DNA from: a virus
Direction: 5' to 3' (one strand)
Virus record (IMG/VR): IMGVR_UViG_3300041991_000048
Span: 1 to 55,603 of that record
DNA length: 55,603 nt
Shown in pieces: positions 1 to 55,603 of the stretch (position 1 is its first letter; each line of letters begins with the position of its first letter). Made by a program: the position numbers and the translations under genes. Below the pieces are notes generated by a model. The model had not been told where the DNA came from, ran no database searches, and saw only the letters and a list, made by a program, of their open reading frames with translations.

Positions 1-70
1 CAAGCTCGTCAGCGACGGCGACAGCTCGCCTTCCATTCCTGTGTCGGCATTCAGTCAGCAGCTGACCTAG
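1..70 (+). CDS. C-terminal end of an upstream gene (partial)
   Basis: An open frame enters from the left edge, reads 22 residues ending SAFSQQLT, and stops with TAG at 68-70. The stop lies just before the ribosome site of the next gene, as expected within an operon. In phages with this gene order a portal or head-morphogenesis gene often lies near here, but too little is visible to name it. Confidence 0.6.
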   Translation, partial: KLVSDGDSSPSIPVSAFSQQLT

Positions 71-79
71 GAGGCTGTT

Positions 80-2536
80 GTGGCCCAGCTGTTCACCAAC
101 TTCGCAGCGACGACTCTTGCCAATCCAATTTTGGCCAGTGACACAATCATCAATGTCATAGATGGTAGCTCATTTCCTGTTCCGACTGGCGACGACTTCT
201 TCCACATGGTTCTTGCGACTGCTGGTCAAGAGCTCACGCGTGAGATCGTTCGCGTAAACTCACGCAGTGGGAATACCCTCATTGTGGTGCGTGCGCAAGA
301 AGGCACGCTCGCGTCTGCGTTTGATGCTGATGACAAAGCAGAGCTGCGCGACACTGCTGCATTTCTTCAGAGGGTGTCTGTCGGAGTGCCAGAGTCAAAT
401 CAGGTGCATGTCTCTGATGCTGATTTTGCAATCAGTACCGTCGGTGCCATGTTGGCATCTTACTCTTCAATCACTGCGACGCGAACCATCACGCTTCCGC
501 CAGCGACGATTGATGGTCAGATCATCATGGTCGTCGATGAGGTGGGTGAGTGCTCTGATACGAAGAGGCTGGTAGTATCTCCTTCAGGCACAGACACGAT
601 CGAGGATCTTGGCAGTGTGAGTTTTGGATTCCCATATGCGTTTGCGTGTTTCCAAAGCAATGGCGCTGGGACGTGGCTCATCACCAATACGAACACTCGC
701 ACGCTGTATGCTGGCATGCTTAGCCAGCCAGCGATCACAGATAATGGCAATGGAACCATCACCATTGGCAGCAATGGAATCTACTCACTGTTTTCCAATG
801 TTGAAGGATCTGGCAGAACGAAGGCATATGTTATTGCTGGTGGCGTGTTCACTCCCTCTGATGGCGTCACAAGTTATCTGGTGGCAGACTATGGGTCTGG
901 ATCGCCAAGCATCTATCTTACGACAGACCGCAGCATCATCCTTGAGACGATCGTCATTCCTTTGTTGAGTGTCTTCAGGAAGGGAACAACGCTTCGCATT
1001 CTGAATTGGGACGAGCTGGGCAATGCGATGCCGAACAAGCTCCATCACATGCAGGTGAACACGCGTCGTTTCAATCCTGAGCCTGGTGGCCTGGCGCTCG
1101 GAGAGCTTGCTGGTCGAATCATAACCAATGGCGCAGGCGTGGTTTGGACTGGCGCAGTTGATCACGCATGTGCTGCTTTCAACTCTTCTATTGATGATGC
1201 CATTCTTTACTCGATTGCTTCTGGCGTGTGGTCGTCTACGACGATCACAGCATACAACAATACTCAATATAATTCACCAACAGGACTGGCAAGTCTAGCT
1301 CCGAATCGCTACGCAGTGAACTTTTGCTATCGCATGGTGAGCGATGTTGGCGTGGATCCTGTCGTGTTTGTCGTTCTTGGTAGTGGCAACTACACTCTGT
1401 CAGAGGCACAGGAGTCTCAGCCGCCAGCAGATCTTCCTGCAGAGATTCGCAGCTTTGGCATTCTTGTTGGTCGCATCATTGTCCAGAATGGAGCAGCGAC
1501 CGCAACTCAGATCGATCAGACGCTTGGTATCAACTTTATTCAAGGCTCGCCAACAGATCACAATGGCCTGTCGAATCTTGATGGTGGTGAGCCTGGATTC
1601 TACGGACACTTGACTGAGGCACAAGCTGCTGGGCTTCTGACTGATGTGTCAGTGGAAGCTCCTCTCACTGGTAGTGGGACACTTGTTGACCCTCTTGGCA
1701 TTTCTGTTGCCACTAATACTGAGGCAGGGACCGTTCCTGTTCCGTCACCTGCTGGTGGTGCGTCGAAGTTTCTTCGCGAAGACATGCAGTGGGTGACTCC
1801 TGATGGTGGTAGTGGCGATATCGTCTCCACGCTTGTTGAAACTGAAGTGGTGATCACTGCTGCTGCTACGCTTCAGCTCAACAAGATGCATGTCTGTGCT
1901 GGGACGACTGCAGATTACACCGTGACGCTTCCTGCTGCTTCAGGAAATGCAGGGAAGATCATTGGTGTGCGCATGTCTGTGCTGTTGACCAAATACGTCA
2001 CCATTGATGGCAATGGCACAGAGCTGATTGATGGGTCCCAAACTCGCATCATGTGGGCAGGGGAATCCGCGATCCTGCTTTGTGATGGTGTGGGATGGTC
2101 AAAGATATCTGGCAAAAGCATTCCGATGGCTGGACAGTTGTATAACTCTGCCTTGTCTCTGTTTGCCGCAAACACCGCCACAAAGATCGCAACAAACTCA
2201 AGCGACTGGGGCAATCTTGCAGATACCACAAACCAAAGATTGGTAGTTGGTAGGACTGGCAGATACATACTCCTGCAAGAGTGTGTGATGAATAGCACCA
2301 ATGCGACCGCAACGTATGTTGAGATGAGAATCTATCTGAATGGGTCCTGGGTTTACAACTACCCATATAAGTATACCCCTGCTCAGTTGAACAATCTGGT
2401 CAACACCAAGGTCATCAATCTTGCAGCAGGCACAACGCTAGAGACTTACCTGTATTACGCCTATGGTTCGTTTACCACAAGCGTTGTCCTTGCTACTGCG
2501 TGTGTCATGTCTCTCTTGGAGCAACCATCATGGTAG
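80..2536 (+). CDS. Large fibre-like virion protein (818 aa)
   Basis: The start is GTG at 80, with a TAGGAGG site five bases upstream. The N-terminal 100 residues look like the short beta-rich attachment domain found at the start of phage fibres (a TLANPI..SDT beginning, then an IVRVNSRSG segment). Near residue 500 is a fibre-type segment with DHNGLSNLDGG followed by YGHLTEAQA. The rest is rich in T, G, S, N and V with little charge, typical of beta-structured adhesins. It precedes three more accessory genes and then the head genes. It probably acts at the virion surface, either as a head fibre or as a tail fibre encoded away from the baseplate genes. Virion protein is well supported; host-binding is inferred. 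Confidence 0.65.
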   Translation: MAQLFTNFAATTLANPILASDTIINVIDGSSFPVPTGDDFFHMVLATAGQELTREIVRVNSRSGNTLIVVRAQEGTLASAFDADDKAELRDTAAFLQRVSVGVPESNQVHVSDADFAISTVGAMLASYSSITATRTITLPPATIDGQIIMVVDEVGECSDTKRLVVSPSGTDTIEDLGSVSFGFPYAFACFQSNGAGTWLITNTNTRTLYAGMLSQPAITDNGNGTITIGSNGIYSLFSNVEGSGRTKAYVIAGGVFTPSDGVTSYLVADYGSGSPSIYLTTDRSIILETIVIPLLSVFRKGTTLRILNWDELGNAMPNKLHHMQVNTRRFNPEPGGLALGELAGRIITNGAGVVWTGAVDHACAAFNSSIDDAILYSIASGVWSSTTITAYNNTQYNSPTGLASLAPNRYAVNFCYRMVSDVGVDPVVFVVLGSGNYTLSEAQESQPPADLPAEIRSFGILVGRIIVQNGAATATQIDQTLGINFIQGSPTDHNGLSNLDGGEPGFYGHLTEAQAAGLLTDVSVEAPLTGSGTLVDPLGISVATNTEAGTVPVPSPAGGASKFLREDMQWVTPDGGSGDIVSTLVETEVVITAAATLQLNKMHVCAGTTADYTVTLPAASGNAGKIIGVRMSVLLTKYVTIDGNGTELIDGSQTRIMWAGESAILLCDGVGWSKISGKSIPMAGQLYNSALSLFAANTATKIATNSSDWGNLADTTNQRLVVGRTGRYILLQECVMNSTNATATYVEMRIYLNGSWVYNYPYKYTPAQLNNLVNTKVINLAAGTTLETYLYYAYGSFTTSVVLATACVMSLLEQPSW

Positions 2537-2889
2537 AGCTGTGGATCGACAATGGTAGCGGACCTGTGCGCAATCCTGATCTGACTGATGAGGAATTTGC
2601 GGAAGGCATCGAGCAGATGAAGCAGACAAACATTTCAGATCTGTGGAATGCTGCGCACAACTATGAATACGCACAGATCAGCGGCACAGCGACAGGACTG
2701 TTGGTCCTTGGTGTGCTGAAAGGCATGCCAAAGTGTCTTGCCGTTCAAGCGTGGGTGACGTCAATCTGGAATCTCTACTATGTTCGCAAGCCTCTTGTCA
2801 CTCACGAGCAGAGCCTGGACATGATGGACTTCAGCATCTGTGGGCAGATGCCATACTCTGTCCCTGAGTTGATGGCTGAGGTGATGTAA
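2530..2889 (+). CDS. Hypothetical protein in the fibre block (119 aa)
   Basis: The ATG at 2530 overlaps the end of the 818-aa gene (ATGGTAG), with GGAG eight bases upstream. The N-terminal 30 residues are acidic (LTDEEFAEGIEQ). A hydrophobic stretch at about residues 55-65 (GLLVLGVLKG) could be a buried helix or a weak membrane segment. No family is recognised. Coupling to the fibre gene suggests an accessory role to that protein, such as a chaperone or a small virion component, but this is only position. Confidence 0.6.
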   Translation: MVELWIDNGSGPVRNPDLTDEEFAEGIEQMKQTNISDLWNAAHNYEYAQISGTATGLLVLGVLKGMPKCLAVQAWVTSIWNLYYVRKPLVTHEQSLDMMDFSICGQMPYSVPELMAEVM

Positions 2890-3449
2890 TGTCGTTTGGT
2901 GGATTTGGGACTGCAGCTCTTGGACTGGTAGCACTCAGTGCTGCTCCAGTTGACAGCGCAGCACAATTCACTTTTGCTGGTGTGACCTCTCTCATTGGCG
3001 AGCTTGACCTTCGTTCCAAAATTGATTTGTCGTTTGCTGGCGAAACGAAAACGACAGGATCCACCTCACTGCTAGTTCCAAAAACACTTCTGCTGACTGG
3101 GAGGACCACGCTTGTTGGATCCGTTGTTATTGATGTTCCTGCGATATTTGTTTTCTCAGGATCCAACTCCCTAGTCGGAAGCATTGATGTCCGAAGCGTC
3201 ATCACGCTATCGTTGCCTGGCAGGACTGAGCTGGTGGGTCGAGTTCGTTTGAAGTCTGCTCAGCAGTTTACATTCGCTGGTGTCACTTCTACTCGTGGCG
3301 AATTCTCATTGAACACCTATCAGTGGACCGCAGGACTGCCCATTGATAGGCTCGTTGCCTTGCCTCGCACATATCGTTTGGAATCAGAACCAAGAATCAA
3401 TATTCTTCGCTCCAACATTCGGAGCTATACTTTGGCAGCTGGGGAGTAG
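2889..3449 (+). CDS. Repetitive beta-rich virion protein (186 aa)
   Basis: The start overlaps the previous stop (TAATG). Residues about 25-150 consist of six imperfect units of about 20 residues, with a pattern close to F-x-F-x-G-x-T-x-L-x-G followed by alternating hydrophobic residues; two units share the run FTFAGVTS. Such spacing suggests a repeating beta-strand fold, as in a fibre shaft or beta-solenoid. The last 35 residues (basic, with RLESEPR and LRSNIRS) break the pattern and may be an attachment domain. No named family is recognised. A structural or decoration role is inferred from composition and neighbours. Confidence 0.6.
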   Translation: MSFGGFGTAALGLVALSAAPVDSAAQFTFAGVTSLIGELDLRSKIDLSFAGETKTTGSTSLLVPKTLLLTGRTTLVGSVVIDVPAIFVFSGSNSLVGSIDVRSVITLSLPGRTELVGRVRLKSAQQFTFAGVTSTRGEFSLNTYQWTAGLPIDRLVALPRTYRLESEPRINILRSNIRSYTLAAGE

Positions 3450-3451
3450 TC

Positions 3452-3754
3452 ATGGGTCAAGCATTCAGCAACAAGCGACAAGGCGAGACAGTCCGGCTCG
3501 GGTTTGATTTCTCTCCCATTTTGAATGCTGGCGTCACGCTCTTGACTGCCACATGGCGACTGATTGATCCTGAGGATCCTGATGTGGTGATAGCCGGAGT
3601 GTTTCCAGAGGGTCCTGCCATTGATGAGACTTGGGTCCTTCAGCGCTTCATGGGTGGTGACCCAAGCACGTCATATTATCATGAGATCACCGTCACCACC
3701 AGTGATGGACAGACACTCATTGAAACGCCCTCTCAACTCATCACCTGCATCTGA
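3452..3754 (+). CDS. Small accessory virion protein (100 aa)
   Basis: The start has GGGGAG five bases upstream. The protein has alternating strands, the sequence TATWRLIDPED near residue 30, and ends in a strand pair around YYHEITVTTSDGQ. This pattern resembles small beta-sandwich fibre-attachment or decoration proteins found beside phage fibre genes. The stop TGA overlaps the ATG of the next gene (TGATG). The exact role is unknown. Confidence 0.55.
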   Translation: MGQAFSNKRQGETVRLGFDFSPILNAGVTLLTATWRLIDPEDPDVVIAGVFPEGPAIDETWVLQRFMGGDPSTSYYHEITVTTSDGQTLIETPSQLITCI

Positions 3755-4836
3755 TGGAGTCCCGAATGAAGACCAAGCGAAGCGATCGTCAAGTTGCGAT
3801 GGATCGTCAGTCTGCTCGTTCAATCGACGAGCAGGGATTCCTTCATGTTGAGGGCTGCAACATAAGCAAAGCTTGTGTGAGTCCTTATTGGGGCTCTGAG
3901 ATTCCTGATCACAAGGAGTTGGGTCTCGATCCTGACAAGACCTATTACCTGTTCAGAGATCCTGATGAGCTGGAGAAGTCTGCTAGCACCTTCAACAATC
4001 TTCCTCTGATGGACTTCCACGTGGAAGTGTCTGCGGAAGAGTTGGAAGATGAAAAGGTGCGTGGCAAGATTGTTGGCAGCACAGGCACCAATGCAGTATT
4101 CTCTCATCCGTATCTCCAGAACACGCTTGTCATTTGGACTGCTGGTGCAATTCATGGCGTGATGAGCAAGGAGCAGACAGAACTGTCCTGTGCTTATCGT
4201 TATGAGCTTGACATGACTCCTGGTGAGTTTGAAGGAGTCAAGTATGATGCGCGCATGAAGAACATTCGAGGCAATCATGTGGCGCTTGTTGATGAGGGTC
4301 GTGCAGGTCCTGATGTCACAGTGAAGGATCGCAGGTCTGACAAGCTGCGCGTCAAGGTGGACATTGATGGTGTCGCAAAGATGGTGGCAGATGCCTTGCG
4401 TCCGATCCTGTCTGATCTTGAAACGTATCAGATGCCAAAGAAAGAAGCAATTGCGGAACACAAGCGCCTCGTTGGCGTTCTGAAGAGCGACAATCACAAG
4501 GATGATGCGGAAGAGGCTGAATTGAAGTCAATGATGCCTGAGGGATCAATTACGATTGATGCTGAACAAGAACCATCAATTACTGAGGAGGAAGACGATG
4601 AAAACGACACTGTTTCTGTTGAAGGAGAAAATGCCTATGAGAAAGTAAATTTCGCCGACGAAGTAAACAGGAAGTATCCTTTAGATACGCCTGAGCAAGT
4701 GCTCTCAGCCCTAAGAGAATGGGGTGAAATGAAAAACCGAAACGCATACTCAAAGGAGACGCAAACGGACATCACCAGCCGCATCAACTCAGCAGCACAG
4801 CACTTCAAGGTCGGCGACTTCGCCGAGGGCAAGTGA
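3754..4836 (+). CDS. DUF2213 head protein, likely prohead protease region (360 aa)
   Basis: Residues about 20-210 match what I know of the DUF2213 family, which sits next to DUF2184 capsid genes in myovirus head modules. Diagnostic stretches are LPLMDFHVEVSAEE, TELSCAYRYELDMTPGEF and IRGNHVALVDEGRAGPDV. The last 80 residues (from ENAYEKVNFADEVNRKYPL) resemble the small domain often fused to prohead proteases. Residues 225-300 are acidic and probably flexible. Family and context suggest maturation or assembly of the capsid. The start codon overlaps the previous stop and has no strong ribosome site, so coupled translation or a start at 3766 is possible. Confidence 0.75.
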   Translation: MESRMKTKRSDRQVAMDRQSARSIDEQGFLHVEGCNISKACVSPYWGSEIPDHKELGLDPDKTYYLFRDPDELEKSASTFNNLPLMDFHVEVSAEELEDEKVRGKIVGSTGTNAVFSHPYLQNTLVIWTAGAIHGVMSKEQTELSCAYRYELDMTPGEFEGVKYDARMKNIRGNHVALVDEGRAGPDVTVKDRRSDKLRVKVDIDGVAKMVADALRPILSDLETYQMPKKEAIAEHKRLVGVLKSDNHKDDAEEAELKSMMPEGSITIDAEQEPSITEEEDDENDTVSVEGENAYEKVNFADEVNRKYPLDTPEQVLSALREWGEMKNRNAYSKETQTDITSRINSAAQHFKVGDFAEGK

Positions 4837-4857
4837 CCCAATCACAAGGAGGCCCAC

Positions 4858-5771
4858 ATGGCCAATAAGATTCGAAAGATCACTACGCAAGGGCACGTCG
4901 TGAAGGGTGCCCTCGCTGCGTATGTCGGACCCAAGCTGGCGGCCGATGGCGCATTCAAGCCAGGAGAGCTCAACGAGGTGCTCAAGAGCATTCCTCCCAA
5001 GCCCTACAGCCTCTCATTGCGGACGCGATTAAGGCCAAGTTTGGTCCTCGCCTCGCAAAGGACCTGGACATCGACGACCTGCCCGACATTCTTGAGGCAC
5101 TCAAGAACTCGGACGATTTCAGCGAGGACGAAAATCCTGATGCTGACGTCGACACTCCTGATGTCAAGAAGAAGGAGGCTCTGCCGATCAAGGACGAGGA
5201 CAAGCCCAAAGAAGACAAGCCCAAAGAAGACAAGCTTGTCTCTGACGAGGAGGAGTCTGTCGCGTCTGATGAAGACGACGCTGGCACCAAACTCATGGCC
5301 ATGCTTGGCAAGTATGAGATTCCTGCAGAGGATCTCGAGCAGATCAATGAACTCATCAACGCTCTGTCTCAGAGCACTGGAGGAGAAATGAAGCCAGCCA
5401 TCGACGAGCTGCCTGAAGAGAAGGACAAGAAGAAGGAGGAGGCTCCCATCACCAAGGCAGCAATGGATCGTGCGCTTGCTGCGCATGATAGCGCCAATCG
5501 TGAACGAGTCAAGGCTCTGTTCACTGCTGCCGCTGACGTCGCTCCCTTCATTGGCCAGGTGGACACTCTCGCCTTCGATTCCGCCAACGACATCTATCGT
5601 CTGGCTCTGGATCATGCTGGCGTCAACATCAAGGGCGTGCATCCCAGTGCATACAAGGCCATGTTGAGCCTTGCGATGCAGCGTCCTGCCGCTCAGCCTG
5701 TCGTCGCCGCTGATGCTGCCTCTCACGAGGACTTCAACAAGCGATACACTCACATTCCGGCTCAGGCATAA
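4858..5771 (+). CDS. Acidic scaffold-like head protein read through a -1 frame change (about 304 aa)
   Basis: Translation starts at ATG 4858 behind an AGGAGG-type site. The plausible protein in that frame ends near base 5000; beyond it the frame reads as arginine/serine noise until a stop at 5391. From about 5004 the frame one base back is clearly coding through to TAA at 5771, with a long acidic linker (DEDKPKEDKPKEDK) and an ordered C-terminus. That second frame has no good start before 5295. The two parts belong together: AAYVGPKLAADG before the break and AKFGPRLAKDLD after it are copies of one motif. Size, acidity and position before the capsid gene suggest a scaffold or head-assembly protein. 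The frame change may be programmed, a real mutation or a sequence error. Confidence 0.6.
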
Positions 5772-5781
5772 GGAGGAACCA

Positions 5782-6765
5782 ATGCCCTTTCAGAAGCAGG
5801 TCAACACTTACCAGGCTCCTGCCAACTTGGGCGCCATTGCGTCCATGAATCCCCTGTCCACAGTTGCTGCTGGCCCTGGTGGGCTAGTGGCTGGCGCTGC
5901 TGGCGTCCTCGTCGGTCGTTTCGCGTGGAACACCTACCCTGTCGCGGGAGGCCCTGGCCTTGCGCAGAACATGTGCCCTATCTCCGACACTGAAGCCCCT
6001 CGCGTTCCTGATGGCTTCATCTGCAACCAGCAGCAGGGACTCATCACGCTGTGGCTCGGCAGCGAGAGCCTTGGCGTTCCTCATGGCGTGATGGTCACTG
6101 AGCATGATCGTGGCGACTTCTGGGCCCAGAGCACGATGAGCGAAGCGATCATCGGCAACAAGGTCTTCGCCAATCTCATCACAGGCCAGGCCCTCGCTGC
6201 GGCGGCTGGCTCCACGCCTGCCAGCTACAGTGGCACTCCTGCCGTGATCAAGGGCACAGTGGCGTCGCTCACCAACTTCACCATGACCATCACCGAAGTC
6301 ACCTCTGGTGTCGTCGCTCCTGGTCAGCTCGTTGTTGGCGAAAACATTCCCCAGGGAACCTACATCAGCTCGCTCGGCACTTCTACTGGCGGGACAGGGA
6401 CTGTGTTCCTCACTAGGAATGCCACCAAGCTCTTCACTGCCCAGGACCTGACCACCAGTGTGCCTGAAGCCTATGGCGCCTTCGATGGCACCGCAAGCTT
6501 CGCCACCGACGTCATGACGGTGACTGCTGTTCAGTCGGGTGCTGCCGTTGCGGGTCAGCTCGTCACTTCTGCGAATGTGGCTGCTGGCACCTACATCGTC
6601 GCCCAGCTGACTGGCACTCCTGGTGGTGCTGGCACCTATCAGCTTTCCACTGAGCCTGGCACCATCACCGCTCAGGACGTGAAGGCGACCTCCTGGATCG
6701 AGACGGACTGGTATGTGAAGTCTGCCGGCAACGTCATGGACCTCATCAAAATCGGCCTCAAGTAA
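5782..6765 (+). CDS. Head structural protein, possible cement or spike (327 aa)
   Basis: The start is ATG 5782 with AGGAGG six bases upstream; an earlier in-frame ATG at 5671 lies inside the previous gene and lacks a site. The N-terminal 140 residues have a DUF2190-like look (RFAWNTYPVAGGPG, then GVMVTEHDRGDFWAQ). Two tandem beta units follow (about residues 150-225 and 230-310), both with a VVAPGQLVVG or AAVAGQLVTS motif and ending in GTY..S or GTYQLS. Such units are seen in small structural repeats of virion proteins. It sits directly upstream of the major capsid gene, so a capsid cement or decoration role is likely. Confidence 0.6.
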   Translation: MPFQKQVNTYQAPANLGAIASMNPLSTVAAGPGGLVAGAAGVLVGRFAWNTYPVAGGPGLAQNMCPISDTEAPRVPDGFICNQQQGLITLWLGSESLGVPHGVMVTEHDRGDFWAQSTMSEAIIGNKVFANLITGQALAAAAGSTPASYSGTPAVIKGTVASLTNFTMTITEVTSGVVAPGQLVVGENIPQGTYISSLGTSTGGTGTVFLTRNATKLFTAQDLTTSVPEAYGAFDGTASFATDVMTVTAVQSGAAVAGQLVTSANVAAGTYIVAQLTGTPGGAGTYQLSTEPGTITAQDVKATSWIETDWYVKSAGNVMDLIKIGLK

Positions 6766-6780
6766 TAAGGAGCATACGAC

Positions 6781-7824
6781 ATGCGACAGAATCCCCACAT
6801 GCAGTTGCTGGCCGATCGTTTCGGTATCGTCTTCCCAGGCGCCACCGACTATCGGGACTCCCAGGCCGGACGCCTGGCAGCTGATCGCGTCCTCTCTGAT
6901 GCTGCGCCCACCAATCTGCTTCAGGCAGGCATGGTGACTTCCTACAACGCCAGCGTCCCTGCCTACCTTCTCAACTTCATGGATCCCGAGCTCACGCGTG
7001 TCTTGACTGCGCGCACTGCGGCTGCTGAGATCTTCGGTGAAGCGAAGAAGGGAGACTGGACGACCGACACAGCCACCTTCCCTGTGGTTGAGTCCACGGG
7101 TGAGGTTTCCAGCTATGGCGACCTCAGCAACAATGGCCTGGTTGGTGCCAACACCAACTTCGAGCCTCGTCAGTCCTACCACTACCAGACGTTCACTCGC
7201 TGGGGTGATCGTGAGCTGGAGCGCATGGGCAAGGCGAAGATCGACTGGGCTGCTGAGCAGAACGTCGCCGCTGCGCTCACGTTCGAGAAATTCCAGAACA
7301 AGAGCTACTTCTTCGGCATCAGCGGCCTCGACAACTTCGGCCTGTTGAATGATCCGGTTCTGCCTGCTCCTATCACTCCCACCACTGCGTGGTCTGGCGC
7401 CACTGGCCTCCAGATCTTCGGTGACATCCAGAATCTCTACAAGCAGCTCGCGCTTCAGACTGCTGGCAACATCACCATGAAGGATGAACTCACGCTGGCC
7501 ATGAGTCCCTTCACTGAAGCCTACCTGCTGACTCCGATGCAGAATGTCTATGGCAATGCCACTGTCATTGACCTCATCAAGAAGTCATTCCCCAACCTCA
7601 CCGTCAAGACTGCGGTGGAGTATGCCACTGACTCTGGCAACCTGGTGCAGATGATCGCACCTCGTCTTCAGGGACAGAACACTGGCTTCTGTGCTTTCAC
7701 CGAGAAGATGCGTGCCCACGCCATCGTGCGTGACACCAGCGCCACCTACCAGAAGAAGTCTGGTGGGACCTGGGGTGCCATCGTCAAGGTGCCTGCTGCT
7801 ATTGCCCAGATGCTGGGTGTCTAA
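6781..7824 (+). CDS. Major capsid protein, DUF2184 type (347 aa)
   Basis: This matches the DUF2184 capsid family in length and key stretches: YLLNFMDPELTRVLTA near residue 60, YGDLSNNGLVGANTNFEPR near 115, then RWGDRELERMGKAKIDW and a C-terminal region with AFTEKMRAHAIVRDTS. The family adopts the HK97 fold and builds the icosahedral shell. An AAGGAG site precedes the start. The gene has the crisp C-rich third positions often seen in strongly expressed phage genes. A terminator-like hairpin follows directly, which would raise the level of this message relative to the genes downstream. Confidence 0.88.
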   Translation: MRQNPHMQLLADRFGIVFPGATDYRDSQAGRLAADRVLSDAAPTNLLQAGMVTSYNASVPAYLLNFMDPELTRVLTARTAAAEIFGEAKKGDWTTDTATFPVVESTGEVSSYGDLSNNGLVGANTNFEPRQSYHYQTFTRWGDRELERMGKAKIDWAAEQNVAAALTFEKFQNKSYFFGISGLDNFGLLNDPVLPAPITPTTAWSGATGLQIFGDIQNLYKQLALQTAGNITMKDELTLAMSPFTEAYLLTPMQNVYGNATVIDLIKKSFPNLTVKTAVEYATDSGNLVQMIAPRLQGQNTGFCAFTEKMRAHAIVRDTSATYQKKSGGTWGAIVKVPAAIAQMLGV

Positions 7825-7833
7825 TTCAACTGG

Positions 7834-7861
7834 GGGGTCGTCTCAATCGTGGGACGACCCC
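7834..7861 (+). terminator. Hairpin terminator after the major capsid gene
   Basis: GGGGTCGTCTC at 7834-7844 pairs with GGGACGACCCC at 7851-7861 (11 pairs, one wobble) around the hexaloop AATCGT. The following run (CGACCTTGTTT) is only weakly T-rich, so it may be a partial terminator or an RNA end-stabilising hairpin. It lies ten bases after the capsid stop codon. The hairpin at 50,538-50,563 on the other strand has the same loop. Confidence 0.65.
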
Positions 7862-7895
7862 GACCTTGTTTCAACTCACCACACTGAGGTGCAAA

Positions 7896-8285
7896 ATGGC
7901 TGAGATGGTTCTCGTCGGCTGCAAACTTCCCCACGGACTCAATCTTGATCTTCGTGATGCGCAGGGCAATGTCACTGCTCGCGTAAAACTTCCTGGCAAC
8001 TCTGGGTTCACACTTCCCAATCCTGATCGTCGTTTCAAGAATCCCACCACCTTCTATGGTGATACGTTCACTGAGGTGGAGAAGGACCATTGGGACGCTT
8101 GGCTGAAGAAGCACAAGACCCATCCCGCAGTTCTCAATGGTGCCATCTATGCGGCTAACCAGCAAGAGGACGCGATCGTCCAGGCTCGCAATCACGAAGA
8201 CGAGAATGTCGGCTTCGACAAGATCGACCCCAAGAAGTTTGGCGTGGCCAAGCTTGATGACTCTCCCAAGCCTGCGGGAATCTAG
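7896..8285 (+). CDS. Small head-connector-region protein (129 aa)
   Basis: The start is ATG 7896 with GAGGTG upstream; an earlier ATG at 7866 has no site. The protein begins MAEMVLVGCKLPHGLNLDL and contains a strand-rich N-terminus followed by a helical W-rich stretch (DHWDAWLKKHK) and an acidic middle. Proteins of this kind occur between the capsid and DUF4054 genes in related phages, and are usually annotated only as head or structural proteins. I do not recognise a named family. Confidence 0.65.
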   Translation: MAEMVLVGCKLPHGLNLDLRDAQGNVTARVKLPGNSGFTLPNPDRRFKNPTTFYGDTFTEVEKDHWDAWLKKHKTHPAVLNGAIYAANQQEDAIVQARNHEDENVGFDKIDPKKFGVAKLDDSPKPAGI

Positions 8286-8294
8286 GAGGAGGCT

Positions 8295-8723
8295 ATGGCT
8301 GCTGTTGTGTTTGACAAATGTAAGTTTCTGGATCGCTATCCAGAGTTCGTTCCGACTGTCGCAGCCAATGCCACCTCTGCAGAAAACTGCTTTGAAGAAG
8401 CAACGCTCTTTCTCAACAATACGAGCAGCAGCAGGATTCCGGCTGAGACCAGAGTCCTGCTGCTGAACATGCTTACTGCTCATATCATGGCGATCAATTT
8501 TGGCATCAATGGCCAAGGCGCTAGCGCTCTTGTTGGTCGCATTGCCTCTGCCGGAGAAGGGTCTGTGAATGTTAGCACAGACATGGGTCCTTCAACTTCA
8601 CAGAAGGCTTGGTATGAGCAGACGAAGTATGGCGCGGCCTACTGGCGTGCGTCTATGGCTTATCGTTCTGCTACATACATTGCTCCTGTTGGCCTCAATA
8701 GCTGCTCTCATCGACGAGGTTGA
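8295..8723 (+). CDS. DUF4054-type connector protein (142 aa)
   Basis: A strong AGGAGG site precedes the start. The layout matches the DUF4054 family: an N-terminal F..RYPEF motif, the helix LLLNMLTAHIMAIN near residue 60, then GRIASAGEGSVNVSTDMGPS and the ending QTKYGAAYWRASMAYRSA. The family lies between capsid and tail genes and is thought to form part of the head-tail connector. The final ten residues are atypical, because the gene runs close to the start of the next. Confidence 0.75.
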   Translation: MAAVVFDKCKFLDRYPEFVPTVAANATSAENCFEEATLFLNNTSSSRIPAETRVLLLNMLTAHIMAINFGINGQGASALVGRIASAGEGSVNVSTDMGPSTSQKAWYEQTKYGAAYWRASMAYRSATYIAPVGLNSCSHRRG

Positions 8724-8727
8724 AATC

Positions 8728-9213
8728 ATGGCCTCACCTGCACTATCTGGTGGACTGAAACTCAACGCTGCTCTTAACCACATCAAGTCTCAGTTGGCCA
8801 AGCAGCAGTTGGTGAGAGTTGGTTTTCTGGAAGGTGCGACGTGTGGTCCGGACAATGATGCTCCTGCTCCTGAAATTGCATTCATCCTTGAAGGTGGTGC
8901 ACCAGCAGCAGGCATTCCTCCTCGTCCATTCTTCCGCAACATGATCTTGCACAATTCTCCTAAATGGGGAAAGGTGCTGGCTGCGTTCCTGAAGAAGAAC
9001 CACTACAATGTTGAGCTTGCGCTCATGGGCACAGGCTTGATAATGGGTGAGCAGTTGCAACTTGAAATCACCATGACCACCACCCCAGCAAACACTGATG
9101 CTGTGGCCAAGGCAAAAGGCTTCAACAAGCCTCTTGAGTGGTCCAAGAATTTGAAACGATCAATCGCAGCTGAAGTTGGCGGAAACAGGAAGGAGTCAAA
9201 TGGATCTGCATAG
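8728..9213 (+). CDS. Tail-completion / head-tail joining protein (161 aa)
   Basis: The start is ATG 8728, four bases after the previous stop, with GAGGT upstream. The stretch VRVGFLEGATCG followed by APEIAFILEGGAP and IPPRPFFRNMI is the hallmark arrangement of gp10-like or virion-morphogenesis tail completion proteins (a VGF strand, an A..FILEFG-like strand and an IPpRPF turn). It probably joins the tail to the neck. The C-terminus is a helical basic tail that overlaps the next gene by 14 bases. Confidence 0.65.
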   Translation: MASPALSGGLKLNAALNHIKSQLAKQQLVRVGFLEGATCGPDNDAPAPEIAFILEGGAPAAGIPPRPFFRNMILHNSPKWGKVLAAFLKKNHYNVELALMGTGLIMGEQLQLEITMTTTPANTDAVAKAKGFNKPLEWSKNLKRSIAAEVGGNRKESNGSA

Positions 9214-9586
9214 CATTGCTGGCCCTCTGATCTCTGCTGTCAATCCAATGACGACTGCGAAGCTCTACAAGAGCACTGGATACTCAGTCAATGCTGATGG
9301 CATCCAGGTTCCTGCGTATGCTCCTGCCATCAAAGGAAGCATTCAAGTTCAAGGCATGAGCAATAGTGCTCTTCAGCACGCCAACAGCCTGAACATCACA
9401 GGCATCCTCCGCAAAGTTTATCTTGGTGGAGACTGGGAGAGTGTTGTTCGCATGACGATGCAGGGCGGCGACAAGTTTGTGTTTTCTCACGCAGGCGTCG
9501 TCAATGGCACGTGGCTTGTTGCTACAGTCAATGAGACTTGGCCAGACTGGTGCTCTGTCACTGTTCAACTTCAGGTGGAGCCATGA
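9200..9586 (+). CDS. Neck or tail-joining protein (128 aa)
   Basis: The start is ATG 9200 with AGGAG upstream, inside the end of the previous gene. The protein is mostly beta-strand: an N-terminal LISAVNPMTTAKLYKSTGY, a middle IKGSIQVQGMSNSALQ, and an end GTWLVATVNETWPDWCSVTVQLQ. Proteins with this pattern occur at this position in DUF2184-type myoviruses, just before the neck terminator. The role as a connector is inferred from position. Confidence 0.6.
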   Translation: MDLHSIAGPLISAVNPMTTAKLYKSTGYSVNADGIQVPAYAPAIKGSIQVQGMSNSALQHANSLNITGILRKVYLGGDWESVVRMTMQGGDKFVFSHAGVVNGTWLVATVNETWPDWCSVTVQLQVEP

Positions 9587-10119
9587 CATACGTTTCCTCC
9601 ATCACTGAGGAGCAGATCTTTACTGCACTTCGCAGCTGGCTAATTGATGCTGTTGGTGGTCAAGCAGTCCAAGGCTTCACCAATCGCGTGTCCACTCCCA
9701 AAGGTGGGTTCATTGCGATGTCTGGTCTTGTAAAGCAGACCATGTCTGCCAATCGTCGCGCATTTGTTCAGCCTGTCAATCCATCTACTGTGGGTGAGTG
9801 GAGGAATGAGAAGTCAATAGACTACAACATCCAACTGGATGTCTATGGTCCGACCTCTGGCAACTGGGCAAGCATTCTTGCAGTAGCATTCGCAAGCGAT
9901 CGTGCGTGGTCATTCTTCAACAATCTTCTTCCTGGCCTTGCGCCACTCTACATGGAGGATGCAAGACAGTCCCCAATTGTGACTGGTGAGCAGCAATATG
10001 ACAAACGATGGAGCATTGTTGCTCACATCCAGTTCAATCCCTCAATCACTGATGTCCAGCAATCTGCTGTTGAAGTTGTAGCTGGCATCTTTGATGTCGA
10101 AGCAATCTATCCCGTCTAA
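9583..10119 (+). CDS. Neck terminator, gp12-like / LIC_12616 type (178 aa)
   Basis: The start ATG overlaps the previous stop (ATGA) and GGTGGAG lies upstream. The order of segments fits the phage neck terminator (gp12-like) family: a helix ITEEQIFTALRSWL, then GFIAMSGL, then YNIQLDVYGPTSGNWA, and a terminal RWSIVAHIQFNPSI. The family caps the tail tube where it meets the head. It directly precedes the sheath gene, as expected. Confidence 0.65.
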   Translation: MTYVSSITEEQIFTALRSWLIDAVGGQAVQGFTNRVSTPKGGFIAMSGLVKQTMSANRRAFVQPVNPSTVGEWRNEKSIDYNIQLDVYGPTSGNWASILAVAFASDRAWSFFNNLLPGLAPLYMEDARQSPIVTGEQQYDKRWSIVAHIQFNPSITDVQQSAVEVVAGIFDVEAIYPV

Positions 10120-10128
10120 GGAGCCATC

Positions 10129-11619
10129 ATGACGATTCCTGCATCATCCATCGTCTCGGTCAATCCGAGTGTCCTCAGTGCAGGAGGAAATCCTCTTGCT
10201 CTGAATGGACTGATTCTTTCTCAGAGCGCAGTGCTTCCCAGCCGCAGCGCTCTCTCATTCCCCTCTTCTGCTGCAGTGGCAACCTACTTCGGATCCACCT
10301 CTGTTGAGGCAAAGATGGCATCTGCCTACTTCGCTGGATACAAGGGTGCCACTCAACTTCCCAATGCGCTTCTGTTCTATCGATATGCTGCTGCTGCCAC
10401 TTCTGCATTCCTTCGTGGCGCTCGCAATGTATCCACTCTCGCTGCCCTCAATCTTATCAGCGCAGGCTCGCTGAGTGTGACGGTCGACAATGTGCTGGCG
10501 ACCAGCTCTGCCATCGACCTCAGCCCTGCGACCAGCATGGCCCAGGTCGCCTCGTTGATCGCGACCGCCATTGGGGAAACGGTCACCTACGACACGGATT
10601 TCAATGCCTTCGTAATCACCTCAGGCACCACCGGAGCCACGAGCACGATTACGGAAGCCACTGGGACGGTCGCGACCGCACTTAGCCTTACGTCCGCACT
10701 AGGCGCTGTTCTCTCCCAGGGAGAAGGCCAGACCACTCCGGCTGAGGCCATGGCTGCAGTGGTTCTTGATACCCAGAACTGGGTTTCTTTCTCCACCACA
10801 TTCGAACCAAGCCTTGATGATGCGAAAGCATTCGCCGAGTGGACGAGCTTCACCAATGGCCGATATCTGTTCGCTGCGTGGGATACGGACATCACTGCCA
10901 CTCAGACTCCAAGCTCGTTCGCTGGCCTTGGCAAATATCTCAAGGACAATGATCTGTCTGGAACTGCACTCGTGTGGTATGATCCTGCGCTAGCCGGATT
11001 CTTGATGGGTGCGATCGCCAGCATGGACTTTGGTCGTCGCAATGCGCGCATCACCCTCGCATTCAAGTCCAGTCGTGCTGCCATCGATCAGGTCACCAGC
11101 ATCGCCCAGGTGACTGATCTCACTGTGGCAGAAAACCTCCTGGCCAATGGCTACAACTTCTATGGAGTGTATGCCACTGCCAATGATCAATTCGTCTACT
11201 TCTACAACGGGCAGATCTCTGGCGAATACAATTTCATTGACTCCTACGTGAATGCGATTTGGTTTACGAATCAGTGCCAGCTCGCACTGATGGACCTTCT
11301 CACCAATGTTGGCTCCATCCCATACAATCCGTCTGGCTATGGTCTCATCAAGGCTGCGCTTCAAGATCCGATCAATCAGGCTTTGAATTTCGGAGCCATG
11401 AGGGCTGGTGTCAGCCTTTCTGCCTCGCAGACTGCTCAGGTCAACTCTGCTGCTGGCGTTGACATCAGCGATACTCTTTCTGCTCGTGGCTGGTATGTCC
11501 AGGTGCTGGATCCTGGCGCCCAGGCTCGTGCGGCAAGAACCTCTCCGAACTGCACCGTCTGGTATATGGACGGACAGGCTGTTCAGAAAATCACCGTCGC
11601 CAGCATTGACGTTCTGTAA
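10129..11619 (+). CDS. Contractile tail sheath, DUF3383 type (496 aa)
   Basis: Recognisable DUF3383 features are the N-terminal IVSVNPSVLSAGGNPLALNGL, the segment VATYFGSTSVEAKMASAYFAGY, the insert ending ALGAVLSQGEGQTTPAEAM, and the C-terminal half with NFYGVYATANDQFVYFYNG. Length fits the family. The sheath contracts to drive the tube into the host. AAGGAG precedes the start, and the tube gene follows 11 bases after the stop, as in most myoviruses. Confidence 0.88.
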   Translation: MTIPASSIVSVNPSVLSAGGNPLALNGLILSQSAVLPSRSALSFPSSAAVATYFGSTSVEAKMASAYFAGYKGATQLPNALLFYRYAAAATSAFLRGARNVSTLAALNLISAGSLSVTVDNVLATSSAIDLSPATSMAQVASLIATAIGETVTYDTDFNAFVITSGTTGATSTITEATGTVATALSLTSALGAVLSQGEGQTTPAEAMAAVVLDTQNWVSFSTTFEPSLDDAKAFAEWTSFTNGRYLFAAWDTDITATQTPSSFAGLGKYLKDNDLSGTALVWYDPALAGFLMGAIASMDFGRRNARITLAFKSSRAAIDQVTSIAQVTDLTVAENLLANGYNFYGVYATANDQFVYFYNGQISGEYNFIDSYVNAIWFTNQCQLALMDLLTNVGSIPYNPSGYGLIKAALQDPINQALNFGAMRAGVSLSASQTAQVNSAAGVDISDTLSARGWYVQVLDPGAQARAARTSPNCTVWYMDGQAVQKITVASIDVL

Positions 11620-11630
11620 GGAGAACAACC

Positions 11631-12074
11631 ATGGCCACCGCACCGCGAACCATCACTGCTTCCAATTCTGTTTTCACTCTCACCATCCCAGGCCTGTATC
11701 CAACTCCCATTCAGCTTGATGGCTATGCTGCGGACTCTGCGTTCGCAGTTGAGTCCGTCAACTCTGCAGAAACTCACATGGGCGTTGATGGTCAGATGAG
11801 CGCTGGCTATGTCTTCAATGCGATCAAGATGAAGATCAACTTGGAGGCTGATAGCTGGAGCTGTGACATCTTTGAGCGCTGGTATGATACTCAGCGCGCC
11901 AACAAGGAGATCATGTTCGCTGATGCGACCATCGACATTCCTGCCACTGGCAAGAGTTATGTTTGCACCAAGGGAGTGCTTTCTAGCTTCAAGCCCATTC
12001 CTGACGCAAAGAAAACTCTTGGCGCCATGGAATTTGAAATCACCTGGGAATCCATCACCAAGAACTTCTTCTAA
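11631..12074 (+). CDS. Tail tube protein, DUF3277 type (147 aa)
   Basis: Length and layout match the DUF3277 tube family: a short N-terminus, VFTLTIPGLYPTPIQLDGYAAD at about residues 15-37, AETHMGVDGQMSAG in the middle, and the ending LGAMEFEITWESITK. The family forms the inner tube of contractile tails. The gene lies between the sheath and the chaperone genes, in the standard order. AAGGAGAAC precedes the start. Confidence 0.85.
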   Translation: MATAPRTITASNSVFTLTIPGLYPTPIQLDGYAADSAFAVESVNSAETHMGVDGQMSAGYVFNAIKMKINLEADSWSCDIFERWYDTQRANKEIMFADATIDIPATGKSYVCTKGVLSSFKPIPDAKKTLGAMEFEITWESITKNFF

Positions 12075-12089
12075 AAGGACACAACGGAA

Positions 12090-12548
12090 ATGGCACGCAA
12101 AACAATCACCGTCGAGATCAGCAAAGAAGGTCGGGACTTGGGAAAGAGGTTTCTCATAACTGAGATGCCTGCCACCAAAGCAGAGAAGTGGGCAGCTCGT
12201 GCCCTCAATGCGTTGCTTGCCAGCGGCATCCAAATCTCTGATCAGGCTGCATCTGCTGGCATGCGCGGTCTTGCGGCCGCAGTGTCGCAAGGCCTGTCTG
12301 GGTTCACAGGTCTGCCCTGGAATCTCGTGGAGCCTCTGCTCGATGAGATGATGGACTGTGTCCAGGTGCTTCCCAATCCTAGCAATCCTGGGATCATGCG
12401 ACCTCTGATCGAGCAAGACATTGAAGAGGTTGTCACGCGATTGACTCTGCGCAATGCGTGGCTGGAGCTGCACATTGGTTTTTCGTTTGCCGCCGAGTCC
12501 CCGACCTCGGCCTCGGTGGCGGGAAGTGCGGACCGTTCGAATACATAA
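12090..12548 (+). CDS. Tail assembly chaperone, short form (152 aa)
   Basis: An AAAAGGAC site precedes the start. The protein is largely helical, with LITEMPATKAEKWAARALNALL near residue 25 and a long helix ending in EQDIEEVVTRLTL. It lies between the tube and tape measure genes, where phages carry a chaperone pair made by frameshifting. The last 25 residues (AAESPTSASVAGSADRSNT) look like out-of-frame filler after the shift site. The product is expected to bind the tape measure protein during tail assembly and not to be in the virion. Confidence 0.75.
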   Translation: MARKTITVEISKEGRDLGKRFLITEMPATKAEKWAARALNALLASGIQISDQAASAGMRGLAAAVSQGLSGFTGLPWNLVEPLLDEMMDCVQVLPNPSNPGIMRPLIEQDIEEVVTRLTLRNAWLELHIGFSFAAESPTSASVAGSADRSNT

Positions 12549-12697
12549 ACACTCCGATCTATCTTGGAGTGATCATTTCAAGACGATTGGCGACCCTTCA
12601 TGAACTAGATACCGTGTATGGGATTGAAGACGCCTACAACCTCCTTGAGATCATCGCAGTTGACAATGCCAATGAAAGAGAAGCAACGAAGGAATAG
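12090..12697 (+). CDS. Tail assembly chaperone, long form by -1 frameshift (about 202 aa)
   Basis: The frame one base back from the short chaperone is open from 12,425 to TAG at 12,697, and has no ribosome site of its own. It reads as real protein: GGGKCGPFEYINTPIYLG, then LATLHELDTVYGIEDAYNLLEIIAVDNANE. The run of five T at 12,479-12,483 lets the phenylalanine tRNA slip back one base and still pair with TTT. Long and short forms from one start are the usual arrangement for tail chaperones. The long form should be the minor product. Confidence 0.7.
12477..12484 (+). promoter_or_regulatory. Probable -1 frameshift site (GGTTTTTC)
   Basis: In the short-form frame the codons are GGT-TTT-TCG. After slipping back at TTT, reading continues TTT-TTC-GTT into the long-form frame. 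The site is not a perfect X-XXY-YYZ heptamer, because only one of the two tRNAs re-pairs well. It is the best slip site in the window where both frames are open (12,425-12,548). Confidence 0.55.
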
Positions 12698-12705
12698 GGA
12701 GTGAC

Positions 12706-14277
12706 ATGGCCACGGTAATCGACGCATTCCTAGTCACCCTGGGTCTTGACCCGAAAGAATTTGACAAGGCAATTAAGCAAGTCATAAATGATCAGGATAA
12801 GCTCCGCAAGGAGTCTGAGAAAACTGCAGAGCACATGCAGGAGCAGGGAGATCGAGCTTCCCTCTACTATGGGAAGCTGATCTCTGCTGCCACTCAATTG
12901 TTTGCGTTTCTTGCTGCTGGCACCTCGCTGAAGTCCTTCATTCAAGATGAGACGCAAGCAGAGATTGAAGCATCAAGGCTTGCCAAGACTCTTCGCGTCA
13001 ACATCGAGACGCTTGGGGCTTGGCAGAACGCAGCAGTGATTGCTGGCGGCTCTGCAGAATCTTTTAACCAGTCAATCAAAGCCATCAACACTAACTTCAA
13101 TGGCTTTGGAAGTCGTCGCGATCCGATCAACATGTTGACGCAGATCGCCGACAAGATGCAGCGCATGAATGATTTTCATGCAATGCGCTATGGGACCAGC
13201 ATCGGACTCGACGAGCACACCGTCCGGCTACTTCAGCGTGGTGCTGATGGCGTCAACAAGCTCGTTGAAGAGGGGAAAGCTCTTGGAGTTGTGACGCAGA
13301 AGCAGGCAGATGATGCCAAAGAGCTTGATGAAGTTCAGCGTCGCATCTCAATCTCAGGCCAAGAGATTGGCCGAACAATCATGCACATGCTCATGCCTGC
13401 GCTCAAGATTTTTGCCAATGGTGTAATGGCGATCAGCAATTGGGCAAGACAGCATAGCCAAGTTGTGAAAGCTGCATTCATTGGCATTGCCGCAGCAATC
13501 ACCATTCTTGGAGTCCAAGCTGCAATTGCGGCAGTATCCATGTTGCCAATCACGCTCACAGTGCTGGCAATCGCAGCTGCTGTAGCACTGGTGGCCGCAG
13601 GCATCACCTGGCTCTATCTTGAATGGAAGAAATGGACCTCTGGAGGCGCATCCTCCATGGCGAAATTCTTCACATTCGTAATGGGCATTTGGGACAAAAT
13701 AAAAAATTACGTCACTACCGTCTTCAATGTCATTTGGCAGACAGTCAAAGACTACATCGATGCAGTGAAGGCATACTTCCAGCTGTTCTGGGCACTCATC
13801 ACCTTTGATGGCGCTGGCGTGAAAGATGCGTGGGAGAAATTGACCACTGCTCTTGGCCGGATCATGAAGCGCCTGTTCAACTACTTGCTATATGAACTCG
13901 GCTTCTTGCTGAGCGTGCTGGTAGAGGCATGGGACGCTGCGTGGACCAAGATGAAGAACATTGCCAAGGATGTGATGGAGTCGGTCATGAAGTGGTGGAG
14001 AGAGTTGAATCCTGCGATCAGGACGCTGCTCACTGTTGCACCTGTGACCAGTGGATTCGCAATGGGAATGAATTACCTTTCGTCTGAGCCAAAAAGCTCT
14101 GCTGCCATTCGGCCCTCATCAATAAGCACTTCCACTACTGGAGACACACGCAGCATCCAAATCAATGAGATCAACGTCAATGCTCCGCAGGCAACTGATG
14201 CGCAAGGCATCGCAAGCAGCATGGGCGACGCTCTCAAGAAAGAAGACCTAATCGCAAGCACAGACTCAGGATCTTGA
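12706..14277 (+). CDS. Tail tape measure protein (523 aa)
   Basis: The protein starts with ATVIDAFLVTLGLDPKEFDKAIKQ, a common beginning for tape measure proteins of contractile phages, and is then coiled-coil helical for about 70 residues. A strongly hydrophobic stretch spans about residues 256-305 (AAAITILGVQAAIAAVSMLP onward), enough for two membrane helices. The C-terminus is Ser/Thr-rich with a strand motif IQINEINVNAP. It fixes tail length and probably enters the host membrane during injection. At 523 aa it predicts a fairly short tail. It follows the frameshifted chaperone gene as usual. Confidence 0.8.
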   Translation: MATVIDAFLVTLGLDPKEFDKAIKQVINDQDKLRKESEKTAEHMQEQGDRASLYYGKLISAATQLFAFLAAGTSLKSFIQDETQAEIEASRLAKTLRVNIETLGAWQNAAVIAGGSAESFNQSIKAINTNFNGFGSRRDPINMLTQIADKMQRMNDFHAMRYGTSIGLDEHTVRLLQRGADGVNKLVEEGKALGVVTQKQADDAKELDEVQRRISISGQEIGRTIMHMLMPALKIFANGVMAISNWARQHSQVVKAAFIGIAAAITILGVQAAIAAVSMLPITLTVLAIAAAVALVAAGITWLYLEWKKWTSGGASSMAKFFTFVMGIWDKIKNYVTTVFNVIWQTVKDYIDAVKAYFQLFWALITFDGAGVKDAWEKLTTALGRIMKRLFNYLLYELGFLLSVLVEAWDAAWTKMKNIAKDVMESVMKWWRELNPAIRTLLTVAPVTSGFAMGMNYLSSEPKSSAAIRPSSISTSTTGDTRSIQINEINVNAPQATDAQGIASSMGDALKKEDLIASTDSGS

Positions 14278-14278
14278 C

Positions 14279-14818
14279 ATGGGAATCTACGACAACAGTT
14301 GGGGCATCTATACTCAAACAGTTCAGAAGGTGTTTGACATTGATAGCCTGATTGATCTTCGCTATGAAAATGGCGGACGCGTTAGTGACTTCCCTATCGA
14401 GAAGGGAAGTTTTGTTAGCTACAACAAAGTGTCCTCGCCATTCAGAGCCAAGGTGAGAGCCTCTGTTGGTGGAAGCAAGGATCGCATCGCAGCATTCATC
14501 TCCGCGCTCGATGAGATCGTCAAGGACACAAAACTCTACATCATCATCACGCCAGAGAAGATCTATCTAAATGTCAATGTGGAATACATTTCATATTCTC
14601 GATCATGCCAGAGAGGATACAATCTCATCATGGCAGACATTAGCATCAAAGAGATTCGCCAAGTCGCTCCTCAGTATGCTGCGGTGAAAAGAGCTGCGAG
14701 CAAAAAGAAGATCGACACAGGAAAGAATCAGACACAGAAGCCTCCTCCTGATCTTGTCAATGTTGATGCCAAGACTGCTTTCCTTCAAGGATTCAGACGA
14801 CAAGTGGGAGGAGCCTGA
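14279..14818 (+). CDS. Dit-like baseplate/tail protein (179 aa)
   Basis: The arrangement IDSLIDLRYENGGRVSDFPIEKGSFVSYNKVSSPFRAKV fits the Dit-like N-terminal domain found right after the tape measure in phages of this module. A second strand-rich part has DTKLYIIITPEKIYLNVNVEYISYSR. The final 40 residues are basic and probably flexible. Such proteins form the hub ring that joins tube and baseplate. It starts two bases after the tape measure stop, with only a weak AGGAT site, so translation is probably coupled. Confidence 0.6.
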   Translation: MGIYDNSWGIYTQTVQKVFDIDSLIDLRYENGGRVSDFPIEKGSFVSYNKVSSPFRAKVRASVGGSKDRIAAFISALDEIVKDTKLYIIITPEKIYLNVNVEYISYSRSCQRGYNLIMADISIKEIRQVAPQYAAVKRAASKKKIDTGKNQTQKPPPDLVNVDAKTAFLQGFRRQVGGA

Positions 14819-16017
14819 TGCTCTACTGTAGCTTGATCTCTGATGGCATTGAGCGATGGAATGGCGTGCCATGTTTGAATGGCGTCAACATCAATTCTGC
14901 TGAGTATCTTGACTTTGAAGGAGCATTGGTCTTTCTCGACACGATGGGAACTTCAGATCCAGACTACACAGGCCTGTCGTCTCGCTTTGTTCTGCTATAC
15001 ATCGTCGATGGTCAAGATAATGTCCAGATCCCACTGCAAGACTTGCCATACCAAGAGCAGAGTATCATTCTCAATGATCAGAACTGCGTCATAACCTTTC
15101 AGCACAAAGACACGATCCCCCTAGAGAAGCAGACGACTCATGTCACTATCTTTGCTCCTGCTTCTGCCCTCGTGACGGATGTTCTTGCTGCTTCTGCCTC
15201 ACCAGTCATGTCATCCTACCTTTGGTCAATCACCAATGGGACGATTCTGTCAGGGCAAGGGACTGCGACAATCACATACCAGGCGTCCTCTGTTGCTCCT
15301 GTCATCCTTAGTCTCTATGCACTCATGCCACAAGGTGGGGAAACTAGCGCCACTGCCACTACCCAGATCTATGGGCCTGCAAGCTTCGCAATCTCTGCTC
15401 CTGAATATGTTTGGGCAGGCGAGTTCGACATCCACGTCTCAGTGCCGTATTCCGGCTCGGGATTCTCGTGGTCTCCTTCTGGTGGCGTGAGAGTTCTTGG
15501 CGATCCAACTAGCAATGCTACCACAATTGACATTGGCAAAGCCGGAATGCCTGCAGTCCTTGCTGCGACAGTCAATGGCCTGGCGATCACTGTCTGGAAT
15601 TTCAAAGTGGTTCCGTTCACCAGTGGTATCGTTTACACCAGCAATGTGATTGAGGCTGGTGGCTTTGAGGACTTCACCATTGAGCTCGGATGGCAATACC
15701 AAATCCACAATATGGCCACTGACTACCCGGCCCTTGTTCGCGTTTATCAGACAGCTGCCGCCCGTACCGCTGACGCGGGCCGTGATGTCCTCTCCGACCC
15801 CAACGTTGACCCAAGTGATGCCTCCGTGATAGTGTTTGAAGGGGAGACTGCTTCGGATCTTCTCTCGTTTGCTCTGACGCATTCAGCAATTGGGACCAAC
15901 GGTGATACACCAAGGCTCAAGACGGCATACTGCAGGATCTTTAACAGAGGCGAATCATTCTCCATCATTAACCTGACGCTCACTCGGACTGAACTCCAAG
16001 CGTCCAACTCCTTCTGA
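14818..16017 (+). CDS. Baseplate protein with fused Ig-like and C-terminal fibre domains (399 aa)
   Basis: The first 115 residues (SLISDGIERWNGVPCLNGVN, ending ITFQHKDTIPLEKQT) look like the small beta protein that usually stands alone at this position in related phages. Residues about 130-215 form an Ig/PKD-like unit (SYLWSITNGTILSGQGTATI), and about 215-275 a second. The last 120 residues resemble a fibre-end domain containing ALVRVYQTAAARTADAGRD. The fusion suggests a baseplate component carrying surface-exposed binding domains. The start overlaps the previous stop (TGATG) with GGAGGAG upstream. Confidence 0.6.
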   Translation: MLYCSLISDGIERWNGVPCLNGVNINSAEYLDFEGALVFLDTMGTSDPDYTGLSSRFVLLYIVDGQDNVQIPLQDLPYQEQSIILNDQNCVITFQHKDTIPLEKQTTHVTIFAPASALVTDVLAASASPVMSSYLWSITNGTILSGQGTATITYQASSVAPVILSLYALMPQGGETSATATTQIYGPASFAISAPEYVWAGEFDIHVSVPYSGSGFSWSPSGGVRVLGDPTSNATTIDIGKAGMPAVLAATVNGLAITVWNFKVVPFTSGIVYTSNVIEAGGFEDFTIELGWQYQIHNMATDYPALVRVYQTAAARTADAGRDVLSDPNVDPSDASVIVFEGETASDLLSFALTHSAIGTNGDTPRLKTAYCRIFNRGESFSIINLTLTRTELQASNSF

Positions 16018-16025
16018 GGTTCACA

Positions 16026-17588
16026 ATGTCAACTTTCCTGAAGAATGAAGCCTTCGCGGTTCCTCCTGGGACGACTCAGGCAGTGATCCAGTCCACCATT
16101 GACGGGAAACTTACTGCTCAGGGCTGGCAGAGGGTGACCCACGACACAACCAACTTCATTAGTGACTTTATCCCTCCTGTCAGCGAAACGATCGGCGACG
16201 GGAAGTGGAGGCAACACCTCCGCATTTATTACAACACTGCCGACATCTCATTCAGCATGTATGACTATCCCGTGACAGATGCTGCAGCTCAGCAATATCG
16301 ACTGTGGTCCAAGACTGCTGGGGCAGTCTCACTGTCAGTCCAGATCGGCAGCGAGACTGTTACTTATGCTGGCACATCTGGCAGCACTGCCAATGACAAT
16401 CTATATGGCCTGTTCGTTGCGTTGAAGGCCAGTGTGGCCGCAGACGTCACTGAGTGGAATATCACGTATCTTCCAGGGACCTTCACCAGTGGGACTGTGG
16501 ACGCAATTTTCTTTGAACGGAAGACGATCACTGGGACGATCCAGACATTCACTCCGAATGCTAATGTTAACGGCAACACACAGAACGACCCTGTTCTCGC
16601 AAGCACGCCATCTGCTGGAAGTCTAGCAGGGGCTCTGGTTGGTAAGTATGCTGCCACCATTGATCGTTCAAATGGCTTTTATGTCTACATGAGCATCTTC
16701 TCAAGGACAGCCATTATAAGCATCAAGACGATCTCGAATTGTTTTGGTCCGATGTTTGCCACCTGGCAGGTAAATGCGGATGCTATTGCAGCACTACCTC
16801 CAAAACCGAGTTGGATGTCCAACAACCCATGTCGCATCATCGAGGGCTCGTGGGGCTATGTGAATGGGACGGCTGCTCAACCTGCTGAAACATACGGAGT
16901 TCGATTTTCAAATTTGTATATGCTCAACACGGTGTGGAATTATGTTACCAGCACTGCGAACCTTATCATCGCAGGCAACTTTAATGCGGCAGGTGGCGGT
17001 GGGACTATTCCAGGCATCATGAACAGTGTTCAAATGAATGGCCACTACTTAAATAATACTGACACCCACACTAGCTCACCAGTTGGTGTTTTTGCGGGAA
17101 CCAATGATCAAAGTTCTGTGGGGCTTTTTGATGTGCTTGGCTGTGTGGTTAATCCAGTTGCCTTCACTCCTATAAATGGAAACTATTATCTAGGGAGAAA
17201 GGGTCGCATTATTGGATTTCCTCTCGATGATGTTTATGCTGCAGCTTTTTACAACACCGACGTTAACGAAGTCACTTGTGTCGCAGGCATCAAAAACTCG
17301 ACAGCTTACACGCTGCAGCAGGCCCTCGACAATTCCTCGACGTATGCGACTGTCCTTCTCAACACCACCACAGGGCTTGCTGCTGATGGGTATGTCACGC
17401 TTGGTCAGGAGGTCTTCAAATACACAGGCCTGTCAGGAGGCAACACCCTGACTGGTGTGACTCGCGCATACAACTCTACGCCTTTGCGCTACCACTATGT
17501 TGGTGACGAGATTCTCCAGGGCGTCTGGTTCATCAAGATCAATGGCGGATACATGTATTCTGGATTCGCCCAGCCTGTCGCGAGTTAA
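16026..17588 (+). CDS. Tail/baseplate virion protein (520 aa)
   Basis: The protein begins with FAVPPGTTQAVIQSTIDGKLTAQGWQRV and is beta-rich throughout, with many aromatic and Asn/Thr residues. A late segment (about residues 455-505: TYATVLLNTTTGLAADGYVT followed by GNTLTGVTRAYNS) resembles the N-terminal region of the 818-aa fibre gene, suggesting a shared attachment fold. The region 16,900-17,250 is more A/T-rich than its neighbours, which hints at a separate origin of the middle domain. It is probably a baseplate-attached fibre or virion surface protein. No exact family is recognised. Confidence 0.6.
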   Translation: MSTFLKNEAFAVPPGTTQAVIQSTIDGKLTAQGWQRVTHDTTNFISDFIPPVSETIGDGKWRQHLRIYYNTADISFSMYDYPVTDAAAQQYRLWSKTAGAVSLSVQIGSETVTYAGTSGSTANDNLYGLFVALKASVAADVTEWNITYLPGTFTSGTVDAIFFERKTITGTIQTFTPNANVNGNTQNDPVLASTPSAGSLAGALVGKYAATIDRSNGFYVYMSIFSRTAIISIKTISNCFGPMFATWQVNADAIAALPPKPSWMSNNPCRIIEGSWGYVNGTAAQPAETYGVRFSNLYMLNTVWNYVTSTANLIIAGNFNAAGGGGTIPGIMNSVQMNGHYLNNTDTHTSSPVGVFAGTNDQSSVGLFDVLGCVVNPVAFTPINGNYYLGRKGRIIGFPLDDVYAAAFYNTDVNEVTCVAGIKNSTAYTLQQALDNSSTYATVLLNTTTGLAADGYVTLGQEVFKYTGLSGGNTLTGVTRAYNSTPLRYHYVGDEILQGVWFIKINGGYMYSGFAQPVAS

Positions 17589-17591
17589 GTC

Positions 17592-17975
17592 ATGGCAGCT
17601 CCTGTTCCAAATCTCACATTCCCAGCAAAGAGGCTCCTATCAATTCAGCTGGATGATGGCCTCCTCTCTTCAACTCGTGTCGTGGCAGAAAGCGACGCGA
17701 CCAAGGCTTCCTTCTTGGTTGCTTTGGTTCCTCGCGTGCTTACTCCTCGCATGTTCTATCCTGCGTTGGCGCTCCTTGCAATAACAAATGACACGAAGCT
17801 GAAAGCACCCCTAAAGAAAATCAACTCCAGACTTGCCACGATCAGCATCTTTGCAGTGAAGAGAATCTCATCATTCCCAGTCCCATACTTCTCTCGCATT
17901 CTCATTACCACACGACCCGTCAAGGGCACCCTCTGGCCTCGTCTCGACAAGTTTGGCACACTACAGGATCCATAA
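17592..17975 (+). CDS. Small virion-region protein (127 aa)
   Basis: The gene fills the space between the 520-aa tail gene and the baseplate hub gene and shares a TAATG junction with the latter. It contains LLSIQLDDGLLSSTRV, then a proline-punctuated hydrophobic middle and a basic end. The ribosome site is weak. No family is recognised. Presence in the baseplate block suggests a tail accessory function. Confidence 0.5.
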   Translation: MAAPVPNLTFPAKRLLSIQLDDGLLSSTRVVAESDATKASFLVALVPRVLTPRMFYPALALLAITNDTKLKAPLKKINSRLATISIFAVKRISSFPVPYFSRILITTRPVKGTLWPRLDKFGTLQDP

Positions 17976-18841
17976 TGGCTGACTCCTTTTCAAAGAAGAA
18001 ACTGGTAGCCGCCCTCACGCTTGTGAGCAAGACCTTCGATGGCAAGAACAACACCAAGGTCATCGAAGGTTTGCGCATGAATGCTGAGATCAGGAAGGAG
18101 GGCCTACCTGCGAAGGGCACCATGAACCTGACCATCTATGGCATGACAGAGTCAGACATGAATGCGCTCACCACGCTATCCTTCGCACCCATGCGCATCA
18201 GCTACAACAAGATCCGGCTCATGGCAGGTGACGACTCAGGAATGTCAGTTGCATTCCAAGGAGAGATCGTCACTGCGAATGCCAACTACAGCTCTGCGCC
18301 GGATTTGTCTTTTAAGATTTCTGCGGCAGAAGGCTACTACTCCTCAATCGCAACAAGCCTACCGAAAGGATTCAAGGGTGGTGCTTCTGTTGACACCATC
18401 ATGCGAACTCTCGCAACCGAGATGGGGTATGCGTTCGAGAACAATGGCGTGGTATCTGTCCTGTCGAATCCTTACTTGGTTGGCTCTGCAATGAATCAGG
18501 CTGCATCAGTTGCTGCGGCCGCAGACATTGAGTTTGAGATTGATGATGGCGTGATGTTCATCGCGCCAAAGAACAAACCTCGCATTGGCTTCGCACCGCT
18601 CATCAGTCCTGAGACTGGACTCAAAGGCTATCCGACATTTGATAAGAATGGATTGGCACTCCAGTGCCTCTACAATCCCAATTTGAAATTGGGCGGATCG
18701 TATGTGCTCAAGTCTTCCGTCCCTGTTGCCAATGGGACCTGGAGAATCCATGGCATCAGCCACAACCTTGCTAGCGAGGATCCTGGTGGATCTTGGCTCA
18801 CATCAATCAAATCGTGTCCATTTGGATTGGGACTGCTATGA
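17975..18841 (+). CDS. Baseplate hub protein (288 aa)
   Basis: The layout resembles hub proteins of contractile tails (gpD / Mu gp44-like): an N-terminal beta part with VIEGLRMNAEIRKEGLPAKGT, NLTIYGMTESDMNALTTLSF, a central helix segment with ASVDTIMRTLATEMGYAFE, and the C-terminal VANGTWRIHGISHNLASEDPGGSW, which is a typical hub ending. It would form the trimeric platform for the spike. The spike gene follows with a 4-base overlap. Confidence 0.75.
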   Translation: MADSFSKKKLVAALTLVSKTFDGKNNTKVIEGLRMNAEIRKEGLPAKGTMNLTIYGMTESDMNALTTLSFAPMRISYNKIRLMAGDDSGMSVAFQGEIVTANANYSSAPDLSFKISAAEGYYSSIATSLPKGFKGGASVDTIMRTLATEMGYAFENNGVVSVLSNPYLVGSAMNQAASVAAAADIEFEIDDGVMFIAPKNKPRIGFAPLISPETGLKGYPTFDKNGLALQCLYNPNLKLGGSYVLKSSVPVANGTWRIHGISHNLASEDPGGSWLTSIKSCPFGLGLL

Positions 18842-19506
18842 AGGCTGATGGTTATCTCCCACAGAGCAAACCAAGCACACGCAACAGTCCTGTGAATGCT
18901 CTGATGTTCATGGTGAGCCAGATGATGGCACAGATGAATGTCGCAGCACTGGTGCAGGTTGTTGGTGTCAGTGTAAAGACAAAGACATCTCCTGCTGGCA
19001 CTGTTGACGTCAAATGTCTCGTGACTCAAGTTGATGGTGATGGCAAGGTAATCCCCAATGATGTCATCTACAACATTCCATTCTTCAGGCTTCAGGGCGG
19101 AGTCAATGCAGTGATTGTTGACCCTGTTGTTGGTGACACTGGCTTCTGCGTGTTCGCTGATCGAGATAGTAGCCTGGCGAAGATTGCAGGCACCATGTCT
19201 CCTCCTGGGTCAAAGAGGCGATTCAGTTTTGCAGATGGCCTCTACATTGGCGGATGGAGCGTGAAGGTTCCGCCAATCAACTACATCATCATCAACAATG
19301 ACGGGATGGAATTAGTCAGTCCTGTTGGCATTGATGCGAAGACTTCAAAATTCACAATCACTGGTGATCTTCATATCATTGGAAAGGTGACTGGCACTGA
19401 TACGGCAACATTCGCAGGAGACGTTGAAGGCGCAGGAACTTCTTTGCATACTCATGTTCACTCTGGAGTAACATCTGGAGGAAGCAACACAGGAGTGCCG
19501 GTATGA
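18838..19506 (+). CDS. Baseplate spike, Gp138 N-terminal type (222 aa)
   Basis: The start ATG 18838 overlaps the hub stop (ATGA); an earlier in-frame start at 18793 lies inside the hub gene. Residues about 35-140 match the Gp138 N-terminal OB-fold family: AALVQVVGVSVKTK, VDVKCLVTQVDGDGKVI, YNIPFFRLQGG, VGDTGFCVFADRDSS, then SPPGSKRRFSFADGLYIGG. A short beta-helix-like tail follows and ends in LHTHVHSGVTSGG, with metal-binding type histidines at the tip. The protein pierces the outer membrane. Confidence 0.85.
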   Translation: MKADGYLPQSKPSTRNSPVNALMFMVSQMMAQMNVAALVQVVGVSVKTKTSPAGTVDVKCLVTQVDGDGKVIPNDVIYNIPFFRLQGGVNAVIVDPVVGDTGFCVFADRDSSLAKIAGTMSPPGSKRRFSFADGLYIGGWSVKVPPINYIIINNDGMELVSPVGIDAKTSKFTITGDLHIIGKVTGTDTATFAGDVEGAGTSLHTHVHSGVTSGGSNTGVPV

Positions 19507-19859
19507 TTTTCTCTACGCTTCTACTGGACAAGCAGACGTGGGATCTTACCACAGACGCATTCGGCAACATTGCGATGGACAGCACGCGATATGCCATAGC
19601 ACAGGATGTGGCTAGCGCAGTCAAGACCGTTCAAGGCGAATTGTTCTATGATACTTCTGTTGGCATTCCTTACTATGATCAAGTGCTTGGGCAGAATTTC
19701 GTGCCACAGCTAGTCAAGGCCCTCTTTGAGCAAGCAGCACTCACTGTTCCTGGTGTGGTGGAAGCAGAAGCAACAATCTTCCTTAGTGACACGCGAGAGC
19801 TGACTGGAAAGATTGTCGTCATCGATGAGAACGGAATTGAAATCGTAGTTCAACTATAG
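19503..19859 (+). CDS. Baseplate wedge protein, gp25-like (118 aa)
   Basis: The length and the helix-strand pattern fit the gp25/W lysozyme-like wedge family: IAQDVASAVKTVQGELFYDTSVGIPYYDQVLG, then ALFEQAALTVPGVVEA and a terminal strand. The ATG overlaps the spike stop by four bases. It sits between the spike and baseplate J genes, as in P2 and Mu-type baseplates. It is structural; enzymatic activity is not expected. Confidence 0.82.
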   Translation: MIFSTLLLDKQTWDLTTDAFGNIAMDSTRYAIAQDVASAVKTVQGELFYDTSVGIPYYDQVLGQNFVPQLVKALFEQAALTVPGVVEAEATIFLSDTRELTGKIVVIDENGIEIVVQL

Positions 19860-19869
19860 GAGCACCAAA

Positions 19870-21096
19870 ATGACGACCGCATTCTACACGCCAACATTTG
19901 GCCCCACAGGCTTTGTTGCTCCTGCCACCGAAGACGTTCTTGCTGGCGTCCAGGCAGACATCAATTCTGCGTTTGGTGGCACGCTCAATCAAGCACTGAA
20001 CACTCCTCAAGGACAGCTAGCCACGACTCTTGCTGCAATCATCGACGACAAGAACGCAACATTCCTTTTCTATGCGTCTCAGACTGATCCTCAGTATGCC
20101 ATGGGTCGGATGCAAGATGCGATCGGACAGATCTATTTCATGACTCGCATTCCTGCTCAACCAACCTCTGTTCTTTGTGTCTGCACAGGAATTCCAGGCA
20201 CAGCAATTCCTGTTAATGCTCAGGCACAAGATACCTCTGGCAACATCTACATTTGTGTTGCTGGTGGATCCATTCCTGTGAGCGGGTCTGTCTCTCTTCT
20301 TTTCGTCAACATCAATTCAGGTCCAATTCCTTGTCTTGCTGGCACAGTCACTCAGATCTATACTTCTGTTCCTGGATGGTCTGGCATCACCAACCCAGGC
20401 GGCACTGACACTGACCCTACGACTCTCGGCCGCAGCGTTGAGAACCAGCAGGAGTTTGAATATCGCAGGCAACAGAGTGTTGCTCTCAATTCTGTTGGCA
20501 TGGTGCAGTCCATCTATGCTCTCGTGTCAGCATCTGAGACGCCCAATCCTGTTGATGTGTATGTGACTGAGAATGTCGCGTCGACACCACAGACGATTGG
20601 AGGAGTGCTGCTTGCTGCCAACTCGATCTATGTTGCGGTCGTTGGCGGAAATCCGCAGGCCATTGCCACTGCCATCTGGAAGAAGAAGTCTCCTGGTTGC
20701 AACTACAATGGGTCAACATCACAGGTCGTCTATGATTACAACTACGCACCGCCTGTGCCATACACAGTCTACTATCAGGTGCCAGTGAACCTTGGAATCT
20801 ACTTCACAGTCAACATGGTGAACAACGGGAACCTCCCGGCTGATATTGTGGCACAGACAAAAGCTGCAATAGCATCTGCGTTCACAGGTGGTGATGGTGG
20901 TGATGCCCAGAGAATTGGCGGCACCGTCTATGCGAGTCGCTTCTATCTGCCAGTCATCAAATTGAGTCCATATGTTCAGATTGATTCAATCTATGTTGAC
21001 ACCACTGCTGCTCCTGCTGCAGGAACCAGCGTGACTGTGAACATTGATGAGTTCCCAATCACCCAGGAATCCAACGTGACGGTGAATCTGGTATGA
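19870..21096 (+). CDS. Baseplate J-like wedge protein (408 aa)
   Basis: The protein fits the baseplate J family by position and by the segments TPTFGPTGFVAPATEDVLAG at the start, INSAFGGTLNQALNTPQGQL near residue 35, NPGGTDTDPTTLGRSVENQQEFEYRRQ near 175, and a C-terminal part with AIASAFTGGDGGDAQRIGG. AGGAGCACC precedes the start. Length fits the family. It joins the wedge with the gp25-like and DUF2612 proteins. Confidence 0.85.
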   Translation: MTTAFYTPTFGPTGFVAPATEDVLAGVQADINSAFGGTLNQALNTPQGQLATTLAAIIDDKNATFLFYASQTDPQYAMGRMQDAIGQIYFMTRIPAQPTSVLCVCTGIPGTAIPVNAQAQDTSGNIYICVAGGSIPVSGSVSLLFVNINSGPIPCLAGTVTQIYTSVPGWSGITNPGGTDTDPTTLGRSVENQQEFEYRRQQSVALNSVGMVQSIYALVSASETPNPVDVYVTENVASTPQTIGGVLLAANSIYVAVVGGNPQAIATAIWKKKSPGCNYNGSTSQVVYDYNYAPPVPYTVYYQVPVNLGIYFTVNMVNNGNLPADIVAQTKAAIASAFTGGDGGDAQRIGGTVYASRFYLPVIKLSPYVQIDSIYVDTTAAPAAGTSVTVNIDEFPITQESNVTVNLV

Positions 21097-21671
21097 ACAA
21101 CCTAATCGAAACAGTCGCAAGTCAGTATGCCAATAGTCCGATCCTGCTCAAACTGATCGAGAACATGAATGATTACATCGATCCAGTTGCAGATCTGGAT
21201 CTCTTCTTCAGCTCTATCTGGAATGTCCAGACTGCGACAGGCTATGGCCTTGATGTCTGGGGTCGCATCGTCGGAGTGAATCGTGTCGTCAAGATTTCTG
21301 AGAGCCTGCTCTACTTTGGGTTCGCAGAAGCTGATGACATTCCTCTCACCGACCCTCAGCCATTCAATCAAGCGCCATTCTTCACAGGGTTTGCCACTGG
21401 CGACAACTACAGCCTTTCGGACTCTGCCTATCGCAAGCTGATTCTCGTGAAGGCTCTGGCCAACATCACCGACTGCTCTGTTCCTGCCATCAATCAAATC
21501 CTGCGCAATCTGTTCGGTGAGCTTGGTGATGCCTACTGCACCGACACAGGAAACATGACGATGACATACACCTTCAACTTCAGCATCAGTCCTGTTGACT
21601 ATGCAATCATCACTCAGTCAGGTGCCATGCCAAAACCAACTGGCGTTTACGCAACCGTAGTTGAACTCTAG
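21093..21671 (+). CDS. Baseplate protein, DUF2612 type (192 aa)
   Basis: The helix-rich N-terminus (ILLKLIENMNDYIDPVADLDLFFSSIWNVQTATGYGLDVWGRIVG is split here as ILLKLIENMNDY and YGLDVWGRIVGVNR) is the mark of the DUF2612 family, which takes the wedge position of P2 gpI or Mu gp48. It ends with a strand pair. The start overlaps the J gene stop (ATGA). It is followed by the fibre gene. Confidence 0.8.
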   Translation: MNNLIETVASQYANSPILLKLIENMNDYIDPVADLDLFFSSIWNVQTATGYGLDVWGRIVGVNRVVKISESLLYFGFAEADDIPLTDPQPFNQAPFFTGFATGDNYSLSDSAYRKLILVKALANITDCSVPAINQILRNLFGELGDAYCTDTGNMTMTYTFNFSISPVDYAIITQSGAMPKPTGVYATVVEL

Positions 21672-21680
21672 GAGCCAATC

Positions 21681-22658
21681 ATGGCACTTACATATCCACC
21701 TCGCCTCTATGTTCCTTTTGCCAGCTCAGGAGCAAAGAACACGATCCCAACCGCTCCGGCTGCGCCACTGGCATCACTGACAGAAGGATTTCCTCCGGTC
21801 ACGATGCAGCCAATCAGTGCTGGTGGCGTCCCGCCAGCCGGGATGGATTTCAATGGGATCCTGTATTGGATCACTCAGTTCCAGGCTTGGGTGAATGCTG
21901 GTGGTCGTTTCAAATTTGATGGAGCGCTCGCCACCGCAATTGGCGGCTATCCTGTTGGCTCAGTCATTCTGCTGAATGATGACGTGTCTGAGGTGATTTG
22001 TTATCTTCCTGGCGTCACCAACGATCCGAACAGCAACATGAGTGGGTGGGCTCCTTATGCTGGAACTGTTGCAGGCAACGGAACCTACTGTGCTGATCTT
22101 GGCAGCGTGAATGCTGTTGCAGTGAATCCATTGCCGCCTCCTGCGTCCATGAAAGATGGATACAAGGTGACGTTCAAGTGTGGCTTCACCAACACAGGTG
22201 CAGCAGGAGTGCTCATTAGCTTCGGATCATTAGTTGGCTCGTGGTCTCTTCGTCGCAATGATGGTGCTCTGCTCGTCCCTGGCGACCTTGTAGCAGGAAC
22301 GATCTATCAGGCAATCTATGATGCCGCCTCAACAAGATTCCGCGTCATTGATGCGGTGACGAGTCAGGTGAGTGGGGCGCTGTTCACGATTCAGAACAAT
22401 GTTACTGCATCAAGGACCAAGGGCACTACCTACACTAACAATACGGGCAAGCCAATGTTTGTTAGTGTGTATTGCACTGCGACAGGACCTGGAGCAAACA
22501 TGCTGGGTTTTGTCAATGGCATCGCAACTGCTGGATTTGGTCAAACGTCAGCTGGCGGCCCTGTGTTTGTGACGATGATGGTTCCTCCCGGTGCGACATA
22601 CAAGGTTGTGGATTCTGTCTATCCTTGCGCAACGAATGCCTGGGTCGAAACCTACTAA
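21681..22658 (+). CDS. Tail fibre protein (325 aa)
   Basis: The N-terminal 90 residues are typical of short tail fibres attached to the baseplate (PFASSGAKNTIPTAP, GFPPVTMQPISAGGVPPAGM, then FNGILYWITQFQAWVNAGG). The C-terminal 100 residues are beta-rich and probably form the host-binding tip. AGGAGCC precedes the start. No chaperone gene follows: the next genes are lytic. It is the best candidate for the receptor-binding fibre in this block. Confidence 0.75.
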   Translation: MALTYPPRLYVPFASSGAKNTIPTAPAAPLASLTEGFPPVTMQPISAGGVPPAGMDFNGILYWITQFQAWVNAGGRFKFDGALATAIGGYPVGSVILLNDDVSEVICYLPGVTNDPNSNMSGWAPYAGTVAGNGTYCADLGSVNAVAVNPLPPPASMKDGYKVTFKCGFTNTGAAGVLISFGSLVGSWSLRRNDGALLVPGDLVAGTIYQAIYDAASTRFRVIDAVTSQVSGALFTIQNNVTASRTKGTTYTNNTGKPMFVSVYCTATGPGANMLGFVNGIATAGFGQTSAGGPVFVTMMVPPGATYKVVDSVYPCATNAWVETY

Positions 22659-22667
22659 GAGGATGCC

Positions 22668-23030
22668 ATGAATCTTTTCAAACGAGTCTACCTAGACGAG
22701 CACGGAGAAGAGCAACCAGATCTTCGCGACAAGAGTCTCGACTCTGTTGAGATGGCATTCAAGATCATTGGTGGCATATTCACTGTGTGCTTTCCTTTGG
22801 CTGTTGGCTTGCTGTGGAACATGACGCGTGACATGCATACCATTTCTGAAAAGATGGTGCAGGTGTCCACGACCCAGCTGCAACAGGTCGGAACGATGGA
22901 TGCTCTTCAGCGCTCTTATGCAGAGCTAGTCAAGTCAAACACTGAGCTCATAGCTCGCATGGCAGTTCTTGAAACTAAACAAGCAGCCCACGAAGCTGAG
23001 TATCGCTCGCTTCAAAACATGAGGAGGTAG
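22668..23030 (+). CDS. Membrane/coiled-coil protein, XhlA-like, lysis region (120 aa)
   Basis: There is one membrane segment near residues 31-50 (IIGGIFTVCFPLAVGLLW) followed by a long amphipathic helix (MVQVSTTQLQQVGTMD onward) with heptad-like spacing to the C-terminus. This layout resembles XhlA-type or antiholin-type proteins that occur with holins. It directly precedes the endolysin (one base between genes). A role in timing lysis is inferred. Confidence 0.6.
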   Translation: MNLFKRVYLDEHGEEQPDLRDKSLDSVEMAFKIIGGIFTVCFPLAVGLLWNMTRDMHTISEKMVQVSTTQLQQVGTMDALQRSYAELVKSNTELIARMAVLETKQAAHEAEYRSLQNMRR

Positions 23031-23031
23031 C

Positions 23032-23535
23032 ATGCCAATCATCTTTGATGGCAAGAATTTCAAAACTGCGATGGGCAAGCCACTGACGCAGGCAGAGGCC
23101 ATTGCCTGGAGCGACACTGCTCGTGCGAAGAAGATTCCTAACCAGCCTGACTGGATCGCACTGAAGGATCACTTCACCAAGACACTCCAGCTCATGGAGC
23201 GAGCTTATGCAATCCTTGACTGTGAAGGATACATCACCAGTTTCTTCAGGTGCAAGGATCTCAATCTTGCAATCGGCGGCAAGATCAATCCTCCTTCAGC
23301 TCACATGGATGGTCGAGCATTCGACAGTGTGCCTATCGGCAAGAACATTCGCGAGTGTTTCAATCTCCTCAAGCAGCACGAGCTTGAATTGCAGTATGAT
23401 CAGCTCATCATTGAGCACGACGCTCAAGGACACGCCTGGCTTCACATGGCAGTGTCCAAGATGATGAAGGCTCCTCGTCTCCAAGCACTTGACATCGAGA
23501 AGATTCCTGATGTCCCACGCACCCAGCAAGGATAG
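23032..23535 (+). CDS. Endolysin, peptidase M15 family (167 aa)
   Basis: The zinc-binding pattern of M15 peptidases is visible: H91 and D98 in SAHMDGRAFD, a catalytic-type acidic residue at E128, and the second H of HAWLH (H138). The N-terminal half is an all-helical region with FRCKDLNLA. The family cuts the L-Ala-D-Glu bond or D-Ala-D-Ala ends of peptidoglycan peptides. No signal peptide is seen, so release depends on the holin. GAGG precedes the start. Confidence 0.85.
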   Translation: MPIIFDGKNFKTAMGKPLTQAEAIAWSDTARAKKIPNQPDWIALKDHFTKTLQLMERAYAILDCEGYITSFFRCKDLNLAIGGKINPPSAHMDGRAFDSVPIGKNIRECFNLLKQHELELQYDQLIIEHDAQGHAWLHMAVSKMMKAPRLQALDIEKIPDVPRTQQG

Positions 23536-23542
23536 GTGATCT

Positions 23543-23836
23543 ATGGCAGAGAAGAAAGACAGCATCTTTGGCAGCCTCATCAATGCCAAGAATGCAGAAC
23601 GAGACATCAAGCTACTTGCCTTTGGCGCCACCATTGCGGCCGCAATCATCTGGTTGTCATATGACTTGTGGCGCAGCAAGCTGATGACTGCCATCTGGGT
23701 AGAGGCACTCATGTGGCTGCTCGCTGCCGTCAGCCTTGGTGGTGCTGGCTGGGCTGCAGTAGAAGGATGGCGCAACAGAACAAAGACGCCTCCCACTCCA
23801 CCACCCACCACTCCGACAGAAGGAGGCACGCTGTGA
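23543..23836 (+). CDS. Holin-like protein with two membrane segments (97 aa)
   Basis: There are two hydrophobic segments, at about residues 22-40 (LLAFGATIAAAIIWLSY) and 52-73 (VEALMWLLAAVSLGGAGWAAV), separated by a basic turn with WRSK. The C-terminus is proline/threonine-rich (TKTPPTPPPTTPTEGG). The size and topology fit a class II-type holin, next to the endolysin. A holin role is inferred from topology and neighbours. Confidence 0.65.
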   Translation: MAEKKDSIFGSLINAKNAERDIKLLAFGATIAAAIIWLSYDLWRSKLMTAIWVEALMWLLAAVSLGGAGWAAVEGWRNRTKTPPTPPPTTPTEGGTL

Positions 23837-24462
23837 GATTCCAATTCCTCTTTGACGCATGGACCAAGGTCAAGTCCACATGGATGATGCTCACCATCGG
23901 CATCATCATAGGCATGTTCATCATGGGCTACCTTCGCCGCCCAGAGCCCATTCCGGCTCCCGAGCCGGATTCTGCGCAGGCTGGACAAGTGCTTCCTGGC
24001 GGACAGCAGCTAGTTGAGGTCAAGCCTCCTGTTGCTTTCCTTCCCACGCTTCCTGGACTCAAGCCTGGAGTGGAAACAGTGAGGCACGTTGAGCTGACTG
24101 TGCGTCCTGATCCTGTTCTTCCTTCTCAGGATGATCTGCCGATTCAGCCGCCTGATGTCAAGGTGCTTCTGGATCTTGTTCGCCTTCCTGATGGGCATCT
24201 ACGCGTCGTTGCCTACGCAGAAGGAGGAAGAGTGATTGAGAGCATCGACATTCCTGTCGCCAGCCAGCCCATCACGGCGCCAACGATCAAGATGAAGACA
24301 CGAGAGTATCACTGGGCAGCGCTGGCAGAGAGAATCATTCCTCTCAATTCAGGACTGGCGCCAGCATGGGGCGCACAGGTGCTCTACTCTCATGGACCAT
24401 TCATTGGTGGGATCGCTGCCAATCGCTATGAAGGTCGCATCGCTGCAGGCATCCGATGGTAG
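23833..24462 (+). CDS. Membrane-anchored periplasmic protein of the lysis cassette, possible spanin (209 aa)
   Basis: The start is GTG 23833, overlapping the holin stop (GTGA), with AGGAGG six bases upstream; longer in-frame reading starts inside the holin gene. One membrane segment lies at residues about 14-31 (MLTIGIIIGMFIMGYL). A proline-rich linker follows (EPIPAPEPDSAQAG) and a domain of about 150 residues. The position after the holin and the anchor-linker-domain order suggest an inner-membrane spanin-like function, but it lacks the usual coiled coil and this is uncertain. Confidence 0.6.
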   Translation: MRFQFLFDAWTKVKSTWMMLTIGIIIGMFIMGYLRRPEPIPAPEPDSAQAGQVLPGGQQLVEVKPPVAFLPTLPGLKPGVETVRHVELTVRPDPVLPSQDDLPIQPPDVKVLLDLVRLPDGHLRVVAYAEGGRVIESIDIPVASQPITAPTIKMKTREYHWAALAERIIPLNSGLAPAWGAQVLYSHGPFIGGIAANRYEGRIAAGIRW

Positions 24463-24471
24463 GAGGTCAAT

Positions 24472-24579
24472 ATGAATCCGTTGCTATTGGACCTGATTAT
24501 GTTCGCTCTTGGAGCATTGTCAGGCGCAACAACCACGATTCTGATAACGCATCATGTGAGAAGAGCACGCAAACGATAG
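24472..24579 (+). CDS. Small membrane protein (35 aa)
   Basis: ATG at 24472 follows a strong AGGAGG site, and the frame reads MNPLLLDLIMFALGALSG and ends in HHVRRARKR before TAG. It has one hydrophobic helix with a basic C-terminal end (inside-positive). As the last gene of the late block, beside the lysis genes, it may assist lysis. It is too short to match to a family. Confidence 0.6.
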   Translation: MNPLLLDLIMFALGALSGATTTILITHHVRRARKR

Positions 24580-24593
24580 ACTGATCTCCAGGC

Positions 24594-24638
24594 AAAAAAG
24601 TAGCCCCACCAGTCCCATGTCAGGGTGGTGGGGCTACT
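24594..24638 (-). terminator. Strong hairpin at the convergence of the two gene blocks
   Basis: AGTAGCCCCACCA (24599-24611) pairs perfectly with TGGTGGGGCTACT (24626-24638), with further CCC/GGG pairing inside. Six A at 24594-24599 give a T-tract after the hairpin on the minus strand, so it is a classical intrinsic terminator for leftward transcription. For rightward transcription the same hairpin lacks a T-tract and may only protect message ends or slow read-through. Confidence 0.85.
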
Positions 24639-24642
24639 CACA

Positions 24643-24774
24643 TCATCGCTTTGGCTGTTGCGCATCCTTCTTCCACTGCTTGCGCAGCTTGTTCACTCTT
24701 ACCATGAACACTGCGCCTGCTGCTCTGATAATTCTCGGAGCAGCATACAAGATCACGTCTTGTGTGTTAGGCAT
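24643..24774 (-). CDS. Small basic protein, last gene of the leftward block (43 aa)
   Basis: The start ATG at 24774 has AAGGAGGCC six bases upstream, inside the end of the nuclease gene. The product reads MPNTQDVILYAAPRIIRAAG and ends KKDAQQPKR. The C-terminal half is strongly basic (KLRKQWKK), compatible with nucleic-acid or membrane binding. It ends five bases before the terminator hairpin. Its function is unknown. Confidence 0.6.
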   Translation of the reverse strand: MPNTQDVILYAAPRIIRAAGAVFMVRVNKLRKQWKKDAQQPKR

Positions 24775-25259
24775 TTGGCCTCCTTTTTATCCTGTTGTGC
24801 AATCCTGCTCGTGGTTAGGATTGCCTCTGTGAGAGCGTCCCATCCGTTGTAAAAGTTTCCAGCACCAGGCACTAGCTTCGTTAGATTTATCGTTCTCACT
24901 CCTGTTGAGGGTCTTGCCAGCAATCCCTTCAGATCCTTCTCTGCTACAAAGGAGTGCTTGCCAGGAATCAGAATTGCTTCGTTGCTCTTCTTGATGTGAA
25001 TGAGTGTCATTGCACATCCACCAAGAGCAGTGTGCGTCTCAAGCCACAGCGCCTGCCTAGGTCGATACTTCACCTTGCTGGGAATTGTTTCTTCCTCCTT
25101 GATTTCAATCCAGCCAGACAGCAAGGTGAATTCGTGAAGGAACGCATCGTCGGGCAGGCCTGGAATCGTCGCATGACTTTCAATGCGATCGATTTTGAAT
25201 CCACGCAGGCCCATCTCTGTCCTGAACTTTCTGTTGAATGATGACTCTCTTACGCTCAT
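24753..25259 (-). CDS. PD-(D/E)XK / VRR-NUC-like nuclease (168 aa)
   Basis: The start is ATG 25259, which overlaps the helicase stop (ATGA) with GGAG five bases upstream; a GTG two codons earlier is less well placed. The residues fit the VRR-NUC type nuclease core: an N-terminal FRTEMGLRGFKIDRI, then PGLPDDAFLHEF (the acidic PD), then WIEIKEEE (the E-x-K pair) and RPRQALWLETHTALGG. Such small phage nucleases act on branched DNA or in recombination. Linkage to the SNF2 helicase supports a joint role in DNA processing. Catalysis is not tested. Confidence 0.65.
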   Translation of the reverse strand: MSVRESSFNRKFRTEMGLRGFKIDRIESHATIPGLPDDAFLHEFTLLSGWIEIKEEETIPSKVKYRPRQALWLETHTALGGCAMTLIHIKKSNEAILIPGKHSFVAEKDLKGLLARPSTGVRTINLTKLVPGAGNFYNGWDALTEAILTTSRIAQQDKKEAKCLTHKT

Positions 25260-27052
25260 GCCCACTCCAGGAATGCAGACTTTGGATCGCGATTGATTTC
25301 GTCTGCTAGTGATTTCTTGTCTCGCATCGATGTGACGATGCGCTTGTCAATGCCTGTCGTATACAGATCTGTGTAGAGCACCTTGTCGTGAATTTCAGAT
25401 CCGATGCGATGGCACCGATCTTCACTCTGGAGCCTGATCATCAGATCAAAGTTGTTGGTGTAGTAGAACGCATTGCTTGCTGCGGTGAGAGTCAAGCCTC
25501 TGGCAGCAGCTTTCGAGGCCAGGAACCATCTCACCCTGTCGTCTGTCTGGAAATACTTCTTGGCCTTCTCTCGATCTGTGGCATTTATGCCGCCGTGATA
25601 CTCCACGAAATCGCCTAGCTTACCCAGGTGCTTGGATATAAGTGCTATATCAGCCTTGCTTCCAGGGGCATTTACCCAGATAATTGCCTTGCCGTCAACG
25701 TTCTCCAGCAGGGTCAGGAGGGCCTCTAGGCGCGGATTACCTCCGATTAGGGGCGAGGGCGTCTCTCCCGCAGAGAAAGGGGCCCAGCCGCAGCTGATCT
25801 GTTGCAGGCGCAATAGTCGTGTCAGGGCAATTTCGTTTGCCAGGCGCAATCCGTCTGGTTTTCCGAACACTTCTTGGAGGTCTTCTAGGGCAGATTTGCG
25901 CACAGTTTCATACGCAATTTTCTGCTGAGGTGTCATTTCAAAGAAGTGGCGCTTGTAGATTTTGTCAGGAAGGTCAAGGCAGTCTTTCTTCAGCACACGA
26001 TGTGAGTAGCCTGCGATCGTCTCAGCCAGCTCTTGAATGTGCTTGTATCCAACGACAGAGTGTTTCTCGAATCCGCCCATGATGCAGTATTGAGCCTTGA
26101 ATGAAGTGTAGGTGTCATAGCCAAGGATCAATGGGTTGAGGAATTTGAACTGGGCATAGAGGTTGACTGCACCATTGGTGATTGGCGTCCCATTCAGCAC
26201 ACGACGATATTTTGCATGGACTCCAACATCAATCAGAAACTCAGTGCGTTTGGCATTTGGATTCTGGATCGTGTTGGATTCATCCACCACCATCATGCAA
26301 CGATGGTTCATGAGGAATTCAGTGATGGTGTCCTTGGCCTTGTCGCTGCTAAATGACTCCACTCCAAATGCGACGATGGTGCAGGGTCGTCGCCTGCGCA
26401 GCACATAAGGCTTGGACTCGTTCTCGATGATCTTGCGATCATGCTTGTTCATGCCTGAGTAGTATGTCAGCAGCTTGGCAGGAATTCGCTCAGGCAGGTG
26501 AATGGGCACCTCTTCACAGGTCCAGTTGGTGTGGACTCCATTCGGAGCAATCACCACTAGCACATCAACAAGATCGCGCTCCCAAAGGTAAGCGAAGTTG
26601 TCGATGGCCACCTTTGTCTTGCCACACCCTTGTTCATACAGGATGGCGAACTCAGCCAAATCCCGGCTGAGAACGAATCCCTGTAGCTGGTGCTTGCGCG
26701 GCACAGTGCGGAATTCGTAGCCGGAGTCGTCTACTAGGTCCTCAGCCTTCATCTGGAGGGTGGTCTGGTGCTGTATGCGGGTGAGGACGTATTCATCAAC
26801 ATAACGCTGAGCACCTTCTTGCCACAGTGCGGTGGGGAAGTGCTCCATGATGAAAGCTATGTTGGCACCTGTAGGCCTGAAGACAAGCCTGCGCTCTACC
26901 CACCTGTTGTGGCCTGGCATTGCCGAGAGCAGAGGGAAGCAACGCGTGCTGTCGCATGATATCACTAGGCTGTCATTGACGGGTCGGTATTCTCCTGGCT
27001 CTGGTTTGTATTCTGTTATGATGAAAGGCTTGCGCATTTCTGATGCGTCCAC
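25256..27052 (-). CDS. SNF2/DEAD-type helicase (598 aa)
   Basis: The motifs of an SNF2-family helicase are in order: Q/I motif HQLQGFVLSRDL, Walker A EQGCGKTKVAI (about residues 140-150), the DEAH-equivalent VVDESNTIQNP (about 256), NGTPITN (motif III, about 289), and motif VI QSEDRCHRIGS (about 550). The N-terminal 120 residues are phage-specific. GTG 27052 is preferred as the start because AGGAGG lies six bases before it; the longer reading begins with TTG in the terminator. Phage proteins of this type remodel forks or act in recombination. It overlaps the nuclease gene by four bases. Confidence 0.82.
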   Translation of the reverse strand: MDASEMRKPFIITEYKPEPGEYRPVNDSLVISCDSTRCFPLLSAMPGHNRWVERRLVFRPTGANIAFIMEHFPTALWQEGAQRYVDEYVLTRIQHQTTLQMKAEDLVDDSGYEFRTVPRKHQLQGFVLSRDLAEFAILYEQGCGKTKVAIDNFAYLWERDLVDVLVVIAPNGVHTNWTCEEVPIHLPERIPAKLLTYYSGMNKHDRKIIENESKPYVLRRRRPCTIVAFGVESFSSDKAKDTITEFLMNHRCMMVVDESNTIQNPNAKRTEFLIDVGVHAKYRRVLNGTPITNGAVNLYAQFKFLNPLILGYDTYTSFKAQYCIMGGFEKHSVVGYKHIQELAETIAGYSHRVLKKDCLDLPDKIYKRHFFEMTPQQKIAYETVRKSALEDLQEVFGKPDGLRLANEIALTRLLRLQQISCGWAPFSAGETPSPLIGGNPRLEALLTLLENVDGKAIIWVNAPGSKADIALISKHLGKLGDFVEYHGGINATDREKAKKYFQTDDRVRWFLASKAAARGLTLTAASNAFYYTNNFDLMIRLQSEDRCHRIGSEIHDKVLYTDLYTTGIDKRIVTSMRDKKSLADEINRDPKSAFLEWA

Positions 27053-27065
27053 CTGCTTCCTCCTC

Positions 27066-27099
27066 AAGAAAATGGGCCCAGGCTTTTGCCCAGGCCCAT
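27066..27099 (-). terminator. Intrinsic terminator upstream of the helicase gene
   Basis: On the minus strand ATGGGCCTGGGC (27,099-27,088) pairs with GCCTGGGCCCAT (27,083-27,072) with two wobble pairs and an AAAA loop, followed by TTTTCTT. It lies 13 bases after the 340-aa gene stop. It should separate the helicase-nuclease group from the genes upstream, allowing only read-through expression unless another promoter exists. Confidence 0.75.
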
Positions 27100-27111
27100 G
27101 GTGAACGATTC

Positions 27112-28134
27112 CTACTTTAACTCAATGAATCCATGATCCAGGTCCCACTGAACATCACCAGCACGACCGCCAGCAGCAATGTATTCCTCATAGGACATGC
27201 CGTCCTTGATGAGATTGAAGCTGGTCCAGCCAATGCTGCCTTCGCGTCGAGGATTTTCCTTGACCAGCTTGTAGATCTTCTTGCCTGCTTTGTCGCTGCG
27301 AGGCCCAGGCGCTGCCCCAGGCATGCGTTCCTTTCTTGCCTTGGGCTCCTTGGGGTCCTTCTCTCGCTGAATGACAGGCTCTGCTTCCAACATGGGGACT
27401 TCCCACCCTGCCTCAGTCAGTGCGATGTAGTAGAATGGATCAGCAGCATCTGTGGTGTCATCTTCCACCGTGATGTATTTCTTACCAGCAAGGTAGTCAA
27501 GGAGAGGAATGGTCGCCTTGATGCTGGTGACCATCTTGCGCGCAACCTCTGTGCTGGTCGTGACTTCATCTTCCTTCTTCTTGCGCTGCTCCATCGCGAT
27601 GGTTCGAATCCACCACAGCGCATTGAGGGCATTGATTGGCTCGTTTGAATTGACCCGAACCTTCCTGCTGCCACGCTCAGCAGGAGTGCCAGCCTCAGCA
27701 AGCTCCTTGCTTTTCATTTCTGCCTGCGAGTCAGTCAGCAGCTTGGCGGCTGCAGCGAAGTCAGGGTCGATGGTAGCAGGCTCTGCCGTTTCGCGAATGA
27801 TGAGCTTCTTGGCCTTGTCAGCCTTCTTGGTTTTGTCTTCCACATCAGCCTGCTTCTCTTTCTTCTTGGCCTTCTCCTCCTCCTTTTGTTTGGCTGCAGC
27901 TGCCTTCTCATTCTCATCAGCCAGTTCCAGCTCATACTTTTTGACCATCTCAGGACGAACCTTCGCAGCCTTCATTGCCTTGATGAACTTGGCAGTGTCG
28001 ACAATGGCCAAGCCATGGAGACGATTTTCTGCCGTCTTGCGATCCTTGAACTTGGCAACCTGAGTCTTGCTCATGTGGTTGTAGGTGTTGACGATTTCAG
28101 TCGTGGTCAGGTCGAGAATGATGCCAGTGGACAT
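27112..28134 (-). CDS. Lysine-rich protein with family C-terminal domain (340 aa)
   Basis: The protein has three parts. Residues 1-60 contain EIVNTYNHMSKTQVAKF and KDRKTAENRLHGL, a motif found in putative nucleoid-type proteins. Residues 70-110 are lysine/glutamate-rich and helical, and a wing-like middle follows. Residues about 284-340 (KIYKLVKENPRREGSIGW to the end) match the C-termini of the products of 28,186-28,431 and 43,497-44,009. These shared tails suggest a common DNA or protein partner. The start has GAGG upstream. DNA binding is likely from charge and fold pattern, but unproven. Confidence 0.65.
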   Translation of the reverse strand: MSTGIILDLTTTEIVNTYNHMSKTQVAKFKDRKTAENRLHGLAIVDTAKFIKAMKAAKVRPEMVKKYELELADENEKAAAAKQKEEEKAKKKEKQADVEDKTKKADKAKKLIIRETAEPATIDPDFAAAAKLLTDSQAEMKSKELAEAGTPAERGSRKVRVNSNEPINALNALWWIRTIAMEQRKKKEDEVTTSTEVARKMVTSIKATIPLLDYLAGKKYITVEDDTTDAADPFYYIALTEAGWEVPMLEAEPVIQREKDPKEPKARKERMPGAAPGPRSDKAGKKIYKLVKENPRREGSIGWTSFNLIKDGMSYEEYIAAGGRAGDVQWDLDHGFIELK

Positions 28135-28185
28135 TGCTACCTCGTAAGAGTGGTTGTTGTGAAAGAGTGATTGGTGGTTGAGAGT

Positions 28186-28431
28186 CTACTTCTTGGTGGT
28201 AAGGTGAAGGTGGCCTTTGGCCATGTCCCAGCGCAAGTCACTAGTGCGGCCGCCAAGCTCAACAAACTTAGCGACGGTCATGCCAGACTTGATGAGCGAC
28301 CAGGACGCATGCCCCAGTGTGCCTTCCTTGCGCGGATTGTTCTTGACGTCCTTGACGATGATCATGTCAGGGCTCGTGACGGTGCCACGAGTGTTGCGTG
28401 CTTCCTGCTTGCTGCTCTTCTTGGTTGCCAT
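28186..28431 (-). CDS. Short family member, C-terminal domain only (81 aa)
   Basis: ATG 28431 has AAGGAG six bases upstream, which decides it over the longer reading. After 25 basic residues it consists of the shared domain (NNPRKEGTLGH, then SLIKSGMTVAKFVELGGRTS). It is the stand-alone version of the domain that ends the 340-aa and 170-aa proteins. The domain alone is probably stable and may regulate or compete with its larger relatives; no function is known. Confidence 0.65.
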   Translation of the reverse strand: MATKKSSKQEARNTRGTVTSPDMIIVKDVKNNPRKEGTLGHASWSLIKSGMTVAKFVELGGRTSDLRWDMAKGHLHLTTKK

Positions 28432-28492
28432 TGTAGGCTCCTTTTCTTTTTGTTCAGAGATCTGCTTCACGCACGATGCGATCAGTCAGAGA

Positions 28493-29581
28493 TTATGCGC
28501 CCACCAGTTCCTCTTCATCAACAACCTCAGACGCTTTGGGCATCCGACTGAGATCATTATATTCACGAGCATTCATCTGCATCACACGACCGCCAAGCAC
28601 TTCCAGATCCATTGCGCGATCATAGTTGCTTGCGGAGTTTGCCAGAACAGTCACCGCATTGGCCAGGCCCCAACGACTGTAGTCCTTGGACTCAGCCAGC
28701 GCAATCAGCGCAGACTCAGACTCCGGTTTGTTCATGCCATAGCGTGCTGCCAGCGACTCAACGACAAGCGTGGGCTCAGCAGGAAGTGCTTGGTCTGCGA
28801 CATCACGAAGACTGTTCAAGGTTTTCTCGAACATCTCAGGGCTGGCCATAGCCTCAAGATACTCAGCGAGCTCAGCGATCATGGCACGAGTCTTCAGCAT
28901 TTGCGTAGCGCTGCTGAGCGCAATCCAGCCATCCTCAGCATTGAGATAGCTGCCGCCAATATGGGCACGACGACGCTGCTGATCAGCAACCACCATGCCG
29001 TTGGTGCACACGAGACGATAGAGCAAGGGCGAAACGCTCAAGGCTCCCTTGCCAATTTCAGAATTGCGGATCGAGACGCCATAGCGAACTACGTCGCCTT
29101 TGCGAATCTCACCTTCAATGCGAATGGTTGCTTGGATGTTCATGTAATCGTCGCTGACATTCGCAGACTCGATTTTGGCACCGAGGCGATCCAAGACAGG
29201 ATACATTCCGTCAAAGACCAGCTCATTGTCAATGCGACGGTAGCTGTCAGACATGATCGCACGCGCATTGCCATCAAGCGTGCGCACCATGCGCCTGCCT
29301 TCGGCCTTTTGAAGCATGGTATTGAAATTGTGAACCAGCAGATCAGGGAATTGCGTTTCCAGTCGTGAGGCGAAGCGACGAGGGATTCCGAGGAACCCAG
29401 TCATCTGCGCATTCGCATGGGATGTCATTGCCAGGTCATGGGTGCCAGCATTCAACCGGATTTGGCCAAACTCATTCCGGCTGAAATTGATGTCCTTGGC
29501 TGGCACGACCAGGTCCTGCTTGCCACTTGCGTGAGACATGATCGTGGTGACCAAGTCACTGGGTGTCATTCCGCTAATCAT
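28493..29581 (-). CDS. DUF932 family phage protein (362 aa)
   Basis: The start ATG 29581 has AAGGAG upstream. The layout matches the DUF932 family: NFSRNEFGQIRLNAG, TGFLGIPRRFASRL, ARAIMSDSYRRIDNELVFDG, then SEIGKGALSVSPLLYRLVCTNGM (the most conserved part) and WGLANAVTVLANSASNYDRAMDLEVLGG at the end. The family is widespread in phages and plasmids. Its biochemical role is not established, though it often lies among DNA metabolism genes, as here. Confidence 0.8.
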   Translation of the reverse strand: MISGMTPSDLVTTIMSHASGKQDLVVPAKDINFSRNEFGQIRLNAGTHDLAMTSHANAQMTGFLGIPRRFASRLETQFPDLLVHNFNTMLQKAEGRRMVRTLDGNARAIMSDSYRRIDNELVFDGMYPVLDRLGAKIESANVSDDYMNIQATIRIEGEIRKGDVVRYGVSIRNSEIGKGALSVSPLLYRLVCTNGMVVADQQRRRAHIGGSYLNAEDGWIALSSATQMLKTRAMIAELAEYLEAMASPEMFEKTLNSLRDVADQALPAEPTLVVESLAARYGMNKPESESALIALAESKDYSRWGLANAVTVLANSASNYDRAMDLEVLGGRVMQMNAREYNDLSRMPKASEVVDEEELVGA

Positions 29582-29632
29582 AGCGGTCTCCTTTTGTGGG
29601 TGGGCGCACACGCGCCACTGGTTGAAGAAAGG

Positions 29633-29845
29633 CTATAGTCCTTTTCGCTTCATCATTTTGTTCATGCTCTCATACAGGCCAGCAAGGTAGTCTCGCTGCT
29701 CAGTGATGAGCTGCTGGATGCTGTCACGATCATCAGGAGTCGTTTCCTTCTGATCCTCAAGATCACAAAGCTGATCTTCTGCTTGCTGAATCTTTTTGCG
29801 CAGTGCAGTGCAAGCAGGATCGTTGATTTCAATTGCTTCATTCAT
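29633..29845 (-). CDS. Small coiled-coil protein (70 aa)
   Basis: The start ATG 29845 follows AAAGGAG. Nearly the whole protein is an acidic amphipathic helix (KKIQQAEDQLCDLEDQKETT, then SIQQLITEQRDYLAGLYES), consistent with a coiled coil, ending in the basic KMMKRKGL. No family is recognised. It lies in a tight run of small early genes. Confidence 0.6.
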   Translation of the reverse strand: MNEAIEINDPACTALRKKIQQAEDQLCDLEDQKETTPDDRDSIQQLITEQRDYLAGLYESMNKMMKRKGL

Positions 29846-29846
29846 G

Positions 29847-30143
29847 TCAGGCTCCTTTCTGATCAACAAGAAGAAATGTGAAGCCACTCATATAGATCCA
29901 TCGCTTGTCAACGCGACGATTAAGCTCTTGTGCCAATTCATCCAGCGTCCAGCCCCAGCTGATTGCAATCTGCTCGCGTCGTTCACCCAAAGCACGATAC
30001 ATTGGCACCGCACACTCAAGAGGCGCATGGAAGCAATCAATATCCTCTTCAATCGCCATTTCTTCTCCACGAGTAGCCCACAGAGCAGAGCACACGCCGC
30101 TGAGGTCGCGCAATTTTCCTTCAAGGTTGGTTGTGAGTTTCAT
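29847..30143 (-). CDS. Hypothetical protein (98 aa)
   Basis: The start is ATG 30143, directly after the upstream stop (TGACATG) with AAAGGAG upstream; the long reading frame continuing upstream is an overlap with the DUF2786 gene. It contains a helical middle and the segment LGERREQIAISWGWTLDELAQELNRRVDKRWIY, of which the second part resembles a helix-turn-helix-like fold. The function is unknown. Confidence 0.6.
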   Translation of the reverse strand: MKLTTNLEGKLRDLSGVCSALWATRGEEMAIEEDIDCFHAPLECAVPMYRALGERREQIAISWGWTLDELAQELNRRVDKRWIYMSGFTFLLVDQKGA

Positions 30144-30144
30144 G

Positions 30145-31047
30145 TCATGCTCCTTTGTTGGTTGTGAGTTTGTCTTCAAGACTGATGTCGTTTCCTGCCT
30201 GCTGGCCAAGGCGATAGGCTTCAGGGTCACGACGCGAAGCCTCTCGTTCTTTCTGCTTGTGGTATTTGTTCCACCAGCGTTCATTTTCTTTCTTCTGCTT
30301 TTTGATCTCCTCAGGAGACTTCTCCTTGGCGTGCTCTTGGGCTCTGCGAGCTTCATCCTCTGCCTGTCGCTGCTTTGCCTTTGCGTAGGAGCCTTCGCCA
30401 CACACAGCATCAAAGTTGAGCTCGTATTCGCTTTGCTCAAATGTGCGCAGCATGAAGCCTGTTGACTTTGCTTGGCCTTCTACTTTCGTTTCATCCTGTC
30501 GCATGCGATAGGCTTTGTCGCGAATGCGCTCAATCAGCCTTGCTGCGCAGCCTTCCTTCCAACTAATGCCAGAGCGAGAGTTTCGCTGCGGACCTTGGTA
30601 GGGTGATAGACTTTCAATCACATCCACGAGCCAGCCATACATAAATTTGACAGCCAGCACATTGGACTCCTTGCCGAGGATGACATGACGCTTGACCTTG
30701 TGACGATAGCTGCGCCCATTGCTGACACGCTCTTCAGCTTCAAGATCCTCAAGCGTCCAGTAGAAACAGAAGCTGGCCTCAGCCATTGCGTGGCAAAGAT
30801 TCCTCTGCCACTTATACATGGCGCTGTGATCGATTTTAGTCTGCTCTCGTTTTTCTTTTGGCTGAGCAGCTCCACCATCGATCGCAGCAGACTCAATGAT
30901 GGCCATGTCGAGATTGTATTTGGCAAGCAGCTCTTGCGCACGACTCATTGCCAGGGCTGCTTCATTTTCATTCGTCGCACGCTTGCCCAGGTTGAGCAGT
31001 GCTTGGATCTTGCGAATGATGTCTTGGCTTGGTTGAGCTTCACTCAC
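30145..31047 (-). CDS. DUF2786 domain protein (300 aa)
   Basis: GTG 31047 is chosen because it overlaps the upstream stop (GTGA) and has AGGAG seven bases away; the GTG two codons earlier is too close to the site. Residues 8-52 match DUF2786 (IIRKIQALLNLGKRATNENE, then AMSRAQELLAKYNLDMA). The C-terminal 110 residues are charged and helical with many K/E/R runs. DUF2786 proteins occur in phages and actinobacteria with unknown function. The domain architecture (DUF2786 plus long charged helix) is common in phage versions. Confidence 0.75.
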   Translation of the reverse strand: MSEAQPSQDIIRKIQALLNLGKRATNENEAALAMSRAQELLAKYNLDMAIIESAAIDGGAAQPKEKREQTKIDHSAMYKWQRNLCHAMAEASFCFYWTLEDLEAEERVSNGRSYRHKVKRHVILGKESNVLAVKFMYGWLVDVIESLSPYQGPQRNSRSGISWKEGCAARLIERIRDKAYRMRQDETKVEGQAKSTGFMLRTFEQSEYELNFDAVCGEGSYAKAKQRQAEDEARRAQEHAKEKSPEEIKKQKKENERWWNKYHKQKEREASRRDPEAYRLGQQAGNDISLEDKLTTNKGA

Positions 31048-31262
31048 AGCCACTCTCCTTTATTTCGCGCTCTCACTGCATGAATAGAGTCTTGAACTTC
31101 AGGCAGCATTTCAAATGTAGACGAGCATTGAACTGAAATGACATCTTTGCTTTGAAGTAAAATTTTGGTCGTCTGAGCAACCAGGCTTTCATCGACCCCC
31201 ATCCAACTGACTCGTGTCCTGCCATTGGCACCAACGACCACCGTTCTGATTGCGACCAACAT
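31044..31262 (-). CDS. Hypothetical protein (72 aa)
   Basis: The start ATG 31262 has AAGGAGG upstream. Three or four strands (MLVAIRTVVVGANGRTRVSW, then QTTKILLQSKDVISVQ) form a compact beta-rich protein with a helix at the end (EMLPEVQDSIHAVRARN). No family is recognised. Its stop overlaps the DUF2786 start, so the two are translationally coupled. Confidence 0.6.
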   Translation of the reverse strand: MLVAIRTVVVGANGRTRVSWMGVDESLVAQTTKILLQSKDVISVQCSSTFEMLPEVQDSIHAVRARNKGEWL

Positions 31263-31263
31263 C

Positions 31264-31467
31264 TCAGTCCTCCTTCTTCCAAGTTTCCTCACCAGTGTCT
31301 TCATTGAGGTCATATGAATATGTTTCACAGACGCCATTCTCATCAAACGTTGAAAATCCCATGCAGTCTTCGTCCGCAGTCGCATGAGCTTTCGCCTCAT
31401 CAAGATCTTTGACGTCTGCCTCTTCGAGCAGTCGGCCATAGCCAGAGAACAATTTGATGCTTATCAT
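31264..31467 (-). CDS. Hypothetical acidic protein (67 aa)
   Basis: The start ATG 31467 has AAGGAGG upstream; longer readings overlap the previous gene. The sequence MISIKLFSGYGRLLEEADVK is followed by an acidic region (DEDCMGFSTFDENG, EDTGEETWKKED). One base separates it from each neighbour. No family is recognised. Confidence 0.6.
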   Translation of the reverse strand: MISIKLFSGYGRLLEEADVKDLDEAKAHATADEDCMGFSTFDENGVCETYSYDLNEDTGEETWKKED

Positions 31468-31468
31468 C

Positions 31469-31777
31469 TCAGCCCTCCTTCTTGAAATAGATGATGTAGA
31501 TTCGCTTTTCCGTTTCAAGAGCAATGTGTCTGCTGCTTTCATCAATTCCATGATCATTGTTTGCCAGAGCAAGATTGATCAGCTTCATGATGCGTTTCAC
31601 CTGGACATCATTGATGTCCTCTTTGCTCAGATCAGTGCCCGTAGATGTTTTGAACCACTTTGGGTCGGTCGTTGACGGATAACGGTGCGTTCCAGCACCC
31701 CCACAGCAGCAAGCTCTGGCTCTGCCACTGTAAACGCTTGAGATTTCTTCCAAGGCCACTGCGATGCGACGCTTCAT
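31469..31777 (-). CDS. Hypothetical protein downstream of ribozyme 1 (102 aa)
   Basis: The start ATG 31777 lies seven bases after AAAGGAG. It contains a cysteine cluster (ACCCGGAG, near residue 22) and a helical C-terminal half with VKRIMKLINLALANND. It is the first gene after the hammerhead at 31,801-31,878, so its message would begin with the cleaved leader. No family is recognised. The genes downstream (to 27,112) follow with short gaps and may share this transcript. Confidence 0.6.
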   Translation of the reverse strand: MKRRIAVALEEISSVYSGRARACCCGGAGTHRYPSTTDPKWFKTSTGTDLSKEDINDVQVKRIMKLINLALANNDHGIDESSRHIALETEKRIYIIYFKKEG

Positions 31778-31800
31778 TTCCCTGCTCCTTTACGTGAGCG

Positions 31801-31878
31801 ATCTGGCTCATCAGCGGCAGGAGATCATTCCAGCCGGACGAGCGCCACCTGCTCGCGCTCGTTTCGCCTATTGAAGAT
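31801..31878 (-). ncRNA. Type II hammerhead self-cleaving ribozyme (copy 1)
   Basis: All fixed hammerhead core bases are present on the minus strand in the type II (stem II open) order: GGC-GAA-A, stem III, GTC (cleavage site), stem I, CTGATGA, GCC. Stem III is a perfect 8-pair helix, ACGAGCGC at 31,862-31,855 with GCGCTCGT at 31,845-31,838. Stem I pairs CGGCTGG (31,836-31,830) with CCTGCCG (31,821-31,815) around an 8-base loop, with one T-T mismatch. Stem II is GGC with GCC (31,868-31,866 and 31,807-31,805), possibly extended by ATCT with AGAT. Predicted cleavage is between 31,837 and 31,836. It overlaps the stop codon of the 56-aa gene and ends 24-28 bases before the next ATG. Activity is inferred from the conserved core. 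Confidence 0.88.
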
Positions 31879-32038
31879 GATGAACGATATCAGTTGGGCA
31901 CTCAATCAAGTGCTGTTCGGTGGTGAGTATCACAAGGCTGCTTTCCTTGACCTCATAAACCCAACCCCAGACTTTCTTACCAGCACCAGCATAACGATCA
32001 GGCACCACCGTTTGGATCATGTCGCTTTCTTTGAACAT
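31868..32038 (-). CDS. Small protein between the two ribozyme-led genes (56 aa)
   Basis: ATG 32038 directly follows the 184-aa gene stop (TGACATG). The reading frame gives FKESDMIQTVVPDRYAGAG, then a beta-rich part KKVWGWVYEVKESSLVILTT, and ends HLIECPTDIVHHLQ at TAG 31,868-31,870. The strand pattern suggests a small SH3-like barrel. No family is recognised. Its 3' end lies within hammerhead copy 1, so cleavage would trim the message close to its stop. Confidence 0.6.
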   Translation of the reverse strand: MFKESDMIQTVVPDRYAGAGKKVWGWVYEVKESSLVILTTEQHLIECPTDIVHHLQ

Positions 32039-32039
32039 G

Positions 32040-32594
32040 TCAGTCAGCGAACGTCAACTCAGCGTCGCCACCGTTGGACTCTTGAATGTGAATTGAGTTG
32101 AAGTAGTCATCAAACGCTTCTTCAACTATGTCTGCCGCAGTCCAGCGCTCTTGAATCATTTCCGTTTCAATGATGACGTAAGGAGTTTGATACTTGGCGC
32201 TCATTCCAAATTTTAGATTGATGCGCTCATTCCTCGGAACGACCATTCTTTCTTTGATCAGCTTGATTGCGCTCTCAGCAGCCTTTGTGTAAACTTTGCG
32301 ATTGAACTTTCGCGACTCAAGGTAGGAGTCAAAACAGAACGTCACATTTTCAACTTCAGTTTCATCCATGATCTTCTTGGCAGCTTCAAGCTTCAGCATG
32401 ATCTCTTCAGGATTAATCAGCACCACGCTGTTTTCTGATTGAGAGTCAGTCAGCTTGACAGCCAAAGCATTTTTGTAGTCTGGGCCAAGGGAGACAACTT
32501 CCCACGAAACAGAATCAAAATCGTAGAAGCCACCAATCACATACGTTTTGTTCATGGGGCTGTCGATGTTGATGGTAGTGATTTTGTTGCTCAT
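32040..32594 (-). CDS. Hypothetical protein downstream of ribozyme 2 (184 aa)
   Basis: ATG 32594 lies seven bases after AGGAG. The sequence is a mixed alpha/beta protein with INIDSPMNKTYVIGGFYDFD at the start, a lysine-rich middle (KVYTKAAESAIKLIKERMVV) and an acidic C-terminus. No family is recognised. It is the first gene after the hammerhead at 32,618-32,700 and after a non-coding stretch of about 590 bases. Confidence 0.6.
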   Translation of the reverse strand: MSNKITTINIDSPMNKTYVIGGFYDFDSVSWEVVSLGPDYKNALAVKLTDSQSENSVVLINPEEIMLKLEAAKKIMDETEVENVTFCFDSYLESRKFNRKVYTKAAESAIKLIKERMVVPRNERINLKFGMSAKYQTPYVIIETEMIQERWTAADIVEEAFDDYFNSIHIQESNGGDAELTFAD

Positions 32595-32617
32595 TTCATT
32601 TCTCCTTTACTTGAGCG

Positions 32618-32700
32618 ACCTGGCTCATCAGCAGGATGGAGTCATTCATCCTGGACTGCCCCACAACCTTCGTGGGGACAGTTTCGCCTTCAGCAGAGGT
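32618..32700 (-). ncRNA. Type II hammerhead self-cleaving ribozyme (copy 2)
   Basis: The same fixed core as copy 1 is present in the same order: GGC-GAA-A, stem III, GTC, stem I, CTGATGA, GCC. Stem III is ACTG-(T)-CCCCAC (32,682-32,672, bulge at 32,678) with GTGGGGCAGT (32,664-32,655). Stem I is a perfect 7-pair helix, CAGGATG (32,653-32,647) with CATCCTG (32,638-32,632), around the loop AATGACTC. Stem II is GGC (32,688-32,686) with GCC (32,624-32,622), possibly extended by ACCT (32,700-32,697) with AGGT (32,621-32,618). Cleavage is predicted between 32,654 and 32,653. Stem sequences differ from copy 1 yet stay paired, which strongly supports the fold. Confidence 0.9.
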
Positions 32701-33293
32701 TGATCGAGCGTCACAGGCTTCCTGCGTTGGGCTCCAACTCAGAGTCTCATCCTTTTGGTCTCGCAGCAAGCATCACAGTGCTTGATCTCTGCTCCACCAA
32801 CATTCCGTTCCACTGGTTGTTTGATCACCTCCCACTATCAGTCGTCGCCGCCACTAAGTCGACAACTGGAAAACTCACTCGCACACCAGACCACCACGAG
32901 GAGCGTTTCAACTTTTCAAATCACAAGCTCATCATCAGGCTGCTTCATTTCGCACGGAGTGGAAAACTCACACCACCAGCTCAACTTATCACCAGACTTC
33001 CACCAGCTTGCTTCGGGCCACCGACCCCAGGTTCCGTCAGCCTCAACTTTCGGACCTGACTTATTATCGCGCCAGTTTCACCAGTTTGGCAGAAAAAATG
33101 ACAATTTAAGTATCAGTAAATAGGCCACTTATATCACAAAAATAAATTTCTGCCATATTGTTTCAGCCCCAGGCCTTTTGCGTAAGTATTGATAATAAAG
33201 GAGCTATAGTCGCACATATTGGGCTTTAGGGCCCAGGGTCCAATTTCTGGTCCCTAGGCCCGAGCTTAGCGCTGGCTCGTGATAGCGAGCAGC
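32701..33293 (-). other. Non-coding region upstream of ribozyme 2 (about 590 bases)
   Basis: No minus-strand frame of credible length is open here, and the plus-strand frames have no ribosome site. It contains an A/T-rich part (33,060-33,200), a G/C-rich hairpin at 33,229-33,261, and two copies of TGGAAAACTCAC (32,867-32,878 and 32,960-32,971). The A/T-rich part includes GCGATAATAA on the minus strand near 33,060, also seen upstream of the H1-like gene near 44,055. It may hold a promoter, a long leader RNA or a replication origin. Confidence 0.55.
33128..33156 (-). promoter_or_regulatory. Possible promoter for the ribozyme-led genes
   Basis: On the minus strand ATGGCA (33,156-33,151) and TATAAG (33,133-33,128) are 17 bases apart, close to the sigma-70 consensus boxes. 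It lies in the most A/T-rich part of the gap between the polymerase and the 184-aa gene. Score by eye only; other A/T-rich boxes nearby could serve instead. Confidence 0.3.
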
Positions 33294-36167
33294 CTAGCCC
33301 TGCGCAATCTCGGCTGGATCATCAGGCTTCTTCGCATACATTGGGTTGGCGCCGATCCCGCTCAACTTTCTCCAGTTGGTAATTCTCACCTGACGGAAGC
33401 CGGATTTGACTCTGCCTTTGAAAATGAACCAGTCGTTCATGCGACCCTCTTCAATCAATGGCAGGCCCAGCTTCAAGTAGTCGTGTCGGTCCACCATGCA
33501 AGGAATCTGGTCGGTGTCATCCTCTGCGGTGAACAGCACCATGAGTGCCTGGCCTCTGATGATTGAACCATTGCGTTTCTTCACATGGGTTGGGTCGTTG
33601 AGGTCTCGCAGATCCTTCTCTGTGATCTTGGCAATGAAGCAGCAGTCAACTTCATAGTCCTCACACTGGATGTGCTCAACATTCTTCATCCTGGACTTGA
33701 TGGCATACTTCTCTGGGTTGGCCTTGAGATGGCCCCACAGCTCTTCACACTCAAACAAATGGTCGAAGGGAGTGAGTCCATTGGCCAGCTTGTTTGTCTG
33801 AGAAGCAGTCAGCTCTGCGCCATGAGAACGACGCTTGATGATGTCATCTGCCATCTTATCACCGACACCCTTGATGTTGGTGAGGCCTCCGATGAGCACG
33901 CCATCTTGAACAGACCAGTGCTTCTGAGACAGCATGGCATCATATGCTCGGAACTCATAACCCTCCTTGACGAGCTCACGCAGAAGCCTGATGCTCTGTG
34001 TTTCGTCGCGAGCATTGCGCAAGCAGGCTGCACCAAACTCAAGAGGGAATTTCGCCTTCAAGAGCATGCACCAGTAGCTCACCATGGCATAGGCGACTGC
34101 GTGGCTGCGATTGAAACTCCATGAGCCCATCGTGTTGATCTGATTCCAGACGCGCAGCGCATCATCCTCTTCGATGCCTTGCTCGATGGCACCCACGCGG
34201 AAGCGAACCCAATACTGATCGAAGAACTCCTTGCCCAAGCTCTTGGACATAGCCTTGCGCAGAGAGCTGACGTCCTCCCAACTCAGCTTGCCCATCTCAC
34301 GAGCAATCTGCATCACCTGTTCCTGATACACAACCACGCCATAGGTGACTTCTGTGGTGTGAGCGATCATTGGGTGAAGTGGGACCGTTGGATTCTCACC
34401 AGTTCTGCGGCGAATGTATTCTGTCGTGCCACCAGAGTGAAGAGGACCAGGACGAGCCAGAGCTGTCACCGCAGCAATGTCTTCAAAATTCTCGATGAAC
34501 ATCTGACTGATGAGCGACTGAAGCGCATGACCTTCAAACTGGAAGATGCCAGCAAACTTCTTGTCGTTGAGCACCTTGAAGGCAAGCACATCATCAGTTG
34601 GGTAGGCCATGAGCTGCTCTCGCGACCAACCAACTTGATCCAAGCAGTCCTGAAGCACAGACAATGTTCGCAGGCCCAGCGCATCGATCTTCAGCAAATT
34701 TAGCTTCTCAGCATCGTGCTTGTCGATCATGACAGCACCAGTCTGTTCATTGATGGAGCAGAAGTTATGCAGCGGATCAGACGTCACCACGATCCCGGCT
34801 GCATGTTGGCCGAAGCCGGAGGCGTGGCCTTCGATGTCGCCTGCGAGGATCATCTGCGGGAACTTCTTGATGACGTTCTGTCCGACCTCCAATTCATTGA
34901 AGGTGTCAAGGATGCAGAAGCCTGCACGAGAGTCGCCTGTGCTGCGCTCAATGATACTGTTCTTCAGATTGGTGACTTCCCAGATGGGAACGCTCAGTGC
35001 TTTGGCGATTGTGTCGATGGCGCTCTTGGCCTTGTATCGCATGACGGTGCCCAGTCGTGCTACCTGTGGCGCACCATACTTCTGCTTGAGATACTCAAAC
35101 ACCATGTCGCGCCTATCATCAGGGAAGTCGATGTCGATATCAGGAAGGTCGGCACGATTGATGTCGATGAAGCGTTCAAACAGAAGGCCATAGGGGATGG
35201 GATCGATCTCTGTGATGCTCAGAAGATAGCACACGAGAGATCCGCAGGATGAACCACGCGCAGGACCGACCAGCATCTCAGTCTTTGCGTAGCGAACAAG
35301 ATCCCACACCAGATAGAAGTAGTCCTCAAATTTCTTCTCTGCGATCATGTCAAGCTCACGCGTGAGACGATCAGCATACACCTTGTCCTTGAGGTTGACA
35401 TTGCGAGCAGGAGCAAACTCCTCACAGAGTGTGCGTAGAGAAGGAAGCTTGGGATCAGACTTCACCATTGATGCCCGAGGCAGCTCAGCATTGCACATCT
35501 CTGCGATGGCAGTTGTGTTCTTGAGTGCGTCTTCATTTCCTGGCCAGATGATCCTCCACTCATCATCGCTGAGCATGTGCATCGGCGACACACTCATCAT
35601 CTTGTCTCTGCCAGCAACAGCCTCATACACGTCCTTGTCCTGAACACGAGGATAGCGAGGATCAGACACTGCGACAGTTTTCATTCCTCTCGTGCGAGCA
35701 AACTCTGCTGCCTTGATTGGCGACATAGGCCCAAGCTCAACATAGAGGTTGTCACGCTTGGGCAAACTGCCCCACACAGGGTGGGCTCCTGATAGTATGA
35801 TGATCTCATCGCTGACATCAAACAGAAACGCATAGTCGAGTCGTGGAACATAGTAGTGATGCTCTGGTCGAGTGCTGATGCTGATGATCTCATACAGCTC
35901 TTTGAGTCCAGCATTGCTCTTGGCAAGGAAGGCCATCATGTTGATGCCTTGCTTGGTCTTGGACTTCATATCATTGACGACTGCCAGCTCAACGCCAAAG
36001 ATCGGTTTGCGCTTCAGCTTCCTGCAAGCATCATTCCACTCCACGTGACCAAAGGTGTTGGCAGTATCAGTGATGGCAGCAGGACCATTGGTGACTGCTA
36101 GCACCTTGTCGATTGATCCGAATACCTGCCTGAATGAATACTCAGTGCGACAACGAAGCTGAAACAT
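33294..36167 (-). CDS. DNA polymerase III alpha-type polymerase, DnaE-like (957 aa)
   Basis: The C-family polymerase core is complete: GPARGSSCGSLVCYLLSITE near residue 300, the catalytic pair in LPDIDIDFPDDRR (about residues 342-350), YKAKSAIDTIAKALSVP, the third acidic residue in LLKIDALGLRTLS (about 490), and SYWCMLLKAKFPLEF in the fingers. A helix-hairpin-helix-like segment (IKGVGDKMADDIIKRR) follows near 770. The N-terminal PHP domain has lost the usual His ligands (RCRTEYSF in place of HVHSEYS), so proofreading there is unlikely. No clear clamp-binding motif is seen. The exonuclease gene next door probably supplies editing. Confidence 0.88.
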   Translation of the reverse strand: MFQLRCRTEYSFRQVFGSIDKVLAVTNGPAAITDTANTFGHVEWNDACRKLKRKPIFGVELAVVNDMKSKTKQGINMMAFLAKSNAGLKELYEIISISTRPEHHYYVPRLDYAFLFDVSDEIIILSGAHPVWGSLPKRDNLYVELGPMSPIKAAEFARTRGMKTVAVSDPRYPRVQDKDVYEAVAGRDKMMSVSPMHMLSDDEWRIIWPGNEDALKNTTAIAEMCNAELPRASMVKSDPKLPSLRTLCEEFAPARNVNLKDKVYADRLTRELDMIAEKKFEDYFYLVWDLVRYAKTEMLVGPARGSSCGSLVCYLLSITEIDPIPYGLLFERFIDINRADLPDIDIDFPDDRRDMVFEYLKQKYGAPQVARLGTVMRYKAKSAIDTIAKALSVPIWEVTNLKNSIIERSTGDSRAGFCILDTFNELEVGQNVIKKFPQMILAGDIEGHASGFGQHAAGIVVTSDPLHNFCSINEQTGAVMIDKHDAEKLNLLKIDALGLRTLSVLQDCLDQVGWSREQLMAYPTDDVLAFKVLNDKKFAGIFQFEGHALQSLISQMFIENFEDIAAVTALARPGPLHSGGTTEYIRRRTGENPTVPLHPMIAHTTEVTYGVVVYQEQVMQIAREMGKLSWEDVSSLRKAMSKSLGKEFFDQYWVRFRVGAIEQGIEEDDALRVWNQINTMGSWSFNRSHAVAYAMVSYWCMLLKAKFPLEFGAACLRNARDETQSIRLLRELVKEGYEFRAYDAMLSQKHWSVQDGVLIGGLTNIKGVGDKMADDIIKRRSHGAELTASQTNKLANGLTPFDHLFECEELWGHLKANPEKYAIKSRMKNVEHIQCEDYEVDCCFIAKITEKDLRDLNDPTHVKKRNGSIIRGQALMVLFTAEDDTDQIPCMVDRHDYLKLGLPLIEEGRMNDWFIFKGRVKSGFRQVRITNWRKLSGIGANPMYAKKPDDPAEIAQG

Positions 36168-36176
36168 TTTTGCTCC

Positions 36177-36713
36177 TCACATCATGTTGTTATTTTTCAG
36201 CCAACGCACACAACGCACGAGAGCTTCAGTGTCAGCCATGGCTCGGTGAGCATCCTTGAACCTCTCACCACAGCAGTGCTCATGAAGGTCGGACAGATGC
36301 ATGCGCTTGTTGTTGAGATTGAAGCTGGCCTCCACGGTGCAGATCTGGCGCACAGGCCAAGGGAAGGCACACTCCTTGCCAATGCGCATCAACTCGAACC
36401 TGAGCAGCGACTTGTCGAAGTCAAGATTGTGTGCGACCAGAGTTGTCTCGCCAAGAAAGAAACTGGCGAGATCAAGAAAGCGAGCTGCGAAGGTTGGTTC
36501 GTCCTTCAGCATGTCATCTGTGATGTGAGTAATGTCGGTGATGATCTGTTCAAGAGGCTGCTGAGGATTGCACAGGAATTCTATGCGCTCCATTTCCGCA
36601 AGATCAAAATCATCTAGCTTGATGGCGGCGAACTCGATGATCTTTGGTTGCTGATCGAGTGCGACGATGCCTGGCAGTGGCAGACCTGTCGTCTCTGTGT
36701 CAAAGATTATCAT
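36177..36713 (-). CDS. DnaQ-like 3'-5' exonuclease (178 aa)
   Basis: ATG 36713 is chosen: it has TGAGGTTGAC upstream and places the first motif at once after the start. The three exonuclease motifs are IIFDTETTG (ExoI, residues 2-10), VAHNLDFDKS (ExoII, about 95), and DAHRAMADTEALV (ExoIII, about 155), with the His of the DEDDh type. It starts inside the end of the upstream 97-aa gene and lies ten bases before the polymerase gene. It probably serves as the editing subunit for the polymerase, whose own PHP site is degenerate. Confidence 0.85.
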   Translation of the reverse strand: MIIFDTETTGLPLPGIVALDQQPKIIEFAAIKLDDFDLAEMERIEFLCNPQQPLEQIITDITHITDDMLKDEPTFAARFLDLASFFLGETTLVAHNLDFDKSLLRFELMRIGKECAFPWPVRQICTVEASFNLNNKRMHLSDLHEHCCGERFKDAHRAMADTEALVRCVRWLKNNNMM

Positions 36714-36993
36714 TGTCAACCTCAATCTCATTCACAATGTCAAAGGGAGTGAGCAGTCCACACACCAGGTCCTCTTCTCGATATGAGTTGCTGCTGCCAT
36801 TGTCCCACTGAACGATGTATGGACGAGCAGCAGCACGAGGATCATGAGGCCGAGTTTCATCTGCAACCAGCACGGTGCCACGCCCATACTTGCCACCTTG
36901 GCTTTCAGGAATGAATGCTCCTTGTGCTGCGCCATAATATGCAGCACCAGCAGGCGACAGACTGACTCGCGATCCTACTTTGAAGTTGAGCAT
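36700..36993 (-). CDS. Small beta-rich protein (97 aa)
   Basis: AAGGACC precedes ATG 36993. The middle holds a compact strand pattern (YGRGTVLVADETRPHDPR, then YIVQWDNGSSNSYREEDLV), which resembles small SH3-like or KOW-type barrels used in phage proteins. No family is claimed. It overlaps the exonuclease start by 14 bases, which couples their translation. Confidence 0.6.
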   Translation of the reverse strand: MLNFKVGSRVSLSPAGAAYYGAAQGAFIPESQGGKYGRGTVLVADETRPHDPRAAARPYIVQWDNGSSNSYREEDLVCGLLTPFDIVNEIEVDNDNL

Positions 36994-37003
36994 CTTGGTC
37001 CTT

Positions 37004-37168
37004 TCATTTGCAAGCAGGCAGTTCTTTCGTCAACCACTGGAACACAGAATAGCCAACAGCAAGGTATACGATGACGATGCAGACCTCTCCGGCTCGGATC
37101 AGCAGATCAAACAGCTTGATGAAAACATCCAACGCAGCCATTACGCGACGAATTGCTTCTCCATTCAT
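37004..37168 (-). CDS. Small membrane protein (54 aa)
   Basis: ATG 37168 has GAGGAGG upstream and overlaps the previous stop (ATGA). The first half is basic-amphipathic (EAIRRVMAALDVFIKLFDLL); residues 29-46 are a hydrophobic membrane segment (VCIVIVYLAVGYSVFQWL). It ends KELPACK. It is an early-block membrane protein with no known family, possibly acting on the host envelope or excluding other phages. Confidence 0.6.
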   Translation of the reverse strand: MNGEAIRRVMAALDVFIKLFDLLIRAGEVCIVIVYLAVGYSVFQWLTKELPACK

Positions 37169-37515
37169 TTGTCCTCCTCTGTTGGAGTGGTGTTCGTCAT
37201 ACGAGCAGACTTCATGTCCTGTGCCATCTTGAGCAAATTGCGAACATCAGCAGGAGCAAAGCTCTTGTCTGTCCAGAGGTATTCCAGCTTCTCTGTGATG
37301 GTATTGCAGAGCACGAACAGGTCGCTCTCTGCATTGATGCGCCGCATTCTCTCAGCAGAGCGCTCTCGGCTGAGATCAACTAGCCTCTGATCAAGCGTCG
37401 CAAGCTCACGCCGGATTTGAGTGGTCTCCCAGAAGGACGTCTCATTGAGGTATTTTGTGTTGCATGCTGCACAGTCTCGATGGATGCTGATGCCATGTTC
37501 ACAATTCATTTCCAT
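37165..37515 (-). CDS. Hypothetical protein with N-terminal cysteines (116 aa)
   Basis: AAGGACC lies upstream of ATG 37515. The first 20 residues have the pattern C-x11-C-x2-C with two His (NCEHGISIHRDCAACNTKY), which could bind zinc. The rest is helical and charged (ELATLDQRLVDLSRERSAER), probably coiled coil. No family is recognised. Confidence 0.6.
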   Translation of the reverse strand: MEMNCEHGISIHRDCAACNTKYLNETSFWETTQIRRELATLDQRLVDLSRERSAERMRRINAESDLFVLCNTITEKLEYLWTDKSFAPADVRNLLKMAQDMKSARMTNTTPTEEDK

Positions 37516-37539
37516 TGGTTGGTCCTTTTTTTTGAAGAC

Positions 37540-37746
37540 TCAGTGGATGAGCTGAGCGATTTGTGCGAAGGGAATCATTTGGTCTTTTGTGTATCCGCGC
37601 ACATTGTCATTGAGAGGACCACCACAACCATAGATGATCATCGCAATGTCCCTCTCGTTATCTTTGAAGCGAGCCACTTCTTTTTCCAGATTGGCAATCT
37701 TGAGCGCCTGCTGAGCGATTAGTTGTGCTTCGGTGATTTCAGACAT
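37540..37746 (-). CDS. Small helical protein (68 aa)
   Basis: GAAGGAG precedes ATG 37746. The first 30 residues form an amphipathic helix (EITEAQLIAQQALKIANLEK), followed by GCGGPLNDNVRGYTKDQM. No family is recognised. Ten bases separate it from the 214-aa gene. Confidence 0.55.
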   Translation of the reverse strand: MSEITEAQLIAQQALKIANLEKEVARFKDNERDIAMIIYGCGGPLNDNVRGYTKDQMIPFAQIAQLIH

Positions 37747-37756
37747 CGCCTCTCCT

Positions 37757-38401
37757 TCACTCTGTTTCGATCCATGGATCGCAGTCGTCTATGTCTGCTG
37801 CCAGAGACCTCACCCTGAAATACGCATCAGAACCGATCGCAGCGCCATTGTCCCATATGATGTTCTTGATGGTCTTCAGGCGAAGCTCCAGTCGTTTGAT
37901 CATTTCATTTGCGTGGCGAAGTTCTGCTTCGCATTCAACATCAGAGCAGAAGGACTCTCCTGTCGCACGAAGAACCTCTGGAATGATTGGCTTGGCCATG
38001 TGGGCTGGGATCGGCTCGGTCTCAGGAGTGTAGCTTGGCGGGAATTTTATTCCAAGTTGAGACTCTCGATCCTCTTTTGTCGCCTCTGGCTGTCGTAGAT
38101 CCTGCTCATGATCCAAAGACTCAAGCATGGCTGAATACACCATGCTGTCGTGAGAGCTGTCGATGTGACCTTCGTGGAAGCAGTTGGCATAGCGCGCCAT
38201 CTTGGCAACCACCATGTGGAAGCACGCATAGCGATTCCACTCGTCCGCATTGCTGAGAGTCAACCCACCAGGGAAGAAGCTCATCATGATGTGGCCGAAT
38301 CGCTTGTATGCTTCACCATAGGGAGCACTGCGTTGCTTGAAGGTGTCCTTGCCTCCTTCAAGGATGCTGATCGGATCGATGCCTCGCGTCTGATTGTCCA
38401 T
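37757..38401 (-). CDS. DUF6378-like phage protein (214 aa)
   Basis: ATG 38401 overlaps the upstream stop (TGATG) with GAGGAG seven bases away. Residues 20-95 hold the pattern known from DUF6378-like phage proteins: QRSAPYGEAYKRFGHIM, then MVVAKMARYANCFHEGHIDS and a following HDSMVYSAMLE, where K, R, H and D residues cluster as in all-alpha nucleotide hydrolases. I infer a MazG-like or nucleotide-binding role only weakly. The C-terminal 60 residues are a separate helical region. Confidence 0.5.
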   Translation of the reverse strand: MDNQTRGIDPISILEGGKDTFKQRSAPYGEAYKRFGHIMMSFFPGGLTLSNADEWNRYACFHMVVAKMARYANCFHEGHIDSSHDSMVYSAMLESLDHEQDLRQPEATKEDRESQLGIKFPPSYTPETEPIPAHMAKPIIPEVLRATGESFCSDVECEAELRHANEMIKRLELRLKTIKNIIWDNGAAIGSDAYFRVRSLAADIDDCDPWIETE

Positions 38402-38865
38402 CAATAATCTCCTCGCTGAACTTGAAAACATGTGAGCCCTAGTTTACGCCACATCTCAACCACTCGATCGCGATCATCAAACGCGCCGATGACTTCAAAT
38501 CCGCGTGCCTTGATCTGTTGGAGATAGATCTCTTCCTTGATGATGTGGTCGCTGCGATAGTCTCCGTCAGGTCGCATGAACAGCGCACTGTAGCGAACAT
38601 TGTGCTTGTGAAGCCATTTGGTGGTTGCATCAGACATGGCCTGGAAGCGACCTGTCACCAGGATGACGGGAATGCCTGCTGCGTAGTAAAGATCAACAGC
38701 CTTAGCCACATCAGTCTTCAAAGCGTCGCGATGAGCAGTGCGATTGAATGAGCCCCAGTCCTTCTTGCCGTTCGCATTGTTGACGAAATGGGCACGATGG
38801 GTAATGTCAGCAAGCGTGCCATCAATGTCAACGATGATCGCTTTCATAGAGGATTTGGTTTCCAT
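38401..38865 (-). CDS. HAD-type polynucleotide 3'-phosphatase (154 aa)
   Basis: AAGGACC lies before ATG 38865, which starts just upstream of the first HAD motif AIIVDIDGTLAD (D13 and D15). The second motif is ILVTGR at about residue 80, and the third region has GAFDDRDRVVEMW near the end. The spacing resembles the phosphatase half of T4 PseT-like enzymes; the kinase half is absent. Such enzymes remove 3'-phosphates or cyclic phosphates from nucleic acids, which could matter for the ribozyme-cut ends made by this phage. That link is inference. Confidence 0.7.
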   Translation of the reverse strand: METKSSMKAIIVDIDGTLADITHRAHFVNNANGKKDWGSFNRTAHRDALKTDVAKAVDLYYAAGIPVILVTGRFQAMSDATTKWLHKHNVRYSALFMRPDGDYRSDHIIKEEIYLQQIKARGFEVIGAFDDRDRVVEMWRKLGLTCFQVQRGDY

Positions 38866-39248
38866 TACTGGTCCTTGTTGGAAAATGTCTTGATGCAGAT
38901 TGAGATCATTGGGTCTGGTGAAGGAGTGGGACACGTGAGCTCAGGCTCAGCCTCCTCCTCTTTGCTTGCGCGCTCAACATACAGGGCATAGGCAGCCATA
39001 ACTTCTGGATACTGCTTGGGATTGCCATCCACCCACACCAGATCATAGCCATGGGGATAGTGAGCAGCATACAGGTCATGCTTCCAATCAGAAGTTATAC
39101 CAATGTCATGCTTTGCCCAATACACATCGCTGCTCGTGTGACCTGCAAGGAAGTGTCCGTCCTCACTCAGCGCTGCGGTGTTGATGGCGTGAGGGAAATT
39201 GGATGAGTTGATGAAGCAGAAGATTCTTGGTTTTCTTTCATCGCTCAC
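38865..39248 (-). CDS. Hypothetical protein (127 aa)
   Basis: GTG 39248 overlaps the ThyX stop (GTGA) and has GGAG upstream; the longer frame runs back into the ThyX gene. It contains FCFINSSNFPHAINTAALSE and a middle with HYPHGYDLVWVDGNPKQYPE, mixed alpha/beta. The C-terminal 30 residues are acidic and then proline-rich. No family is recognised. It lies between ThyX and the HAD phosphatase, so it may belong to nucleotide metabolism. Confidence 0.5.
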   Translation of the reverse strand: MSDERKPRIFCFINSSNFPHAINTAALSEDGHFLAGHTSSDVYWAKHDIGITSDWKHDLYAAHYPHGYDLVWVDGNPKQYPEVMAAYALYVERASKEEEAEPELTCPTPSPDPMISICIKTFSNKDQ

Positions 39249-40033
39249 TTCTTCAACTCCCCATCCAAGCCAACCCACATGGTCTGGATGTGCTCTTTGG
39301 TAAGAGGAGACTGAAGTGTGGAGCCATCATAACGAGCACCAGTGGCAGGATCGAATGTAGCATCCTTGATCTTGCAGTTGGTGACGCTTGGGAAGCAGCA
39401 AACTCCTGTCTGTGCGCAATGGACACGAAGAAGAGGCTCTGCCCAAGAATGAACCTCAGTCACGCGATTGCGAATCTCTCGCATGACTTTTTGAAATTCA
39501 CCCTGTGCTTTCACACACAGTCGTTCTGAACACATTTGACTAAGCGTGCGAAGATTGGCTTTGAAGACGATGTTGGTGCAGATGTTGGTTGGAAGAATGC
39601 CACGCGCATCTTCAGGCGCAGCACCGTCCCGAATGAGATCTTCATACCCACATGAAATTCCTCGCATGTGGTAAGAGAACTGCTCATCAAGAGTTTGGTT
39701 CTCAGGAGTGAGAAATGCATCAGGCGTGACATATTTGAAATTGCTCATGTCCACGGTGCGCTGGCTCTGCTGCGCAAAGGATGTTCCGACGCGATGACGC
39801 ACCAGCTGGTGAGTGAAGGCTCGTGTCACATCTTCAATGGTGAAAACATAATCAACGAACTCGAAACTGGACTTGATTGTGTTCATCATGTAGGCCAGTT
39901 GTTCATCCTTCTTCTCCTGAGGCCAGGCCATCACCTCAGTCAGACCATCAGGGCTAAGACTCAGCCTCGTGTGCTTGGTGAACAGGAGCAGATCTAGCGC
40001 ATTAGGGGTGTAGCTGACAAGACTGACTTTCAT
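39245..40033 (-). CDS. thyX: Flavin-dependent thymidylate synthase (262 aa)
   Basis: The family signature RHRxxSxxxxSQR is present in variant form as RHRVGTSFAQQSQR at residues 79-92 (T in place of the usual S). Length and the C-terminal region PTNICTNIVFKANLRTLSQM, then ERLCVKAQGEFQKVMREI, fit ThyX. The enzyme uses FAD, NADPH and methylene-tetrahydrofolate to make dTMP from dUMP. It may help feed replication. In the present setting next to a carbamoyltransferase, it could also take part in making a modified pyrimidine. GAGGACC precedes ATG 40033. Confidence 0.88.
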   Translation of the reverse strand: MKVSLVSYTPNALDLLLFTKHTRLSLSPDGLTEVMAWPQEKKDEQLAYMMNTIKSSFEFVDYVFTIEDVTRAFTHQLVRHRVGTSFAQQSQRTVDMSNFKYVTPDAFLTPENQTLDEQFSYHMRGISCGYEDLIRDGAAPEDARGILPTNICTNIVFKANLRTLSQMCSERLCVKAQGEFQKVMREIRNRVTEVHSWAEPLLRVHCAQTGVCCFPSVTNCKIKDATFDPATGARYDGSTLQSPLTKEHIQTMWVGLDGELKK

Positions 40034-40293
40034 AGGTCCTCCACGAGCTTCAGATTGAAGCGTTCGACACCTGCTGCTTCAGCAGAGTTATATTGAAATG
40101 CCCAGCGTGGTCCAAAGATCTCAAACATCTGCTCACGAGCAGAGGCATACGTTCCGTGGAACACGACATACCCATTAGGATACAAATGTCCTGTGCCAAA
40201 GGTGAAGAACCAATCCTTTGGTTGTTCAGCAGCAACCTCAGCCCGAGTCGCCTCCGGCTGAGAATTGCTGTTGGTGGTTGAATCTGTGTTCAT
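40030..40293 (-). CDS. Small conserved phage protein (87 aa)
   Basis: ATG 40293 follows AAAGGAG. The N-terminal 25 residues are Asn/Ser-rich. The remainder (DWFFTFGTGHLYPNGYVVFH, then AREQMFEIFGPRWAFQYNS) looks like a small alpha/beta domain common in phage genomes as a hypothetical protein. The stop overlaps the ThyX start (ATGA), so it is coupled to ThyX. No function is known. Confidence 0.6.
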   Translation of the reverse strand: MNTDSTTNSNSQPEATRAEVAAEQPKDWFFTFGTGHLYPNGYVVFHGTYASAREQMFEIFGPRWAFQYNSAEAAGVERFNLKLVEDL

Positions 40294-40324
40294 GGTAGCT
40301 CCTTTGTGAACTGCTTGGCTGCTG

Positions 40325-42013
40325 CTATTTGTTGCGTGAGTAGAGGATGCCATCACACCAGACATGATTGCCATTAGGCCAGCGCATGGCACTCTCCACA
40401 TCAGGGAAAAAGCCGGAGCCATTGAGGTTGGCGCTGGTGTTGCAGAGGCAAGGCACTCCTGTGAGACGATAATATTCTAGCAGAAGCATATAGACATGCC
40501 AGTTCTGCTCACGATTGATCGTCTGGAGTCGCGCAGTGCCATCAATGTGAAGCACTGCAGGAATCATGGTGACCATGTCAGGACGAATGAAATGATCGAA
40601 CAGCATGTAGGGATCAGGCGTCCCAGGATCAAAGAAGGTCGGCGCGAACTCTTCGAGGCAGATAGGTGCCACAGGACGGAAAGGCTCACGCTTCTTCATC
40701 TTGTTGAGCATTTCCTTGTTGTCAGTGATCGTCGCACCGCACAGGATGCTGCGATTGCCAAGCGCACGAGGGCCAACCTCTGCCCTGCCATTCAAGAACA
40801 CGACAGGAGTGCTGGGATTGTCTGCCAGGAATTTGGCAAGATCAAGAAGGATCATTTCTCGCGCAGTCCAGTTTGGATGCTGAGTTAGCAGAGCTTCGGG
40901 ATCCTCTTTGATGATGGGCATGCCGCAGTAAACGCTCCAGTCCAGCTTGGTGAGATTGTCGATCTGCATCGCAGCACAGCACGCGACACCGATGGCACTC
41001 CCAGAGTCATTGGGGAAAGGAGGAACATAGACCGCAGCGAAGTGTCCTGTGTTGCGCAGGGCACTGTTCCACTTAATGTTGAGAGCGCTGCCGCCACTGA
41101 AGCAGAGGTTGGCACCCTTGGGGATGATGGCGATGGCATTGTCAACCAGCATGATCTCAAGCCACTCATGGATGCAACGAAGAACATCAGCATCACTGAG
41201 GCTGGTATACATCGCATCCACCAGCACTTTGACTTCACGCATGAATGCATGCTCCATGATGCCATCCTGGTTGTAGTCAAGAGGATCACGTTCACGAGGG
41301 AAGTTGGCAGGATTGCTGATGCGATGATAGATGCCGAACATGGCATTGATTAGGCTGGAGTTGGGGGTGCCAGCGCCAATGTAGGACATCAGCTTGCCAG
41401 GAACATCATAGCCACCAAAGAGCTTCTTCTCTGCGGTGACTTCCACATCCCAGACTTCAGGCTTCTTGTAGGGTCCATAGTAGTAGCCCATGATGCCATA
41501 GATGACACCATACAGCTCAAACAGGCTGTCCTTGTATGCTGGCTCGTGACTGGCATTGCGCGGATCAAAGTGATGAACACGCGGATTCTGCCCACCGTCC
41601 CACGTGATGATGTAAGCACTCTCACCACGCTCTGCGAAAGGAGACGTCATATAGGTTCCAATGATGTGGCCTGCGATATGAGGATAGCTGACATAGGGTC
41701 CGATGAGTGTATTTTCAAATTTCTTGCCATCCATGAGGACCATGTCGTTGGTGTCGAATTCGTGATAGGAGGCGACATGCATTTCCCCAGCAGGACTGGA
41801 TGCCAAGCAGTGCTTCCATCCATCCACTGCGACAACATCAGGTGTGAAATTGAACTTCTTGCAGATCTCACCGATCGACTCAATGTCAATCAGCTTCGTG
41901 TAGCGAGGATTGTTGTTGAGCTTTTCAATCTCAACACAGAACACCAGCTTGCCATTGCTGATTCCAGCCACAGCAGCATCGTGGGTGATCTTGAGTCCGA
42001 GGATGTTGGTCAT
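40325..42013 (-). CDS. O-carbamoyltransferase, NodU/CmcH/TobZ family (562 aa)
   Basis: ATG 42013 opens the enzyme directly (MTNILGLKITHDAAVAG); the longer frame lacks any family sequence. The N-terminal Kae1-like part has the metal-binding pair H112 and H116 in SYPHIAGHIIGTY and D139 in ITWDGGQNP. The middle has FSGGSALNIKWNS and PPFPNDSGSAIGV, and the YrdC-like C-terminal part has GRAEVGPRALGNRSILCG near residue 410. The family moves a carbamoyl group from carbamoyl phosphate to a hydroxyl, using ATP. In some phages a relative acts on hydroxymethylated cytosine in DNA. Substrate here is not shown by sequence. Confidence 0.88.
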   Translation of the reverse strand: MTNILGLKITHDAAVAGISNGKLVFCVEIEKLNNNPRYTKLIDIESIGEICKKFNFTPDVVAVDGWKHCLASSPAGEMHVASYHEFDTNDMVLMDGKKFENTLIGPYVSYPHIAGHIIGTYMTSPFAERGESAYIITWDGGQNPRVHHFDPRNASHEPAYKDSLFELYGVIYGIMGYYYGPYKKPEVWDVEVTAEKKLFGGYDVPGKLMSYIGAGTPNSSLINAMFGIYHRISNPANFPRERDPLDYNQDGIMEHAFMREVKVLVDAMYTSLSDADVLRCIHEWLEIMLVDNAIAIIPKGANLCFSGGSALNIKWNSALRNTGHFAAVYVPPFPNDSGSAIGVACCAAMQIDNLTKLDWSVYCGMPIIKEDPEALLTQHPNWTAREMILLDLAKFLADNPSTPVVFLNGRAEVGPRALGNRSILCGATITDNKEMLNKMKKREPFRPVAPICLEEFAPTFFDPGTPDPYMLFDHFIRPDMVTMIPAVLHIDGTARLQTINREQNWHVYMLLLEYYRLTGVPCLCNTSANLNGSGFFPDVESAMRWPNGNHVWCDGILYSRNK

Positions 42014-42015
42014 TT

Positions 42016-42531
42016 CTACTCCTTGATGAGTTGAGTGAGAACGCAAAGGTTGCGCTCTGCAACCCCAACGATCAGATTGAAGCCAATGGTGAACTGCCAC
42101 CCTTGATGATTCTTGCTGTAGTAGGAATTCTTGAAGAGGGTCTTCCACGTCTCCTCGCAGAACTGATGCTTGTGGTCGAGATCCTCGATGGCAAGCTGAG
42201 AGCTGTAGTGTGGAACAGTGATGTTCACCACGCCACCAGGACACAACACTCTCTGAAACTCCTTGAGCACTTCAATTGGATTCGCACAATGTTCAAGGAA
42301 ATGATGGCAGTGAATTTCTGCCACAGAGCCTGCAGTGAAGGGCATGTCCTCAGTGTCAGCATCCCACACCACGACATTCGGATCTTCATTGCTGTGGTGG
42401 TCCACAGGGATGGTTCCGATGATTCGAGAGGCGCCACAGCCAACATTCAGGCGCAGACCGCTCTCAGGCGGAATGGCAATCTGGGCGAGGCTTCGCTTCA
42501 GGCCAAAAAAGACCAGTTGATGAAAGTCCAC
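42016..42531 (-). CDS. SAM-dependent methyltransferase, class I (171 aa)
   Basis: GTG 42531 has AGGAGG four bases upstream. SAM-binding motif I is LNVGCGASRIIGTIPVD, followed by the acidic VVVWDADTEDMPFTAGS (motif II/III) and the post-motif LEHCANPIEVLKEFQRVLCPGG, typical of type 11 methyltransferases. The length is short for the family. It lies three bases from the carbamoyltransferase gene. A base, sugar or cofactor could be the substrate. It is unlike DNA-specific methyltransferases, since no NPPY or target domain is seen. Confidence 0.75.
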   Translation of the reverse strand: MDFHQLVFFGLKRSLAQIAIPPESGLRLNVGCGASRIIGTIPVDHHSNEDPNVVVWDADTEDMPFTAGSVAEIHCHHFLEHCANPIEVLKEFQRVLCPGGVVNITVPHYSSQLAIEDLDHKHQFCEETWKTLFKNSYYSKNHQGWQFTIGFNLIVGVAERNLCVLTQLIKE

Positions 42532-42539
42532 TGGACCTC

Positions 42540-43469
42540 CTATCTGATGACGGATTTTTGAGCAGAGTAGAGATCTCGCTGCGCAATGAAGCTCTCAATG
42601 AACGCAATGTCATCGACGAGGTCATCCAGCAGGATCTGCCTCCAAGTAGCAAATCGGCCAAGTGAATAAATGTGACGCTGTTCAGATGTGGTGAAGATGA
42701 AATTCTTTCGGATGGACTCATCGATCGGAGTGATCTTGCCATAGCGCTGAACAGAGATCGTTTCATCAGTGACCATCGACGCTCTGATGCCAAACATCTC
42801 AAGGCAGAAGTCAAGTCCCCAGCAGCACAGGTCTGAAGGATTGCGAAGGAACTCCATGATGATCCTGTTGCCTGTGATGCTTGCGCGATACAGAGGTGAC
42901 TCAGGATCAGAGAAGTAGAGTGTTTGATAAACATCAACTGTCGGATCCAAAATCTCTGCAGATAAGACCCACACAGGCTTAGATTCAAAAAGAGGCATTG
43001 TCTGTTTGTTCCAGTCCAGCTGCTCCATCAGCACTGGCATCGGAATGGTGCTTATGCTGGGACCGTATTCCGGCTTGTATGCTTCAAAATTGACAGGCGT
43101 GTCAAACCGGATATCTACGCACGCTGCCATCTGCTCGACGAAATCATTGGGCGCAATGAATCGCTCAGCAGAGTCAAGACTGAGGATGCTTCGAGAAATG
43201 ATTCGGCCAACAACCTTCTGAGCATACTGGTTGCTCAGCTTGATGTTGGCCTTGTGATGAACATTTCCATCCTCATCAATGACTGCCTTGTGGACAATCA
43301 CTTTGCGAAAGGGAATGCCGGTCGCCCTGCTAACTGCTTCAGTCCTGAAACGAAGCAATGCGGAGTGGTTGAGTGGGAGTGAGCTCTTCTGCTCGTAAAC
43401 AACAGGCTTGTGTCGCCTGAGCACGTTAGCTGCTAGCAGCCCTGCCATACCTGCGCCAATGATCCGCAT
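42540..43469 (-). CDS. FAD/NAD(P)-binding oxidoreductase (309 aa)
   Basis: The Rossmann dinucleotide motif lies at the start: IIGAGMAGLLAANVLRRHKP (GxGxxG) ending in VVYEQ, where the E marks the ribose-binding acidic residue. Later segments (RIISRSILSLDSAERFIAPN, then the C-terminal IYSLGRFATWRQILLDDLVDD) fit an FAD-binding protein of the amine oxidase/UDP-galactopyranose mutase-like group, though substrate residues are not clear. AAGGAG precedes the start. In the cluster it could oxidise a hydroxylated or aminated precursor; that is inference. Confidence 0.65.
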   Translation of the reverse strand: MRIIGAGMAGLLAANVLRRHKPVVYEQKSSLPLNHSALLRFRTEAVSRATGIPFRKVIVHKAVIDEDGNVHHKANIKLSNQYAQKVVGRIISRSILSLDSAERFIAPNDFVEQMAACVDIRFDTPVNFEAYKPEYGPSISTIPMPVLMEQLDWNKQTMPLFESKPVWVLSAEILDPTVDVYQTLYFSDPESPLYRASITGNRIIMEFLRNPSDLCCWGLDFCLEMFGIRASMVTDETISVQRYGKITPIDESIRKNFIFTTSEQRHIYSLGRFATWRQILLDDLVDDIAFIESFIAQRDLYSAQKSVIR

Positions 43470-43496
43470 CGCTTCGCTCCTTTGTTCTTCGTGATG

Positions 43497-44009
43497 CTAC
43501 TTGACTTCGACGTATTTGTGAGCCACATCAAAGGCCAGGTCGCCGCTGCGACCACCCTTCTCGATGTAGGACTCATACTTCATCCCATTGGTGATGAGGC
43601 TGAAGGAGGTGAACCCAGCAGTGCCTTCACGACGCGGATTCTTGGACACGAGTTTGTAGATCTTCTTGCCAGCGAATGCGCTGACACGGCCACGCTTGCC
43701 TTCACCAGCAGCCTTGGGCGCCTTCTCCTTGGCGACCTTGGCAGGCTTCACTGCCTTGACCTTGACAGGCTTCACTGCCTTAGCAGCCTTGGGCGCCTTC
43801 TCCTTGGCGACCTTGGTGGCCTTGGCCTTGACAGGCTTTTCCTTGGCGGTCTTGGCGACCTTGACAGGCTTGGTGACCTTGTCACCTTTGGGGTGGGCTA
43901 CAACGGTAGCAGTGCTCATGGGAAGCTCCTTGGTAGGCGCAGCGGCCTGGGTGGTGGAAGAGGACTCGTCGGCATCAGTGCCAGGAGTCGTTTCGGGCTC
44001 AGTGTTCAT
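43497..44009 (-). CDS. Histone H1-like lysine/alanine/proline-rich protein (170 aa)
   Basis: AAAGGAGG precedes ATG 44009. Residues 1-40 are acidic and Ser/Thr-rich. Residues about 40-115 are rich in K, A, V and P, with repeats such as KVAKEKAPKAAKAVKPVKVK, much like the tail of eukaryotic H1 or bacterial histone-like proteins. The last 55 residues (KIYKLVSKNPRREGTAGF, then GMKYESYIEKGGRSGD) are the shared domain also ending the 340-aa and 81-aa proteins. The basic tail very probably binds DNA or RNA. It could compact phage DNA or alter the host nucleoid. Confidence 0.7.
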   Translation of the reverse strand: MNTEPETTPGTDADESSSTTQAAAPTKELPMSTATVVAHPKGDKVTKPVKVAKTAKEKPVKAKATKVAKEKAPKAAKAVKPVKVKAVKPAKVAKEKAPKAAGEGKRGRVSAFAGKKIYKLVSKNPRREGTAGFTSFSLITNGMKYESYIEKGGRSGDLAFDVAHKYVEVK

Positions 44010-44125
44010 GGTTCCTCCTTTGAGGGGATGTGGGCTTGCTGCCCGAGGTGAGAGAATTTATTATCGCTGGTTTTGTTCACGTGAGTGCGAACTGATTTTG
44101 ATGTCTGCGTATTAGCACACGTGGT

Positions 44126-45580
44126 TCAAATCCTGTAGTATTTATTGGACTGTGGTCGCACAATTGTCAGACTTTCTCGTGCTCTCGTAAGTGCCACATA
44201 AAGAACTCGCAGCTCGCTATCTGAATTCATCTGATTCCATGGATTCAAAGTGATATCAGGAATGAGAATTACGTGATCTGCTTCCCCTCCCTTGGCTCTA
44301 TGAATTGTGCTAATAGTAATTCGAGGTTCAGCGAACAGATTCTCTCCATTGGCAAGGCACGATCTGATGTATTCCCTTTTGCGCGGCGAGATATCAAGGG
44401 CATCCATCCAATTGAGTTTCCTCAATTCCTCCGGAACAGGAGACTTCTCAATTGGCACGCTAACCTTGCCTGGCTGCCAATCCTCAAGACATGGCAAATA
44501 ATTACGCAGCGTCCTCAAGTGCTTGACATCAATCTGCTTGCCTTGGCGCCACTGCTCCCACGCAAGAATTGCGTGCGCCATATTGCCAGAGGTTGAGTGG
44601 ACTCCTTCCTTGTAGTATGGGTAGCCTTCTGACTGGACGAACTTCTCAAATCGTGCCAGAGTGTAGTGGTTGCGCGCAAGCATCAACCACGTTCCCTTGC
44701 GAATGTCAACCACAGTCTCAAACATCACGCGATCAACGCGACCCTCAGCAGCTCTCGGCTCCCACTGCTTCGGCTGACGCACTTTGATTGAGCCGGACAC
44801 TTCCTGAGCGAGTTCCTGGATGGCGCGTGGGATGCGATAGCTCTTGGGGAGCACTTCTGTTTCGCCTGGGTGGTTGATGAAGAGCTCAGGCGCAGCACCT
44901 GCCCAGTCATAGATGCACTGATCGTCGTCGCCTGCCAGCACGACTCGCTCAGCATTGGCGCTGGCACGCTCAACCACTCTCCACTGAAGAGGCGACAAGT
45001 CCTGGGCCTCATCCAGAATGAACAGGTCAATATCCAACGCAGTGTCAAACTGTTCAAGCATGTCAGTGTAGTCAAGCAGGCCTTTGGTTGTCTTGTATCG
45101 ACTCAGGCCTGAATCCCACTGCTTGACAGACGCCATGTCAACATCACGATAGTTGGATTCGATCCATTGCTCTTCAAGTGAAATGCCACGCAAGCGAGAC
45201 AGACTCTCAATGCGGCCAACCTTGTCACCAAGCGTGGTGCCTGATGGAACCATTGACACCGAGTCTGTCTCGCTGAACTTGAACCCAAGCTCATAGCCAA
45301 GCTCTTTGTAGTTGGCATCCTGCATAACGTCATCACGCGACACACCAAGGATCTTGAAGGCCATGGAGTGAAGCGTTCTGAACCACACCAGCTGATCCTT
45401 GGTGAGACCAAAGCGCAGGGTGGCACGCGTGGCAGCTTCATCCGCAGCCTTCTTGGTGAAGGCCATGTATGCGATTCTCTCTGGCTGGATGCCTGATCGG
45501 ATCGCCTCGTCAACCATGTTGAGCAGATAGGTAGTTTTTCCAGTGCCAGGAGGACCATAGCACTTGATTATTTTTTGCAT
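44126..45580 (-). CDS. UvrD/Rep-type helicase (484 aa)
   Basis: Superfamily 1A motifs are in order: Walker A GPPGTGKTTYLL (residues 9-20), motif Ia YMAFTKKAADEA, motif II LFILDEAQDLSPLQW (about 190), motif III AGDDDQCIYDWAGA (about 215), motif IV SYRIPRAIQELAQ, motif V STIHRAKGGEAD and motif VI VLYVALTRARESL near the end. The length is short for UvrD, lacking the long 2B domain, as in Dda- or phage-type helicases. It likely works in replication or recombination. Its start overlaps the HNH gene by 13 bases. Confidence 0.85.
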   Translation of the reverse strand: MQKIIKCYGPPGTGKTTYLLNMVDEAIRSGIQPERIAYMAFTKKAADEAATRATLRFGLTKDQLVWFRTLHSMAFKILGVSRDDVMQDANYKELGYELGFKFSETDSVSMVPSGTTLGDKVGRIESLSRLRGISLEEQWIESNYRDVDMASVKQWDSGLSRYKTTKGLLDYTDMLEQFDTALDIDLFILDEAQDLSPLQWRVVERASANAERVVLAGDDDQCIYDWAGAAPELFINHPGETEVLPKSYRIPRAIQELAQEVSGSIKVRQPKQWEPRAAEGRVDRVMFETVVDIRKGTWLMLARNHYTLARFEKFVQSEGYPYYKEGVHSTSGNMAHAILAWEQWRQGKQIDVKHLRTLRNYLPCLEDWQPGKVSVPIEKSPVPEELRKLNWMDALDISPRKREYIRSCLANGENLFAEPRITISTIHRAKGGEADHVILIPDITLNPWNQMNSDSELRVLYVALTRARESLTIVRPQSNKYYRI

Positions 45581-46092
45581 GATTCACCTTTCCTTTTCTC
45601 TGCCCAAATTCGCTTGCTGGCTTCTCCAATTTTTCTTTTCGATTCTTCGCTGTGCTTTTTGCCAAGATAGCGCTTGCTGTTTATTCCATAGTTGTTGCCA
45701 ATATTCATTCGCTGAAGAATTTCTTTGTTGGCAGCAGTCATCGGCCTGCCCTTATTCGCGATCGCAGCAGCAGCAGTTGCCTTTGCCAAGTTGGACTGGA
45801 TCCTTCCCTTTGACATTGCGTCAAGCATATTGTCTGATTGTGTTCCTGGAAAGTGATGAGCATCCAAAATGCAATGGCGATTGTCACAGGTATGGCAGAC
45901 AAAAATATTCTTTGGCAGGACTCCGTGTCGCAGCTGATAGCAGACTCTTGCTTTTGAATGGTTGGATGGATGAACTAAACATCCACCAACCCACTCTGCC
46001 TCTCGCTCATAATCTTCCGCAGTCTTTCTTGGCCATCCACTTTTGCCAAGACCTGCTCCAGATCTTTTTCCGCCACGTGGTCCTGCCTTCAT
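45568..46092 (-). CDS. HNH homing endonuclease with NUMOD3 motif (174 aa)
   Basis: ATG 46092 has AAAGGA upstream. The HNH core is ARVCYQLRHGVLPKNIFVCH followed by CDNRHCILDAHHFPGTQS; a C-terminal NUMOD3 DNA-binding motif has YLGKKHSEESKRKIGEASKR. It is closely related to the product of 48,518-48,967. It inserts between small early genes and overlaps the UvrD gene, a typical free-standing homing endonuclease position. Confidence 0.78.
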   Translation of the reverse strand: MKAGPRGGKRSGAGLGKSGWPRKTAEDYEREAEWVGGCLVHPSNHSKARVCYQLRHGVLPKNIFVCHTCDNRHCILDAHHFPGTQSDNMLDAMSKGRIQSNLAKATAAAAIANKGRPMTAANKEILQRMNIGNNYGINSKRYLGKKHSEESKRKIGEASKRIWAEKRKGESCKK

Positions 46093-46093
46093 T

Positions 46094-46291
46094 TCACTTT
46101 TCCTTTCTTGTGAGGGTGTTGTCTTTGATGATCCACACAGTCTTGCACTTTTCGCACACAATGCTGCCGCCCTCTTTGGCAAGAGGATCAGGCTTTGACT
46201 CTCGCATCACCACCGACAGATGGCAGCACATTGGCGCTTTGGCTTCCATGGTGATCCAACCAAGATCGCCCTTCTTCGTTCCGAGACTCAT
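46094..46291 (-). CDS. Small zinc-ribbon-like protein (65 aa)
   Basis: AAGGAG precedes ATG 46291. Two cysteine groups, MCCHLS and IVCEKCKTVW, are spaced like a zinc ribbon. The rest is short and basic. No family is named. It ends one base before the HNH gene, so it may be translated with it. Confidence 0.55.
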   Translation of the reverse strand: MSLGTKKGDLGWITMEAKAPMCCHLSVVMRESKPDPLAKEGGSIVCEKCKTVWIIKDNTLTRKEK

Positions 46292-46308
46292 TCTTTCTCC
46301 TTGTTGCG

Positions 46309-46539
46309 TTATGATCGATAGTCGCGATGAGTGAACCAGTCGAGAGCAGCACAGATGAGAGGATTAGTCCACCACTCATCAATCATCCTGCGCAGATTCT
46401 TGTCACGAAAGAAAGTTGGACCTCCATAGGTGTGCCATTCCATGAACACACACGTGCCATCAGACAGACGCAGGCGACGAATTGGCGACCAGCAAATCCA
46501 ACCTGTATTGCGACCTGATTTGAATGGCGTGCAAGTCAT
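46309..46539 (-). CDS. Hypothetical protein (76 aa)
   Basis: ATG 46539 has GAGGTG upstream. The protein is tryptophan-rich (CWSPIRRLRL, FMEWHTYGG, DEWWTN) with two cysteines. No family is recognised. It occurs in a run of five tightly packed early genes. Confidence 0.55.
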   Translation of the reverse strand: MTCTPFKSGRNTGWICWSPIRRLRLSDGTCVFMEWHTYGGPTFFRDKNLRRMIDEWWTNPLICAALDWFTHRDYRS

Positions 46540-46548
46540 GGCAGCACC

Positions 46549-46869
46549 TCACAGAATTGATTCCCAGATGCCTCGCGTGAAGACGTCTGGTTGGTTTTCT
46601 TCAAGCCACTTCACCATGCCACGAAGCCTCATTTCGAGAGCAACATGTTCCGGCGTGAGTTGGGCAATGGGAGGCTTCAGTCCATCCACTGACTCTCCAG
46701 TGACCAGCGCTTGATTGATGTGATGTCCAACGCGAGAAATGAACCAAGCAGAGTCACACTCAGGCAACTCCAAGTCTCGGTATCGTTCAAGCTGAAGCTG
46801 AAGAGACTCGAAGTGCTCTCGGAGCCAGAGTGTGCTGAGCTGCACATTGGCATCATACTCTGCATTCAT
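46549..46869 (-). CDS. Hypothetical protein (106 aa)
   Basis: GGGAGCT precedes ATG 46869. It is mostly helical, with LREHFESLQLQLERYRDLE and a later TPEHVALEMRLRGMVKWLEE. The ATG overlaps the upstream stop by four bases. No family is recognised. Confidence 0.6.
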   Translation of the reverse strand: MNAEYDANVQLSTLWLREHFESLQLQLERYRDLELPECDSAWFISRVGHHINQALVTGESVDGLKPPIAQLTPEHVALEMRLRGMVKWLEENQPDVFTRGIWESIL

Positions 46870-47594
46870 GCCAGCTCCCTATTGCACAGACGTGCGATCT
46901 CTGGATCCTCTCCTCGCAAAGCATAAATCTCTGCGATGGTGTCGCGCATGCGACTGACTTCCTGCTGGTTGTCTCGATGCTGGTTCTCGAAGAACAAAAT
47001 TCCCTCAGCAAGAGGCTTGGCTTCAAGTGCTTTCTTGGATAGCTCAGCATTGAGCGCAAGCAGCTGCTCGATAGTTTCACTCTTCTCAACCTCAGCTACC
47101 ATGATCGGATTGTTTGCTGCTTTAATGAATTTGATCAGCTCGCAGGCACTGCACATATCTGAAACACTGATGCTGGCTGAGTGGACGACAGAGAATGACA
47201 CACGAGTTATTGGCGGTTTTCCTTCGCTTGCTCCTTTGACCTCTGCTTTGACATCTTCGATCTGCGCATTCTGGAAGAGTCGCAGGATGCGCTTCATGTG
47301 AGACTCGAGCTCGTAGATCTTGGTCCATGTCTTGTGCATCTCATCAGACTCACGCTGCATGCGAGCAACCAGCTCCGCATGAGTGAAGTCCTTGAAGCCT
47401 GTGAGCAGCTTCACGCGAAGAGCAGACAACACTTCATCATTCGGCCAAGAGTCCTGGTTGGTTGAACCATAGACCATCAGATTGATGAAGCTGTCCATGA
47501 ACTCTTCGTCACACAGAAGGCGATCGCCAATCTCACGTCTGTTGGCATCATCCTTGAGCACTTCGTTTAGGTCGAGATTAACTTGAACGTTCAC
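46866..47594 (-). CDS. Hypothetical protein (242 aa)
   Basis: GTG 47594 follows AGAGGTATCT and overlaps the zinc-ribbon gene stop (GTGA). The N-terminal 60 residues contain NVQVNLDLNEVLKDDANRRE; the long C-terminal part is coiled-coil-like (IEQLLALNAELSKKALEAKP, then QQEVSRMRDTIAEIYALRGE). The middle contains a beta part (RVSFSVVHSASISVSD). No family is recognised. Confidence 0.6.
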   Translation of the reverse strand: MNVQVNLDLNEVLKDDANRREIGDRLLCDEEFMDSFINLMVYGSTNQDSWPNDEVLSALRVKLLTGFKDFTHAELVARMQRESDEMHKTWTKIYELESHMKRILRLFQNAQIEDVKAEVKGASEGKPPITRVSFSVVHSASISVSDMCSACELIKFIKAANNPIMVAEVEKSETIEQLLALNAELSKKALEAKPLAEGILFFENQHRDNQQEVSRMRDTIAEIYALRGEDPEIARLCNRELA

Positions 47595-47740
47595 AGATAC
47601 CTCTTTTCATGGGTGCCGCAAACCTTGCATTTGCGAATGGTGTGAAGCTCAGAATCAAAGATGTGCTGGGCTGGCGTGGACCATTCTCCCCACTTGTGGA
47701 AGAAATGCAGCTTCATGCATCTGCGCAAGAATTTGAACAT
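47591..47740 (-). CDS. Small zinc-ribbon protein (49 aa)
   Basis: ATG 47740 has AAAGGAG five bases upstream. It reads MFKFLRRCMKLHFFHKWGEW and ends with the CxxC knuckle KCKVCGTHEKRYL. The pattern H-x-W-x-x-W plus CxxCG is common in small phage proteins of unknown role. It overlaps the end of an HNH gene by 28 bases. Confidence 0.6.
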   Translation of the reverse strand: MFKFLRRCMKLHFFHKWGEWSTPAQHIFDSELHTIRKCKVCGTHEKRYL

Positions 47741-48069
47741 TGCGACTCCTTTGTGGAAGAGAACAGGACTGCCTGCCCACGACGCGTGTTCTCTTGTGGC
47801 GTCACAGGTTCAAGGTGGTGAGGATTGACACAGAGGCGACAACGACACTTGTGATCCAGATGGAATCCCTTTGGCACAGGACCCACCAGGATCTCATATA
47901 CGACAATGTGTGCTGAGCGCCACTTCTTGTCTCGCCACACCTTGCCATAGTTCTTTCCCTCATCCTTGCCTGTGTGCGCACCAGTCCACACCCAGCAGCC
48001 TCGACTATTGATGCTTATTCGAGACAGGATGAATGCAGACAGGCTTGTTAGTGGGAGCGCTTCAATCAT
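47713..48069 (-). CDS. HNH homing endonuclease (118 aa)
   Basis: The second ATG, at 48069, has AGGA six bases upstream and is preferred to 48075. The HNH_3-type core is clear: SRGCWVWTGAHTG, then SAHIVVYEILVGPVPKGFHL, and DHKCRCRLCVNPHHLEPVTP with the tail QENTRRG. It is of a different subtype from the other two HNH genes here. It is a likely free-standing mobile intruder. Confidence 0.8.
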   Translation of the reverse strand: MIEALPLTSLSAFILSRISINSRGCWVWTGAHTGKDEGKNYGKVWRDKKWRSAHIVVYEILVGPVPKGFHLDHKCRCRLCVNPHHLEPVTPQENTRRGQAVLFSSTKESQCSNSCADA

Positions 48070-48103
48070 CTTCATTCCTTTGCTTGTGGTCTGATGCTTC
48101 AGA

Positions 48104-48400
48104 TCAGGATAGGTTGGCTATCGTTTGATAGTAGGCAGCGATTGCCTTCTTCGCACGATCCCGAATGAAGGCTGCTTCAACCAAGCCTGCGCGGCCTTCT
48201 TCACCACCCATGGCTGCTGTTGCAGAGCTGATGAGATCATTCAGGCCAAGCAGCAGTGTCTGGCAAGCTGTGGTGTGGATGATGTTGGCACGGGTGGCAA
48301 TCTCAAGATCCTTTCTCATCTTTATGATGATCTCTGCGTTCATTTCCTCGATAGTCTTGTGGTTGTCCAAGCTCTTCTGCATGTCGTCTTGATGATCCAT
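48104..48400 (-). CDS. Hypothetical helical protein (98 aa)
   Basis: ATG 48400 has GAGGCGACG just upstream. The protein is mostly helical, with KTIEEMNAEIIIKMRKDLEI, then TTACQTLLLGLNDLISSATA and a terminal helix with KKAIAAYYQTIANLS. The first 98 bases overlap the end of the small membrane gene in another frame. No family is recognised. Confidence 0.6.
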   Translation of the reverse strand: MDHQDDMQKSLDNHKTIEEMNAEIIIKMRKDLEIATRANIIHTTACQTLLLGLNDLISSATAAMGGEEGRAGLVEAAFIRDRAKKAIAAYYQTIANLS

Positions 48401-48518
48401 CGTCGCCTCTTGGGGTTGGGTTGACTGCAAAATAAACGATTGCGAAACCAAGGAGGGCCATGATGATACCACCAAGCAGAGTGGTGTTCTCATACTTGGT
48501 CTTACTCATCATGGCCAT
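48303..48518 (-). CDS. Small membrane protein overlapping its neighbour (71 aa)
   Basis: ATG 48518 overlaps the HNH stop (TGATG) with GGAG seven bases upstream. Residues about 15-33 form a membrane segment (LLGGIIMALLGFAIVYFAV), followed by a very charged tail with ELGQPQDYRGNERRDHHKDE. The second half is read in a different frame from the start of the helical gene below. The overlap of 98 bases is unusual, so the true end is uncertain. Confidence 0.45.
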   Translation of the reverse strand: MAMMSKTKYENTTLLGGIIMALLGFAIVYFAVNPTPRGDDGSSRRHAEELGQPQDYRGNERRDHHKDEKGS

Positions 48519-48967
48519 CACATGTCTCCAGTCAATTGGGTCGGCATGGCACGAGCTTTTGCTTCTCGTTTCTGTCTTTCCTTTTGTGCAGCACTCATTT
48601 TCTTTTTCGTTTCCTCTGAGTGCTTGTGCCCAAGACTATTCTTGTTTCCTAGCAAGGATTTTCTCATTCCCATTTTCATTTCCTCTGAATGCTTGTGTCC
48701 GAGATATCCTCTTGTCGGCTTCAGCCTTCCTTTCGAAACAGCATCCAATAAATTTTCAGACGCAGTTCCTGGGAAATGATGATCATCACGAATGCACCTA
48801 GGATTATCACATTTGTGACAAACAAAAATATCACGAGGAAGTTTGCCATGACGAAGTTGATATACGCGACGAGACGTTCCCCATCCATTCTTGCAATGAG
48901 TTATCAAGCACTCACCAACCTTTGTTGCACGAGATTCATAGTCTTCCAAATAAAGTTTTGCAGGCAT
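48518..48967 (-). CDS. HNH homing endonuclease with two NUMOD3 motifs (149 aa)
   Basis: ATG 48967 overlaps the primase stop (TGATG) with GAGGAG five bases upstream. The HNH core RRVYQLRHGKLPRDIFVCHK, then CDNPRCIRDDHHFPGTASEN, is closely related to that of the 174-aa enzyme. Two NUMOD3-like repeats (YLGHKHSEEMKMGM and LGHKHSEETKKKMS) follow. The gene sits directly after the primase gene without disturbing it. Confidence 0.78.
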   Translation of the reverse strand: MPAKLYLEDYESRATKVGECLITHCKNGWGTSRRVYQLRHGKLPRDIFVCHKCDNPRCIRDDHHFPGTASENLLDAVSKGRLKPTRGYLGHKHSEEMKMGMRKSLLGNKNSLGHKHSEETKKKMSAAQKERQKREAKARAMPTQLTGDM

Positions 48968-50517
48968 CACAACTCCTCAACCAACTGTGTCGGGAGAGAC
49001 AGTTCAGATCCATCGAATCTTTCCGGCTCAGGCAGTGACCAGACCCGGATTAGTTTCCCTTTGACGCGCAGCTGGGTGGCTGTTGCGCCCATGCTCTTCA
49101 ACCATATCCATATGTCGTGAGGCTTGTGGTTGAAGCGTCGCACACTGAGATAGTTGAAGAGGTCTTCACTGCGGAAGTGGATGCGGCCACCAGTGGTGTA
49201 GCTGTTGCCCTTGATGAGCTCGTCCTTGTTCCTAGCAGGCCTGCTTGCGCTGAAGAAATTGTCAAGCAGATTCTCGAACTGTCCTTGTGTGCTGGCATCA
49301 TCAGGCTCGATGACTTCATTGCACGTCTGCATGAGTTCAGCCAGCCTCTCGTGCCACTCGAAGCGCTTGCCAGGAATGATCACGCGCATGAACTTTTCAA
49401 TGAAGATTTTTTGAAGCTCAGCAGGGCTCATCAGCTGTTCTGTGGTGAGCTCAACGCGACAGCCCTGGTGCTCAGCATACCACCGCACAGAGTCCTTGCT
49501 GATGCAGCGCGTGAGGTTATCAAGGTCAAACGTCTCCTTAGAATCAGACTGGCTTCCGTTGGCGACGCCAAACTCTCGCTTGACGCACTCCTTCTTGTCG
49601 CAGTGATTGCACAGTGGTGGTTGCTTGCATGTGTAGAAGTATTCTTTCTTGCTCATGTTCTTGATGATCTGCGTGACCTCCTGAGCATCAAGCGAAGGCT
49701 TGACACACTCGAAGTTGAACTTCATCACGTGATCCTGCCATGCTTCAGGGTATCGCTTCATGAAGTAGATACAGACGTTTGTCAACGTCATGTTGCGCGT
49801 GCCCTTCTCCAAGCCAAATGTGGTGATGTGCTGCAAGCAAGGAGGGCCATCAGAGAACAATTCAGTCAGGTTGATTGTGAACGCAGCCAATGCCTTCTGG
49901 CTGATGCGCATGGACTCTGCGTAGCTATTGAACTCAGCAAGAGTCCTAAGGTGCTTGCCATGTCTCACTGCGTAGCGCTCTGAGCCGCCAGTGCTGGTTG
50001 CTCCGAACATCGCAATGTTTATCCAGTTGCCAACGTCCTTGTCGTCAACACGCATTGTCTGCTTGGGGAAGACTTCACAGCCGCCATAACCAAGCAGTGA
50101 TGCAAACTCAGCCAGCTTGCGAACAAGGATCTTGGCTGAGATTGGTTGAGAGGCAAAGCAATACAGATGCGCACCGCCACTCTTGGTGCGACACACAACC
50201 AAGGGAAGCTCTAGCTCTCGCACTCGCTTCTCAAGTGCTTCAATCGACTCACGCAGAACAATCTCACCCTGTATGTCAATGTCGATTCCGCCAAACCAGC
50301 ACGTGTCGTCATCAAGCAAGGGAATGAGGCCAAGGCTTGCGCCTGTGCCTGACAGATGGTCTCTGTATGCTGCGAGAGTCGCTTCACCACTGACTGTGCG
50401 AGCACGACCTTTTATCTTTCCGCCTTCTTCAGCTTTGGCGAACAGCTCATGTTGTCCATGTGCTTTTTCGTATCCGATGAAGATGTTGCGGAATGCTCGA
50501 ATCAGATCCTCAGTCAT
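48967..50517 (-). CDS. AEP-type primase/polymerase, TOTE-like (516 aa)
   Basis: The three AEP catalytic motifs are visible: FGGIDIDIQ (D79, D81), CRTKSGGAHLYCF (H117) and EVFPKQT with GNWINIAMFG (about residues 148-171). This pattern resembles the primase of TOTE conflict systems and related phage primases. A cysteine cluster (CKQPPLCNHCDKKEC, near residue 300) could bind zinc or an iron-sulphur cluster. The C-terminal 130 residues are a wing-like region. With no DnaG-type primase or DnaB-like helicase seen, it probably primes replication. GGTGAG precedes the ATG. Confidence 0.75.
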   Translation of the reverse strand: MTEDLIRAFRNIFIGYEKAHGQHELFAKAEEGGKIKGRARTVSGEATLAAYRDHLSGTGASLGLIPLLDDDTCWFGGIDIDIQGEIVLRESIEALEKRVRELELPLVVCRTKSGGAHLYCFASQPISAKILVRKLAEFASLLGYGGCEVFPKQTMRVDDKDVGNWINIAMFGATSTGGSERYAVRHGKHLRTLAEFNSYAESMRISQKALAAFTINLTELFSDGPPCLQHITTFGLEKGTRNMTLTNVCIYFMKRYPEAWQDHVMKFNFECVKPSLDAQEVTQIIKNMSKKEYFYTCKQPPLCNHCDKKECVKREFGVANGSQSDSKETFDLDNLTRCISKDSVRWYAEHQGCRVELTTEQLMSPAELQKIFIEKFMRVIIPGKRFEWHERLAELMQTCNEVIEPDDASTQGQFENLLDNFFSASRPARNKDELIKGNSYTTGGRIHFRSEDLFNYLSVRRFNHKPHDIWIWLKSMGATATQLRVKGKLIRVWSLPEPERFDGSELSLPTQLVEEL

Positions 50518-50531
50518 ATCTCACCAAGAAG

Positions 50532-50563
50532 AAAAATGGGTGGGCCCACGATTGAGCCAACCC
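50532..50563 (-). terminator. Intrinsic terminator between the 285-aa gene and the primase gene
   Basis: On the minus strand GGGTTGGCTC (50,563-50,554) pairs with GGGCCCACCC (50,547-50,538), nine of ten positions, around the loop AATCGT, followed by ATTTTTC. A further outer CACCAAG/CTTGGTG pairing includes the bases before the primase start. It should limit transcription into the primase and later genes. The loop equals that of the capsid terminator. Confidence 0.75.
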
Positions 50564-50577
50564 TTGGTGGACTGAGA

Positions 50578-51435
50578 CTAGATGCTGTCACCATCAATGA
50601 TGCTGTCGTCAGAAGTGGTCACATCATCATTGGCGACGCGCACTTCACCGTCAACCACATTCTTGCGGAAGGCACGCGATCCAAGGTAAAGATCGCTGCC
50701 ACCTTCCAGTTCGATGGTGGGCTTGTAAGCCTGAACCTTCCAGACATACCAGGAGCCCTGATCATTGGTCTGGGGGATGGTGGTGAGCTTGTAGGACTGG
50801 TAGTAGATGGCAGGATTGAAAGCGCCCTTGCCATCAGGACGCGGCACCATGAGATTGCTCATCATGCTGTTCCACTGCTTGGCAGTCTTGAACATGGTGC
50901 GCGTCATGCTGATGACGGCCTGCTTGGGCAGTCCGGTTCCAGGCTCGATGAAGATGACGTAGTATTCTGCCGTCTCGGAAATGGTATTGCCATTCGGCAA
51001 CTCCATCTGCTTCTTCTCGTTGAGTGTGCACTGACGCAGGATGCTGTCATCCGTTCCGTGGTCAGCAACGAACTTGCGATTGTCCCACTCGATGTAGGCA
51101 CGACGATAGGTGACAGGGATCACGATGATGCCCTGCTCGCCATCGAACCTCTTACCCTCGATGTTGTCGAAGATTTCGCCGACTTCCGCCTCCTTGACAT
51201 AAGCCGGATCGCCTTTGGTGCAAACAGGCGACAGTGCCTGAAGCACTCCGAGGCGAGGGATGGCCAGGTCCTTGGCCGTCATGGTCTCGCGACCAACACC
51301 CTCATCCTCCATGATCATGGCCATGTCCACGACAAGGCCAGTTGAGACGGCAGCCTCATTGCGCTTGTCGACGCCCATCGGCTGCTCAGGAGCAGGAGTG
51401 GCCTTCTTGTCTTCTTTCTTTCCCATGATGCCCAT
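50578..51435 (-). CDS. Phage DNA-metabolism protein, possible ssDNA-binding (285 aa)
   Basis: AGAGGAAC precedes ATG 51435. The region with TAKDLAIPRLGVLQALSPVC, YVKEAEVGEIFDNIEGKRFD and IIVIPVTYRRAYIEW resembles a conserved phage protein of T7-like and other early blocks that is often suspected of binding single-stranded DNA. The acidic C-terminal tail (DDVTTSDDSIIDGDSI) is typical of single-strand binding proteins. The N-terminal 30 residues are lysine-rich. Family identity is not certain. Confidence 0.5.
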   Translation of the reverse strand: MGIMGKKEDKKATPAPEQPMGVDKRNEAAVSTGLVVDMAMIMEDEGVGRETMTAKDLAIPRLGVLQALSPVCTKGDPAYVKEAEVGEIFDNIEGKRFDGEQGIIVIPVTYRRAYIEWDNRKFVADHGTDDSILRQCTLNEKKQMELPNGNTISETAEYYVIFIEPGTGLPKQAVISMTRTMFKTAKQWNSMMSNLMVPRPDGKGAFNPAIYYQSYKLTTIPQTNDQGSWYVWKVQAYKPTIELEGGSDLYLGSRAFRKNVVDGEVRVANDDVTTSDDSIIDGDSI

Positions 51436-51473
51436 TGTTGTTCCTCTTGTGGTTGATGACGCTGTGCGTCGGG

Positions 51474-51680
51474 TTAATTGAAGGATTCGACTTGAAGCTC
51501 TGCGCCAACAAGGACGAAAGCCATCTTGGCATCCTCATCATTGTTGACCATCTTCACGAATGCGTCGTGATAGATCTGAACAGAGCGCTGCTGCTTCTCT
51601 GGCATGGCTGAGATGATCGCTTGGATCTCATCAACCACTTCCTTGCTTGATTCGAGTGCCTGCTGAGTTTCTGCGTCCAT
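51474..51680 (-). CDS. Small hypothetical protein (68 aa)
   Basis: ATG 51680 is used because the longer reading lies over the next gene; a weak GATGGGG is upstream. It is acidic and helical (ALESSKEVVDEIQAIISAMP) with a terminal strand. No family is recognised. Two bases separate it from the next gene. Confidence 0.5.
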   Translation of the reverse strand: MDAETQQALESSKEVVDEIQAIISAMPEKQQRSVQIYHDAFVKMVNNDEDAKMAFVLVGAELQVESFN

Positions 51681-51682
51681 TG

Positions 51683-51925
51683 CTAGCGCCCCATCTTCTT
51701 GTTGCTGCGACGACGAACAGAGTTGTTGTGGATGCCATTCATCTTGCCTTCGTGGCGACGCGCAGTGGTGCGGATCCAAGGCCCACGATCGCTGACGACA
51801 TACTTGGTGCCATCAGGAAAGGTCAGCTCGGTGCCCTTCTTGTATGGGTGGCGAGCTGCAGGAGCCGAGGCGACCTTGGGGTTGGTCAAGCGTCCTGTGT
51901 TGATGGAGACTCTTCGCGTGTCCAT
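51683..51925 (-). CDS. Small basic protein (80 aa)
   Basis: The start ATG 51925 has only a weak ribosome site. The sequence is strongly basic (RHPYKKGTELTFPDGTKYVV, then SDRGPWIRTTARRHEGK and RRRSNKKMGR), fitting a nucleic-acid-binding protein. No family is recognised. It lies two bases after the 71-aa gene, in a coupled run. Confidence 0.5.
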   Translation of the reverse strand: MDTRRVSINTGRLTNPKVASAPAARHPYKKGTELTFPDGTKYVVSDRGPWIRTTARRHEGKMNGIHNNSVRRRSNKKMGR

Positions 51926-51927
51926 GG

Positions 51928-52143
51928 CTACTCGCCATCGCCAGGAGTCTCTTCGCCACCATCCTCTTCCGGCTCGCCAAGACCCTCTTCATCCAGGCTG
52001 GCGAAGTAGTCGGTGAGGATCTGCTTGACCTTCTGGGCAGCAGCACGCGGTGCGCGATTGGGACGTTCGAACACGGTGCAGTCAGGACTGTTGTCCTGCT
52101 TGATGAAGACACCGTTGCTTGCGACACTGATGATGATCATCAT
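51928..52143 (-). CDS. Small acidic-tail protein (71 aa)
   Basis: A strong AAAGGAGG precedes ATG 52143. After 45 residues of mixed sequence (FIKQDNSPDCTVFERPNRAP) the end is very acidic (EEGLGEPEEDGGEETPGDGE). Acidic-tailed small early proteins may mimic nucleic acid or bind host proteins. No family is recognised. Confidence 0.55.
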   Translation of the reverse strand: MMIIISVASNGVFIKQDNSPDCTVFERPNRAPRAAAQKVKQILTDYFASLDEEGLGEPEEDGGEETPGDGE

Positions 52144-52173
52144 TTGATGACCTCCTTTGGTTGGGTCCTGCTG

Positions 52174-52542
52174 TTAGAGGAGTCTGTTCTCGAGAGCGAG
52201 CAGACGTTGGTTGAAGTTGCGAAGGTGATTGCTGGTGAACTCTGCTAGATCTTCCACAACAACCACATCAGGCTTGAATGCGAAAGGATCCACAGGCTCA
52301 GCACTCTTCTTGATGGGCGTCTCAGGCACCATCAGGCTGCGACGCGACAGGCGCACCAGGTGACCGCTGGCAACCAGATGATCAATGGTGCTGGTCATCG
52401 TGTGCGTTCCGATTACCAGATCCTTCTTGGCAAGCGTTAGGACCAAATCAGAATGCGAGAGGCGTTTGCCAGGAGGACAAGTGGCCAGATCCGAGATGAG
52501 GATTGCGACTGCGCGTTGACGATCATCTTCGGTTCGGCTCAT
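52174..52542 (-). CDS. Winged-helix-like protein (122 aa)
   Basis: AAGGTGA precedes ATG 52542. Residues 20-70 look like a winged helix: KRLSHSDLVLTLAKKDLVIG, then TMTSTIDHLVASGHLVRLSR. The C-terminal part is a helix with EDLAEFTSNHLRNFNQRL. A DNA-binding or regulatory role is inferred from this fold pattern. It overlaps the 218-aa gene by four bases. Confidence 0.5.
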   Translation of the reverse strand: MSRTEDDRQRAVAILISDLATCPPGKRLSHSDLVLTLAKKDLVIGTHTMTSTIDHLVASGHLVRLSRRSLMVPETPIKKSAEPVDPFAFKPDVVVVEDLAEFTSNHLRNFNQRLLALENRLL

Positions 52543-53195
52543 TTCTTCACCTTCGCCTGCTTCATCTCAGCCTTCTTGCCAACGAAGAGCGCGAACGCAT
52601 CCACAGGCACCGGCTTACCATTCTTGAGTGCTTCCTTGAGGTAGCTGTTGAGGGTCATGAAGTTGATGTCCTCATCCTTCTTGACCTTGTAGCCTTCTTC
52701 CTGAATGCGCTTGAACAGGCGCATGGCGTCCGCATCCTGGCCCTTGCCAAACTCAGCAACAACCTGGTTCTTGATGATGCTCTCTGCGCCATTGGCCTTC
52801 AACCACTTGAGCGCAGCATTGCGACGCTCAATGAGCAAGCCACGATCCATTTCGTCCGCGGCTTCAATCTGGTTGAGGGTGGGGATGGTTCCTCGCGTGA
52901 CATCCTTGATCTCGACGAAGAAGCCTGACTCCAAGTCAAACTTCTTCACGCCGATGGATGCCATGATGTCAGGCAGCAGATTGAGCTGGATCTGCGAGTG
53001 GCGCTCTGCGCAACGCTTGTGCTCATCCATAAGCGCAGCCATGCGAGCTTCAAGCGACTGCATCTCATCAGCAAACTTGACTGCCTGCTTGAGATCGCCT
53101 GGTGAAGAGATTGGGGACTCAGCATCCTCAAGCATCATGCTCATGATGTCGGGTGCTGGTTTGGTGGTTGGAGGACTGCTCACTGCTTTTGCCAT
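52539..53195 (-). CDS. Hypothetical early protein (218 aa)
   Basis: AAAGGAG precedes ATG 53195. The N-terminal 30 residues are Pro/Ser/Thr-rich; the rest is mainly helical, with KFADEMQSLEARMAALMDEH and EMDRGLLIERRNAALKWLKA. The pattern resembles conserved early phage proteins of unknown role near single-strand binding genes. No family is named. A 283-base leader precedes it. Confidence 0.55.
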   Translation of the reverse strand: MAKAVSSPPTTKPAPDIMSMMLEDAESPISSPGDLKQAVKFADEMQSLEARMAALMDEHKRCAERHSQIQLNLLPDIMASIGVKKFDLESGFFVEIKDVTRGTIPTLNQIEAADEMDRGLLIERRNAALKWLKANGAESIIKNQVVAEFGKGQDADAMRLFKRIQEEGYKVKKDEDINFMTLNSYLKEALKNGKPVPVDAFALFVGKKAEMKQAKVKK

Positions 53196-53478
53196 GGAGG
53201 CTCCTTTGTTGGGTGCTGCGAGATTGCAGCGGTGGTTCAGAGAAGAGCAAGAAGATCATTTGCTCATTGAAGGGGAGACGGTCAGTGGGGACTCTCACTC
53301 GCACTCCCCTTCCATCAACAAACGAGGCTTGGGCAGGATGCCACACCCTTCACACTACACGAGTCTACCTTGAACCTAGGATCACGAGACGGTCCCTCGT
53401 CTGTGTCCGTTCCTTTCTTGACGAAGGACATCAAGGATGATTCCTCAATGACTCGCCAAAATGAAAGTGGAATGAAGA
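53196..53478 (-). other. Non-coding leader before the 218-aa gene (283 bases)
   Basis: No credible frame is open with a ribosome site. A 9-pair stem links GAAGGGGAG (53,269-53,277) with CTCCCCTTC (53,304-53,312), with further pairing inside. GAGACGGTC occurs twice on the plus strand (53,275-53,283 and 53,386-53,394), the second as part of a small hairpin ACGAG...CTCGT. I see no clear promoter or known riboswitch. A regulatory leader is likely. Confidence 0.45.
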
Positions 53479-53730
53479 TCATTGGTCGTCCTCAGCACAA
53501 GTGGTGCGTTGCGCATCGGCAGCATCTGCTTTGCGCAAGTGATAGTAGATCCAGTTCGAGTAGGTGCATTCAGCGTGATAGCCAAACGCCCACATGTCTT
53601 CAGCGATCGACCATAGGAAGCCTGCGACCCACACAGGGCTATAGATGATGAAGACAACCCACACAATCAGATGGATGATCACATACCATAGCTCTTTGCC
53701 AAGCTCTTGGATGGTCTGCTTGATGGTCAT
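53479..53730 (-). CDS. Small membrane protein (83 aa)
   Basis: AAGGAGCAG precedes ATG 53730. Residues about 15-42 are strongly hydrophobic (YVIIHLIVWVVFIIYSPVWV), enough for one or two membrane passes, followed by an aromatic stretch and an acidic tail. It could alter the host membrane. No family is recognised. Confidence 0.6.
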   Translation of the reverse strand: MTIKQTIQELGKELWYVIIHLIVWVVFIIYSPVWVAGFLWSIAEDMWAFGYHAECTYSNWIYYHLRKADAADAQRTTCAEDDQ

Positions 53731-53731
53731 G

Positions 53732-54007
53732 TCACTGCTCCTTGTTCTGTTCGGTGATGTTGCGCAGAAGCTCGTCCTGTTCCGCCAAAGCCAGTGCCTG
53801 AGCTTCTGTGATCAGCATCAGATGGATGCCATCAGGACGATCATAGCACAACACTGCTTGGTTGGGGCTCTTCTGGAAGCTCCGCACATCAGCTTCGGTT
53901 ATGACAATCTCAGCCACTTTGAGCTTGTGGATGGTCACTGCAAGAATTGCGTGCCACTGATCACGCAGCTTGCTGGCAACCGGATTGGTCTGCTCTGACT
54001 TAGCCAT
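53732..54007 (-). CDS. Hypothetical protein (91 aa)
   Basis: The ATG 54007 has a weak GAAAGAAG site and overlaps the previous gene by eight bases. It contains WHAILAVTIHKLKVAEIVIT and a strand IHLMLITEAQALALAEQDEL, an alpha/beta pattern. No family is recognised. It lies one base before the membrane gene. Confidence 0.55.
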   Translation of the reverse strand: MAKSEQTNPVASKLRDQWHAILAVTIHKLKVAEIVITEADVRSFQKSPNQAVLCYDRPDGIHLMLITEAQALALAEQDELLRNITEQNKEQ

Positions 54008-54392
54008 TGTCTTCTTTCTGGATGGCAGGACTGATCTCAGCCGGGTTGATTCTGGTGAACTCGCTGTTGAGCATCTGAAGGACGATCATCAGCTGATGAT
54101 ACAGGGCAGACTTGACTGACACAGGATGGTCGAGAGCACTGATGGGTTCAACTACCTTGGCAAGCAGATCAACCTCATTGAAGGTCAGTCGCTTTTCAAG
54201 CGAGAGATCTAATCTACCCATGACTTCCCACGACATTTCCTTTGCCAGCCTGAAAATTATGCCACCATCCTTGCCTGCTTCCTGACAAGCACGATCATAA
54301 TGCTGATGAGAGCAGATGGCGAGCATATTGATTTCATCAGCGCTGAAGCTGAGAATTGCACTTGGTTGGTTGATGAACTGCTTGAATTGCAT
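54000..54392 (-). CDS. Hypothetical protein (130 aa)
   Basis: GAGGTAGAGG precedes ATG 54392. The protein is helical, with FSADEINMLAICSHQHYDRA, then DLSLEKRLTFNEVDLLAKVV and LYHQLMIVLQMLNSE. The pattern is seen in other unnamed phage early proteins. The function is unknown. Confidence 0.6.
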   Translation of the reverse strand: MQFKQFINQPSAILSFSADEINMLAICSHQHYDRACQEAGKDGGIIFRLAKEMSWEVMGRLDLSLEKRLTFNEVDLLAKVVEPISALDHPVSVKSALYHQLMIVLQMLNSEFTRINPAEISPAIQKEDNG

Positions 54393-54396
54393 GCCT

Positions 54397-54639
54397 CTAC
54401 CTCTTCGCCTTCAGCAGCACATTCTCACTGCGTGGTAGCTCGCTGAGGTTGGACGTGGAGTTGCCCAAGTAGATCGTCAGCACCTGGTCCGCAGGCTCTG
54501 TGTCCTTGAAGGTGGACAGTGTGATGGCCTGGATGCTGAGAGGCTCCTGCGCAGTCTTGACTTCCATCTGCTCGATGATGATGTGTGCTCGCTCGTGAGC
54601 CTTGAGCAGAGCAGAGACGACTTGTGAGTTGCTGATCAT
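54397..54639 (-). CDS. Hypothetical protein (80 aa)
   Basis: AAAAGGA precedes ATG 54639. It has a helical N-terminus (VVSALLKAHERAHIIIEQME) followed by a strand-rich part with IQAITLSTFKDTEPADQVLT. It overlaps the tandem HNH gene by four bases. No family is recognised. Confidence 0.55.
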   Translation of the reverse strand: MISNSQVVSALLKAHERAHIIIEQMEVKTAQEPLSIQAITLSTFKDTEPADQVLTIYLGNSTSNLSELPRSENVLLKAKR

Positions 54640-55496
54640 TCCTTTTCTCCTTCCTGGCGCTGCCAGGCCAGTGGATGCTCAACACGAGCGTCCTTGGTTG
54701 ATTGCCTGTGCTGCTCGGCATAGAATTTGTGACGACCAGATTCATCACGCAGGATCAGGTGGTTGACGTTCACACACCCACGCGTGCCGCACTTGGGGAT
54801 GACAAACAAGTGATCATCGATGCTGCCAAGCACGATATTGAAGTTGATGTAGGCTGCGTTGCGATACGCACCCTCCCACTTGAATGTTGGTGGTGGTTCA
54901 CTTGGATCACATCCGAGAATAATGTGACAGCCGGAATGCTTTCCTTCTGTGATCTTCTGGATGCGCTTGCCAAACAGCACAGCATCATCATTCAGCCTGC
55001 ACCAAGGACGCTTAACGAGAGGATCATCTTTCCTCTGACGTTGCTCCTGTGCCTTTTTGTTTGGCACTTGAACCAGACCCATCTGTCGTTCTTTGAGCTG
55101 ACGAGCATTCTGTCGCTTGGCATAGAAGCTACGCATGCCTGCGTAATCCCTTAGGATCAGGTGGTTGACGTTGATGCAGCCTTTGGTTCCGCAGCGAGGG
55201 ATCACATACAGATGTTCATCAATGTCGCCGAGCATGATGTTGAAGCTGATGTAGGCAGCGCTGCGTGGCGCACCTTCCCAGACAAAGACAGGTGGTAAAG
55301 AATCAGGGTCACTTCCAAACACGACATGGCAACCAGCGTGTGGACCTTCTGTCAGCTTCTGGACTCGTTTGCCAAACAGCACAGCATCATCATTCAGCCT
55401 TGGCCACAGATGCTTGGCAAGAGGATCATTCTGCGCACGCTTGTCGTCAGCACGCTTGCCTCGGTAGTTGAGCTTGTATGGCTTGAACTTGGCCAT
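54636..55496 (-). CDS. Tandem HNH-like protein (286 aa)
   Basis: The protein is a clean internal duplication with an offset of 134 residues: residues about 22-125 and 156-259. Both units hold RLNDDAVLFGKR, a conserved GCH near the middle, and the zinc/His part VIPRCGTKGCINVNHLILRD (C102, C107, H112) or VIPKCGTRGCVNVNHLILRD (C236, C241, H246). That part resembles the end of HNH_3 homing endonucleases (C-x4-C-x-N-x-x-H-L). A first catalytic His is less obvious (possibly the GCH). Two copies could form a single-chain dimer. Nuclease activity is inferred. A weak AAAGGATAAAAG site precedes the ATG. Confidence 0.6.
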   Translation of the reverse strand: MAKFKPYKLNYRGKRADDKRAQNDPLAKHLWPRLNDDAVLFGKRVQKLTEGPHAGCHVVFGSDPDSLPPVFVWEGAPRSAAYISFNIMLGDIDEHLYVIPRCGTKGCINVNHLILRDYAGMRSFYAKRQNARQLKERQMGLVQVPNKKAQEQRQRKDDPLVKRPWCRLNDDAVLFGKRIQKITEGKHSGCHIILGCDPSEPPPTFKWEGAYRNAAYINFNIVLGSIDDHLFVIPKCGTRGCVNVNHLILRDESGRHKFYAEQHRQSTKDARVEHPLAWQRQEGEKE

Positions 55497-55511
55497 GACT
55501 TTTATCCTTTG

Positions 55512-55603
55512 CTACACGCTCAGGTGAATTGTCACAGGTGAGTAGAATCCCTCTACCCGACTGCGCACACCTCCTTCAAACTTCCGCTCCCAGTAGAGGA
55601 TGC
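55512..55603 (-). CDS. C-terminal end of an upstream gene (partial)
   Basis: An open minus-strand frame enters from the right edge and reads ILYWERKFEGGVRSRVEGFY to the stop TAG at 55,514-55,512, 15 bases before the next start. The sequence looks coding but is too short to name. Confidence 0.55.
   Translation of the reverse strand, partial: ILYWERKFEGGVRSRVEGFYSPVTIHLSV

Follow-up and report, generated by a model that had tools for sequence, protein, structure and literature searches.

Two type II hammerhead ribozymes that probably punctuate the replication-module transcript of a phage

What might a self-cleaving RNA be doing directly ahead of a phage gene, in the middle of a row of co-oriented genes? 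The question is raised by the window analysed here – the whole 55,603-base stretch of DNA, an IMG/VR virus record – in which minus-strand genes run from the polymerase genes on to a phrog_421 gene and a helicase (Table 1), the closest annotated relatives of the polymerase, about 40% identical, coming from phages that infect Gram-negative bacteria. Downstream of the polymerase there are about 600 nt of apparently non-coding DNA (32700-33290) without a plausible minus-strand gene, followed by a hammerhead-like motif, ribozyme 1, and a 184-aa gene. A reading made earlier from the letters alone (the sequence-only reading) had called this an early gene; that label is unsupported, the gene lying in the replication module downstream of the DNA polymerase III alpha-like gene.

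The 184-aa protein has no match in PHROGs or Pfam and no viral relative in IMG/VR, and its AlphaFold2 model from the single sequence (mean pLDDT 46.5) was too poor for a structure search. Searched by blastn, the region found no counterpart among 50,697 phage records, and the promoters and terminators predicted around the site barely exceed those in shuffled sequence (4 versus 1.9 and 4 versus 2.8, respectively). A two-codon reading frame on the minus strand (32599-32592, ATGAAATGA) overlaps the start of the 184-aa gene.

Table 1. Ribozymes, their parts and the neighbouring genes, in the order of the minus strand.
Feature	Position	Strand	Remarks
DNA polymerase exonuclease subunit gene	36,731-36,177	minus	
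DNA polymerase III alpha-like gene	33294..36167	minus	upstream of ribozyme 1
Ribozyme 1, type II hammerhead	32612..32688	minus	RF02276 34.2 bits; descriptor match
Ribozyme 1 GGC	32688-32686	minus	
Ribozyme 1 GAAA	32685-32682	minus	
Ribozyme 1 GTC	32656-32654	minus	
Ribozyme 1 predicted cleavage site	32654/32653	minus	after GUC
Ribozyme 1 stem I	32653-32632	minus	7 perfect pairs, 8-nt loop
Ribozyme 1 pseudoknot	32617..32643	minus	loop I GACU (32643-32640) with tail GGUC (32620-32617)
Ribozyme 1 CTGATGA	32631-32625	minus	
Ribozyme 1 alternative hairpin	32613..32626	minus	GAGC (32626-32623) / GCUC (32616-32613)
Ribozyme 1 GCC	32624-32622	minus	
Shine-Dalgarno AAAGGAG of 184-aa gene	32602..32608	minus	
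184-aa ORF	32040..32594	minus	directly behind ribozyme 1
56-aa ORF	31868..32038	minus	its TAG stop codon (31870-31868) shares one base with ribozyme 2
Ribozyme 2, type II hammerhead	31795..31868 or 31797-31869	minus	RF02276 42 bits, above the gathering score
Ribozyme 2 predicted cut	31837/31836	minus	
Ribozyme 2 pseudoknot	31800..31826	minus	loop I GAUC (31826-31823) with tail GAUC (31803-31800)
Ribozyme 2 alternative hairpin	31796..31809	minus	GAGC/GCUC
Shine-Dalgarno AAAGGAG of 102-aa gene	31785..31791	minus	
102-aa ORF	31469..31777	minus	behind ribozyme 2; phrog_24766, function unknown

Ribozyme 1 presents the complete set of hammerhead elements on the minus strand in the order GGC, GAAA, stem III, GTC, stem I, CTGATGA, GCC and tail, as the sequence-only reading had proposed. 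Its stem II is GGC/GCC, and its stem III comprises nine pairs and an A–U closing pair around a single bulged U, matching the ten-pair helix with one bulge described before; the perfect seven-pair stem I was likewise recovered. The cut, which we take from knowledge of the hammerhead family to follow the GUC, falls at the same position as in that reading. The expectation that the Rfam type II model would score this RNA well was borne out in significance and not in bits: RF02276 (Hammerhead_II) gives 34.2 bits, below its gathering score of 37 bits, with E = 0.0032 over all families and E = 7.6e-7 when the record is searched with this one family, so that ribozyme 1 is sub-threshold for Rfam yet clearly significant by this score. 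The alignment to the model has a gap in the 3' tail, and in the minimum-energy fold the tail pairs with GGCGA and stem II is not formed.

A further ribozyme, absent from the sequence-only reading, lies 820 bases beyond the first, before the next segment of the operon. Ribozyme 2 carries the catalytic core CUGANGA, GAAA and GUH in type II order, and the two share the tail AGRUCGCUCA, then the Shine-Dalgarno sequence (SD) AAAGGAG and then an ATG 27 nt past GCC. A descriptor of the core and stems I, II and III matches the window at exactly these two sites; 200 first-order Markov shuffles gave no match, and a search of the window for more or degenerate copies found none beyond these two. Judged by core, order, closed stems I and III and open stem II, ribozymes 1 and 2 are type II hammerheads.

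Their tertiary contact can be assessed by comparison. In an alignment of 45 ribozymes of equal length, mostly from different phages – its rows selected to have four or more stem I pairs, with no demand on the pseudoknot – 91.5% of the cells of stem I and the pseudoknot are paired, against 58.9% after shuffling and 35-45% when the partners are slid by one to three positions. Changes on both sides that keep the pairing occur at all seven stem I pairs and at three of the four pseudoknot pairs. The covariation points to selection on the structure and supports the pseudoknot between loop I and the tail of ribozymes 1 and 2.

A pseudoknot of loop I with the 3' tail is present in a majority of type II members. 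Perreault et al. (2011; PMC3088659) discovered type II hammerheads in nature, together with this pseudoknot and the occurrence of several copies around phage genes; in their hands multi-hammerhead constructs cleaved in vitro – for an Agrobacterium set also in Escherichia coli – and they suggested processing into gene-length mRNAs. The RF02276 hammerheads described there and those of the window are alike in core, open stem II and pseudoknot, and in standing in several copies on either side of a single phage gene or a short gene block; on one strand there are two copies in the window and three in L123, a relative described below. By these shared features the window ribozymes are new members of the type II hammerheads known since 2011. 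The accessible 2011 text, however, contains neither a spacing rule from stop codon through ribozyme and SD to start codon, nor the alternative hairpin discussed below, nor the phage group of the window. The same source describes the HHphage ribozyme of haloviruses HF1/HF2, which resembles the present case in its site, a replication region where it precedes a start codon by 13 nt, and for which a transcript 5' end was mapped within three nucleotides of the cut site, but which differs in its archaeal virus, its variant core and in being described as one copy (PMC3088659).

How general the placement is could be asked with ribozymes gathered from IMG/VR by their sequence alone, with no condition on neighbouring genes. 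Among the matches listed, 265 non-redundant phage loci (one ribozyme each) formed the layout sample. The upstream stop codon ends between -6 and +2 nt from the ribozyme in 188 of them (71%; 4.4% for random positions), and an SD with a start codon follows 10-42 nt downstream in 193 (73%; about 10% for random positions), at a median of 26 nt and an interquartile range of 21-30; both sides hold in 135/265. Three stem II variants, collected separately, have the same layout. Motif matches in bacterial genomes follow it when they also have the stems (56% for the stop codon and 71% for SD and start) and not when they lack them (4% and 5%), and a core-violating pattern of equal complexity occurs only 15 times across IMG/VR, always without stems, against at least about 120 times for each true pattern. 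This set, GGTGAAAC..CTGATGAACC, had been meant as a fourth test of the alternative hairpin, but proved to consist of chance matches and was used as a null. The order stop, ribozyme, SD and start is, as far as these loci show, the normal layout of phage type II hammerheads, and the position before a ribosome-binding site, which the sequence-only reading had thought unusual, is in fact the usual one. No gene ends 5' of ribozyme 1, given the roughly 600 nt of apparently non-coding DNA there, so that it fits the rule on its downstream side only.

Of 279 loci, at least 56 contain more than one ribozyme, and the covariance model finds 7-11 in several records. A cultured example is Streptomyces phage Diane (L604, MF766046), with nine ribozymes in 7 kb, most of which end 10-21 nt ahead of an annotated start; the genes so preceded include the OCR-like anti-restriction gene gp69 and the acetyltransferase gp76. 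As these genes were annotated by others, their fit makes the start codon rule independent of our own finding of reading frames. The annotated starts of gp65 and gp78 fall inside a hammerhead, the true starts probably lying downstream of the ribozyme. The idea that downstream genes form a single functional class was dropped: there are 126 distinct proteins, no PHROG being matched by more than three, and those with names are mainly HNH endonucleases.

Relatives of the window place the ribozymes at the same site with different company. In L123, whose polymerase is 76% identical and which is the nearest relative on a contig of sufficient length, three hammerheads stand at the corresponding place, the third preceding a homologue of the 102-aa gene (44% identity). 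The 184-aa and 56-aa genes are missing from it, their place being taken by unrelated genes of 78 and 264 aa that have a hammerhead each. In another (L455) the 102-aa homologue is 33% identical and has a hammerhead directly before it, with three more around. Among other viral homologues of the 102-aa gene, no hammerhead was seen directly upstream in 18 of 20, which implies that the gene family does not need the device; being kept in L123 and L455 and not in these 18, the ribozyme would follow an operon position or a gene cassette rather than one protein family.

Some features of these relatives deserve mention in their own right. The gap before the L123 ribozymes has the same size as the roughly 600 nt of the window and holds tandem 75-nt repeats (L123 10842-11015), within which lies an inverted repeat of 15 perfect base pairs; the two gap sequences are not alike. 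The four L455 ribozymes combine CUGAUGAUGAC with GUCGAAAC, so that stem II seems to need a bulged U beside the core, and several of them nonetheless score above the Rfam cut-off.

A second state of the RNA is suggested by the tail. Just beyond the pseudoknot strand, both window ribozymes carry GCUC, complementary to the GAGC in CUGAUGAGCC. Pairing of this kind (GAGX with XCTC) excludes stem II and therefore fits the 3' product after cleavage. In the predicted 3' product, ribozyme 2 forms the GAGC/GCUC pairs with a probability of 0.96 and ribozyme 1 with one of 0.25. Across ribozymes with a long stem I, those with CUGAUGAGCC have the tail GCU[C/U] 15 times and CCU[C/U] three times, whereas those with CUGAUGAGGC have CCU[C/U] 14 times and GCU[C/U] never. 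For CUGAUGAGUC (set D) the tail ACU[C/U] was predicted before the scan and found as ACU in 14 cases against 6 others (p = 1.3e-6), this set being mostly of the short-stem-I class and the hypothesis having been framed on the long one. In the 3x3 table of stem II variant against tail, the matched triplets number 15, 17 and 14 and the unmatched 13 (chi-square p = 2e-11). Only some 12% of ribozymes have the XCTC element. Ribozymes of the short-stem class mostly extend stem II by one pair, formed by the first base of the tail and the base that precedes GGC. A broader form of the idea, general complementarity of the tail to CUGAUGAG, was rejected, 43/200 and 47/200 permuted cores being as good, and only the XCTC form survived. 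The pattern suggests a covarying hairpin formed after cleavage – a new observation that needs an independent check.

What, then, would the two ribozymes do? The sequence evidence provides ribozyme identity, pseudoknot covariation, the layout from stop to start codon and the covariation of the alternative hairpin. In the reading that we favour, with a probability of roughly 0.7, the two type II hammerheads punctuate the replication-module transcript of this phage into independent, protected messages. Hammerhead cleavage leaves a 2',3'-cyclic phosphate on the upstream RNA and a 5'-OH on the downstream one. Each ribozyme would fold during transcription, have its fold locked by the pseudoknot between loop I and the tail, and cut after GUC. 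The upstream RNA would then keep an intact reading frame and stop codon and end in the stem III hairpin with its 2',3'-cyclic phosphate, while the downstream RNA would begin immediately at the stem I hairpin, which would bear the 5'-OH, and have its own SD and start codon behind. Since the ribozyme lies between stop codon and SD, neither reading frame would be harmed by the cut. Once the RNA is cut, the XCTC of the tail may pair with the GAGX that the core no longer uses, forming another small hairpin; this would make religation less likely and keep the SD in an unpaired stretch; computed SD accessibility is 0.566 in cut and 0.525 in uncut RNA (p = 1e-6), a small gain. Ends capped by hairpins, together with a 5' end that lacks a phosphate, could slow the main bacterial decay routes, and the polycistronic RNA would be split into units, each translated and degraded independently of those beside it. 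That the RNA is cut in the cell, that its ends are protected and that the units are insulated is inferred from the sequence evidence.

Comparable systems are known. The RNase III sites between the early genes of phage T7 likewise have a phage polycistronic RNA cut into single-gene messages with hairpin ends, although there a host protein cuts and a 5'-phosphate is left. The engineered insulator RiboJ (the sTRSV hammerhead plus a hairpin), which raises transcript levels about twofold, also has the hammerhead directly before the SD, so that the cut leaves a 5' hairpin ahead of it, but it derives from a plant satellite RNA and stands after a promoter rather than between genes (PMC6206723).

Other readings start from the same observations. 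The most serious of them, and still an unlikely one, is a regulated switch, in which ribosomes on the upstream gene, a ligand or an anti-ribozyme action of the tail would control cleavage and the ribozyme would act as an on/off control of the downstream gene. In 66-72% of cases the upstream stop codon touches the ribozyme or reaches into it, so that a terminating ribosome would cover the GGCGAAA strand and could delay folding, which makes a translation-coupled switch conceivable, and GAGX/XCTC pairing allows the tail to compete with stem II. Tight gene packing alone could put the stop codon there, however, the XCTC element is confined to the minority of ribozymes given above, and no ligand-binding domain is present; pseudoknot hammerheads, moreover, are fast (PMC3088659, PMC11300833). 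The intact frames, the hairpin-capped ends and the RiboJ-like order favour punctuation and insulation over regulation. Circularisation is highly improbable: the pair would free a unit of about 817 nt (32653 to 31837) with the 184-aa and 56-aa genes, whose ends would be ligated. Two hammerheads on the same strand do flank such a unit, with compatible 5'-OH and 2',3'-cyclic phosphate ends, but most collected loci have one ribozyme seen (the at least 56 of 279 above having two or more), and spliced or circular products sought in similar phage arrays by Perreault et al. were not found (PMC3088659).

That the genes between the polymerase and the 102-aa gene differ entirely between the window and L123 while the ribozymes are kept, and that the tail AGRTCGCTCA is common to copies within one genome, might also indicate a selfish or recombinational element, a short mobile or homology patch for cassette shuffling in which cleavage matters little. 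Yet stems I and III differ among copies with pairing kept by double changes, and random insertion would not give exact placement between stop and start, which makes this quite improbable. Mere chance, which the simplicity of hammerhead motifs and the sub-threshold score of ribozyme 1 could have suggested, is refuted on sequence grounds by two copies in one operon, 0/200 shuffles, covariation and the same site in relatives.

The punctuation reading can be extended, tentatively and with rather more doubt than confidence, to phage type II hammerheads at large, as a standard element between cistrons, ordered stop, ribozyme, SD, start, with a second state in which the tail would capture the core after the cut, make the reaction one-way and give the new 5' leader its shape. 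If so, phages would have evolved the insulator that synthetic biologists designed, a natural and widespread equivalent of synthetic ribozyme insulators, in which each accessory gene cassette brings its own message boundary, with up to 9-11 copies of the device per phage record. The 2011 paper did not settle what hammerheads do in bacteria and phages, and the strict placement between stop codon and SD points to mRNA punctuation; cultured phages such as Diane, with its nine copies, make this testable. Neither the quantitative placement rule nor the GAGX/XCTC hairpin was found in the open-access papers searched, which is weak evidence of novelty. Gene calling is affected too, some annotated phage start codons falling inside a ribozyme.

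The collected ribozymes also vary in architecture. A second class, with a stem I hairpin of about 17 nt, accounts for over a third of them. In IMGVR_UViG_3300038412_000035 (L185/L204, G071), whose polymerase is 45% identical to that of the window, ten type II hammerheads of this class lie within 5 kb (2569-7558), with a tiny UUAG/UUAU stem I loop and no pseudoknot.
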